39,099 bases of DNA from Actinomycetota bacterium (GTDB taxonomy: Bacteria > Actinomycetota > Actinomycetes > Mycobacteriales > Pseudonocardiaceae). Below, piece by piece: positions 1 through 39,099 of this stretch (within the stretch, counting starts at the first letter, position 1; each line of letters begins with the position of its first letter). The stretch spans positions 1-39,099 of the forward strand of contig JAJPIR010000286.1 in assembly GCA_021324675.1 (NCBI GenBank), given 5' to 3'. Made by a program: the position numbers and the translations under genes. Below the pieces are notes generated by a model. The model did not search any database and was not told the DNA's origin. It was given only the letters and a program-made list of their open reading frames with translations.

Positions 1-371
1 TCACCGAGGAAGAGATCATCACCATGGTGGACCTGATGGTCTCCCGGGTGGAGACTCAGCTGCGCAACAAGGACATGGAGCTGGAACTCACCACCATGGC
101 CAAGAAGCTGCTGGCCAAGCGGGGATTCGACCCCGTGCTGGGTGCTCGGCCGTTGCGCCGGACCATCCAGCGTGAGATTGAGGACCAGCTGTCCGAGAAG
201 ATCCTGTTCGGGGAGATCGAGCCCGGTCAGATCGTCATCGTCGACGCTCAGAACTGGGACGGCGAGGGCCCAGCCGACGACGCGAAGTTCGTCTTCCGCG
301 GCGTAGCCAAGACGTTACGGGTGCCGGACACGCCGCTGGTCGACCTGGACAGCGCCGCTAGCTCCGACTGA
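1..371 (+). CDS. clpC: ATP-dependent Clp protease ATP-binding subunit ClpC, C-terminal fragment
   Basis: The frame is open from the left edge (first full codon at base 3) and ends at TGA 369-371, so only about the last 122 residues are present. ClpC is an AAA+ unfoldase that feeds substrates to the ClpP protease in the cytoplasm. The visible part is the C-terminal small subdomain of the second AAA module: the block AKRGFDPVLGARPLRRTIQR is the conserved Clp C-terminal signature with the sensor-2 arginine (GARPLRR), followed by EIEDQLSEKILFGE. The acidic tail, beginning around NWDGEGP, resembles mycobacterial ClpC1. The gene is followed at once by a strong terminator, so it is the last gene of its transcript. 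Family assignment is secure; the catalytic Walker motifs lie outside the window. Confidence 0.95.
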   Translation, partial: TEEEIITMVDLMVSRVETQLRNKDMELELTTMAKKLLAKRGFDPVLGARPLRRTIQREIEDQLSEKILFGEIEPGQIVIVDAQNWDGEGPADDAKFVFRGVAKTLRVPDTPLVDLDSAASSD

Positions 372-381
372 CCCCCTGCAA

Positions 382-419
382 GGAGCCCCGATCCAGACCC
401 GGATCGGGGCTCCTTTTTT
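382..419 (+). terminator. Rho-independent terminator of clpC
   Basis: A perfect 13-bp GC-rich stem (382-394 pairing with 401-413) closes a 6-nt loop and is followed directly by six T residues (414-419). It starts 11 bases after the clpC stop codon. This is the only fully canonical intrinsic terminator with a U tail that I recognised in the window. Confidence 0.95.
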
Positions 420-430
420 CGCTTTTTTCG

Positions 431-540
431 TGCCGCGCGTGTCGCGTCCTCCTGCACGCCGTGTCGCGTCCTCGTGCCGCGCGTGTCGCGCCCTCGTGCA
501 CGCCGTGTCGCGCCCTCGTGCGCGCCCGTGCCGGGCCTGG
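431..540. repeat. 22-bp tandem repeat array, copy A
   Basis: Five head-to-tail 22-bp units lie at 431-452, 453-474, 475-496, 497-518 and a degenerate 519-540. The core reads CGTGTCGCGCCCTCGTGC. Units alternate between TGCCGCGC and TGCACGCC at the left end, which suggests an ancestral 44-bp dimer. The array fills most of the gap between the clpC terminator and the 3' end of the convergent mhuD gene. Because 22 is not a multiple of 3, the array is unlikely to be coding. Its reverse complement matches the array at 5571-5678, so this is one dispersed repeat family. Confidence 0.9.
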
Positions 541-606
541 CTGGCGTGGCGTGCACATCAAGATGGCGGGGATTCGGCGCGGGCAGTATCGGCGACTGCC
601 GCGGGT

Positions 607-927
607 TCAGTCCGGCGTACTGCTTGACGGTTCGGCAGACAGGGCGACCTCGAACTCCAGCAGTGACGCGCCAGTAGCAATCGGCTTCGCTCGGCCCTCA
701 GAATGTGCATCCATGGCGGGTCCATTGCGCCAGGCTTGGAAATCTTCTTCCGTCTCCCATCGGGAGTAGACGAAATACCGATTTTCCCCGGCCACGGGGC
801 GTAAGAGTTCAAAGCTAAGGAATCCCGGGGCGGAGGTTACCGCCCCGTGCCGGGCCGCGAACCGGCGTTCCAACTCCGGACCCGCGCCTTCGGGCACCTC
901 AATTGCATTGATCTTCACGACGGCCAT
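607..927 (-). CDS. mhuD: MhuD-type haem-degrading monooxygenase (ABM family)
   Basis: A 106-residue protein of the antibiotic biosynthesis monooxygenase fold, closely resembling M. tuberculosis MhuD (Rv3592). That enzyme opens the haem ring, releasing iron and leaving mycobilin isomers without carbon monoxide. The N-terminus VVKINAIEVPEGAGPELE and the segment ATGASLLEFEV are near-identical to my recollection of MhuD. The residues known to matter in MhuD are at the same positions: Asn7, Phe23, Arg26, Trp66 and the haem ligand His75. The dimeric cytoplasmic enzyme would serve iron recovery from haem. It is convergent with clpC and lies next to mutY, an arrangement recalling mycobacteria. No strong Shine-Dalgarno sequence is seen before the ATG. 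No iron-regulator box was recognised. Confidence 0.9.
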   Translation of the reverse strand: MAVVKINAIEVPEGAGPELERRFAARHGAVTSAPGFLSFELLRPVAGENRYFVYSRWETEEDFQAWRNGPAMDAHSEGRAKPIATGASLLEFEVALSAEPSSSTPD

Positions 928-1002
928 GTCACCAGCCTAGGCCCCTACCCCGTTATGGAGACCTATCGGGCTGATGCGGACCGGAAACCCCGATGAACGG
1001 GA

Positions 1003-1884
1003 TTAGGGGGTGATAGCAGCGGGCGCTTCCCCGGGTAACGCGAAGCGGCCGTCGTGAGTTTGCTGCACCAGACCGTCGAGCAGCAAGGAGCCCAGGCACC
1101 GCTCGCGCTGCTGCGCATCGGGCCACACCGTGTCGAGCCGGGCCCGAGGCACTGGATCCGCCGCGGCCCGCAGGACGTCGAGCAACAACCCGCGCACCTG
1201 GCGATCGGTGCCCGCGTAGCGCTGCCCGGGCCGGGCGGCGACGTTCCCGGTGGGCCGGCCGGCCCGCAACCATGCGCAGTCGCTGGCCACCGGGCAGCCC
1301 CCGCAGCGCGGACGGCGGGCAGTGCACACCACGGCACCAAGCTCCATCAATGCCGCAGAAAAGCGTGCAGCCTGTGCCTGAGGCAGCACGCGGGTCACGT
1401 CAGACAGATCGCGGGAGGTCGACGGCGGTCCGGAGTCGGCCAAGCCGTGCATGGCCCGGGCGAGCACCCGGCGCACATTGGTGTCGACCACCGGCACCCG
1501 GCGGCCGTAGCCGAAGGCAGCCACGGCGCGTGCGGTGTAAGCACCGATCCCGGGCAGCGCCAGCAGTGCGTCTACCTCGTCGGGAACCACATCGCCGTGC
1601 TGCACGGCGATGGCGGTGGCTGCCGCATGCAGGCGCAACGCCCGACGCGGGTAGCCCAGCTTGCCCCACGCGCGCACGGCCGTACCGGGTGTCTCCGCAG
1701 CCAGGCTCGACGGTCTGGGCCAGCGAGCCAGCCACTCGGTCCACACGTCGACCACACGATGCACCGGGGTCTGTTGCAGCATCACCTCGCTGACCAGTAC
1801 CCCCCACGGCGTGGTGCCCGGAGCACGCCACGGCAGCTCCCGTGCCTCAGCGTCAAACCAGGCGATCAGTTGGGTGGCATTCAT
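1003..1884 (-). CDS. mutY: A/G-specific adenine DNA glycosylase MutY
   Basis: MutY removes adenine mispaired with 8-oxoguanine in base-excision repair. The 293-residue protein shows the catalytic Glu33 in SEVMLQQTPV, the helix-hairpin-helix LLALPGIGAYTA (about 107-118), the catalytic Asp134 in VVDTNVRRVL, and the 4Fe-4S cluster cysteines 187, 194, 197 and 203 in the classical C-X6-C-X2-C-X5-C spacing. The C-terminal part is short, so the MutT-like 8-oxoG recognition domain of long MutY proteins is small or absent, as in other actinobacterial homologues. The ATG at 1884 overlaps the stop of the upstream carbonic anhydrase gene (ATGA), so the two are co-transcribed and probably translationally coupled. 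Confidence 0.96.
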   Translation of the reverse strand: MNATQLIAWFDAEARELPWRAPGTTPWGVLVSEVMLQQTPVHRVVDVWTEWLARWPRPSSLAAETPGTAVRAWGKLGYPRRALRLHAAATAIAVQHGDVVPDEVDALLALPGIGAYTARAVAAFGYGRRVPVVDTNVRRVLARAMHGLADSGPPSTSRDLSDVTRVLPQAQAARFSAALMELGAVVCTARRPRCGGCPVASDCAWLRAGRPTGNVAARPGQRYAGTDRQVRGLLLDVLRAAADPVPRARLDTVWPDAQQRERCLGSLLLDGLVQQTHDGRFALPGEAPAAITP

Positions 1885-2381
1885 GATTGCGCTTCAGACA
1901 CCTCGATGAGATCGCCGGTGTCAATGTCAACCACGAAGCCGCGTACCGCCGTCGTGTTCGTCAGGAAGGGGCTGCGCCGGATCCGTTCCATGCACTGACG
2001 GACGTCGGATTCGGCGTCGCCGAACGTCTCTACCGCCCAGGTGGGGCGTAGCCCGGTGGCTTCCTCCAATTCGGCCCAGAAGTCCGCATCGGTGAACGTC
2101 GCCATGCCACATTTGGTGTGGTGCAACAGCATCACCTCGGTGGTGCCCAACTTGCGCTGGCTGACCGCGAGAGAGCGCACGACGTCATCGGTGACGACGC
2201 CGCCCGCGTTGCGGATCACGTGCGCTTCTCCGGGCCGCAGACCGAGCAGTTGCACCGGGTCGAGGCGCGCGTCCATGCAGGCCACTACCGCGACATGCAG
2301 GCTAGGCGGAGACGCCATCGCACCCGGTCCGGTACCCGAGCGGAATGAGTTGCGCTCCACCAGCTCCTGTATCGCCGTCAC
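1881..2381 (-). CDS. Beta-carbonic anhydrase (small Rv1284-like type)
   Basis: A 166-residue zinc enzyme interconverting CO2 and bicarbonate in the cytoplasm. Zinc ligands are Cys35 (in VACMDARLD), His88 and Cys91 (in LLHHTKCGM), with the Asp37/Arg39 dyad also present; these positions equal those of M. tuberculosis Rv1284. The motifs EAHVIRNAGG and TDDVVRSLAVSQ are typical of this compact class. The GTG start at 2381 is preceded by a GGAGG ribosome site about 9 nt away. The gene is first in a two-gene operon with mutY. A function in supplying bicarbonate to biotin carboxylases is plausible but not shown by the sequence. Confidence 0.93.
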   Translation of the reverse strand: MTAIQELVERNSFRSGTGPGAMASPPSLHVAVVACMDARLDPVQLLGLRPGEAHVIRNAGGVVTDDVVRSLAVSQRKLGTTEVMLLHHTKCGMATFTDADFWAELEEATGLRPTWAVETFGDAESDVRQCMERIRRSPFLTNTTAVRGFVVDIDTGDLIEVSEAQS

Positions 2382-2509
2382 GCTCGTCTCCCTCCGTTTC
2401 GTTGCGCACGGATCTTACGGTCGGCGCACACAGCGGGCGGAACATGGCTACCGGGATGCCGATAACCCCGCCACGCCGGTTGAATGCGGTCAATAGGTAG
2501 ATTTCGGCT

Positions 2510-2884
2510 ATGGACGAGAAGAGGGCGCGGCGGATTGTGGACGCGTTGCGCGAGCGTGGTGTGGACGCACATCTGGTCAGGCCCGGCGAGTACTCCAGTG
2601 GCGTGCGGGTATCGCTGCCCGACGGGCGTGAGGCGCTATGGGACACCGATGGCACGGCCAGCCTCGAAGCACAAGTGATGCGTGACGGCGTCCTCGTCGG
2701 CTTCGTTCCCGTGATCGAAGGCTCGGAAAGCTTTGATGAGCCCCAGGTGATCGACGCCATCGCCCGCACCGATTATGACCAGCCGATCGCGCGCCAGCTG
2801 CGCACCGCGCCGCCACCTCGTCCGGCGCTGGCACCTGAGGGCGGCCTGTTCCGCCGCTTCCTCGATGGTTTCCGGTACCGGTAG
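2510..2884 (+). CDS. Conserved hypothetical protein, 124 aa
   Basis: I do not recognise a named family. The protein begins MDEKRARRIVDALRERGVDAH, a helix that could dimerise or bind nucleic acid. A beta-rich middle follows (HLVRPGEYSSGVRVSLPDGREALWDTDGTASLEAQVMRDGVLVGFVPVI, here described in parts only as short strands around residues 20-70). The tail is proline-rich (APPPRPALAPEG, about 100-111) and ends in the basic FRRFLDGFRYR. It has no signal peptide or membrane helix. It is divergent from the carbonic anhydrase gene with a 128-bp gap between the starts. Codon use and GC look native. The start has only a weak ribosome site. Confidence 0.7.
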   Translation: MDEKRARRIVDALRERGVDAHLVRPGEYSSGVRVSLPDGREALWDTDGTASLEAQVMRDGVLVGFVPVIEGSESFDEPQVIDAIARTDYDQPIARQLRTAPPPRPALAPEGGLFRRFLDGFRYR

Positions 2885-3127
2885 CGGTGACCGCCAGCGC
2901 AACTCGGTTCGGCTGACTCGGCAGATCGTTGTTGGCGCCGCGTCCCGGCGTTGCGCCGGAAATCGCGCATCGAAGAACCGATGACTTTCCACTCCTAAGG
3001 CGGTCTTACCTGCATGACGCCGATTGCCCGGTTGGAGCTGGCGCGTCACGGCGCGGATGCCTGGCTGCGATAGCTGGCCGGGCCCGCAGCGCACAGCCAG
3101 ACCGCATGAACGCCAGAGGAGAGCACG

Positions 3128-3880
3128 ATGAGTCTGCCCACAGTCGTCTCCCGTGAGCAGTGGCTTGCTGCCCGCAAGGAGCTGCTGGCCAAGGAGAAGG
3201 AGCTCACCCGCCACCGCGATGAAGTCAACGCGGAGCGCCGTCGCCTGCCTATGGTTGAGATCACCAAGGAGTACGTCTTCGAGGGAAACAAGGGCAAGGT
3301 CGGTCTGTTGGACCTGTTCGAAGGCCGTCGCCAACTGCTCGTCTACCACTTCATGTTCGATCCCAGCTGGAATGGCGGCTGCGACTCGTGCTCGTTGCTG
3401 GTCGACAACATCGGCCACCTCAGCCACCTGCACGCTCGTGATACCTCGCTGGCGCTGGTTTCCCGAGCACCGCTGGACAAACTCCAGGCATACCAGCGCC
3501 GGATGGGTTGGACCGTCCCGTGGTATTCCTCGTACGGCAGTGACTTCAATTATGACTTCCACGTCACCCTGGACCCTGCCGTTGCGCCCGTTGAGTACAA
3601 CTACCAGGATGCCGCGGAGATCGAGAAGGAACACGCGGACTGGGTGGGATGGTCGGGCGAGCTGCCAGGTATTAGCGCCTTCCTTCGTGAAGGCGATCGC
3701 ACCTTCCACACCTATTCGTCCTACGCCCGCGGCGGTGACCTGCTTCTGGGTACCTACAACTGGCTCGATCTCACAGCCTACGGACGCCAAGAGGATTGGG
3801 AGCAGCCCGCCGGACGGTCCGATGGTCCGTTTATGAGCTGGGTGCGCCGCCACGACGAGTACGGCAGCTCGCCCAGCTGA
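3128..3880 (+). CDS. DUF899 family thioredoxin-fold protein
   Basis: A 250-residue cytoplasmic protein of the DUF899 family, which has a thioredoxin-like fold and no firmly established reaction. Hallmarks are the N-terminal SREQWLAARKELLAKEKELTR, the block YHFMFDPSWNGGCDSCS around residue 75 with a CxxC pair (Cys85 and Cys88) at the position of a thioredoxin active site, the W-T-V-P-W-Y-S-S-YGSDFNYDF segment, and the C-terminal YNWLDLTAYGRQE. The ATG is preceded by AGAGGAGAG with good spacing, which fixes the start. It appears monocistronic; the 243 bases upstream hold nothing recognisable apart from a short hairpin at 2945-2959. Family membership is sure; a redox role is inferred. Confidence 0.9.
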   Translation: MSLPTVVSREQWLAARKELLAKEKELTRHRDEVNAERRRLPMVEITKEYVFEGNKGKVGLLDLFEGRRQLLVYHFMFDPSWNGGCDSCSLLVDNIGHLSHLHARDTSLALVSRAPLDKLQAYQRRMGWTVPWYSSYGSDFNYDFHVTLDPAVAPVEYNYQDAAEIEKEHADWVGWSGELPGISAFLREGDRTFHTYSSYARGGDLLLGTYNWLDLTAYGRQEDWEQPAGRSDGPFMSWVRRHDEYGSSPS

Positions 3881-3897
3881 CGGAGCGCTGACTCCGG

Positions 3898-4602
3898 CTA
3901 ATCGAGGTCGATCTGGTCCCAGCGCAGGCAGCGCCAGCTGGTCGCGTGAGCCTCCAGTAGCACCGTTGCGGCGTTCGCAAGGTAGCGCGGTTCGGCGAAG
4001 GCGCCGTCGATGTTGGTCGCCAGCGCAACCACGGCCAGCCGGATTGCGGCACCGTGACTGACCAGCACGGCGGTGCCGTGACGGTGCGCCGACCGGATCG
4101 CTGCGACGTCAGCGAGGTACCGGTCGAGCACCTGCTTACCTGACTCTCCACCAGGGCGTCCCGCTTCGAGGTCACCGGAGTACCAGGCGTGGTACAGCGC
4201 GTGCAAGCTGCTATGAGCCTCGGGTGTCTGGCGTCCCTCAAGATCCCCGATGAACACCTCGTGGACGCCGTCGAGGGTCACCGTCGCCAAGCCGTGCCGG
4301 GCTGCGATCGGCCGGGCGGTTTGCTGGGCGCGCAACGCGCGGCTGGCATAGACGGCAACTACCGGTTCACCGGCCAGCCGCTGCGCCAGCTCAGCGGCTT
4401 GGCGATGACCTTCCTCGGTCAATGGCTGGCCCGGCGGCCGGGTATCCAGAATGGCTTCGGCATTAGCCGTGGTCTGCCCGTGGCGGACCAGCACCAGCCG
4501 TAGCGGGACGGTGGTGATGTCGTCGCCATCCGGGTTGGCGACCGGCATGGTTGGCTGCTGGTGGAGATCTGCGTGCTGGGGGTCGGCCGTACTTGAAGAC
4601 AT
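3898..4602 (-). CDS. Histidine phosphatase (phosphoglycerate mutase-like) family protein
   Basis: A 234-residue member of the histidine phosphatase superfamily. The phospho-acceptor motif LVRHGQTTAN places the catalytic His at 41, the second catalytic His is 183 in LVSHGAAIRL, and the acid is probably Glu115. It lies 12 bp downstream of pheA in the same direction, the same pairing as Rv3838c-Rv3837c in M. tuberculosis. The physiological substrate of these small actinobacterial phosphatases is unsettled, so no pathway is assigned. The first 30 residues are disordered and poorly conserved in type, so translation could instead begin at Met19. No convincing ribosome site decides between the two. 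Confidence 0.88.
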   Translation of the reverse strand: MSSSTADPQHADLHQQPTMPVANPDGDDITTVPLRLVLVRHGQTTANAEAILDTRPPGQPLTEEGHRQAAELAQRLAGEPVVAVYASRALRAQQTARPIAARHGLATVTLDGVHEVFIGDLEGRQTPEAHSSLHALYHAWYSGDLEAGRPGGESGKQVLDRYLADVAAIRSAHRHGTAVLVSHGAAIRLAVVALATNIDGAFAEPRYLANAATVLLEAHATSWRCLRWDQIDLD

Positions 4603-4614
4603 ACCAACCGGGGG

Positions 4615-5517
4615 TTACGCACTGCGCCCGGCGCGCACCCCGCTGAGCCACTCCTTCGCGGCGGAGAAACCAGCTGGGTCCGGGCCGGGGCGGGACGCGC
4701 CGACGCGAGGGTAGGAACCGAGAAAACGTACCCAGGTGCATCGCCGGCGCAGCTCGGCCAGCGTGTCGCCGACCGCGTCTTCGGCGACGTGGCCCTCGCA
4801 GTCCAGGAAGAACTGGTACTCACCCAACCTGGCCTTCATCGGCCGGGATTCGATCCGGGTGAGGTTGATCCCGCGCAGGGCGAATTCAGCCAGTACCTCC
4901 AGCAGTGCCCCGGGCCGGTCTGCGGCTATCGCCACCAGGGAGGTACGGTCGGTGCCGGTGGGCGGCGGCAGCGTGCCAGGGCGGCGTAACAGCAGGAAGC
5001 GGGTCTGGGCGTCGTCCTTGTCGTGTACCCGGCTGGCCAGTTCGGCCAGCGGGTAGTGCGCTAGTGCGACTGGTGCGCACACCGCCGCGTCAGCCCGGCC
5101 CTCCAGCACCGCGACGGCCGCTGCGGACGTGGAGTCGGTCAGCATGGTCGTGGAGTCGGGCAGGTGCGTGCCAAGCCAGCACCGGACCTGTGCCGCAGCA
5201 TGGGGATGGGTAGCCACCGTACGCACGTCAGCTACGCCGGTACCAGGCCGGACCAGCACACTGAACTGCACCGGCAGTACGGCTTCAGCAACCGCCAGCA
5301 CCGGTTCGCCTTCGACCATGGCATCGAGGGTCGCCGGCACCGACCCCTCCACCGAGTTCTCCACCGGCACGCACGCCGCATCCACCTGGCGCGCTCGCAG
5401 AGCAGCGATCGCCGCGTGCACCGACACGGCCGAACGCAGATCATCGCCCGGTACCAGCACGCGGGCCGCCTGCTCGGCGAACGTTCCTTCGGGACCGAGA
5501 TACGCGGTGGCGGTCAT
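4615..5517 (-). CDS. pheA: Prephenate dehydratase
   Basis: The 300-residue enzyme converts prephenate to phenylpyruvate in phenylalanine synthesis. The catalytic PDT domain spans about 1-180: it opens with AYLGPEGTFAEQAA, carries VPVENSVEGSVPATLD, and ends with the TRF motif in DDAQTRFLLL. The ACT regulatory domain (about 190-270) has GALLEVLAEFALRGINLTRIESRP, the GALL and ESRP motifs that bind phenylalanine for feedback inhibition. The C-terminal 25 residues are extra and disordered. The phosphatase gene follows in an apparent operon. Upstream of the start lies a 22-bp repeat array rather than a recognisable attenuator. Confidence 0.96.
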   Translation of the reverse strand: MTATAYLGPEGTFAEQAARVLVPGDDLRSAVSVHAAIAALRARQVDAACVPVENSVEGSVPATLDAMVEGEPVLAVAEAVLPVQFSVLVRPGTGVADVRTVATHPHAAAQVRCWLGTHLPDSTTMLTDSTSAAAVAVLEGRADAAVCAPVALAHYPLAELASRVHDKDDAQTRFLLLRRPGTLPPPTGTDRTSLVAIAADRPGALLEVLAEFALRGINLTRIESRPMKARLGEYQFFLDCEGHVAEDAVGDTLAELRRRCTWVRFLGSYPRVGASRPGPDPAGFSAAKEWLSGVRAGRSA

Positions 5518-5570
5518 ACCAGGAGCCTACGAGGTCGGTGAAACCAACGGCGGGGCCGGCAGTCAGGCGC

Positions 5571-5678
5571 GACACACGGGTACCAGACCCGACACAGTGC
5601 GCACCAGCGACGGACACACCGGGCACGAGAGAGCGACACACCGGGCACGGGAGAGCGACACACCGGGCACGAGGGAGG
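5571..5678. repeat. 22-bp tandem repeat array, copy B
   Basis: Units at 5571-5590 (20 bp, degenerate), 5591-5612 (diverged), 5613-5634, 5635-5656 and 5657-5678. The consensus begins GACACACCGGGCACGAG and ends RGAGC. The array lies between the stop codon of the 312-aa gene (TAA at 5681-5683, three bases away) and the pheA start. Read on the other strand it matches array A: shared positions are GACAC, then GCACGAG nine or so bases on, then a purine-rich end. Both arrays occupy gene borders. I see no promoter-like hexamers inside the units. Confidence 0.9.
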
Positions 5679-5680
5679 GG

Positions 5681-6619
5681 TTAGCTGCGCGATGCGCGGC
5701 GGCACTCGGGATTGGGCAGCAGGCCTAGCCGGACCAATTCAGCTACCGGATCGGTCAGCGACACTGACCCGAAGCAGGCAAACACCTCACGGACATCCCG
5801 TGCAGTCTCCGCAGACAGTGCACCAGCTTCCGCGGCCAACGCGGACGCGTCGGTGCACCGCAGTGCCTCGTGGGAGCTGTCCCCGGCTACTGCGTGGGCA
5901 GTGCCCACAAGCATGTTGAGCAATCCGTGATGGGTTAGCCCGGTGGCGACGTCGTGATAGCGCACCGCATGGTGCAGGCCGGCAGTCGCCTTGAACGGGG
6001 TGCCGGTGCCGGTCGTGATGGCCAGGAATTCGGAGACTTCGTCCACGGTGGGGAACGACTCGACGGAACTACCGCCGCACCGTAGCTTCGGCCAGCAACC
6101 CGCCTCGGCGACCCGGCGCACGCCGGTCAACCACTCCGGCCGGCCGCGGCGTGGCTCCACCACGCGTACCACGTCATCCGGCACGAACTCGGTGAGCTGG
6201 ACCAGCCAGGTGGCATCCACATCGGACGGCGCGGGCACCTCGATCATCCGTAGATCCAGCAGCTTTGCGTTGTCCAGCGCGGTGGAGATGGCCTTGGGTA
6301 GGCCGCCCAGGCCGGTATCGGCCACCAGCGACAAGGCCACCGGCCGCGCTGGACGGGCCTTGCGCAACGCGCTGACCAGCGCGCTGAGCCGGGAGATGGG
6401 GCAGATCAGAAAACCGATCACACCGGCATGCGGTGCGCGGCGGGCAGCCAGGTGAGCCTTGACGGTATCGACCACGCTGGCCCTCGACGGGGGGAACAAA
6501 GCCGCGTCATCGACCAAGCGGGCCAGCAAGAGCGGCACACCTGGAGGGCTAGGAGGATGCAGATCCAGCACCGTCGACACCTGAGGCACCTTAGCTGGGC
6601 TCCCTCCTGGACTGGTCAC
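5681..6619 (-). CDS. Conserved actinobacterial protein, possible TIM-barrel fold, 312 aa
   Basis: A 312-residue cytoplasmic protein with no family name that I can give. Two blocks look strongly constrained: WPKLRCGG near residue 180, and PFKATAGLHHAVRYHD near 209, followed by GLTHHGLLNMLVGTAHA. A lysine flanked by glycine and histidine motifs of this type is common in class I aldolase-like barrels, so an aldolase or lyase is possible; that is inference. The N-terminal 20 residues are proline-rich and the gene starts with GTG. It is followed by repeat array B and then pheA in the same direction; the DUF3817 gene lies 37 bp upstream, so it may belong to a longer operon. Confidence 0.75.
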   Translation of the reverse strand: MTSPGGSPAKVPQVSTVLDLHPPSPPGVPLLLARLVDDAALFPPSRASVVDTVKAHLAARRAPHAGVIGFLICPISRLSALVSALRKARPARPVALSLVADTGLGGLPKAISTALDNAKLLDLRMIEVPAPSDVDATWLVQLTEFVPDDVVRVVEPRRGRPEWLTGVRRVAEAGCWPKLRCGGSSVESFPTVDEVSEFLAITTGTGTPFKATAGLHHAVRYHDVATGLTHHGLLNMLVGTAHAVAGDSSHEALRCTDASALAAEAGALSAETARDVREVFACFGSVSLTDPVAELVRLGLLPNPECRRASRS

Positions 6620-6656
6620 GGCTTACCAGTTTCTTTCGGCGTTCTTTCCCAACCCG

Positions 6657-7034
6657 CTACTTCGGTCGCGCCGCAAGCTGGCCTCGCACTTCCCGGGTAA
6701 CGCTGCGTTCGGCCACAAACGACATCAACGGGATCGTGCCCGCCAGCGCGATGAGCACCATCCGCACCGGCCGCCACCGCACCGACGTACCCAATACCGC
6801 GGTGGCGACGAGGTAGCCCATGTAGAGGAAGCCATGCACGGGGCCGCTCCACCACAGCCTCCGATCCCCGAAACCGTAGTGCAGTACCACGGAGGCGGTC
6901 AGCACGAGCAGCATGACGCCAGTGGCGTACGCCATGATCCGGTACCCGATCAGCCGGCTTGCGATCTGCTCGGTGCTAATGCCGGTCCTGCTCAGCGAGC
7001 CGGGCGAGGAAGGCGTTATATGCGGCGAGCTCAT
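6657..7034 (-). CDS. DUF3817 integral membrane protein
   Basis: A 125-residue protein with about three membrane helices: GYRIMAYATGVMLLVLTAS (about 30-50), VHGFLYMGYLVATAVLG (about 66-84) and VRMVLIALAGTIPLMSFVAE (about 90-109). The motifs GPVHGFLYM and AGTIPLMSFVAERSVTRE are the hallmarks of DUF3817, an actinobacterial family of unknown role. The ATG at 7034 lies inside the end of the upstream gene (59-bp overlap) and has GGAGG about 12 nt before it, supporting this start. Co-transcription with the upstream membrane protein is very likely. Confidence 0.88.
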   Translation of the reverse strand: MSSPHITPSSPGSLSRTGISTEQIASRLIGYRIMAYATGVMLLVLTASVVLHYGFGDRRLWWSGPVHGFLYMGYLVATAVLGTSVRWRPVRMVLIALAGTIPLMSFVAERSVTREVRGQLAARPK

Positions 7035-7353
7035 CGTCGGGATCGTCCTCCGGGATCGGTGAAGGGGCGGGACGCCGGGGTACCGGGGCAGTCAGGTCCG
7101 GCGCCGGACCAGGTCCGTCCTCGGGTACCCGGGTGTTAGCCTGGCGTTCCAGCCACAAAAACCGGATCCAGGCCGCGACCAGCACGACCGCGAACAGCGG
7201 CCATTGCAACGCGTACCCAAAGTTCTGCCAGCCGCCAGTGGGTGACTGGGCCCGATCCCACTGCCAGCGGCCCAGGCGGATGAACAGGCCACAACACAAC
7301 ATGACCAGCACGTGCCCCACCCACCATCGCCGGGCCAGCACGAACTGCCACAC
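6976..7353 (-). CDS. Small two-helix membrane protein, actinobacterial
   Basis: I chose the GTG at 7353 (125 aa) because the upstream extension to 7470 would run into the divergent gene and codes a non-conserved basic stretch. The protein starts WQFVLARRWWVGHVLVMLCCGLF, a SURF1-like first helix, then the conserved FIRLGRWQWDRAQ, and a second helix WPLFAVVLVAAWIRFLWLE (about 51-69). A proline-rich linker leads to a C-terminal helix DELAAYNAFLARLAEQDR. I recall this pattern from conserved actinobacterial hypotheticals, often next to DUF3817 genes. The function is unknown, possibly linked to respiratory or envelope assembly. It overlaps the DUF3817 gene by 59 bp. Confidence 0.75.
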   Translation of the reverse strand: MWQFVLARRWWVGHVLVMLCCGLFIRLGRWQWDRAQSPTGGWQNFGYALQWPLFAVVLVAAWIRFLWLERQANTRVPEDGPGPAPDLTAPVPRRPAPSPIPEDDPDDELAAYNAFLARLAEQDRH

Positions 7354-7439
7354 GGGCCCACCATACGCGCGCTGCGGATTCGTCGAGCAGCCTGTGGTCC
7401 GCCATCCCTGCCGCATGCGCGGCGGATAGCGTCGAGAGC

Positions 7440-8261
7440 GTGCATGCGCGTGGGGTTGGGCTGCGGGCATGGTTGGCGCCCGTGCGTCCGGCGCAGCCTG
7501 CCGTCGTTACTGATCCAGATCAACGGCGTGCGCTGGTGGTCGAGGGCGTCCTGGTACTGGCAGTGACGCTGGGGCTGTCCGGATTACGCAGCTTGCTGGC
7601 GCTGGTGGACGCGCTGCTCGCGCCGGGCTCCCTGGCCCGGCAGTCGGTGGCGATCAACGCCCCGGCCCGCAAGGTGCCCTTGCTGGACTTCTTCTACCAG
7701 CTCACCGGAGTGATGCAGCTGCTGGCCTGGGCGGGATTGGGCGGCTACCTGCTGTGGCGCAGCGGCATTGGCCTGCGCTCCATCGGGCTGCCTTCCCGAC
7801 CTGCGGCGCGAGACATCGGGCTGGGTGCGGGACTCGCGGCGTTGATCGGCGGCCCAGGTTTGGGGCTGTACCTGCTGGCCCGAGCTGCCGGTCTGAACCT
7901 GACCGTGCTGCCCTCCGCGCTGAGTGACACCTGGTGGCGGATCCCGGTGTTGGTCGCGGCCGCGGTGGCTAACGCACTGGCCGAGGAAGTCCTCGTAGTG
8001 GGGTACCTGATCACCCGGCTACGCCAGCTTGGCGCAGGCGAAGGCAGGGCCGTGCTGGCGAGTGCGGTGCTGCGCGGCAGCTATCACCTCTACCAGGGTT
8101 TTGGCGGGTTCACCGGAAACCTGGTGATGGGCGTGGTGTTCGCCCGGATCTGGCAGCGCACTCACCGCCTGTATTCCCTGATCACCGCGCATGCCCTGAT
8201 CGATACCGTCGCCTTCGTCGGCTACGCCCTCCTCCACGGCCACGTCAGCTGGTTACCGTGA
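7440..8261 (+). CDS. CPBP family intramembrane protease homologue
   Basis: A 273-residue polytopic protein of the CPBP (Abi/CAAX type II) family, membrane metalloproteases also linked to bacteriocin self-immunity and protein secretion. The core motifs are a Glu pair in NALAEEVLVVGYLITRL (near 185), a His in GSYHLYQGFGG (near 218), and HALIDTVAF (near 250). The usual first motif is EExxxR; here the arginine position is Val, a variant I associate with actinobacterial members, so activity is not assured. There are six or more helices. The GTG start at 7440 gives a 30-residue hydrophilic leader; ATG 7470 is an alternative. It stands alone and is divergent from the preceding operon. Confidence 0.88.
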   Translation: MHARGVGLRAWLAPVRPAQPAVVTDPDQRRALVVEGVLVLAVTLGLSGLRSLLALVDALLAPGSLARQSVAINAPARKVPLLDFFYQLTGVMQLLAWAGLGGYLLWRSGIGLRSIGLPSRPAARDIGLGAGLAALIGGPGLGLYLLARAAGLNLTVLPSALSDTWWRIPVLVAAAVANALAEEVLVVGYLITRLRQLGAGEGRAVLASAVLRGSYHLYQGFGGFTGNLVMGVVFARIWQRTHRLYSLITAHALIDTVAFVGYALLHGHVSWLP

Positions 8262-8364
8262 CATCCCTCAACTCGCAAGCCCCCGAGTCCCGGCCCTGAC
8301 ATGGAGGCATCTCGGCGGTGACGGGCCACTGTCGCCACTGTCGGGCTAAGAGCACGCTCCCCCC

Positions 8365-9306
8365 TCAGCGCAGGGTGAGTTGGCGGCTGTGCAGGGCACG
8401 CACGGCCCGGCGTTCGGGGTCGGTCAGCGGGGTGGTCAGCGAGTCCAGAGCCTCGGTGAGGCGCTGGGCGAATGACTCCGCCGGAGCTACCCATTCGCGA
8501 GCATGCAGCTCACGATCCACATCCCACACCGGGACCAGCAGCCCATGAGCCCGAAACGAGCCCGCGAACCGGGAACCCTCGCCTAGATCGAGCTCATCCC
8601 GGGCGGCCAGCCGGGCCAGCGCGGCGACGAGCTGCTCCTCAGGTTCGTCCCGGACCCAGCGCACATGTGCCTTCTCGCCAGCATCGACCCAGTAAGCGAC
8701 CTCAACTCCGGCGCCGACGACCGGCTCGGTCGGCATGATCGCCTCGTTGGCTCGCTGCAGTGCGGTGGCCGCCTCACCAGTGGGCTTCTCGTCATCAGGC
8801 AGCCACCAGGCGAAGTCTTTGTACAGGGTGATGTCGAGCGCTGCATCGGAACGCAGCAGATCCTGCAGCCGGACTTGTTCACCGCTGGCCGTGGTATCGA
8901 CCGCCGGGAGCACCGAGCCGGGTTTGGCGCCAAGCGCCCAGCTCACCGCCCGGCCAAGATCACGGGACAGGTCCCCGGAGCGGCTCAACACCTGCATGGC
9001 GACCAGTGCCGTGCCGTCCTGGCGCACCACGGAGGCGGCCGCGCCCGGTAGTAACGACGCCAGCGTGACGTCCCGATCGCCGGGCTGTGCCAGCGGTAGC
9101 GGCGCGGTCGCCGAAGGCACGAACTCTCGCAGCGCGATGAGCTGACGCTCAGCTGCCAGCCCCTCGAACGGCCGGCTGACGATCACATCCCGCGTACCGC
9201 CGGGTTCGCCGTGGCAGGCCTTGTACCGCTTGCCTGAACCGCACGGGCAGGCCTGCCGGGGGTTGATCTGACCGTCGGCCGGTTGGCGCGTCTTCGTTTT
9301 GGTCAC
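8365..9306 (-). CDS. DUF5926 family protein with SEC-C zinc motif
   Basis: A 313-residue soluble protein. Near the N-terminus, ACPCGSGKRYKACHG (Cys20, Cys22, Cys31, His32) is a SEC-C zinc motif like that at the SecA C-terminus. The rest, with VSRPFEGLAAERQLIALREFVPSA in shorter overlapping parts and WWLPDDEKP, matches what I know as the actinobacterial DUF5926 family. Its function is unknown; SEC-C motifs often mediate contacts with ribosomes, SecB or nucleic acid. The GTG start overlaps the stop of the upstream DUF4328 gene in a GTGA quadruplet, so the two are translationally coupled. Basic lysine and threonine residues precede the zinc motif. Confidence 0.9.
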   Translation of the reverse strand: MTKTKTRQPADGQINPRQACPCGSGKRYKACHGEPGGTRDVIVSRPFEGLAAERQLIALREFVPSATAPLPLAQPGDRDVTLASLLPGAAASVVRQDGTALVAMQVLSRSGDLSRDLGRAVSWALGAKPGSVLPAVDTTASGEQVRLQDLLRSDAALDITLYKDFAWWLPDDEKPTGEAATALQRANEAIMPTEPVVGAGVEVAYWVDAGEKAHVRWVRDEPEEQLVAALARLAARDELDLGEGSRFAGSFRAHGLLVPVWDVDRELHAREWVAPAESFAQRLTEALDSLTTPLTDPERRAVRALHSRQLTLR

Positions 9307-10079
9307 GGGCGGACGCTATCGCGTCCGGTGCCGGCCCGGCCAGCAGCCGCCGTGCGGGTGTGCGCTCGGTCTCCGGGTCCGCCAACGCCAGGCACCCGCA
9401 CCACCACCATGCGGCGAGAGCTGGCCAGCTTGCCGGGGCTGAGCAACCGGGTGAGCCGGCGCACCACGACGATCGTGGTGATCGCGACGATTCCGGCCAG
9501 CAAGTCGGTGGCTAAGTGCAGCAACACGCCATCAGCGCGGGCCTGCACCCCGTCGCGCAAGCTCCACAGCAGGGTGATTCCGGCCATCAGCTGCCCGGCC
9601 GCCCACGCGACCCACCACCCGAGAATCAGCCGCGAGGGGCGAGGACGGCGGGCCGGGTCGGCGCCGAGCGCGGCGTGCTCCAGTTCGGCGAGCGCCGCCC
9701 CGGGCAGCACCAGGTTCACTCCCGGCACCAGCACCCCAGCGACGAGCTGCCAGCTTCGCCGAGTTCGGGAGACCGCTGCCGCCTGGGCCGCAGTGGCGCT
9801 GGCGTGCACCAGCCAACCCACGGTGACCGCGCCGGCGAGCAGCGAGGACAGCAGGGACACGACCCCGCCCGTGACGACCAGCGCGTCGCTGACGTGCAGC
9901 GGACCGGCGGGCACGGCATCCCAGCGGCTATCTAGCAGCAACGCGTATCGCCAGGCCTCCGCTCCCGCGGTCACCAGCACGATTGACGCCGTCAATCCCA
10001 GCAGTGGTACCGCCACCCCGGCCAGGCCCCGCATCTTTTCCGCGGCCACCGAGTCACCTGGCGTTACCGGGGGTGACAT
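9303..10079 (-). CDS. DUF4328-like integral membrane protein
   Basis: I place the start at ATG 10079 (258 aa), which has AGGG five bases upstream; a longer reading frame would overlap the rhodanese gene. Five or so membrane helices are visible: AGVAVPLLGLTASIVLVTAGAE-type segment near residue 20, VVSLLSSLLAGAVTVGWLV near 75, GVLVPGVNLVLPGAALAE near 115, a helix with GWWVAWAAGQLMAGITLLW near 155, and LLAGIVAITTIVVVRRLT near 200. The RRSWQLVAGVLVPGVN region is like the DUF4328 pattern (W..W..P). The C-terminus is basic and disordered. It lies in a minus-strand run 49 bp after the rhodanese gene and is coupled to the SEC-C gene. Role unknown. Confidence 0.8.
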   Translation of the reverse strand: MSPPVTPGDSVAAEKMRGLAGVAVPLLGLTASIVLVTAGAEAWRYALLLDSRWDAVPAGPLHVSDALVVTGGVVSLLSSLLAGAVTVGWLVHASATAAQAAAVSRTRRSWQLVAGVLVPGVNLVLPGAALAELEHAALGADPARRPRPSRLILGWWVAWAAGQLMAGITLLWSLRDGVQARADGVLLHLATDLLAGIVAITTIVVVRRLTRLLSPGKLASSRRMVVVRVPGVGGPGDRAHTRTAAAGRAGTGRDSVRP

Positions 10080-10128
10080 GAGTGCCCTGATCACTCTCCG
10101 GAGGATCCCAGGGAGCCTGCGCAGGGCA

Positions 10129-10512
10129 TTAGATGACTCGTGGTGGGGCATTCGAGTCGGTGACCATGGGGCGGCCGGCGGCAGCCCAGGCGCGCATGCC
10201 CCCGTCGACGTTGACCGCATCCCATCCGGCCTGCCGGAGGTAGGCAGTGACCCGGGCTGAGCGGCCCCCGGAACGACATATGACGTGCAGCGGGCGGTCG
10301 GGTATGGCGGTGGCGATCTCGTCGAGCCGAGCCGCTACCTGCCCGATCGGGACGTGTACGGCCGCCGGTGCGTGGCCGGCGGCCCACTCGTCGTCTTCCC
10401 GGACGTCGAGCAGCACGGCGCCTTCCGGGACGTCTGCGATCACGCAGGCCGGCGCAGGGGAGCCCAATGGGGAGCTCATAGCCGCCAATCGTGCCACAGC
10501 TGCCCTTGCCAT
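10129..10512 (-). CDS. Rhodanese-like domain protein
   Basis: A single rhodanese domain of 127 residues, a sulfurtransferase type that carries sulfane sulfur on an active-site cysteine. Visible features are VLLDVREDDEWAAGHAPAAVHVP (the CH2A-type DVRE block), the active-site loop CRSGGRSA with the catalytic Cys in the HVICRSGGRS segment, and the C-terminal VDGGMRAWAAAGRPM. The first 11 residues are alanine-rich and Met12 is an equally good start; neither has a clear ribosome site. It follows the symporter-propeller gene after 40 bp in the same direction, so it may share its transcript. No partner sulfur enzyme is adjacent. Confidence 0.9.
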   Translation of the reverse strand: MARAAVARLAAMSSPLGSPAPACVIADVPEGAVLLDVREDDEWAAGHAPAAVHVPIGQVAARLDEIATAIPDRPLHVICRSGGRSARVTAYLRQAGWDAVNVDGGMRAWAAAGRPMVTDSNAPPRVI

Positions 10513-10552
10513 GGGTGGCTCAGACCGTGGGCTGGATCATCCGGGGGGGTAT

Positions 10553-13324
10553 TCAGCCAGTGAGCTCCAGAACGGTAAGCGAGCCGGCCTGGACGTTGCT
10601 CACATACGCCTGGCGGCCGTTGGGCAACACCGCGATGCTGGTCGGCTGGATTCCGGTGGGGATCGTCGCGGTCACCTGGTTGGTCCGGACATCGATCACG
10701 GTCACCGTGTTGCTGCCCTCGTTGACCACGTAGGCAAACCGCCCGTCCGGGGCCCAGGCGATGTCTTGCGGGTTCTTTCCCACCGGGATGGTCGCCAGCA
10801 CCTTGTTGGTGATGCCGTCGATCATCGACAGGGTGTTGCTGTCGTAGTTGGTGTTGGCGACCAGTGGCAGGTTGGGATGCACGGCGATGCTGTGCGGGCT
10901 CTTCCCGACCGGGATGGTCGCCAGCACCTCAAGGGTGGTGGCGTCGATCACCGTTACCACGTTCGACTCGTGGTTAGCCGTATAGGCCAGCCTGCCGTCG
11001 CGGGAGAACGCGACCCAATGTGGGTTGGGCGCAACGGCGACCTGAGCGATGACCGTGTTGGTGTCGGTGGACACCACCGACACCGAAGCGGTGTCGTGGT
11101 TGGGGATGAACAGCCGCTTGCCGTCGCGGCTGACCGCAGGCAGGTACGGGCGGGCAGGTTGGGGGATCGTTCCGATGACCGTGTTCGTCGCGGTGTCGAG
11201 CACGTCCACCGCGTGGATCGTCCGCGCGTCGTTGAAGATGGTGACGTAGAGCGTGCGGCCGTCCGGCGCGAAGGCGAGGAACTGGGGCGGCCCCGCGGCG
11301 ATCGGTATGGTCGCGGTCACCTGGTTCACCGCGGTATCCACCACGGTGACGACCTGGGCGTTGCGGTTGGCGATGTAGGCGTGACGGCCGTTGGGGGAGA
11401 CCGCCACGAATCCCGGAGTCTTACCAACCTGGATGGTGGGACCCAGCGCCGGTATCGCGACCTCCGGACCGATGTCCGCGGCGATTTGCGGCTGAGCTGG
11501 CTTCGCGGCTTCGGATGGCGCGGCGGCCAGCACCCGGTTCACCGAGATGGACACCGCAAGGATGATCACTCCGGTGAGTACGCCGGTGGCGATCAGGACC
11601 GGCCGCCGGTGCGCGTTGCGCGGGGAGAGTTCCGCGGTGACCTCGGGGGGATCAGTGACGATCGGCTCGAGCGCCGGCCGCGCGTGCGGCACCGGCTGCG
11701 GGACAGGTGCCTGTTTCGTGGAACGCTCGGCGCCGGCACCGGTCAGTGCGCGCACCTCCATCTCGGCGTAACGGGCCTCATCTGCCCGGTCTTCCGGGCT
11801 GAGCACGGTGGCGACATAGCCGAGCAGGAAGGCCAGCGGCACCGACACCAGCGCCGGGTTTTTCAGCGGGAAGATCGCGAAGTCGACATGAGGGAACATC
11901 GAGGTCTTCGTGCCCGACACCGCCGGCGACAGGATGATCAGTAGCACGCAGCTGATCAAGCCGCCGTACATGCTCCACAGCACACCGGTGGTGTTGAACC
12001 GCTTCCAGAACAGCGAGTACAGGATCGTCGGCAGGTTCGCTGAGGCGGCCACCGCGAAGGCCAGCGCCACCAGGAAGGCCACGTTCTGGCCCAGCGCGGC
12101 GATGCCACCAAGTACCGCAAGCGCGCCGATCACGCACGCCGTGATGCGGGCTACCCGCACCTCGCTGTCGGCGTCCAGGTTGCCCCGCTTGATGACGTTG
12201 GCGTAGACGTCGTGGGCGAACGACGCTGACGCGGTAATGGTCAGGCCGGCCACCACCGCGAGGATGGTGGCGAAGGCAACCGCGGAGATGAAGCCCAGGA
12301 AAAACTCTCCGCCCAGCTGGTAGGCCAGCAGGGGCGCCGCGGAGTTCTCCCCGCCTGGCATCGCGGCGATCCGCGCCGGCCCGCCGTCCACCATGGCCGC
12401 GGCGGCGTAACCGATGACCAGGGAGAACAGGTAGAAGACACCGATCAGCCAGATGGCCCACACCACCGTGCGGCGAGCCTCTTTGGCTGTCGGCACCGTG
12501 TAGAAGCGCATCAGGATGTGCGGCAGACCCGCGGTACCCAGCACCAGGGCCAGGCCCAGCGACACAAAATCGATCTTGGTTGTGGTGCTCTTGCCGTATT
12601 GCAGACCCGGGGCCAGTACGGCCTGCCCGTGGGAGGAGCGCGCCGCCGCCTCGCCCAGCATGGTGGACAGGTTCAGCCCGAAGGCGCCCATCGCCCAGGC
12701 GGTGAGCATGCCCGCGCCGACGAGGAGCAACGCGGCTTTGACGATCTGCACCCAGGTGGTGCCGCGCATCCCACCGACCAGTACATAGAAGATCATCAGC
12801 AGGCCGACGACCGCAACCACCAGGGATTGAGCTCCCTTGCCGTGCACATTGAGCAGCAGCGCGACCAGGCCACCGGCGCCGGCCATCTGAGCCAGCAGGT
12901 AGAACAACGAGACCACGAGCGTTGAGACGGCTGCCGCTGCCCTTACCGGTTGCCTGCGCATCCGGAAGCTCAGTACGTCACCCATGGTGAACTTGCCGGT
13001 GTTGCGCAGCAGCTCGGCAACCAGCAGCAGCGCCACCAACCAGGCGACCAGAAAGCCGATCGAGTAGAGGAAGCCGTCGTAGCCGAACACGGCGATGGCA
13101 CCGGCGATGCCCAGGAACGAGGCGGCGGACAGGTAGTCGCCGGAGATGGCGACCCCGTTCTGCGGCCCAGTGAATGTCCGGCCCGCGGCGTAGTAGTCCG
13201 CGGCAGTGCGGGTGCGGCGCGACGCACGGAACACGATGACCAGGGTGACCAGCACGAAGAACAGGAAGATGCCGCCGTTGAGCAGTGGCTCGCCGACGGC
13301 TGTCTGGGCTAGCGCTGCGATCAC
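10553..13324 (-). CDS. ActP-like sodium:solute symporter fused to a C-terminal YVTN beta-propeller
   Basis: A 923-residue fusion. Residues 1-510 are a sodium:solute symporter of the acetate permease type: TRTAADYYAAGRTFTGPQNG, GDYLSAASFLGIAG, and GTAGLPHILMRFYTVP are hallmark blocks, with about 13 helices. Residues 511-575 are a charged, proline-rich linker. A 14th helix (about 575-601, VLIATGVLTGVIILAVSISV) would carry the tail to the outside. Residues 625-923 form seven YVTN/YncE-type blades of about 42 residues, each with PxxIAxxPDGRxAYVxN and TVTVIDxxTNxVxATIPVG signatures. The usual ActP has no such domain. The GTG at 13324 overlaps the DUF485 stop (GTGA), so it is coupled to its partner. 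The reading frame is uninterrupted across all parts, so this is one gene and not an annotation merge. Substrate is inferred to be a short carboxylate. Confidence 0.92.
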   Translation of the reverse strand: MIAALAQTAVGEPLLNGGIFLFFVLVTLVIVFRASRRTRTAADYYAAGRTFTGPQNGVAISGDYLSAASFLGIAGAIAVFGYDGFLYSIGFLVAWLVALLLVAELLRNTGKFTMGDVLSFRMRRQPVRAAAAVSTLVVSLFYLLAQMAGAGGLVALLLNVHGKGAQSLVVAVVGLLMIFYVLVGGMRGTTWVQIVKAALLLVGAGMLTAWAMGAFGLNLSTMLGEAAARSSHGQAVLAPGLQYGKSTTTKIDFVSLGLALVLGTAGLPHILMRFYTVPTAKEARRTVVWAIWLIGVFYLFSLVIGYAAAAMVDGGPARIAAMPGGENSAAPLLAYQLGGEFFLGFISAVAFATILAVVAGLTITASASFAHDVYANVIKRGNLDADSEVRVARITACVIGALAVLGGIAALGQNVAFLVALAFAVAASANLPTILYSLFWKRFNTTGVLWSMYGGLISCVLLIILSPAVSGTKTSMFPHVDFAIFPLKNPALVSVPLAFLLGYVATVLSPEDRADEARYAEMEVRALTGAGAERSTKQAPVPQPVPHARPALEPIVTDPPEVTAELSPRNAHRRPVLIATGVLTGVIILAVSISVNRVLAAAPSEAAKPAQPQIAADIGPEVAIPALGPTIQVGKTPGFVAVSPNGRHAYIANRNAQVVTVVDTAVNQVTATIPIAAGPPQFLAFAPDGRTLYVTIFNDARTIHAVDVLDTATNTVIGTIPQPARPYLPAVSRDGKRLFIPNHDTASVSVVSTDTNTVIAQVAVAPNPHWVAFSRDGRLAYTANHESNVVTVIDATTLEVLATIPVGKSPHSIAVHPNLPLVANTNYDSNTLSMIDGITNKVLATIPVGKNPQDIAWAPDGRFAYVVNEGSNTVTVIDVRTNQVTATIPTGIQPTSIAVLPNGRQAYVSNVQAGSLTVLELTG

Positions 13325-13674
13325 CAGGTGCCTCCCTCGACGTGCTCGCGGATCCGGCTGCTGACCGGATCGAGGTAGCGGTTGGCGAAACGCACGTAGA
13401 TCGTCGTGATGGTGAAGGTGGAGACGAACTGCAGCAAGCCGAAGATCAGCCCAATGTTGATGTTGCCGGCAACCTTGATCGCCATGAAGTGCGGCGCGAA
13501 TGCCGCGAGCATGACGTACAGGAAATACCAGACAAGGAAGAACGCGGTCATCGGGAAGATGAATCCGCGCAGCCGCGTGCGCAGCGTGGCGAACTCCGTG
13601 CTGGCGTAGGCGACGGTCCAGGGGTCCGATGCGCGCCCGCCGGAGGCAGCGCCGGCAGGCTCGGCGGTGCTCAT
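13321..13674 (-). CDS. DUF485 membrane protein (YjcH-like symporter partner)
   Basis: A 117-residue protein with two membrane helices, the family of E. coli YjcH, which is encoded with the acetate symporter ActP. Landmarks are the FATLRTRLRGFIFPMTAFFLVWYF segment (first helix about 41-60), the MLAAFAPHFMAIKV loop, and NIGLIFGLLQFVSTFTITTIYVRFA (second helix about 73-95), then the basic YVRFANRYLDP. GGAGG lies seven bases before the ATG, an excellent ribosome site. It overlaps the symporter-propeller gene by four bases. A role in assembly or stability of the symporter is the usual inference. Confidence 0.93.
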   Translation of the reverse strand: MSTAEPAGAASGGRASDPWTVAYASTEFATLRTRLRGFIFPMTAFFLVWYFLYVMLAAFAPHFMAIKVAGNINIGLIFGLLQFVSTFTITTIYVRFANRYLDPVSSRIREHVEGGTW

Positions 13675-13693
13675 GCAGACACCTCCCAGGCAA

Positions 13694-13747
13694 TGGTGTG
13701 GCTGCCGGCTCGGCCGGCGGTGGTGTGGCTGCCGGCTCGGCCGGCGG
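13694..13747. repeat. 27-bp perfect tandem duplication
   Basis: Two identical 27-bp units (13694-13720 and 13721-13747) start TGGTGTGGCTGCCGGC and end GGCCGGCGG, followed by a further TGG. Each unit contains the small palindrome GCCGGCTCGGCCGGC. They lie just upstream of the DUF485 gene's ribosome site, in the 180-bp gap between the two symporter modules, so they fall in the leader of that second module. Confidence 0.9.
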
Positions 13748-13803
13748 TGGCCATAGTGATCATGCTTGCTGCTCCGTGGGTCGCGAAGACCGCCGACACC
13801 CTA

Positions 13804-13822
13804 GTGGTGCGCTGCGCACCAC
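13804..13822 (-). promoter_or_regulatory. Hairpin between the two symporter modules
   Basis: GTGGTGCGC and GCGCACCAC form a near-complete palindrome around one central base, able to fold as a strong stem about 33 nt after the stop of the upstream symporter gene. It has no T tract. It could reduce read-through, act as a processing or stability element, or be a protein site between the two DUF485/symporter modules. Confidence 0.5.
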
Positions 13823-13854
13823 CGTGCACCGGAAGGGTGGCCCGCTGTGACTGG

Positions 13855-15651
13855 TCACCGACGGTGACGACCCCCTCGCATCCGTGGTAACGCAGCTGCG
13901 GTGAGACCAGCGCGAGATCCCGGCTGGCCAAAGTCCCGATCCTCGGACAAGCCCAGCCGGTCGGGCGCGTGCAGCCGCAGCAAGATACGCGAGACGTCGC
14001 CCGGAATCCGATCGCTGGTTCGGCGGCTCACCACCACCATGGTGAGGAAGGCCAGCGGCACGGTGAATGCGGCCGGCTGCGCCAGCACCGGTTGCCATTC
14101 CGGAGGCAGGATGCCGGCCGCGGCAGGCAGCACCGCGGCGAACGCCAAACCACCGCCCAGCAAGACGCCAGCCGCCGCGCCCACGTCGGTCAACCCCCGC
14201 CACCAGATGCCCAGCACCAGCAGCGGGCAGAACGTCGAGGCCGCCACCGCGAAAGCCAGCCCGACGCCTTGGGCGAGATCGAGCGACGACACCGCGAGCA
14301 TGAACGCCAAGGGGACTGACCAGGCCGCGACCGTGGCCGCCCGGAAGCCGCGCAGCCGGCCTGGTAAGACGTCAGTCGACAGCACCCCCGCGACGCTGAC
14401 CACCAGGCCGGTGGCTGCGGAGATGAAGGCGGCGAATGCCCCGGCTGCGATCAGGCCGCCGAGCACCAGCGCGGGCCACTTGCCCAGCGCAGCTCGAGGC
14501 AGTTCCAGCAACGCGGCATCGGTGTTGCCGGCGGCCAGCAGTTCGGGGACGTAAAGCCGGGCGAGCCACCCCGACACGATCGGGAACAGGTAGAACGCCC
14601 CGAGGAGCGCGAGAACCAGCAGCGTGGTGCGGCGCGCCGCGGTCCCGTCCGGATCGGTGTAGTAGCGGCCCAGGATGTGTGGAAGTCCCATGGTGCCCAG
14701 CAGCAGCGCCACGATGAGCGAGTAGGTGGCCAGTAGGGGATGCTTGCCGGCGCCCAGGGGGCGCAGCCAGGCGCCGTAGTCGGCGGCGGCGTCGGTGATC
14801 ACCGGGATCCGGGTGCCGGCATCGAAGTGCACGATGGTGCCTTTGGCTACCTTGTGCTCAGCGGGTGCCCAGCGCACGGGCCCGTTCGTCGGGTGGTCAT
14901 CCTGCATGCCGATCACCTTGACCGTGGTCGGCTGGGTCACTTTGAGCACGATGTCGCGATCCGGCGTGATGTCCGTGGCCTGGGTGAACGCCGGTGGCGC
15001 GCCGTTGAGGGAGCTGCGAGGCGCTTGATGCGCCGCGGCGTGGTGGATCAGCAGCACGAACACCGGGACGGCGAGCGCGGTCAGCTTGATCCAGTACTGG
15101 AAGGCCTGCACGATGGTGATCGAGTGCATCCAGCCGGTGTAGATGTTCAACGTCACGATCACCATGACCACGGCGGCGCCGACCCATTTCGGTTGGTGCG
15201 TGACCTCGTGCAAAGTCAGCCCCGCGCCCTGTAGCTGCGGGACAAGGTAGAGCCAGCCGACAATGATGACGAAAGCGGTGCAGATCTGGCGCAGCCGCGC
15301 CGAACCCAGCCGCACCTCAACGAAGTCGGGCAGCGTGTAGGCGCCAGAGCGGCGCAGCGGCGCTGCCACGAACAGCAGCAACGTCACGTAACCTGCGGTG
15401 AAACCCACCGGGTACCACAGCGCGTCGACTCCGCCTTTGAGCACCAGCCCGGCGACCCCGAGAAACGACGCCGCCGACAGGTACTGCCCGGAGATCGCCG
15501 CGGCGTTCCAGCGCGGGCCCAGCGTGCGCGCGGCCTCCAGGAAATTCGAGGTTGACCGCATCTTGGCCCCGTAGAGCCCGGCCAGCATGGTCACCGCGGC
15601 AACCACGACCATCGCAGCGACGGTTACGTAGAAGGCAGCCTGCTCGGGCAC
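13855..15651 (-). CDS. Sodium:solute symporter family transporter with a large soluble insert
   Basis: A 598-residue symporter of the ActP-like branch of the SSS family. Conserved blocks are SGQYLSAASFLGVAGLVLKGG (about 54-74, quoted in part), GAYTLPDFVEVRLGS, VPQLQGAGLTLHEVT, and GTMGLPHILGRYYTDPDG (about 319-336). Between helices near residues 200 and 305 lies a roughly 100-residue hydrophilic segment rich in Thr, Val and Asp (DRDIVLKVTQPTTVKVIGMQ and following) with the look of a small beta domain, probably outside the membrane. Start GTG 15651 lies seven bases after the DUF485-like gene stop. It is the first transporter of the kinase/regulator locus, probably importing acetate, pyruvate or another monocarboxylate; the substrate is inferred from family and context only. 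Confidence 0.92.
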   Translation of the reverse strand: MPEQAAFYVTVAAMVVVAAVTMLAGLYGAKMRSTSNFLEAARTLGPRWNAAAISGQYLSAASFLGVAGLVLKGGVDALWYPVGFTAGYVTLLLFVAAPLRRSGAYTLPDFVEVRLGSARLRQICTAFVIIVGWLYLVPQLQGAGLTLHEVTHQPKWVGAAVVMVIVTLNIYTGWMHSITIVQAFQYWIKLTALAVPVFVLLIHHAAAHQAPRSSLNGAPPAFTQATDITPDRDIVLKVTQPTTVKVIGMQDDHPTNGPVRWAPAEHKVAKGTIVHFDAGTRIPVITDAAADYGAWLRPLGAGKHPLLATYSLIVALLLGTMGLPHILGRYYTDPDGTAARRTTLLVLALLGAFYLFPIVSGWLARLYVPELLAAGNTDAALLELPRAALGKWPALVLGGLIAAGAFAAFISAATGLVVSVAGVLSTDVLPGRLRGFRAATVAAWSVPLAFMLAVSSLDLAQGVGLAFAVAASTFCPLLVLGIWWRGLTDVGAAAGVLLGGGLAFAAVLPAAAGILPPEWQPVLAQPAAFTVPLAFLTMVVVSRRTSDRIPGDVSRILLRLHAPDRLGLSEDRDFGQPGSRAGLTAAALPRMRGGRHRR

Positions 15652-15658
15652 CTGGCGC

Positions 15659-16174
15659 TCAGTTCTCGACCATCTCGGCGAAATCCTGCTCGTTGCGCTC
15701 GGCGCCGCGGTTGTACGACCACGCCACCGCGACGAAGAACGGGTAGACCGCCAAGCCGAGCAGCAGCCATGGCAGGTTCAGGCCCAGGACAGTGGTCGTA
15801 CCCAGCGACGGTATGAGGAAAAACGCGATGGGGATGGCTCCGAGCACCACAACGGTCAACAGCATCAGCCGCAGGGACAGCAACAGCTGCACCCGTACCA
15901 GCTGGCGCACCAGCACCTCACCGACGCTGGTCTGGTCTTCCAGCTCGGCCAGCGTGCGCACCACCCGGCGGCTGTTGCGCCGCTGAGCCAGCACAATCCG
16001 TTCCCGCTTGGAGCCCTTGACCCGGCCGGTCAGTGGATAAACCGTGCTGTCCTGTACTGCTTGTCCCTGGGCTGCCCGTTCCTGGGCGGCGGCTTCCTCT
16101 GCGGCTTTGACCAGCGCCGCCCAGGGGTCACCGTCCGGACCGCTCGCCTCGTTGTTCATGCCCCCGAAGCTCAT
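15659..16174 (-). CDS. DUF485-like small membrane partner of the symporter
   Basis: A 171-residue protein. The start ATG 16174 has AAGG nine bases upstream; the longer open frame would overlap the response regulator and is rejected. The first 90 residues are soluble and charged, including an alanine/glutamate-rich helix AAEEAAAQERAAQ with coiled-coil potential. Two helices follow: LLLSLRLMLLTVVVLGAIPI (about 98-117) and NLPWLLLGLAVYPFFVAVAW (about 132-151), then the AERNEQDFAEMVEN tail. This two-helix arrangement and tail are like the small subunits encoded with ActP-type symporters in actinobacteria. It sits immediately before a symporter gene (7 bp) and 25 bp after the regulator gene. Confidence 0.85.
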   Translation of the reverse strand: MSFGGMNNEASGPDGDPWAALVKAAEEAAAQERAAQGQAVQDSTVYPLTGRVKGSKRERIVLAQRRNSRRVVRTLAELEDQTSVGEVLVRQLVRVQLLLSLRLMLLTVVVLGAIPIAFFLIPSLGTTTVLGLNLPWLLLGLAVYPFFVAVAWSYNRGAERNEQDFAEMVEN

Positions 16175-16199
16175 CTGGCGTGGCCTTAAGCCGTTACGC

Positions 16200-17015
16200 T
16201 CATCGGGACGTCCAGCCTTGCTTGGCCGCGCGCACCAGCCGGTCCTTGAGCTCGCGGGTGTGCCTGCGGCTGACCGGTAATTCGGTGGCGTCATCGCCGT
16301 TGCCGACCCGGACGACATAGCCCGACGTCGACATGCGCAGTTCGGTGACCAGCGGCAGGGCGACCAGGAAGGAGCGGTGGATGCGCACGAACCCGGCATC
16401 GGACCAGCGATCCTCCAGTTGGGACAGCGGGATACGGACCAGGTGGCTGGTGCCCTCACCGGTATGCAGCCGCGCGTAGTCCCCATGCGCCTCCACCCAG
16501 CGCACCGACGAGCGGGGGACCAGTTTGGTGGTACCGGCGAGTTCCACCGGGATGACTTCGTCCTCGCTGGCCTGCTCCGGTCCCGGAGCGGCCGCGTCCC
16601 GCCGGGAAGCCACGATTCGCCGCATCGTGTTGGCCAGCCGCTCCCGGCTCACTGGTTTCATCAAGTAGTCAGCCGCACCGATCTCGAACGCGTCCAGAGC
16701 GTTCTCGTCGTAGGCGGTGGCGAACACCACTGCCGGCGGGTTGGGGATCGTGGCCAGCACGCGGGCCAACTCGAGACCGTCTAACCCAGGCATCCGGATG
16801 TCCAGGAACACCACATCGACCCGCGGCAGCGGGGTGCCGTTGGGGCTGCGGCTATCGGGCCGCAGGATCGACAGCGCCTCGGTGGCGTTCGTGGCGGTCA
16901 GGATGGTGCCGATGCGCGGCTCAGCCTCCAAGACCTCTAGCAGCATGGCCAACGGACCCGGCTCGTCGTCGACGGCGAGCACGACAAGCCCGGGATTGTC
17001 GTCGTTGCCGCTCAT
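16200..17015 (-). CDS. LytTR-family response regulator
   Basis: A 271-residue two-component regulator. The receiver domain (about 10-135) has the acidic pair in LAVDDEPG, phospho-acceptor Asp72 in VVFLDIRMPGLDG, Thr98-type switch residue in FATAYDE, and the conserved Lys in LMKPVSRE. The DNA-binding LytTR domain (about 150-265) shows VRWVEAHGDYARLHT, FVRIHRSFLVAL and ELPVSRRHTRELKDRL. Its ATG is preceded by GAGAGG. It follows the S49 peptidase and the LytS-type kinase and precedes two symporter modules, so the obvious role is phosphorylation-dependent control of those transporters, as for enterobacterial BtsR and YpdB. Confidence 0.94.
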   Translation of the reverse strand: MSGNDDNPGLVVLAVDDEPGPLAMLLEVLEAEPRIGTILTATNATEALSILRPDSRSPNGTPLPRVDVVFLDIRMPGLDGLELARVLATIPNPPAVVFATAYDENALDAFEIGAADYLMKPVSRERLANTMRRIVASRRDAAAPGPEQASEDEVIPVELAGTTKLVPRSSVRWVEAHGDYARLHTGEGTSHLVRIPLSQLEDRWSDAGFVRIHRSFLVALPLVTELRMSTSGYVVRVGNGDDATELPVSRRHTRELKDRLVRAAKQGWTSR

Positions 17016-17179
17016 TGATCGCCTCTCAGCCGACCTGCCCCCCTAAGAACTGTGGTGGACTCTCAATCCTGCACATGGCCGGTATTGCTGTCCACGGTTG
17101 GTACGTTGTCCCTGGTTGACGGTTGACTTTACTGGTACCGAGTTTGAACACCGGTACACCGGCGCATCAACGGACGGGG
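17016..17179 (-). promoter_or_regulatory. Leader of the response-regulator gene with short direct repeats
   Basis: This 164-bp gap separates the S49 peptidase stop from the regulator start. It contains a perfect 7-bp tandem, GGTTGACGGTTGAC (17114-17127 on the plus strand), a further ACGGTTGG about 20 bases to its left, and a repeated ACCGGTRYACCGG-like segment near 17140-17163. LytTR proteins bind pairs of short direct repeats, so an internal, autoregulated promoter is possible. I could not identify convincing -35 and -10 hexamers. Confidence 0.35.
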
Positions 17180-18076
17180 CTACAACCCGAAGCGAGCCCA
17201 GGCGGCTCGGTGCTCGAGCGCTTCGAGCACTGCGAGCGCGGATTCCGAGGCGCTGTGGGTGCTCAGTGTGGCTGCCGCGGGGACGAGACCCAGCCGGGCC
17301 AGCAGCGGCCGGCGTTGCTCGACGGTGACGATTTGCGCGCTGGGGTAGCGCTTGCTCATCTCCCCGCGCATCGTGCCCAACCGGTCCACCAGGCCCAGTT
17401 CGACGGCCCGGCGCCCGGTCCATACCTCGCCGGTGAACAGGTCTTGCTGGTCAGTGGCCAGCATGGTGCCCCGCCGGGAGCAGACCCATTCCCGGAACAT
17501 CGTGTGCAGCTCGGCTTGCATGCCGTGCAACCAGATCACGTCTTCTTCCTGCTCAGGCAGGAAGGGGTCCAGGCGGGCCTTGTTGGCGCCCGCGGTGTAG
17601 AGCCTGCGCTCGACCCCGAAGCGCTCCAGCAAACCGTGCAGCCCGAATCCCCGGCTGACCACCCCGATGGATCCGACCAGCGATGTGGGGTGCGCGATGA
17701 TCTCGTCCGCGGCGCAGGCCACCCAGTAACCGCCGGACGCGGCGATGTCCTCGCAAAACGCGAGCACTGGTACGTGCTTGTCGTCGGCGAGGCCGCGGAT
17801 CCGATCCGCCAGCAGCGCTGATTGGGTAGGCGACCCGCCCGGTGAATTGATCAACAGTGCTACTGCCCGCAGCCGCTCGTAGCTGAAGGCGCGCGTCAGC
17901 ACCGAGTCGAAGGAAGCCAGGTTGATCACTCCGCGGGCCAGCGACGCCGGCGCCGGCGTGATCACGCCATGCAGTTTTACCGCGGCCACCACCGGGCCGC
18001 TTTCCCGCTGGCTGCCAGGCAACGGCAGCCGCGAGGCCAGGTCCTTGACGTCCATTCGGTTAAGCGTACGGAGCAT
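17180..18076 (-). CDS. S49 family peptidase (SppA-like, short cytoplasmic form)
   Basis: A 298-residue serine protease of the signal peptide peptidase A type. The region VALLINSPGGSPTQSALLAD is the S49 substrate loop; the nucleophile is Ser114 in EDIAASGGYWVAC, and the general base is probably Lys166 in TAGANKARLDPF, giving the Ser/Lys dyad of the bacterial family. SLVGSIGVVSRGFGL is also characteristic. There is no N-terminal membrane helix, unlike E. coli SppA, so it may be peripheral. Met8 is an alternative start. It lies between a sensor kinase (25 bp upstream) and its regulator, an odd place that suggests either a signalling role or simple co-inheritance. Confidence 0.92.
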   Translation of the reverse strand: MLRTLNRMDVKDLASRLPLPGSQRESGPVVAAVKLHGVITPAPASLARGVINLASFDSVLTRAFSYERLRAVALLINSPGGSPTQSALLADRIRGLADDKHVPVLAFCEDIAASGGYWVACAADEIIAHPTSLVGSIGVVSRGFGLHGLLERFGVERRLYTAGANKARLDPFLPEQEEDVIWLHGMQAELHTMFREWVCSRRGTMLATDQQDLFTGEVWTGRRAVELGLVDRLGTMRGEMSKRYPSAQIVTVEQRRPLLARLGLVPAAATLSTHSASESALAVLEALEHRAAWARFGL

Positions 18077-18101
18077 GGCTGCCAGCTCTTCCCGGTCGGT
18101 G

Positions 18102-19355
18102 CTAGGCGCTTACCGGCGGCTGGGTACGCGACGGGCTTGGTGTCGGCGGAGCGATGGCGCGCACCCCGCGGCTGAACTTCGGCACCTTCATACTGACCTT
18201 GGTGCCCGCCCCCGGCGCCGTCTCGACGACCAGCCCGCACTCGTCGCCGAACGCTCCGCGCAGCCGGTCGTGGACGTTGCCCAAACCGACATGGGCCCCG
18301 GTGACGTGAGAGTCGGTCATCTCGTCGCGCAGCCGGTCCGGGTCCATCCCGATGCCGTCGTCCTCGACACTGATCACGCAATCCGCTCCGGCGTCCTCGG
18401 CTATCACCGAGACGGTGCCCCCGCCGGGTTTGCCCGCCAGCCCGTGCCGGACGGCGTTTTCCACCAGCGGCTGCAGCGCCAGGAATGGCAGTACTACCGG
18501 AAGTACCTCAGGGGCGATCTGCAGTTTGACCTGTAGTCGTTCCCCGAACCTGGCCTTCTCCAGGATCAGGTACCGGTCGATGTTGTTGAGTTCCTCGGCC
18601 AGCGTGGTGAATTCCCCGGTGGAGCGGAAGGAGTACCGGGTGAACTCGGCGAACTCCATGAGCAGTTCGCGCGCCTCCTCAGGGTCGGTGCGCACGAAGG
18701 ACGAGATCGTCGTCAGCGCGTTGTAGATGAAATGCGGCGAGATCTGCGCGCGCAGCGCCCGTACCTCGGCATGGGCCAGCCGGGATCGGGACTCGTCGAG
18801 CTCGGCCAGCTCCAGCTGGCTGGAGACGTAACGGGCGACTTCAGCGGTGGCCCGCATGACGCCCGCTGCGGCGGGCCGCTCGCTGACCACACCAAAGGTC
18901 CCCACGATCCCCCCGTCGACCTCCAGCGGGGAGACGATCACCGCGCGAATCGGGCAGTCGGCCCGGCCGCAGTCCATCTCGCGCTGGCTGCGAACCTGCT
19001 GGCGGCCGGTGCTCAGGGCCTCCAAAGCGGCTTCGGCGACCCATTCGGCGTGATGCTGCCCCTCGCCATCCCAGGCCAGCATCACGCTTTCATCGTTGGT
19101 CAGCGCAACGGCCGTGCAGTTCAACAGGGCCCGCAGGTGCGGCGCCGCAGCGGTCGCCGAGGACGCCTGCAGCCCGTCGCGTAACGGCGGTGATGCCCGT
19201 GCCATGGTGATCAGTGCGTTGTAGGTGGCCCGGTCGGCATCGGTGCCGAACTCCCGCCGGCTGCGCACCCAGTGCAGCAAGCCGGTAGCGAGCACCGCAG
19301 CGATAATCAGGGCGAGTGCTGCCACCACCCCGGGGTTGTGGAGCAGATTCACCAC
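18102..19355 (-). CDS. LytS-type sensor histidine kinase
   Basis: A 417-residue kinase. One N-terminal membrane helix (about 8-30) anchors it; a GAF-like sensor domain follows (about 60-180) and contains a cysteine pair in MDCGRADCPIR that could bind metal or sense redox. A linker helix (about 176-200) leads to the His_kinase (LytS) domain with phospho-acceptor His208 in RAQISPHFIYNALTTI, and then a HATPase domain with LQPLVENAVRHGL and EDDGIGMDP. The absence of a multi-helix sensor means the signal is probably cytoplasmic. The C-terminal 25 residues are proline-rich. The start is GTG. It heads the minus-strand run and pairs with the LytTR regulator two genes on. Confidence 0.94.
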   Translation of the reverse strand: MVNLLHNPGVVAALALIIAAVLATGLLHWVRSRREFGTDADRATYNALITMARASPPLRDGLQASSATAAAPHLRALLNCTAVALTNDESVMLAWDGEGQHHAEWVAEAALEALSTGRQQVRSQREMDCGRADCPIRAVIVSPLEVDGGIVGTFGVVSERPAAAGVMRATAEVARYVSSQLELAELDESRSRLAHAEVRALRAQISPHFIYNALTTISSFVRTDPEEARELLMEFAEFTRYSFRSTGEFTTLAEELNNIDRYLILEKARFGERLQVKLQIAPEVLPVVLPFLALQPLVENAVRHGLAGKPGGGTVSVIAEDAGADCVISVEDDGIGMDPDRLRDEMTDSHVTGAHVGLGNVHDRLRGAFGDECGLVVETAPGAGTKVSMKVPKFSRGVRAIAPPTPSPSRTQPPVSA

Positions 19356-19470
19356 GCCATCGTCGCGTTCCTGCTGCCAGCTGACAACGTTGCCTCGCCG
19401 CGACGCGCCCGATCGCCGCGGGAGTCACCGGGCTGTGATCTCCTGGCATGCCGCATAGACTGTACGGTTC

Positions 19471-19941
19471 TCAGTTCGGCACCGAGCTGGAGATTCGCGG
19501 CATGCTGTGCGCCACCCTGGGCCAGATCACCCCGCCGATGATCCAGCGTGCTGCCATGTCGGCGGAGTACCCGGCCTGGATCCATCGGGCGGCCACGAGC
19601 ATGGGGTGGTCACGGCTGGCGTCCACCACGTCGTGGAGCATCACCGCCAGCCGCAACACCTCTGGGTTGCGGGTGACATAGCCGATCGGCCGGCGACTCC
19701 TGCTGCGGGGCGGCGAGACCATCGGGTTGGGTGGACTGATTGGGAACAGCCGCAGGCCACGCTCGGCAAGCAGGTCAGCGGTCTGGCGTTCCGGAGCGGG
19801 CTGCTCAGTCGGCACTCCGGAGCAGATCCATTCCACCGGGCGACCCAGCGCTGTGTCGTCGGCAGACCGCAACTCGATCGTCCATGTTGCACCCACCGAG
19901 CAACACCATGATGCGGTGAGTACTTCGGCGTCGGGGGTCAC
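19471..19941 (-). CDS. Possible hypothetical protein, about 156 aa
   Basis: An open minus-strand frame (up to 20055) fills a region with no better candidate. I place the start at GTG 19941, though GTG 19896 is as likely and no ribosome site is well spaced. The stretches TWTIELRSADDTALGRPVEW and GYVTRNPEVLRLAVMLHDVV, and the helical AARWIQAGYSADMAARWIIGG, read like real protein, with a repeated W-I-x-x-G pattern seen in helical repeat proteins. The middle (SPPNPMVSPPRSRSRRP) is low complexity. I do not recognise a family. A hairpin separates it from fpg, so it would be transcribed on its own or by read-through. Confidence 0.45.
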   Translation of the reverse strand: MTPDAEVLTASWCCSVGATWTIELRSADDTALGRPVEWICSGVPTEQPAPERQTADLLAERGLRLFPISPPNPMVSPPRSRSRRPIGYVTRNPEVLRLAVMLHDVVDASRDHPMLVAARWIQAGYSADMAARWIIGGVIWPRVAHSMPRISSSVPN

Positions 19942-20057
19942 TCCTTGATCTATGGGGGTTCTTCGCCGAGAGGGAAAGCCCACGGAGTGATTTGGTGACG
20001 GGGGCCGAACCACGACGACTAGCGAACTCCGGATGAGGCCGGTGCGCGACCGCAACA

Positions 20058-20083
20058 GGGGTGAATTGGTTGGCCTTCACCCC
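20058..20083 (-). terminator. Probable terminator hairpin of the Fpg/Nei gene
   Basis: GGGGTGAA and TTCACCCC form a perfect 8-bp stem around a 10-nt loop, 20 bases after the stop codon on the minus strand. There is no U tract, as is often the case for actinomycete terminators. Confidence 0.5.
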
Positions 20084-20103
20084 GATGGCTCATCTGGTGG
20101 CAA

Positions 20104-20967
20104 TCAGCGAAGCAGCCGTGAAAGCCTGCGGTCCGCCAGTGGCTTCCCGCCGGTTTGGCAGGTAGGGCAGTACTGGAAAGAGCGGTCTGCAAAAGACACT
20201 TCTCGCACGGTGTCGCCACAGACCGGGCACGGCAGACCAGCGCGGGCGTGCACGGCCAGGCCGGCCCGCTTCTCTGCCTTAAGCCGGGCAGCGTCCTGGC
20301 CAACACAGTGGGCTATCGCGTCGTGCAGCACTCGCTGGAGGGCTTCATGCAGCCGGTTGAGCGCGTCGTCGGGCAGCCGCCCGGCGGTGGCGTAGGGCGA
20401 CAGCGCAGCGGCGTGCAAGATCTCGTCGGAGTAGGCGTTGCCGATCCCGGCGATCACAGTCTGGTCGGTCAGCACTGTCTTGAGCCGCTCGGAGCGCCCG
20501 CGCAGCAGCTCGACGAGCTGTTCACGGGTCAGCTCCAGAGCGTCCGGACCGAGCCGGTGGATGCCCGGTAGCACGGCCACGCCGGCCGCGTCGGCCACGA
20601 CGTACACCGCGAGCCGCTTCTGAGTGCCTGCCTCGGTAACGTCGAATCCCACTCCGCCGCTCAGGTGGACGCGCAGCGCGAGGGGTCCCTTGCCGGGGCG
20701 TGGTGGGGTCGGGACCAGTGAGTCAGACCACCGTAGCCACCCCGCGCGTGCCAGATGCATGACCAGCGCCGGGCCGGCGGTGTACAACGCGAGGAACTTG
20801 CCGTGCCGGGCAGCGCCGGTCACCACATGCTCGTGCAGCGCGCTCACGGGTGGCTGCACGGTCTTGAGCACGGTGGGAGAGGTGACGTCAATGCGGGTCA
20901 CGGTGGCGCCGACGGCGTGCTCGCGCAGGTGATGCGCCAGCGCTTCGACTTCGGGCAGCTCAGGCAT
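20104..20967 (-). CDS. Fpg/Nei family DNA glycosylase-lyase
   Basis: A base-excision repair glycosylase of 287 residues removing oxidised bases and cleaving at abasic sites. The start at 20967 gives the obligatory N-terminus PELPEVEAL, in which Pro2 and Glu3 are catalytic; translation from 21012 would bury it, so it is rejected. GGAG lies about 12 bases upstream. Other landmarks are LTEAGTQKR-like DVTEAGTQKRLAV, the H2TH region GIGNAYSDEILHAA, and the C-terminal zinc finger with CPVC and CPTC pairs (GLPCPVCGDTVREV and FQYCPTCQTGG). This branch resembles the mycobacterial Nei/Fpg paralogues; which lesion it prefers cannot be told from the sequence. Confidence 0.94.
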   Translation of the reverse strand: MPELPEVEALAHHLREHAVGATVTRIDVTSPTVLKTVQPPVSALHEHVVTGAARHGKFLALYTAGPALVMHLARAGWLRWSDSLVPTPPRPGKGPLALRVHLSGGVGFDVTEAGTQKRLAVYVVADAAGVAVLPGIHRLGPDALELTREQLVELLRGRSERLKTVLTDQTVIAGIGNAYSDEILHAAALSPYATAGRLPDDALNRLHEALQRVLHDAIAHCVGQDAARLKAEKRAGLAVHARAGLPCPVCGDTVREVSFADRSFQYCPTCQTGGKPLADRRLSRLLR

Positions 20968-21034
20968 GCTTCCAGTGTGCTCCTGCGCCCGCCGAGGTTG
21001 GGCCCAGCTCAAGCAGTCACAGGATTGGGAGGGC

Positions 21035-21457
21035 CTATCTCACGCGCGTGAGTGGCCCATGGGGTTCGTTGGGATAACCTTTCGTCTCAAGATCGTCAAC
21101 GATCCGGTACATCTCGTCTCGGGCCGCCGCCATGCCCTTCACAACACCTTCCCAGTACTCACCATCGGTGGCCGCAGTGATAACCCACGGCCGCTGCAGC
21201 GCCCACAACACCGGAAGCAGCAGCAATACCAACAGCAGCAGGAGCACGAACCAAGGGGGAATGACCACATTCGTCGGCGTCCAGAAGACCACGAACAGGG
21301 TCAGCACCGCGAGGATGCCCAACATCGCGATGCCGGACACGTAGCCGGCAGCCAGGTCGTGCTCGAACTGATCGGCAATCCCCGGGCGCGTCCAACTGAT
21401 CCGGCGCTGCACTTCCCATAGGCGCCCATCAGGGTTCGACCGCACCCTCTGCGCCAT
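21035..21457 (-). CDS. Two-helix membrane protein, 140 aa
   Basis: The ATG 21457 has a near-perfect GGAGGG seven bases upstream, which rejects the longer open frame. The N-terminal 45 residues are soluble (MAQRVRSNPDGRLWEVQRR). Two long helices follow: YVSGIAMLGILAVLTLFVVFW (about 46-66) and a very leucine-rich one ending LPVLWAL (about 72-95). The rest, ITAATDGEYWEGVVKGMAAA and a charged tail, is cytoplasmic or external. I do not know the family. Its ribosome site lies inside the last codons of a 22-codon upstream ORF, so expression is probably coupled to it. The last codons overlap the palindrome CTCACGCGCGTGAG (21039-21052). Confidence 0.8.
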   Translation of the reverse strand: MAQRVRSNPDGRLWEVQRRISWTRPGIADQFEHDLAAGYVSGIAMLGILAVLTLFVVFWTPTNVVIPPWFVLLLLLVLLLLPVLWALQRPWVITAATDGEYWEGVVKGMAAARDEMYRIVDDLETKGYPNEPHGPLTRVR

Positions 21458-21459
21458 GA

Positions 21460-21528
21460 TCAAACCCTCCGTATCTCGCGGGACACCCGCACCCGGCCGG
21501 TCAGGGCATACCAAAGACAGCGTCGCAT
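21460..21528 (-). CDS. 22-aa leader ORF upstream of the two-helix membrane protein
   Basis: A short ORF encoding MRRCLWYALTGRVR followed by VSREIRRV, ending in TGA two bases before the ATG of the downstream gene. GGAGG lies exactly seven bases before its ATG, a ribosome site as good as any in the window. Its codons for Arg-Arg-Val contain the downstream gene's GGAGGG. Such tight nesting indicates translational coupling or a regulatory leader peptide. Composition is Arg-rich (7 of 22). I do not recognise the peptide; it is too short to judge by homology here. Confidence 0.6.
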   Translation of the reverse strand: MRRCLWYALTGRVRVSREIRRV

Positions 21529-21621
21529 GTCCCGACCTCCGTATCCTGCCTGTCGCGGCACACCTCCTGGTACAGAGCGTAACGCGGGGCCGTTTGGACG
21601 CGGGTGTCATGCTGACTAGTG

Positions 21622-21960
21622 ATGACGCAACTGCCCTCGTTCGCCCGGCGCAAGGAGAACTTCCGCTGCTTGCGTTGCGCAACGTTGGTTCGCGGCAGCG
21701 GTTACACCAACCACTGCCCACGATGCTTGTGGTCCCGCCACGTTGACGTTAACCCGGGCGACCGCGCCGCCGAGTGCGGCGCGGCGATGGAGCCTGTCGG
21801 GGCGCTATGGGAAGGCGGAGAGATCGTCGTGGTCCAGCAGTGCCTCGGCTGCGGGCATATCCGGCGCAACCGCGCTGCTGCCAACGACGACCGGGATGCA
21901 CTGCTCGCCCTGTTCGGTCGTCCCGTGCCCGACCCGAGTAGCGCAGAGCCGAAAAGCTGA
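21622..21960 (+). CDS. RNHCP domain zinc-binding protein
   Basis: A 112-residue protein of the RNHCP family, small zinc-ribbon-like proteins of unknown function. The name-giving motif appears as YTNHCPRCLWSRHVDVNPGDRAAECG: Cys16 and Cys19 (FRCLRC), His31, Cys32 and Cys35, then Cys52, and a C-terminal pair Cys74/Cys77 (CLGCGHIRRN). These can bind one or two zinc ions. GTG 21619 directly precedes the ATG and is an alternative; neither has a ribosome site, so a leaderless mRNA is possible. It is divergent from the membrane-protein operon and converges on the DUF4142 gene with a four-base gap. Confidence 0.88.
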   Translation: MTQLPSFARRKENFRCLRCATLVRGSGYTNHCPRCLWSRHVDVNPGDRAAECGAAMEPVGALWEGGEIVVVQQCLGCGHIRRNRAAANDDRDALLALFGRPVPDPSSAEPKS

Positions 21961-21964
21961 CTTC

Positions 21965-22909
21965 TTACCAGCGGTGGGCGGCGCGGCGGCGCTGGGTGGG
22001 CCGAGTGGCGTAGCTCCGAGGAGTGCTGCGGTGCTGCGCTCCGGCTGGGGCTGGCCGCCGGATCCGTTTGCCGGTGCCGAGCAGTCCAAGCGCCACCAGC
22101 ACTCCTGCCGTCGAAACCAGGGCAGCGATCATGGCGTTGGTGTTGATTCCCGCCGTGGCTTGCTCTGGGCTGACGTTGACGACCTGGCCAATGGCCCGGG
22201 TGGGGCTGTCGGTGGTGGCGTTGGTGACAGGTGGTGGCGGTGCGGGAAGCTTGGAGTAGTCCACCAGCCCGGTGCGCTCCAGCGCCTCCATGTGCCGGTT
22301 GACCAGTACCGCGGCGTTTGCCGCGAACGACCGGATCAGCTCGTTTCGAGTGCCGGCCCGCACGGCCGTGATGGCAGGGAGCACCTCACCCTCGGTGACC
22401 CGCAGATGCTGGGCGAACATGCGGTCATACTTCGAGCCGGACTGCCCGGATAGTTGATTCATCCAGCTCTGCTGCTGCACGGTGGGCTGGTTCGGCAGCG
22501 CCACCCCGAGCTTGCTCGCCACCGAGCGCACCTGGTTGTCCAGGTCGCCGTAGTCTGTCGAGATCTTCTTGGCGACGGTGCGTACTTGCGGGTTGCTGCC
22601 TTGCGCCTGGGCCTGCCGCCCACTCGATCCTCCGCACAGCCCAGCTTGGCGGATCATGACCAGAAGATCACGATCCGCGGGTCCCACGGGACCCCACCTC
22701 GTGGGCGTCCAATTCGCGTCTTGTGCTGTTGTGGGCCCTGCCTGGCGGGCTTGCCCTGCCTGGCCTGCCTGCCCGGCGGCTTGGCCGCGAGGAGCGATAG
22801 CGATCGGGTATTGCGAGGTCCCCCAGTACTGGAATACGACGACAGTCAGGGCGGCGATCACCGCCAGGGCGACAGCCCATCGAACAAATCTGGGTACCGG
22901 GGGGCGCAC
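21965..22909 (-). CDS. DUF4142 domain protein with N- and C-terminal membrane helices
   Basis: The frame is open from a TTG at 22930, but GTG 22909 has AAAGG eight bases upstream and is preferred (314 aa). An N-terminal helix (about 8-30) exports or anchors the protein. A low-complexity GQAGQAGQARQAG stretch (about residues 45-58) follows. The DUF4142 domain (about 75-215) is a ferritin-like helical bundle: STDYGDLDNQVRSVASKLGV, QSGSKYDRMFAQHLRVTEGE and NRHMEALERTG are typical. A second helix (about 255-280, LVSTAGVLVALGLLGTGKR) is followed by a very basic tail. It would be an outward-facing domain held by both ends. It lies 22-43 bp after the ferric reductase-like gene in the same operon. 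Confidence 0.87.
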   Translation of the reverse strand: MRPPVPRFVRWAVALAVIAALTVVVFQYWGTSQYPIAIAPRGQAAGQAGQAGQARQAGPTTAQDANWTPTRWGPVGPADRDLLVMIRQAGLCGGSSGRQAQAQGSNPQVRTVAKKISTDYGDLDNQVRSVASKLGVALPNQPTVQQQSWMNQLSGQSGSKYDRMFAQHLRVTEGEVLPAITAVRAGTRNELIRSFAANAAVLVNRHMEALERTGLVDYSKLPAPPPPVTNATTDSPTRAIGQVVNVSPEQATAGINTNAMIAALVSTAGVLVALGLLGTGKRIRRPAPAGAQHRSTPRSYATRPTQRRRAAHRW

Positions 22910-22952
22910 AGCAGAAACCTTTCTCCGCAAGGCGTCAGCCAGTTTCTTGGGT

Positions 22953-24317
22953 TTAGACGAAATCGAACTGTTCGGTGTGGATCCGCGGCTCCGGGATTTC
23001 TAGCCCGTCGAGCACGGTCAGCACGTCATTGACCATCGCGGGCGGCCCGCAGAGGTAGTAGTCGAGCTGGTTACGCCGGAACTTGCCGGGTAGCAGTTCG
23101 GTGAGCAGGCCGGCATCGATCGAACCGGACGGGCCGGTCCAGCTGGGTGGGGGCCTGCGGAGCACTTCGACGACGGTGAGGTCCAGTCGTTGTTGCAGCT
23201 GCCTGATCTCCCCCCGGAACAGCAGCTCGTCAATTGTGGAGGCGACCACCAGCAGCCGGTGCGGGCGTCGATCGCGTCGATGCGCCAGCGTCCGCAGCAT
23301 GCTCATCATCGGGGTAATCCCCACTCCACCGGCGATCAGCACCAGGCCGGTGGTGCGTTGCAGGTCCAGGGTGAACGCACCATGGGGGCCGTCGATCCAC
23401 ACCGGCCTTCCCGGTCGCAACAGCCGCAGTTCGCTGGTGAAGTCCCCGCTGTGCCGGATCGTGAACTCGGTCCACAGGCCCACATGTGCGCTGGAGGCGA
23501 TGGTGAACGGGTGCTCTTGCGACCGCACCGACGGGTTGAGCCGCAGCCAGGCAAATTGGCCAGGGGCGAATTCGAGGCCCCGGCAGCCCCGCCGGGAAGG
23601 GTGCCGCCGTGGCTGGAGCACCAGGGTGCTCACCGTGCTGGTTTCGGGCCTGACCTCCCGGACTATGTACTCACGGCCGGCTCCGAACACCGGCATCCAC
23701 AGCCACCGGTATCCCAGCACCACCACTACGCCCAGCGCCAGGACGATGAAGACGACCCGCATCGAGGTGTCGCGGATGAGGTGGTTGAGCCACCAGATGT
23801 GCAGGGCGCTGAGCACCAGTGCGGTGCCGGCCAGCGTCAGGTGCACCCAGCGCCACACCTCGTAGCGGTGCCGCAGCTTCTTGCGCAGCACCGTCAGCGC
23901 GATCAGCGCCCCCAGCGCCGCGGTGGCGCCAACCGCCGCGCGAGCGCGATTGGGTGCGTGCACCACGTCGAAAAGCGCCAGGTTGGCGGGCTTGGCGACC
24001 ACCACCAAAACGATGTGTAAGCCGACGAGAAGGGTGGCCGCCATCCCGATGAAGCGGTGGATACCCAGCACGCCGTCGATGCCGAGGGTTCGCGTCAGCG
24101 AGCGTACCCGGGACGGCAGTACCACCGCGCAAACCAGCATGGAGGTGGCCAGCATTCCTATCCCGACCGACAGCGCAGACAGCAGGGACGAGCCATCACC
24201 AGCCGCCGAGGTTTGCCCGGTGCGCGGGCCGTGCAGCACGGGTGCGAGCAGGGCAGGACCGAGCAGCACGGCAAGGAAGGCCGTGGCCCACAGCGTTCGT
24301 TCCAGGTGGCGTCGCAC
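22953..24317 (-). CDS. NOX/ferric reductase-like transmembrane flavohaem oxidoreductase
   Basis: A 454-residue protein with a haem-binding membrane domain (about 1-210) and a ferredoxin-reductase-like module (about 215-454). Two histidine pairs, His87/His101 and His159/His173, each 14 apart on separate helices, match the bis-haem pattern of ferric reductases and NADPH oxidases. The FAD site is HPFTIAS (269-275); the nucleotide site is GGVGITPMMS (330-339), with CGPPAMVND near 425. It should pass electrons from NAD(P)H through FAD and two haems across the membrane to an external acceptor such as ferric iron, oxygen or a flavoprotein. The start is GTG. It is first in an operon with the DUF4142 gene and divergent from the response regulator. 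Confidence 0.9.
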   Translation of the reverse strand: MRRHLERTLWATAFLAVLLGPALLAPVLHGPRTGQTSAAGDGSSLLSALSVGIGMLATSMLVCAVVLPSRVRSLTRTLGIDGVLGIHRFIGMAATLLVGLHIVLVVVAKPANLALFDVVHAPNRARAAVGATAALGALIALTVLRKKLRHRYEVWRWVHLTLAGTALVLSALHIWWLNHLIRDTSMRVVFIVLALGVVVVLGYRWLWMPVFGAGREYIVREVRPETSTVSTLVLQPRRHPSRRGCRGLEFAPGQFAWLRLNPSVRSQEHPFTIASSAHVGLWTEFTIRHSGDFTSELRLLRPGRPVWIDGPHGAFTLDLQRTTGLVLIAGGVGITPMMSMLRTLAHRRDRRPHRLLVVASTIDELLFRGEIRQLQQRLDLTVVEVLRRPPPSWTGPSGSIDAGLLTELLPGKFRRNQLDYYLCGPPAMVNDVLTVLDGLEIPEPRIHTEQFDFV

Positions 24318-24489
24318 GGCACGAAAGGTATGGAGAACCGGGTACCCCGCTGGCGCAACCTGAGAGCGTTACCGGCTCGTGGTCGCCCACCCGGCTCTGT
24401 GGCGCGACGAGCGACCGCCGGTTGCTCCTAGCGGCGAGATCGATTACTCCGTTTGCCCTACAGGGCACTCAACGATAACCGGTAACCCG

Positions 24490-25239
24490 ATGGATCCGAC
24501 CAGTCAGCTTGCCGGTCATCGATTGCTCACCACCGCACAGCTACTCTTTCCGCCGATGCAAATTGATCAACGATCAACACTGTTACGGCATCCAGTTCTG
24601 TTGATGGTCCCTGTGCGCCAGACAACGAGCCGGGTGCTGCAGGCGTTACGGTCGACCGGCTTCGAGACCCGGATCCTGGACGCCGTTCCGGACGTGCTGG
24701 ACGCTGCCCGGGCACACAGCCTGGCCGCGATCGTGCTGGACGTCTCGCTGGTCGGCTCCGATACCCGGTGCTTCCTCGACGAGTTGCGCCGGGTCTCCCC
24801 GCAGCTGCCGGTCATCGCGTTGACCTCGCGGGAACAGCGGGAGCAGACCGTGTCATTGCTGCGCGGCACCCTGGACGACTACCTGACCACCCCCTTCCCC
24901 GTGGAAGAGTTGGTCAGCCGGTTGCGACTGCGGGTTTCTGATCAAATGGCCGTTGATCGGACCGTGCTGCGTGCCGGGCTGGTCACCGTCGACACCGCGC
25001 TCGGCTTGGTCAGCGTCGCCGGCCGGTTGGTGACCTTGTCACCGACCGAATACGCCCTGCTGGTCGCGTTGGCTAGCCGGCCGGGCGAGCCGGTGTCCCA
25101 GGAGCGACTCACCACGGAGGTCTGGGGCCAGCGCAAGTCTTCCAACCTGGTTGAGGTCTACATCGGGTACCTGCGCCGCAAGCTCGGCCCGGACCGGATC
25201 CGCACCGTGCGTGGAGCTGGTTACGTCCTCGACGGTTAA
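24490..25239 (+). CDS. Orphan OmpR-type response regulator with a degenerate receiver
   Basis: A 249-residue regulator. The C-terminal winged helix (about 150-249) is a standard OmpR type: VTLSPTEYALLVALASRPGE, SQERLTTEVWG, VEVYIGYLRRKLG and RIRTVRGAGYVLDG. The receiver half keeps the phosphorylatable Asp84 (IVLDVSLVGSD) and Thr112, but the N-terminal acidic pair is replaced (LLMVPVRQT) and the invariant Lys is Thr134 (DDYLTTPFPVEEL). Such atypical receivers often work without phosphorylation. No histidine kinase lies beside it. ATG 24556 and 24604 are alternative starts; with 24604 the palindrome at 24563-24577 would lie in the leader. Confidence 0.88.
   Translation: MDPTSQLAGHRLLTTAQLLFPPMQIDQRSTLLRHPVLLMVPVRQTTSRVLQALRSTGFETRILDAVPDVLDAARAHSLAAIVLDVSLVGSDTRCFLDELRRVSPQLPVIALTSREQREQTVSLLRGTLDDYLTTPFPVEELVSRLRLRVSDQMAVDRTVLRAGLVTVDTALGLVSVAGRLVTLSPTEYALLVALASRPGEPVSQERLTTEVWGQRKSSNLVEVYIGYLRRKLGPDRIRTVRGAGYVLDG
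24563..24577. promoter_or_regulatory. Palindrome TTGATC-AAC-GATCAA
   Basis: A perfect 6-3-6 inverted repeat in an AT-richer stretch near the 5' end of the response regulator gene. If translation starts at ATG 24604 it lies about 30 bases upstream of the start and could be an autoregulatory operator; if it starts at 24490 or 24556 it is inside the coding sequence. Confidence 0.35.
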
Positions 25240-25354
25240 CCGAGCTTCCGGCGCGTACGTACCCAAGCGCGGCCACTTGGCAGCGGTGCATGTTCCCAGC
25301 GAACTTTGAGGCCTGGTGCAGCTTGTTTGCACGTCGGACGGCGATAAACGGGTC

Positions 25355-26632
25355 ATGGAGAGCAGGGGCCGGCTACTAGACCAACGCCAACGCGCCGCGA
25401 CCCGGTGGTCGATCGGGCAAGCCGCCACCGTGGATTTGGTGGTGCCGGTGTCCGACGAAGAACGCGCGCTGCCCGGATGCTTGCAGGTGCTGCGTCGTCA
25501 CCTTCATGATGAGCTCCCTTTCGCGTGGACGATCACCGTCGTGGACTACGCCAGCACCGACGGGGTACGGCGGGTGGCCGGCGAGTTCGCCGGGTACGAC
25601 CACCGGATACGGGTACTGCATCTCGACGACGGGGGACGCGGGCAGGCCTTGCGCACTGCCTGGACCTACAGCGACGCCGACGTCGTGGTGTACCTGGATG
25701 TCCATCTGTCCACCAGCATGGATGCACTGCTGCCGCTGATCGCCCCGCTGATCAACGGTCATTCCGACATCGCGATCGGTTCCCGGCTTGCGCCGGGGGC
25801 GCGCACCGTGCGCAGCGCACGCCGTGAAGTGATCTCACGGTGCTACAACCGGATCCTCCGAGTCGCCCACGGCGCGCAGTTCTCCGATGCGCGGTGTCGG
25901 TTCAAAGCGGCTCGCACCGAAGTGATCCGGCCGCTCCTGGCCCACGTGCATGACGACGGATGGTTTTTCGATACCGAGTTATTGCTGCTCGCCGAACACA
26001 ACGGGTTGCGGATACACGAGGTACCGGTCGACTGGGTGGACAACGTTGACGACCGGGCCCGGATGTGGTCGACGATCGTGGTGGACGTCCGGGGGTTGGT
26101 GCGGGTAGCTCGGGCCAAGGCCACCGGCGCGGCACGGGTGGCGGCCCTGCCGCAGCGGCCGGTGCCGCGCCCCACTCACCCGGATGCGGTGCTTGCCGCG
26201 CGGGGTGGGGGGTTGCTGTGGCAGCTAGCCGCGTTCGGCTTGATCGGCCTGGCGTCTACCGCGGTGACCGCCGCGCTCTACGCGCTGTTGCGCTCGTGGG
26301 TGCCGCCACTGGCAGCCAACCTGGTCGCGCTCGTGGCGGTAAACCTGCTCAACACCGAGGCGAACCGGCGGCTGACGTTCGCGGGAAGCGGTGTTGCCCG
26401 GCAGGGCATGCATGTGCGGGGCCTGGCCGTCTTCGGGCTCTATTACGCACTCACGTCGGGTGCTCTGCTGGTGTTGCAAGCCGTGGTCGCCCATCCCTCC
26501 CGCTGGCTCGAGGTTGCCGTGCTGCTCGCCGCGTCGGTCGTAGGCACCGCCGTTCGATTCGTGCTCTTGCGCCGGTGGGTCTTCCCGCCGACCGTTCCGC
26601 GCCCCCGGGGTGCGCCGCGTCGCGCGTCGTGA
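25355..26632 (+). CDS. GT2 glycosyltransferase fused to a GtrA membrane domain, altered DxD motif
   Basis: A 425-residue protein. The N-terminal GT2 domain (about 25-250) resembles dolichol- or polyprenyl-phosphate sugar synthases: VDLVVPVSDEERALPGCL, ADVVVYLDVHLSTSMDALLPL and DDGWFFDTELLLLAEHNGLRIHEVP are homologous blocks (quoted in parts under the family's order). The metal-binding DVD of the family is D115-V-H117 here, and the usual DNASTDGT reads DYASTDGV. The C-terminal GtrA domain (about 290-415) has four helices and EANRRLTFAGSG, and would flip or hold the lipid-linked sugar. GTG 25316 is an alternative start. The stop TGA is formed by the first arm of the 68-bp palindromic element. 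Activity is uncertain because of the Asp-to-His change. Confidence 0.88.
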   Translation: MESRGRLLDQRQRAATRWSIGQAATVDLVVPVSDEERALPGCLQVLRRHLHDELPFAWTITVVDYASTDGVRRVAGEFAGYDHRIRVLHLDDGGRGQALRTAWTYSDADVVVYLDVHLSTSMDALLPLIAPLINGHSDIAIGSRLAPGARTVRSARREVISRCYNRILRVAHGAQFSDARCRFKAARTEVIRPLLAHVHDDGWFFDTELLLLAEHNGLRIHEVPVDWVDNVDDRARMWSTIVVDVRGLVRVARAKATGAARVAALPQRPVPRPTHPDAVLAARGGGLLWQLAAFGLIGLASTAVTAALYALLRSWVPPLAANLVALVAVNLLNTEANRRLTFAGSGVARQGMHVRGLAVFGLYYALTSGALLVLQAVVAHPSRWLEVAVLLAASVVGTAVRFVLLRRWVFPPTVPRPRGAPRRAS

Positions 26633-26691
26633 ACTCGACGCCAGCGACAGCCCCGCACGCTGGAAACGTCGCTGGCGTCGAGTTCACGGCG
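26624..26691 (+). repeat. 68-bp palindromic element, copy 1
   Basis: Arms GTGAACTCGACGCCAGCGAC (26629-26648) and its exact complement at 26668-26687 flank a 19-nt spacer. With G-T pairing the RNA stem can reach about 25 bp. The outer ends GCGTCGTGAACTCGAC and GTCGAGTTCACGGCG also occur at copy 2 (36953-37020), which has the same total length and spacer length. The left arm supplies the TGA stop of the glycosyltransferase gene. It may also act as a terminator before the acyl-CoA dehydrogenase gene. Confidence 0.9.
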
Positions 26692-26727
26692 CCTATCACG
26701 CGGCTGCGTGAGGAGGACACTGGGGTC

Positions 26728-27876
26728 ATGCGCCGTCTGTTGTTTGAGGCTGAGCATGAGGCCTTCCGCGAAAGCGTGCGCGCCTTCTTGGCGAAGGAAG
26801 TGACGCCCCATCTGCAAGCGTGGGAAGACCAGGGCATCGTGCCTCGAGAGCTGTTCACCACTGCGGGCGCGGCTGGCTTCCTGGGTATGGCGATCCCTGA
26901 GGAACTCGGCGGTGGCGGAGTGTCTGATTTCCGATTCAACGCGGTGCTCGGAGAGGAAATCATGGGCACCGGTGCCGCCGGCGCGGGCCTGGGATTGACC
27001 CTGCACAACGATATCTGCCTGCCGTATTTCCTCGACCTTGCCAACGCCGAACAGCGCACCCGGTGGTTGCCGGGAATCGCCTCCGGGAAGCTGATCACAG
27101 CGATCGCGATGTCCGAGCCGGGGATGGGCTCCGACCTGGCGGGCATGTCGACCACCGCCGTCCGGCGCGAAGACCATTACCTGGTCAATGGGTCGAAGAC
27201 CTTCGTCAGCAACGGGCTCAATGCCGACCTGATCATCACCGCGGTGAAAACCGACCCGCGGAAACGCCATCACGGCATGAGCCTGCTCGTCGTCGAACGG
27301 GGGATGAAAGGCTTCGAGCGCGGTCGTAACCTGGCCAAGCTCGGTCAGCACGCCCAGGACACTGCTGAGCTGTTCTTTCACGACGTCAAGGTGCCGGTGA
27401 CCAACTTGCTGGGTACGCAAGGCGGCGGTTTCGCGCACCTGGTGGACCGCTTGCCCCAGGAACGGCTGTCCATGGCGGTTGCCGCGGTAGCCGCCGCCCG
27501 GTCCGCGGTGGAGTTGACGTTGGCCTACGTCAAGGACCGCACGGCCTTCGGCGTACCGATCGGGTCGTTCCAGAACACGAGGTTCCGGCTGGCCGAGATG
27601 GTCACCGAGATCGACATCGCGCAGACGTTCACCGACCGGTGCATCGAGGCGCTCAACGACGGGGAGCTGACCGCCGCCGATGCTGCCAAGGCCAAGTGGT
27701 GGTGTACCGAGCTCCAAGGCCGGGTGGTCGATACGTGCCTGCAGCTGTATGGCGGTTACGGTTACATGCTCGAGTATCCCATCAGCCGGGCGTTCGTCGA
27801 TGCTCGCGTCACCCGGATCTACGGCGGTACCACCGAGATCATGAAGGAAGTAGTCGGTCGGTCACTCGGCCTGTAG
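26728..27876 (+). CDS. Acyl-CoA dehydrogenase (isovaleryl/long-chain type active site)
   Basis: The ATG 26728 (382 aa) follows AGGAGG by 11 bases; the longer open frame merely shadows the glycosyltransferase. This FAD enzyme oxidises acyl-CoA to enoyl-CoA and passes electrons to ETF. Family blocks are AIAMSEPGMGSDLAGM (about 125-140), VNGSKTFVSNG, DRTAFGVPIGSFQ, and QLYGGYGYMLEYPISRAF. The base of medium-chain enzymes (IYEG) is replaced by glycine in RIYGGTTEIM; the alternative Glu245 in LPQERLSM is present, as in isovaleryl- and long-chain acyl-CoA dehydrogenases. With accD1 10 kb away, a leucine-degradation link is conceivable but not shown. Confidence 0.94.
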   Translation: MRRLLFEAEHEAFRESVRAFLAKEVTPHLQAWEDQGIVPRELFTTAGAAGFLGMAIPEELGGGGVSDFRFNAVLGEEIMGTGAAGAGLGLTLHNDICLPYFLDLANAEQRTRWLPGIASGKLITAIAMSEPGMGSDLAGMSTTAVRREDHYLVNGSKTFVSNGLNADLIITAVKTDPRKRHHGMSLLVVERGMKGFERGRNLAKLGQHAQDTAELFFHDVKVPVTNLLGTQGGGFAHLVDRLPQERLSMAVAAVAAARSAVELTLAYVKDRTAFGVPIGSFQNTRFRLAEMVTEIDIAQTFTDRCIEALNDGELTAADAAKAKWWCTELQGRVVDTCLQLYGGYGYMLEYPISRAFVDARVTRIYGGTTEIMKEVVGRSLGL

Positions 27877-28002
27877 TGCGCGTTACAGCCACCCATCCCT
27901 TGGGGTGAATACCGCGGTCGGATGGTACGTACCACTCTCGCCCCGCGATGTATTGAGTAAGCAGTTCAACTCCCCGACCTAGCACGGAGAGGCGGCCCCA
28001 TA

Positions 28003-28425
28003 ATGACCAGCTACAACGGTGCAGCGGTTGCCCACGATATGTTCGCGTTGCTGCATGAGGCCGCGGCACCCGTGGTAACCAGGTGGAGCTACTGCGCCGA
28101 CGATCCCTATGCCGTGACCATCGAAATCCAGACCCGCGGCGATCGATTCGTCGACTGGGTGCTGGCCCGGGAACTACTGGTCGAAGGGCTGTCCGAGCCC
28201 GCCGGAATCGGGGACGTCCGGGTGCGCCCGGCCAGCATGGGCGAATGGGACGTGACGCTGATCGAAATCTGTTCGCCCGATGGGCACGCCATGCTCGAGG
28301 TGGACCGCGACCTCCTGCGGCAGTTCGTCCAAGCCACGATCGATCTCGTACCGCTGGGCGGCGAGGCCATGGCCGTCGATATGGACGCCGAGATCGAAAA
28401 GATCACCAGGAGCTGTGCAGACTAA
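28003..28425 (+). CDS. SsgA-like sporulation/cell division regulator
   Basis: A 140-residue protein of the SsgA-like (SALP) family found only in morphologically complex actinomycetes, where members guide septum siting and peptidoglycan remodelling; SsgB recruits FtsZ. Diagnostic stretches are YCADDPYAVTIEIQTRG, DWVLARELLVEGLSEPAGIG, GDVRVRPAS and SPDGHAMLEVDRDLLRQFV, with the fold running through to an acidic C-terminus. The ATG has GGAGAGG about 11 bases before it. It is a single-gene unit. Its presence is the best internal sign that the organism makes septate hyphae or spores. Which SALP subgroup it belongs to cannot be decided here. Confidence 0.92.
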   Translation: MTSYNGAAVAHDMFALLHEAAAPVVTRWSYCADDPYAVTIEIQTRGDRFVDWVLARELLVEGLSEPAGIGDVRVRPASMGEWDVTLIEICSPDGHAMLEVDRDLLRQFVQATIDLVPLGGEAMAVDMDAEIEKITRSCAD

Positions 28426-28526
28426 AGCGATGGCTGCGCGCGCTGACGAGCCGAGGGCCGCCCTGTATCCGGTGCGAGAATGCAGCTCCTGCCGGCCGCT
28501 AAGAAATATTCTGACGAGTTTCGCCA

Positions 28527-28909
28527 GTGGCCGTGCGGACAATTACCGATCTCTGCGAAAAGGGTGCCGGTAAATCCGAAGCGGTCCAGCGCGCCGCTGA
28601 CCAGTTGAGCGTGTCTGCGCAGAAGGTCAATGCCCCGGTCAGGCTCATCGACCAGTTGCCGCGCCTGGCTACGCGATCGACGATGACGGCATCCCGCTGC
28701 TGGATCGTCTCGATCAAAGCGGGCCGGCTCTCACCCAGCTGCTCGGCAGCGTCGCTGATCTCAGCCGGATGGCCAATCGGATACCCCAACCGGATATCCC
28801 TACCGGACACTCCCACCGGAACCTAGGGCCTTGCGCCGTCACCGCCAGGGGGTCGCCGATGAGGCATACCGGCTCGCCGGTTAGGGAGCCGGCAGGCTGG
28901 CGGGGTTGA
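28527..28909 (+). pseudogene. Frameshifted small helical protein gene
   Basis: The first frame from GTG 28527 gives AVRTITDLCEKGAGKSEAVQ through LIDQLPRL at about 28667 and then turns into non-protein-like sequence. The overlapping frame starting at GGC 28667 continues the protein sense: GYAIDDDGIPLLDRLDQSGP, ALTQLLGSVADLSRMANRIP. Joined, this reads like a class of small actinobacterial proteins with L-P-x-L...DxDxxPLLxxL..xxPxxxxLLxxVxDL. A one-base deletion near 28667 explains it. The second frame runs to TGA 28907-28909, overlapping the 3' end of the LOG gene. It could instead be a sequencing error in an intact gene. Confidence 0.5.
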
Positions 28910-29471
28910 ACGCCTTGCCCAACGGGGGCGGTGTCCAGGTGTCGAGGGCGTCGAGCAGGCGTGCTGCATCGGTGTCGGCGAGGATGAGGTCGCGGTGCTC
29001 CGCCCGCACGAACTGCTCGGTGACGGCATGGTCGAAGAACGCGAGCAGCGGGCGGTAATAGTCGGCCACATCCAGCAATCCACATGGTTTGCGCTGTAGC
29101 CCGAGCTGCGACCAGGTCAGAACCTCAGCGAACTCCTCCAGGGTGCCGTAGCCACCGGGTAGGGCAACGAAACCGTCGGACAACTCCGCCATGAGGGCCT
29201 TGCGCTCGTGCATCGACGAGGTGATTCGCAGATCGGACAGCCCTAGGTGCACGACTTCCTGGCGGACTAGCTGCTGCGGGATGACACCGATGACCTCCCC
29301 ACCCTCGGCCAGCACCGCGTCGGCGACGACTCCCATGAGCCCCACGCTTGCCCCGCCGTACACCACCCGCGTGCCACGAGCGGCAAGCTCAGCGCCGAGC
29401 GTTCGGGCTGCGGCGGCATACTCTGGCTGGGCCCCCGGACTTGCACCGCTGAACACGCAGACGCTGTGCAC
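28881..29471 (-). CDS. LOG family protein (nucleoside 5'-monophosphate phosphoribohydrolase type)
   Basis: I take GTG 29471 as the start (196 aa, [11 protein letters not shown]), since Rossmann-fold strand 1 begins there; the frame is open to 29567 but the extra residues look random. LOG enzymes release adenine-type bases from nucleoside monophosphates, and plant-like members activate cytokinins. Signature motifs are [16 protein letters not shown] (about 35-50), the Arg90-Lys91 pair in MHERKALM, and [16 protein letters not shown] (105-120). In bacteria many were annotated as lysine decarboxylases in error. There is no recognisable ribosome site, so translation may be leaderless. The gene faces away from a strong inverted repeat at 29591-29645. 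Confidence 0.92.
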
Positions 29472-29590
29472 CAGAACGAGACTACGAGAACAGAGATAAC
29501 GATCTCGTTCGCTGCGGCGAGCCGCTCGGTGGAACTGGCGCATTGGTGAGACGATCCGGCAAGGCAACGACGGTGCGACTGGCGCCGGAA

Positions 29591-29645
29591 TTGTGATGTC
29601 TCCCCGGGCCGGCAGGTGCGCGGCCGGCCCGGGGAGACATCACAA
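29591..29645. repeat. Perfect 23-bp inverted repeat
   Basis: Arms 29591-29613 and 29623-29645 are exact complements around a 9-nt centre (AGGTGCGCG). The outer part of each arm reads TTGTGATGTCTCCCCGGG, the inner part is GC-only. It lies between divergent genes (LOG on the minus strand, VOC on the plus strand), where a terminator is not expected; it has no T tract. It might be a mobile-element remnant or a regulatory cruciform. Confidence 0.9.
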
Positions 29646-29686
29646 CTGATCGCCAATCGCGCCACCGGATCTGGGATGCTCGTTGC

Positions 29687-30076
29687 GTGGAACAGCGCAT
29701 CAGCCTGGTGACGCTCGGCGTGACCGATCTATCCCGAGCTCGCTCGTTCTATGAGGCGCTTGGCTGGGCCGGCGCCCAGCAGCCCGACGATGAAGTCTGC
29801 TTCTTCCAAACGGGTGGGATGGTGTTCGGTCTGTGGACGGCGCTCGGCGGTCACGGCGCTCCGGGGATCGAGCTGGCGCACAATGTCCGTTCACCGGAGG
29901 AGGTCGGTGCCGTCCTGGCCGAGGCCGAGCGGGCGGGTGGCACCGTGGTGCGGGCTCCGGCGCGGGCGGACTGGGGTGGGACCACAGGGGCATTCGCCGA
30001 TCCCGACGGCTATGTCTGGGAGGTTGCCCATAACCCCGGCTGGACCCTCGACGAGGATGGCGCGGTCCGGATCTAG
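29687..30076 (+). CDS. VOC (glyoxalase/dioxygenase-fold) family protein
   Basis: A 129-residue vicinal-oxygen-chelate fold protein with two beta-alpha-beta-beta-beta modules: EQRISLVTLGVTDLSRARSF to VFGLWTAL, and GIELAHNVRSPEEVGAVLAE to DPDGYVWEVAHNPGW. The C-terminal module keeps the Glu of the typical FxDPDGxxxE metal ligand set, while the N-terminal histidine ligand is replaced (SLVTLGV), so a classical glyoxalase I activity is unlikely. The close-knit ending AHNPGWTLDEDGAVRI is typical of one actinobacterial subgroup. Substrate is unknown. The start is GTG with no clear ribosome site. Confidence 0.9.
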   Translation: MEQRISLVTLGVTDLSRARSFYEALGWAGAQQPDDEVCFFQTGGMVFGLWTALGGHGAPGIELAHNVRSPEEVGAVLAEAERAGGTVVRAPARADWGGTTGAFADPDGYVWEVAHNPGWTLDEDGAVRI

Positions 30077-30127
30077 CCGCCTTCGCAAACGGGCCCCGAA
30101 GAAATGCCCGAAGAAAAGGGGGACGAC

Positions 30128-30271
30128 ATGCGGGTCCCTACCTGGCGGCCGCCGTTCAGCGTCGACATGGCTGGAGAAGTTCTGCTGCCCGGCCCGGAGG
30201 CACACATCGCCCCCACCACCTTCGACACCTGGCTTGCCGGTATTGGCGTCAGCGCCCCCGGGCCACGGTGA
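30128..30271 (+). CDS. Possible small protein, 47 aa
   Basis: ATG 30128 is preceded by AAGGGGG six bases upstream, and the frame MRVPTWRPPFSVDMAGEVLL continues through GPEAHIAPTTFDTWLAGIG to TGA at 30269-30271. It lies 51 bases after the VOC stop and overlaps the last 23 bases of the convergent permease gene. The ribosome site and composition argue for a real gene; there is no family I recognise. Confidence 0.35.
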   Translation: MRVPTWRPPFSVDMAGEVLLPGPEAHIAPTTFDTWLAGIGVSAPGPR

Positions 30272-31154
30272 GCCCACGCGCCCGGAGCACCCGGCGCTCC
30301 ACGGGTGCGAACACCAGCAGCTCGATCGCCACGCCGACGACCAGGATGAGCACGATGGACGCGATCACCAGGTCCATCGCGTTCAGTTCGCGCCCGATGT
30401 TGAGTTGCTGGCCGAGCCCAATGCCGAGCGCGGGCGAGTACGTGATGAGCTCAGCCGCCATCAGCGAGCGCCACGAGAACGCCCAGCCCTGCTTGAGCCC
30501 GGCCAGGTAACCCGGCAGCGCTGCCGGGAGCAGCACGTGCCTGATCCGGCCGAGGACGGTCAGACCCAGGACCCGGCCCACCTTGTCCAGCAGCGGTGGC
30601 ACCTGGTCAAAGCCAGCGAGGAGCCCGTTGGCGATCGACGGCACGGCGCCGAGCAGCACCACCGCGTAGATGGCGGCGTCGGACAGGCCGAACCAGATGA
30701 TCGCCGCCGGAACCCACGCGACCGACGGCAGGCTTTGCAGCCCGCTGACAAACGGCCCCAGTGCTGCCCGCAGCCAGCGGCCGCGCCACATCGCCAGCCC
30801 GAGCACGGTGCCCACTACCACCGACGCGGCAAACCCCAGCGCTCCGCGCGACACGCTGACCGAAATCGCCTCCCACGCTCTGCCGTCACGGACCGTCTGG
30901 CCGAAGGTTCGCAACACATCCATCGGGCTGGGCAATGCGTAGCTCGGCTTTAATCCGGTGCTGTAGGCCAGCTGCCACAGGGCGAGAAATGCGGCCACCG
31001 CGACAACAGGGGGCAGCACCGAGCGGACGAAGACCTTTGCCGGACCGGGCCGCCGTGGTGGTGCAGGTGCTTCCAGAGCGTCCAAGCCAGCTTCGAAGGC
31101 GCTGCGGTCGTCGATCTGGGCCGTTGGGGCCGCCACGGGAACGTCACCGGCCAT
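30249..31154 (-). CDS. ABC transporter permease, sulfonate/nitrate/taurine type (SsuC-like)
   Basis: A 301-residue permease of the SsuC/TauC/NrtB class. A 40-residue soluble N-terminal extension precedes six or so helices: VLPPVVAVAAFLALWQLAY, LGFAASVVVGTVLGLAMW, and others. The cytoplasmic coupling (EAA-like) loop is LLPAALPGYLAGLKQGWAFSWRS in family order, with LMAAELI after it. LQSLPSVAWVPAAIIWFGLS is the typical conserved loop. It overlaps the ATPase gene by 11 bases and is the last gene of the operon lipoprotein-ATPase-permease. Confidence 0.93.
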   Translation of the reverse strand: MAGDVPVAAPTAQIDDRSAFEAGLDALEAPAPPRRPGPAKVFVRSVLPPVVAVAAFLALWQLAYSTGLKPSYALPSPMDVLRTFGQTVRDGRAWEAISVSVSRGALGFAASVVVGTVLGLAMWRGRWLRAALGPFVSGLQSLPSVAWVPAAIIWFGLSDAAIYAVVLLGAVPSIANGLLAGFDQVPPLLDKVGRVLGLTVLGRIRHVLLPAALPGYLAGLKQGWAFSWRSLMAAELITYSPALGIGLGQQLNIGRELNAMDLVIASIVLILVVGVAIELLVFAPVERRVLRARGLTVARGR

Positions 31155-31929
31155 GGCGGCTGATCTCCGCGCGCAGGTGCTGGGTGACCTCGGTGGCCAG
31201 CGCGCTGACCCCCGGGGACTCGATCGCCCGCGGCTGGCTGAGCTCGACGTGCCACTCCCGGACGATCCGGCCTGGCCGTGAACTCATCAGCAAGACCCGC
31301 TGCCCCAGCCGGACCGCCTCGCGCACATTGTGGGTGACGAACACGATGGACAGCTGCTGCTCCGACCACAACCGGATCAGTTCCTCGTGGAGCGCATCGC
31401 GGGTAATCGCATCGAGGGCGGCGAACGGCTCGTCCATCAGCAGCAGCCGGCTGTCCTGGGCCAGCGCCCGGGCCAGGGCTACCCGCTGACGCATCCCGCC
31501 GGACAATTCGTGGACCCGCTTGCGGCCCTGACCCGCCAGGTTCACCAGGCTGAGCAGCCGCTCGGCCTCAGCGGCACGATCGCGCCGGCCCACGCCCCGC
31601 GCCTTGAGCGCAAGCTCGACGTTGCCAGCGGCGGTCAGCCACGGCAGCAGCGCGGGCTCCTGGAACATCAGCGCCGGGCGGCCCACCGTGATCTCGATAC
31701 CGCCGGACGTTGGTGTGCCAAGGCCAGCGATCAGCGACAGCAAGGTGGATTTCCCGCACCCGGAGGCGCCCAGCAGGCAGACGAACTCACCAGGCGCGAC
31801 GTTCAGCTCGATCCGATCCAGCACAGGTGGCCGGTCAGCCTCGAAGACCTGCACGAGTTGCGTGATCCGGACGCTGGAAACCTGCGCGGTCTGCCGCGCG
31901 GATGCTGAATTGACGGTCGGCAGTGCCAT
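31144..31929 (-). CDS. ABC transporter ATP-binding protein (SsuB/TauB-like)
   Basis: A 261-residue ATPase. Walker A is GASGCGKST (near residue 54), the Q-loop is LMFQEPALLPWL, the signature LSGGMRQRVALARAL (near 143), Walker B LLLMDEPFAALD (near 163) and the switch histidine FVTHNVREA. The pattern EPALLPWLTAAGNVELALKA is the hallmark of the nitrate/sulfonate/taurine class. The ATG has AGGAG very close upstream (2-3 bases), with a GGAAGG further up, and lies 5 bases after the binding-protein stop. Confidence 0.95.
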   Translation of the reverse strand: MALPTVNSASARQTAQVSSVRITQLVQVFEADRPPVLDRIELNVAPGEFVCLLGASGCGKSTLLSLIAGLGTPTSGGIEITVGRPALMFQEPALLPWLTAAGNVELALKARGVGRRDRAAEAERLLSLVNLAGQGRKRVHELSGGMRQRVALARALAQDSRLLLMDEPFAALDAITRDALHEELIRLWSEQQLSIVFVTHNVREAVRLGQRVLLMSSRPGRIVREWHVELSQPRAIESPGVSALATEVTQHLRAEISRHGR

Positions 31930-31934
31930 GTCTC

Positions 31935-33011
31935 CTAGTCCTTCCCGAGCCCGTCGGCCGACACGGTCGGCAGGCCCCGTTGGCTGAGGATCCGGTTGAG
32001 AATGGACAGCTCGTAGATGCCGTGCAGGTCGACCTGCTTGGTGGTCACGCCGGCACTCACCGCGTTTGCAGCGTTGCGCTGCAGGGATGTCGCGATCGGG
32101 TCATCGGTCACCGTCAGGTCCTGCCACGCCCGGTCGACCACGTCTGCCCGCAACGGCTTGCCGGTCAGGGCGTTGATGCCGTCATTGACGGCAGCTTCGG
32201 CCTCGGCGGGGTGCTGTGTCGCCCACTGCACCGCGTCGACGTGACCCTGCAGCAGTGCCTCCACGGTCTGCGGGTGCCGCTGCAAGAAGTCGGTGCGCAC
32301 GATCAGGTGGGTGGTGACGAACTGCCCACCGGGCCACAGGTCGCGCTCGTCGACCAGCACTTTGCCCCCGGCCTCGAGCACCAACCGGGAAGCCCACGGC
32401 TCCGGCACCCAGGCGCCGGCAAGCTTGCCCGACTTGAACATCTGCAGCGTGTCGGCGTTCTTGGTGGGCATGATGGTGACGTCCCCGCCACCTTGCACGC
32501 TGTTGCGCAACCCCTGGCTGCTCAGCCAGGCGCGCAGCGCTACGTCCTGGGTATTACCTAGTTCCGGGCTGGCCACGGTGGTGCCGCGAAGGTCTGCCGC
32601 CGTGTTGATACCCGGGCGCACCACCAGCTGGGCGCCCCCGGAGGTGGCGCCGGCGATGATCCGGATGGCCTTGCCGTCGCTGCGGGCGAACGCGTTGGTC
32701 GCCGGATTCGGCCCGAGGTAGGCCGCGTCCAGGCTGCCTCCGAATAACGCCTCCACCGCGGCCGGCCCGGCATCAAAAATCTGCGTTTCAAGTTTGGTGG
32801 CACCGAGTTCCTTGGCCAGGAAACCTCGGTTCACGCCGATGATCGCCGCCGCGTGGGTGACGTTGGCGAAGTAGCCCAAGCGCAGCGTCGAGGCTGGACC
32901 GGGTGGTCCGGCGGCATTCGAGGCGCTGCCGCATGCGGCGGCGAGCACCAGGGTGCCGATCACTGTGAGTGTGGCTACGGCTCGTCGCAAGATGGGTGGA
33001 AGAGCGGGCAT
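31935..33011 (-). CDS. ABC substrate-binding lipoprotein, sulfonate/sulfur type (SsuA-like)
   Basis: The start ATG 33011 (358 aa) gives a proper lipoprotein signal: basic RRAVATLTVIGTLVLAAAC with lipobox cysteine at 27; a longer frame to 33083 would bury it. The mature protein is a NitT/TauT/SsuA-type periplasmic-binding fold: RLGYFANVTHAAAIIGVNRG, AYLGPNPATNAF, and LAGAWVPEPWASRLV are typical. The likely ligand is an alkanesulfonate, taurine or related organosulfur compound, supported by the sulfur-type leader peptide upstream. Its ribosome site (GAGG, 11 bases before the ATG) can be masked by a hairpin (33024-33042). First structural gene of the transporter operon. Confidence 0.93.
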   Translation of the reverse strand: MPALPPILRRAVATLTVIGTLVLAAACGSASNAAGPPGPASTLRLGYFANVTHAAAIIGVNRGFLAKELGATKLETQIFDAGPAAVEALFGGSLDAAYLGPNPATNAFARSDGKAIRIIAGATSGGAQLVVRPGINTAADLRGTTVASPELGNTQDVALRAWLSSQGLRNSVQGGGDVTIMPTKNADTLQMFKSGKLAGAWVPEPWASRLVLEAGGKVLVDERDLWPGGQFVTTHLIVRTDFLQRHPQTVEALLQGHVDAVQWATQHPAEAEAAVNDGINALTGKPLRADVVDRAWQDLTVTDDPIATSLQRNAANAVSAGVTTKQVDLHGIYELSILNRILSQRGLPTVSADGLGKD

Positions 33012-33023
33012 GACAGGCGCGTC

Positions 33024-33042
33024 CTCGCGGGAGGGGCGCGAG
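33024..33042 (-). promoter_or_regulatory. Hairpin masking the binding-lipoprotein ribosome site
   Basis: On the minus strand CTCGCG and CGCGAG form a 6-bp stem around CCCCTCC. The 3' arm overlaps the GAGG that serves as ribosome site for the lipoprotein gene. With the leader ORF 70 bases upstream, a ribosome stalling there could change this fold and so control translation of the transporter. Confidence 0.45.
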
Positions 33043-33111
33043 ACGTGACGTCGGTGTGATCTGGGTGCCGACAGTACGGCCACGCGCTCGGCTGATGAAG
33101 GATCTGGCAGG

Positions 33112-33195
33112 TCAGGCCGGCATACAGATCATGCTCCGCGTGCGTCCGTAGTCGACGTGGCGGCGGACCACCAGCTTGAACGACAACGCAGGCAC
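33112..33195 (-). CDS. Putative cysteine-responsive leader peptide, 27 aa
   Basis: GTG 33195 opens a 27-codon ORF: MPALSFK then LVVRRHVDYGRTRSMIC then MPA. The RRHVD(x)xR...SxxC core is that of the small leader peptides known upstream of actinobacterial sulfur-assimilation and cysteine-related operons, where slow cysteine decoding at the terminal Cys alters expression of the genes after it. It ends 100 bases before the SsuA-like lipoprotein gene, exactly the expected place. No clear ribosome site precedes the GTG, so the mRNA may be leaderless. The start codon is the least certain point; the motif itself is clear. Confidence 0.7.
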   Translation of the reverse strand: MPALSFKLVVRRHVDYGRTRSMICMPA

Positions 33196-33383
33196 GAAAT
33201 TGACGCTACACGGACGAGTGATACTGCTCGTGAATTGCTCACATGCTGGACGCACGCGAACTCTGCGCCCTGCCCCCGCCACGTCCGGTCATCCAGGGTC
33301 CGTCCCTCGCGCCGGGGGGCTAAGCGCCAGCACCGTCGCCACCGGACAGGGAGACATGGCGGACTTGATAGAGCCCGTTTAAA

Positions 33384-33407
33384 CCCCGATATCTCTCCAT
33401 ATTGGGG
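33384..33407. other. Hairpin in the divergent gap upstream of the holin-like gene
   Basis: CCCCGATAT and ATATTGGGG can pair (one G-T) around a CTCTCC loop. It lies in the 275-bp gap between the leader peptide and the plus-strand membrane-protein gene, about 64 bases before the latter's start. There is no T tract. The rest of this gap (33196-33446) shows nothing I recognise. Confidence 0.4.
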
Positions 33408-33470
33408 GAGTGCAGTCACGGGAGGTGAGTTGGGTGGGCACAGTCGGTGATCGAAAGGAGCCATGGCACC

Positions 33471-33986
33471 ATGTCGCAGGTGTCCAGCACGCAGCCTCGC
33501 CACGGCCGGCACGCCAAGCCGGAACCACCGCCTGCGGCTCCGTCAGGGCCTTCAGCGCCCTCAGTGCCGCTGTCACCGGTGGAATTCCCGCAGCTGGCCG
33601 ACGCGTCGCTGGGTGAGCTGGTCAAGGAAGCGGCCAGGCACTTTTCCACCTTGTTCCGCTCGGAAGTGGAACTGGCGAAAGCCGAAGTAACCGCCGAGAT
33701 CCGCAAGGGCGTTAAGGGCAGCGTTTTTTTCCTCATCGCACTGGCGATCGTGCTGTTCAGCCTGTTCTTCCTGTTCATCACGGTGGCCGAGGTGCTCGCC
33801 ATCTGGTTGCCGCAATGGGCTGGATTCGGCATCGTGTTCGCGCTGATGCTGGCCGCCGCAGGGGTGTGTGCGTTGCTGGGCTGGCGCCGGGTGCGCAGCA
33901 TCCGGAAACCGGAACGCACGATCAGCACCGTCCGCGACACCGGGGCCGCGCTCATGCACCCACGTGGCCAGCAATCCACGGAGTGA
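33471..33986 (+). CDS. Phage-holin-like family membrane protein (actinobacterial)
   Basis: ATG 33471 (171 aa) has AAAGGAG ten bases upstream. A proline-rich disordered N-terminus (about 1-45) is followed by an amphipathic helix LGELVKEAARHFSTLFRSEV and the linker EVTAEIRKGVKGS, then two hydrophobic hairpin helices: VFFLIALAIVLFSLFFLFI (about 86-105) and GIVFALMLAAAGVCALLGW (about 120-138). This matches the cellular proteins annotated as phage holin family (superfamily III type), which are not lysis proteins; the role is unknown. Its stop overlaps the next gene's GTG start (GTGA), so the hydrolase is translationally coupled. Confidence 0.85.
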   Translation: MSQVSSTQPRHGRHAKPEPPPAAPSGPSAPSVPLSPVEFPQLADASLGELVKEAARHFSTLFRSEVELAKAEVTAEIRKGVKGSVFFLIALAIVLFSLFFLFITVAEVLAIWLPQWAGFGIVFALMLAAAGVCALLGWRRVRSIRKPERTISTVRDTGAALMHPRGQQSTE

Positions 33987-34909
33987 GCCGCCCCCCGGAT
34001 CCCGGCTCTGTGCGTATTCCCGGATCGTGGACGCACCGTGAAGTCTCGGCCAACGGGATCCGGCTGCATATAGCGGAGGTCGGCACGGGGCCCTTGGTGC
34101 TGCTGCTGCATGGGTTCCCGGAGTTCTGGTGGGCGTGGCGGCACCAACTGCCAGCGCTTGCCGCTCTCGGGCGCCGCGCCGTGGCAGTAGATCTGCGCGG
34201 CTATGGCGATTCCGACAAACCCCCACGGGGTTATGACCTGTGGACGTTGTCCGGGGACGTGGCCGGTTTGGTCCGGGCGCTGGGAGAACGCCAGGCCGAC
34301 CTGGTCGGGAACGACTGGGGTGGCGTGCTGAGCTGGTGCACGGCCGCGCTGCACCCCCGGGTAGTGCGCTCGGTGACCGTCCTGGCCGCCGCCCATCCGC
34401 GCGCGATGGGCCAGGCGCTGATGCTCAACCCGGCGCAGCGCGCCGCAGCCCGCTACCTGGTGGAGTTTCAGGCTCCATGGTTACCCGAGCGCCGCCTCAC
34501 GCGCGACGGTGCGGTGCTGGTCGAGCAGATCCTGCGCGCTGGAGCCGGCCGGCAGTGGTGCTCGTCGAGCGAGTTCACCGAGGTGGCCCGGCGCTACCGG
34601 AACGCGATGCGGATCCCGGCTGCTGCGCACTGCGCGCTGGAGTACTACCGGTGGGTCGGTCGCTCGCAGTTCCGCTTCGATGGGCGGCGGTTGTCCCGTG
34701 CGGTGGACCGCGCTATCCGGGTGCCCGTGCTGCAGGTGCAGGGCCTCGACGACACGTATGTACTGGAATCCACCGCTCGGCGGTCAGCATGCTGGGCTGG
34801 CGACGGCTACCGCTATGAGGTGTTGCCCGGCATTGGCCACTTCGTGCAACAGGAAGCACCGCAGCGCACCACGGAGTTGCTCACCGAGTTCCTGACGGCC
34901 ATGGGGTAG
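33983..34909 (+). CDS. Alpha/beta hydrolase, epoxide hydrolase-like
   Basis: The 308-residue protein begins at the GTG of a GTGA overlap. It has the alpha/beta fold with oxyanion motif LLHGFPEFWWAWRHQ (about 41-55), nucleophile Asp111 in VGNDWGG, acid Asp256 or 257 in GLDDTYV, and His286 in GIGHFVQQEAP. An aspartate nucleophile with HGxP is the mark of epoxide hydrolases (haloalkane dehalogenases being the close alternative); lid tyrosines Tyr221/Tyr222 in LEYYRW could activate the epoxide. The usual second lid tyrosine was not verified. The membrane protein gene before it suggests a shared transcript, as seen in other actinomycetes. Confidence 0.92.
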   Translation: MSRPPDPGSVRIPGSWTHREVSANGIRLHIAEVGTGPLVLLLHGFPEFWWAWRHQLPALAALGRRAVAVDLRGYGDSDKPPRGYDLWTLSGDVAGLVRALGERQADLVGNDWGGVLSWCTAALHPRVVRSVTVLAAAHPRAMGQALMLNPAQRAAARYLVEFQAPWLPERRLTRDGAVLVEQILRAGAGRQWCSSSEFTEVARRYRNAMRIPAAAHCALEYYRWVGRSQFRFDGRRLSRAVDRAIRVPVLQVQGLDDTYVLESTARRSACWAGDGYRYEVLPGIGHFVQQEAPQRTTELLTEFLTAMG

Positions 34910-34939
34910 CCCGCCGCGGGCGCGGGTACCCCGGCAGAC

Positions 34940-35893
34940 ATGGTGAGCATCGGTTATTTCCTGTCGTGTGAGGAATTCGGTCCGCAGGAGCTTGTTCGGC
35001 AGGCTCGGCTGGCCCAAGCGGCTGGCTTCGAGCGGTTGTGGATCTCCGACCATTTCCATCCCTGGACCAGTGCGCAGAACCACAGTCCGTTCGTGTGGTC
35101 GGTGATCGGCGCGCTGTCGGAGGCAGTGACGCTGCCGGTCACCACAGCGGTCACATGCCCGACGGTGCGCATCCACCCGGCGATCATTGCCCAGGCCTCC
35201 GCCACGGCGGCGGTGCAATTGGGCGGGCGGTTCGTGCTGGGCGTAGGCAGCGGCGAGGCCCTCAACGAGCACATCCTCGGTGACGTGTGGCCACCGGTCG
35301 GGGTGCGGCTGGCCATGCTCGAGGAAGCGATCCAGATCATCCGGCTGCTGCATCGGGGCGAGGAGGTGAGCTTTCACGGCGAGTTCTACGAGGTGTGCGA
35401 CGCCCGGATCTACACACGGCCCGACGAGCCGGTACCGATCTACATCTCCGGGTTCGGCCCGCAGGCTACGGAGCTGGCCGGGCGGATCGGCGACGGCTAC
35501 TGCACCACCGTGCCTGACGCCGACCTCGTTCGCGTCTTCCGCGAAGCCGGCGCGACGAAGCGACCGGTGCAGGGCGGGATGAAGGTGTGCTGGGCCGAGA
35601 CCGAGGAAGCCGGCGTGGATACGGCCCACCGGTTGTGGGCCAGCGAGCTGCTACCGGGACAGCTGGGCCAGATCCTGCCGCGGCCGCGGGACTTCGAGGC
35701 CGCCACCACACTGGTGACTCGCGAGGCGATCGCCGAGCAGATCCCCTGCGGACCTGATCTGCAACGGCAGGTGGAGGCCGTGCAGAGTTATGTCGATGCG
35801 GGATTCGATGAGGTATACGTGCAGCAAATCGGATCCCGTCACGAAGAGTTCTTCCGAGCGTGGGCGGACAAGGTGCTTCCCGTGTTCCGGTAA
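34940..35893 (+). CDS. F420-dependent LLM-class oxidoreductase (Fgd-like, TIGR03557 type)
   Basis: A 317-residue TIM-barrel luciferase-like protein of the F420-using branch, related to the glucose-6-phosphate dehydrogenase Fgd. WISDHFHPW (His40-like residue), VTTAVTCPTVRIHPAIIAQA, VGSGEALNEHILGD (with the Glu109-like residue) and VPIYISGFGPQATELAGRIGDG are all diagnostic. The F420-binding His, Trp and Glu of Fgd are preserved; the sugar phosphate-binding residues were not checked, so the substrate is open. The start ATG is 30 bp after the hydrolase gene with no strong ribosome site. It ends just before an 8-bp repeat array. Confidence 0.93.
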   Translation: MVSIGYFLSCEEFGPQELVRQARLAQAAGFERLWISDHFHPWTSAQNHSPFVWSVIGALSEAVTLPVTTAVTCPTVRIHPAIIAQASATAAVQLGGRFVLGVGSGEALNEHILGDVWPPVGVRLAMLEEAIQIIRLLHRGEEVSFHGEFYEVCDARIYTRPDEPVPIYISGFGPQATELAGRIGDGYCTTVPDADLVRVFREAGATKRPVQGGMKVCWAETEEAGVDTAHRLWASELLPGQLGQILPRPRDFEAATTLVTREAIAEQIPCGPDLQRQVEAVQSYVDAGFDEVYVQQIGSRHEEFFRAWADKVLPVFR

Positions 35894-35905
35894 GCGCCCT
35901 TGGCT

Positions 35906-35961
35906 CGGCGGCTCGGCGGGTCGGCGGGTCGGCGGGTCGGCGGGTCGGCGGGTCGGCGGGC
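35906..35961. repeat. 8-bp tandem repeat (CGGCGGGT)
   Basis: Seven 8-bp units: CGGCGGCT, five perfect CGGCGGGT, and CGGCGGGC. It begins 13 bases after the LLM gene stop and abuts a fragment of a short-chain dehydrogenase gene on the other strand. Read on the minus strand it encodes only a repetitive Arg-Pro-Ala-Asp-Pro-Pro-Thr tail. It is a likely slippage hotspot. Confidence 0.95.
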
Positions 35962-35970
35962 GGGCGCGCG

Positions 35971-36062
35971 CCGCCGCTGACGGCAATGACCTGCCCGGTG
36001 ATCTGCCGGGCAGCCGGAGAGGCGACGGCTTCCGCCACGTCGTCGGGAATACCGGTGTCGCG
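35971..36062 (-). pseudogene. C-terminal relic of a short-chain dehydrogenase/reductase (SDR)
   Basis: On the minus strand one frame reads RDTGIPDDVAEAVASPAARQ then ITGQVIAVSGG. This is the C-terminal signature of SDR enzymes (G.P.DVA.AV..L.S....ITGQ.I.VDGG), with a few residues missing around the AEAVA segment. No Rossmann N-terminus lies upstream, where the 2OG oxygenase gene begins on the other strand, and the end runs into the 8-bp repeat array. So a gene has been deleted here, leaving about 30 codons. Confidence 0.6.
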
Positions 36063-36112
36063 CCGTTGCCCACCGCAGGTCTTTGATAATCAGTGCGGCG
36101 AGGAGGGCCATG

Positions 36113-36835
36113 ATGAGCAAAGCCAGCACGTATGCCGGCCTCCCTGCGCTGGGGGTCCTCGATTGGCCTGCGCTGGAGGACCAGCTCAATGGCTACGGCT
36201 ACGCCATGACCCCGCCAGTGCTGTCACCGGAGCAGTGCGCCGAGGTGGCGGAGATGTTCGACGATGACACCCGGTTTCGCGGCACCGTCATCATGGCGCG
36301 GCACGCTTACGGGGAGGGCAGCTACCGCTACTTCGCCGATCCACTGCCCCCGCTGGTGCAGACCCTGCGAGAAAGCTGCTACCCGGCTCTCGCTGCGATC
36401 GCGAACCGGTGGGCACAGCGACTGGGCGAGCGCAGCTTTCCCGAGATGCTCGACGGCTTGCTCGCCGAGTGCGCAGTGCTGGGCCAGCACAGGCCGACGC
36501 CACTCGTGTTGCGTTACGGCCCCGGTGGCTACAACTGCCTGCATCAGGACGTCTACGGTGATCTCACGTTCCCGCTGCAGCTGCTGGTCATGCTCAGCAG
36601 GCCCGACGAGGACTTCACCGGCGGGGAAAGCGTCTTCGTCGAGCAGCGGCCGCGCCAGCAGTCCCGGCCGATGGTGGTCCGGCCCGGCCAGGGCCAGGCG
36701 GTGATCTTTCCGGTCCGGCACCGGCCCAAGCGCGGCACCCGCGGTGATCACCGGGTGCAGGTGCGTCATGGCGTCAGCGCCGTGCACACCGGCGAGCGCT
36801 ATGTGCTGGGCATCATCTTCCACAACGCCCGGTGA
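36113..36835 (+). CDS. 2OG-Fe(II) oxygenase (Oxygenase-NA type)
   Basis: Two ATGs follow AGGAGG; ATG 36113 has the better spacing (6 bases) than 36110, giving 240 aa. A jelly-roll dioxygenase using Fe(II), oxygen and 2-oxoglutarate: metal ligands His144 and Asp146 in LHQDVYGD and His219 in RHGVS, with Arg229 in GERYVLGIIFHNA for 2-oxoglutarate. Also typical are MARHAYGEGSYRYFADPLPP (about 61-80), YGPGGYNCLHQD, and FTGGESVFVEQRPR. I know this as a bacterial family of prolyl-hydroxylase-like proteins with no fixed substrate; some annotations link them to alkylation damage genes. It is a single-gene unit. Confidence 0.92.
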   Translation: MSKASTYAGLPALGVLDWPALEDQLNGYGYAMTPPVLSPEQCAEVAEMFDDDTRFRGTVIMARHAYGEGSYRYFADPLPPLVQTLRESCYPALAAIANRWAQRLGERSFPEMLDGLLAECAVLGQHRPTPLVLRYGPGGYNCLHQDVYGDLTFPLQLLVMLSRPDEDFTGGESVFVEQRPRQQSRPMVVRPGQGQAVIFPVRHRPKRGTRGDHRVQVRHGVSAVHTGERYVLGIIFHNAR

Positions 36836-36952
36836 GTGCCGGCTAGCTCTCTGCGCATCTGCTCGGCTATCCGCATGCAACCATGGGTCTCAGCGCTTCG
36901 GACGGCCCACCAGATTCACGGGATGCCCGAGGTCTCTCCTGGTCCGTGAACA

Positions 36953-37020
36953 CGCCGTGAACTCGACGGGACCGACGTGGGCCGGGCAGCGGGATGTCGG
37001 TAGCGTCGAGTTCACGACGC
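36953..37020 (-). repeat. 68-bp palindromic element, copy 2
   Basis: The plus strand reads arm GTGAACTCGACGGGACCGAC (36957-36976), a 19-nt spacer, then GTCGGTAGCGTCGAGTTCAC (36996-37015); the arms differ at two positions. On the minus strand the ends GCGTCGTGAACTCGAC and GTCGAGTTCACGGCG are identical to copy 1 and the element is again exactly 68 bp. It lies at the 3' edge of the EamA relic, in the gap between the oxygenase gene and accD1. Confidence 0.9.
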
Positions 37021-37305
37021 GAGTCGGCACGCTGCTGTACCGCGCCGATGAGTGCTCCGATGACGATGCTGGTCTCGCGGAGCGCCGTCACGAGGGCCAG
37101 GGCACCGCTGGTCTGCTGCGCCCAGATCACCAATCCGTACGAAGTCGCGCCAGTGGTCGCCGCCCCCGCTACGTCGCGCTTGGTGGCGCCGGCCAAGGTC
37201 GAGGACGGGCAGGTTAGGGCCATGGAGCAGGAACAACCAGCCCGCGTAGGTCAGCAGTGGAGTTCTGGCCAGCTGGTCTCGATAAGTGGTCTTACGTTGG
37301 CTCAT
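37021..37305 (-). pseudogene. Relic of an EamA/DMT family transporter
   Basis: On the minus strand, one frame reads [20 protein letters not shown]; after a frame change the next reads AGAATTGATSYGLVIWAQQT then SGALALVTALRETSIVIGAL. These are the typical last third of an EamA transporter (YGLVLWAQ..GALALVAALRETSVVFGALIG). The two parts are out of frame, there is no start, no N-terminal half, and the 3' end runs into the 68-bp palindrome. This explains most of the 580-bp gap 36836-37415; the rest shows no recognisable feature. Confidence 0.65.
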
Positions 37306-37415
37306 TTACTAGCGGGCAGCCCGCTGTGCCCGGCGAGCACAGGGCCACCAGGAGCCTGCTGACGCGTCTAACGTGGTGCGTAGCGCTTCATCCCGGCGCG
37401 GGAAAGGAGCGACGC

Positions 37416-38978
37416 GTGGACGTCCTGGCGGGCGCGGCGCAAGACACCGCCGCGCGCAACGAGCAGGCGCACGCCGCGCTGGTCGCCGACCTGCGCGAGC
37501 GGCTCGCCACCGCCCGGCTGGGTGGACCGCACAGCGCCCGGCAGCGCCATCTGGAGCGCGGCAAGATGTTGCCCCGCGACCGGGTCGATTCCCTGGTGGA
37601 TCCGTCATCGCCGTTCCTGGAACTGTCCCCGCTCGCGGCCACCGGCATGTACGGTGACGAGGCCCCGGCCGCGGGAATCATTACCGGTATCGGGAGGGTA
37701 TCCGGTCGGGAGTGTGTGATCGTCGCCAACGACGCCACGGTCAAGGGCGGCACGTACTACCCGATCACGGTCAAGAAGCATCTGCGCGCCCAGGAAGTGG
37801 CACTGCACAATCGGCTGCCGTGCATCTACCTGGTCGATTCCGGCGGCGCCTACCTGCCTGAGCAAGATCAGGTGTTTCCCGATCGGGACCATTTCGGCCG
37901 GATCTTCTACAACCAGGCGACGATGTCCGCACGCGGTATCCCGCAGATTGCGGCGGTGCTCGGTTCGTGCACCGCGGGAGGCGCTTACGTGCCGGCGATG
38001 AGCGATGAGGCGGTGATCGTCCGCAACCAGGGCACGATCTTTCTCGGCGGCCCACCGCTGGTGCAGGCGGCCACCGGCGAGGTGGTCACGGCCGAGGAAC
38101 TCGGCGGCGCGGTGCTGCATTCGCGGGTGTCCGGGGTGACCGACCACCTCGCCGAAAGCGACGCCCACGCGCTGCAGATCCTCCGCAGAATCGTCGCCAC
38201 GCTCGGGCCGCGGCCACCCCAGCCGTGGGAGGTGGTCGCCACCGAGGAGCCCACTGTGGACGGCATCTACCGCGTGGTGCCGGTGGATTCCCGCACGCCC
38301 TATGACGTCCGTGAGGTGATCGCCCGGATCGTTGACGCGAGCCGCTTGGCAGAGTTCAAGGCCGAGTACGGCACCACGCTGGTCACTGGCTTCGCGCGGC
38401 TGCACGGCCACCCGGTGGGCATCGTGGCGAACAACGGGATCCTCTTCAGCGAGTCAGCTCTCAAGGGTGCCCATTTCATCGAGCTGTGCGATCAGCGTGG
38501 CATTCCTTTGGTGTTCCTGCAGAACATTTCCGGTTTCATGGTGGGCCGGGAGTACGAGGCCGGCGGGATCGCCAAGCACGGCGCCAAGATGGTCACTGCG
38601 GTAGCCACCACCAGGGTGCCGAAATTGACCGTCATCATCGGCGGTTCGTTCGGCGCGGGTAACTATTCGATGTGCGGGCGGGCGTATTCACCGCGATTTC
38701 TGTTCATGTGGCCCAATGCGCGGATTTCGGTGATGGGCGGTGAGCAGGCCGCCATGGTGCTGTCTGCCGTCCGGGGCGGCCGCGACGCCGATGGCGCGTT
38801 CGCCGACCGCATCCGCGCCCAGTACGAGCGGCAGGGCAACCCGTATTACTCGACCGCCCGGTTATGGGACGACGGGGTCATCGACCCGGCGGACACCCGG
38901 ACGGTACTCGGGCTGGCCCTGTCCGCCTGCGCCAATGCGCCCCTGGAAGCCAGCCGTTTTGGCGTCTTCCGGATGTGA
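37416..38978 (+). CDS. accD1: Acyl-CoA carboxylase beta subunit, methylcrotonyl-CoA carboxylase type (AccD1)
   Basis: A 520-residue carboxyltransferase, start GTG 37416 with AAGGAG six bases upstream. It transfers the carboxyl group from biotin to an acyl-CoA; close resemblance to mycobacterial AccD1 points to 3-methylcrotonyl-CoA in leucine catabolism, with a biotinylated AccA1 subunit presumably encoded beyond the window. Landmarks are [40 protein letters not shown], the N-domain oxyanion [16 protein letters not shown], the C-domain [40 protein letters not shown], and [14 protein letters not shown]. The ending SRFGVFRM is characteristic. Full length compared with the family (about 520-530). 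Confidence 0.95.
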
Positions 38979-38994
38979 GCCGGTGATGGTGATG

Positions 38995-39099
38995 ATGGCT
39001 CAGCCCTGCGATGGTGATGGTTCGGCCCTGCAAGCAGGCCTCACGCAGGCTTCGGAGGTCATGGCTCAGCCCTGCGATGGTGATGGTTCGGCCCTGCAA
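38995..39099. repeat. 66-bp tandem repeat downstream of accD1
   Basis: A 39-bp block (ATGGCTCAGCCCTGCGATGG and the following 19 bases to CCCTGCAA) occurs at 38995-39033 and identically at 39061-39099, giving a 66-bp period; the second unit is cut by the window edge, so the array continues. Within the unit the sub-motif CRGCCCTGC appears twice. 66 is 22 codons, and the minus strand is open through it (LQGRTITIAGLSHDLRSLRE), but no gene is recognisable. Confidence 0.85.

Follow-up and report, generated by a model that had tools for sequence, protein, structure and literature searches.

A putative MctC-type symporter of a Pseudonocardiaceae genus carries a membrane-anchored, four-histidine YVTN propeller that also occurs on Hsp70-, caspase- and kinase-type proteins

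The window, i.e. the whole stretch of 39,099 nucleotides that was analysed, belongs to a draft assembly of 364 contigs from a member of the Pseudonocardiaceae. It contains a gene that joins a symporter to a C-terminal propeller, surrounded by the following features:

10129..10512, minus strand: rhodanese-like gene (PF00581), downstream of the fused gene
10553..13324, minus strand: fused gene of MctC-type symporter, linker, added helix (TM14) and YVTN propeller, 923 aa, GTG start
10556..11449, minus strand: seven-bladed YVTN propeller, residues 626-923, its first strand closing blade 7
11450..11542, minus strand: predicted extracytoplasmic stalk, residues 595-625 (from tail alignment and dN/dS)
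11543..11599, minus strand: added transmembrane helix TM14, residues 576-594 (from hydropathy), which aligns with the helix of the Hsp70 and caspase tails
11600..11713, minus strand: variable Pro-rich linker, residues 538-575, basic at its end
11714..13324, minus strand: complete MctC-type SSF domain, residues 1-537, with 13 hydrophobic helices (from NF058657 and helix scan)
13321..13674, minus strand: DUF485 partner (PF04341, 114.6 bits), whose stop overlaps the GTG start of the fused gene
13331..13338, minus strand: ribosome-binding-like site GAGGGAGG of the fused gene, six bases upstream of the GTG
13855..15651, minus strand: second symporter (SSF); its nearest NCBIfam model, the VC_2705 family, scores 211.6, below the cut-off of 320.75
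16200..17015, minus strand: LytTR response regulator (profile match)
18102..19355, minus strand: LytS-type histidine kinase (His_kinase and HATPase_c)

The fused gene starts with a GTG at 13324 and is read without a single internal stop over 923 codons down to the stop at 10553-10555. An earlier sequence-only reading had described such a continuous frame from symporter to propeller and had placed its start over the end of the DUF485 gene. Both statements were confirmed, the overlap having the form GTGA, and the fusion is, as had also been proposed, a normal member of a DUF485 operon. The strand had not been given in that reading; the gene lies on the minus strand. The DUF485 partner is presumably MctB-like.

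For comparison we examined the 13 best-scoring fetched loci of the family at which MctC is not fused. A DUF485 gene is found directly upstream of MctC at all 13, and rhodanese and DUF4328 genes, both of which are also neighbours in the window, accompany it at 10. The MctC of these relatives aligns with the fused protein up to residue 538 at most. Since the neighbours are the same and the alignment with the unfused proteins extends no further, the extra part was added to the 3' end of a locus that is ordinary in other respects.

Pfam places the SSF domain at residues 44-455 of the 923-aa protein, and a hydropathy scan found 13 helices in the symporter half with scores of 1.72-2.38. The NCBIfam model of the monocarboxylic acid transporter MctC (NF058657) matched residues 10-537 with 854.5 bits against a cut-off of 670 and covered model positions 2 to 526/527, so that the complete 13-helix sodium:solute symporter of the sequence-only reading stands. 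Its designation as ActP-type had to be corrected: ActP proper was rejected, since the ActP models scored below their curated cut-offs (TIGR02711 468.6 against 1099, PRK09395 548.9 against 750), and the protein is MctC-type instead. When the 13 unfused relatives were compared with the 10 full-length fusions described below, 301 of the 341 columns invariant across the relatives were unchanged in all 10 fusions. None of the 40 differing columns falls within residues 39-101 or 343-378 of the symporter; many of the changes are conservative, with exceptions at N37 (to R/Q), A322 (to M), K385 (to P/A) and N411 (to L). The transport chemistry of the predicted MctC-type symporter is thus probably unaltered by the added part. 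In the genome of the window, which is 95% complete, the other symporter upstream was matched as well and no second protein of the MctC class was seen, which makes the fusion the likely sole MctC of this genome.

After the 13th helix follows a gap of 66 residues (510-575) and then the added helix (576-594) with a hydropathy score of 2.11, in agreement with the linker of about 65 residues and single added helix described before. The variable part of the gap, residues 538-575, measures 33-63 aa among the 11 fusions found, with a proline content of 8-16, and its length changes stay in frame. In the AlphaFold2 model a helix at 573-598 matches TM14 at low pLDDT. Symporters of the SSF class usually have the N-terminus outside and the C-terminus inside. 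Under this N-out topology the loop counts of the hydropathy scan sum to 32 Lys and Arg in the inside loops versus 7 in the outside ones, and TM14 begins after a basic stretch. Based on these two features, and because the domains that carry the same module elsewhere (see below) are of cytoplasmic kinds, the propeller is predicted to be extracytoplasmic. The sequence-only reading had likewise put the propeller outside the cell by means of the added helix.

The seven YVTN/YncE-like blades reported before were recovered both by the YVTN repeat model TIGR02276 (187 bits, cut-off 27.85) and by AlphaFold2. The full-length model had a mean pLDDT of 56.6 and a pTM of 0.41, with a poor symporter part (pLDDT mostly below 50) and seven blades within residues 626-923 at pLDDT values of mostly 93-98. 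Four weaker hydrophobic stretches inside the propeller (0.82-1.34) are strands in this model. The Pfam families PF10282 Lactonase (82.6 against 21.7), PF02239 Cytochrom_D1 (62.3 against 25.5) and PF21783 YNCE (55.2 against 27.1) were passed; these matches cover overlapping parts of the protein and identify the class of propeller rather than an activity. Membership in the L-NosZ, hydrazine synthase beta or YncE families was rejected, as the respective NCBIfam models did not reach their cut-offs (98 of 700 bits for L-NosZ, 121 of 560 for hydrazine_beta and 88 of 400 for YncE).

The fusion was found in all 11 genomes of the source genus including that of the window, ten times at full length (82-100% identity) and once broken; it recurs in assemblies of other species. 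Using an E-value of 1e-255 or better as filter for whole-fusion matches, a search of 390 genomes of the family returned these 11 and none of the 379 others. Among the weaker matches listed for 150 sampled genomes of the family, those from other genera stop at query residues 529-606, mostly near 540. An assembly artefact, a frameshift or a neutral passenger could be suspected from the eleventh genome (G001), in which the gene is spread over two contigs with the pieces 1-75 and 105-378 in different frames. A full open frame in the window and in nine further assemblies, linker length changes that stay in frame and purifying selection on the propeller leave this explanation with practically no probability. 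The fusion is real and artefacts of assembly or frame were rejected: a stop or frameshift between the two domains, which the sequence-only reading had named as the finding that would overturn it, is contradicted by the nine full-length relatives.

Selection on the individual parts was calculated with our own script after Nei and Gojobori for each of the 45 pairs that the 10 full fusions form. The median dN/dS was 0.13 (0.04-0.20) for the symporter, 0.79 (0.44-1.51) for linker residues 538-575, 0.45 (0-2.26, 19 codons) for the weakly constrained helix 576-594, 0.24 (0.08-0.40) for the stalk and 0.19 (0.04-0.28) for the propeller, indicative of purifying selection on the latter. The propeller is conserved about equally to the symporter, while the linker and, less so, the helix need only be present. 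A nutrient symporter has thus acquired what looks like the outer half of a receptor-type protein, which is kept under selection across the genus.

When the genus was searched with the fused protein, other frames matched at the C-terminus, from about residue 520 on. Of 20 such frames fetched and compared with the tail, 13 had at least 56% identity, a further one (L047) 51% and six 31-35%. Among the first 13, Pfam assigned an Hsp70 domain to all except L040, which has a caspase domain instead; L047, a protein of 391 aa, has the helix and no named N-terminal domain. On these Hsp70-like and caspase-like proteins the module has 56-67% identity to that of the fusion. In an alignment of 23 tails (11 from symporters, 12 others) the basic linker end, the helix and the propeller all align, with a mean column identity of 68%. 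Each of 10 selected non-symporter frames has a strong hydrophobic segment preceding the propeller, with Arg or Lys within 8 residues before it in nine and slightly farther upstream in L075; three of the ten have a weaker second hydrophobic segment within the propeller. From these alignments, linker, helix and propeller are one portable C-terminal module.

The module also occurs outside the genus. Among 150 sampled genomes of the order, 10 (the window's own included) gave tail matches at E 1e-60 or better; the 11 tail places outside the window's genome comprise eight Ser/Thr kinases, one Hsp70-like protein (by BLAST) and two unnamed proteins. Hsp70-type tails are present in Modestobacter and Geodermatophilus as well. 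A class-wide search at E 1e-45 or better matched the propeller in 3 of 394 genomes, one of them the window's own, and the other two matches do not contain the four histidines described below. In the window's genome the 15 Pkinase places are all on contigs that have no tail match, and a close Hsp70-type tail was not found in 2 of the 11 genomes of the genus (G003 and G006, each 87% complete).

We then built a midpoint-rooted tree of 36 propellers (11 symporter, 14 Hsp70-type, 1 caspase, 8 kinase and 2 unnamed), in which three long rows (L140, L136 and L083) were flagged by the tool. The symporter tails form one branch (support 99/94). Together with 12 Hsp70-type tails and the caspase tail they make up a larger group (95/97) of unsettled internal order; the kinase tails lie outside. 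The identity of the window's propeller is 81-97% to the other symporter tails, 57-76% to the Hsp70 tails, 77% to the caspase tail, 43-56% to the kinases and 42-43% to the unnamed proteins. This single clade next to Hsp70-type tails makes it probable that the symporter acquired its receptor-type ectodomain only once. Under the midpoint root the direction would be from kinase to Hsp70 to symporter, which would make an Hsp70-type protein the donor. For the same reason, namely that the symporter tails are one clade, we rejected a recent gene conversion involving these and the Hsp70 tails.

Within the 36-tail alignment, histidine occupies at least 34 rows at only four columns, which in the fused protein correspond to:

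11096..11098, minus strand: His743, after strand B of blade 3
11018..11020, minus strand: His769, at the start of strand A of blade 4
10970..10972, minus strand: His785, after strand B of blade 4
10892..10894, minus strand: His811, at the start of strand A of blade 5

All four histidines are present in 34 of the 36 tails, the exceptions L081 and L140 both differing at 743. Three more tails span the quartet: it is complete in L072 and L047, and L029 has the middle two only (Q, H, H, L). In total 36 of 39 tails spanning the four positions carry the full quartet; the tails L085 to L087 were excluded from this count since they are ended by contig ends. L029 is an Hsp70-type tail from the window's own genome. 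As a control, 36 frames from other searches were aligned over the quartet (two of them with one gap). Three were positive (L032, L089 and L047), all of them members of the subfamily, and the quartet occurred in none of the 33 other YVTN propellers. Because propeller repeats can align out of register, a register-free pattern was added. It picked out 34 of the 36 tails. The control loci have 871 frames, of which L032, L047 and L089 were positive, as were two frames of L118 and L124 that are not the propeller frames there; no further propeller frame of these loci was positive. By this sequence signature the four histidines mark one propeller subfamily. The 923-aa protein has all parts of the membrane-anchored four-His module, i.e. 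a basic linker end, one helix and a propeller with His 743, 769, 785 and 811. In the AlphaFold2 model, the second strand of blade 3 is immediately followed by 743 and that of blade 4 by 785, and the first strands of blades 4 and 5 have 769 and 811, respectively, as their second residue. General propeller geometry would place such residues on one face near the channel, where a metal or ligand site would be the natural guess; the histidines could also be structural.

The propeller might instead be an enzyme or a capture site that feeds the pore from outside in the manner of NanM, and the quartet could then hold a metal. The passed cut-offs of Lactonase, Cytochrom_D1 and YNCE, which are broad families with enzymes among them, would agree with this substrate conditioning, as would hydrazine synthase beta ranking second in both fold comparisons and the existence of NanM-SSF fusions in Bacteroidota (see below). 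The specific enzyme models stayed below their cut-offs, however, and the same propeller with its quartet sits on kinase-, Hsp70- and caspase-like proteins, none of which is a transporter, which argues against substrate feeding. We consider this explanation improbable. Of the roles proposed in the sequence-only reading (a solute-capturing lid, a sensor or a docking site), the sharing of the module with these proteins favours a receptor or docking role over the lid. A passive anchor or lid at the cell wall or surface layer that has no specific ligand appears quite improbable too.

A further explanation is a transceptor or gated transporter, in which the ligand of the propeller alters transport or the transport state is signalled through the module. 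It would fit the occurrence of the module as outer part of Ser/Thr kinases of the order, the propeller of PknD being called an extracellular sensor domain in the available part of PMC6213207, as well as the LytS/LytTR pair that lies upstream on the same strand. A linker of 33-63 residues in nearly free evolution is, however, poorly suited for mechanical coupling, and a single helix connects symporter and propeller. We regard this coupling as unlikely.

We tentatively favour, at not quite even chances, that an MctC-type symporter captured a receptor-like C-terminal half, whose propeller docks or couples the transporter outside the cell via its histidine face. An ordinary MctC-type monocarboxylate symporter would have captured the module once, in the ancestor of the genus, from a protein of the type Hsp70-like ATPase, Pro-rich linker, one helix and four-histidine YVTN propeller. 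The topology would have been kept, because a cytoplasmic location is expected for the symporter C-terminus just as for the Hsp70, kinase and caspase domains, leaving the propeller outside. There its His-bearing face would bind an extracytoplasmic ligand or partner of the kind that its paralogues bind, ligand binding as such being suggested by the receptor kin of the module, and binding would dock the transporter at the site of this ligand or partner or couple it to that site. The freely evolving linker would act as a loose tether rather than a gate. Conservation suggests a ligand common to the paralogues, and the incomplete quartet of L029 argues against a single one common to all of them. Docking or sensing outside with transport unchanged would be the most likely role.

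A clear residue signature thus marks one ectodomain on four kinds of partners: symporter, Hsp70-like, caspase-like and kinase proteins. A ligand of this ectodomain would bear at once on the transporter hybrid, on the Hsp70-like and caspase-like proteins and on the YVTN kinases of the order, and the ectodomain is a single soluble domain that could be purified for a ligand search. In a more far-reaching and rather unlikely version, the fusion would be a transceptor by domain capture, i.e. a monocarboxylate transporter recruited to an extracytoplasmic signal that acts on receptors of the Hsp70-like, caspase-like and kinase types as well. The signal might then be a metal, free or in a complex, bound at the face with the four histidines, and uptake, chaperone-like and cell-death-like proteins would share a single outer recognition module.

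Compared with known systems, the symporter half resembles MctC-type transporters in its NF058657 score over the cut-off and in the DUF485 gene directly upstream; the alignment with unfused MctC proteins reaches residue 538 at most, and here 386 more residues follow residue 537. Among the papers listed by a search of titles and abstract openings, which left subscription journals mostly uncovered and is therefore a weak negative, none concerned a symporter fusion of MctC or with a YVTN propeller, and none the Hsp70-TM-propeller proteins. The surface layer propeller 1l0q has no histidines at the residues aligned with the quartet, and neither 1l0q nor E. coli YncE is joined to a transporter.

The receptor Ser/Thr kinases (PknD type and the YVTN kinases of the order) are alike in that a hydrophobic helix and then a propeller follow an N-terminal domain, and the YVTN kinases of the order have the homologous propeller and the His quartet in common with the fusion. 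They possess a kinase domain, whereas no Pkinase match was found in the 923-aa protein, which places it outside this class. According to the available parts of PMC6213207 and PMC2877116 the propeller of PknD is six-bladed; here it has seven blades. The available part of PMC7159879 treats actinobacterial kinases related to beta-propeller-fused ones and Hsp70 in conflict systems, and the module is absent from it. The Hsp70-like proteins with TM helix and YVTN propeller, which occur in the genus itself and in Modestobacter and Geodermatophilus, are homologous to the fusion from the end of the linker through the helix to the propeller; their N-terminal half is an Hsp70-like ATPase, whereas here it is a transporter.

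The sequence-only reading knew of no described transporter of this form, which holds for the C-terminal form as far as the literature search reached and not for symporter-propeller fusions in general, for which NanM-SSF proteins are a precedent. With a permuted mutarotase model we searched 198 genomes from the phylum of a Hymenobacter polaris locus, which we take to be Bacteroidota. At E 1e-40, 11 genomes matched at 12 places, none over the curated cut-off; seven of these places lie in frames of 869-917 aa, and all six of the seven that were scanned have NANM/Kelch followed by SSF. A mutarotase search across five genomes of the analysed loci gave no match. In the available parts of three papers on NanM (PMC3658417, PMC10017367 and PMC5931594) an SSF fusion is not described. 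Like the present protein, the NanM-SSF fusions combine an SSF symporter and a propeller in a single frame. By the usual N-out topology of SSF symporters their propeller would be outside as well. It is N-terminal and of the NANM/Kelch class, whereas here the propeller is C-terminal and YVTN, and no NANM match was found in the 923-aa protein, which sets it apart from the NanM-SSF type. Given the different propeller class, the NanM-SSF fusions are likely of separate origin. The fusion of a symporter with a propeller is as such an existing kind, from which the present protein differs in the class of its propeller and in the end that carries it; new is the recognition of linker, helix and propeller as a portable module with a four-histidine signature.

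The linker-helix-propeller module at the C-terminus of the fused symporter was also found behind an Hsp70-like ATPase, in proteins at the following loci from the window's genome and from other genomes:

L029, L030, L032, L037-L039, L041-L046: Hsp70-like ATPase, helix and YVTN propeller

Three of these proteins (L029, L030 and L032) belong to the window's genome. In most of them the Pfam Hsp70 match ends at position 373-378 of 599, such that most of the substrate-binding part is absent. At L044 a longer frame was obtained, with a resolvase N-terminal match followed by Hsp70 and then the propeller:

L044, 263-4150, (+): open frame of 1296 aa

This frame may be a long open frame that spans two genes rather than a fusion.

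Other tails carried a different partner or none that was named:

L040, 2963-5182, (+): caspase-like domain (PF00656) with the module; L040 and L089 are the same place
L047, 2464-3636, (+): stand-alone membrane-anchored propeller, 391 aa

The caspase-like combination occurred in one genome of the genus. The L047 propeller, for which no partner domain was named, has the full His quartet that marks the propeller subfamily. The tails of L136 and L140 retain four and three of these histidines, respectively; their N-terminal halves, which matched no Pfam family at E 1e-8, are possibly additional partner types of the module.

Upstream of the fused gene, the window holds a peptidase gene flanked by genes for a LytS-like kinase and a LytTR regulator:

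17180-18076, (-): S49-type peptidase gene

Propellers joined to SSF symporters were also seen in Bacteroidota:

L149, L150, L152, L154, L155, L156: NanM/Kelch-SSF fusions, frames of 869-917 aa

These fusions are an N-terminal counterpart of the symporter-propeller fusion in the window.
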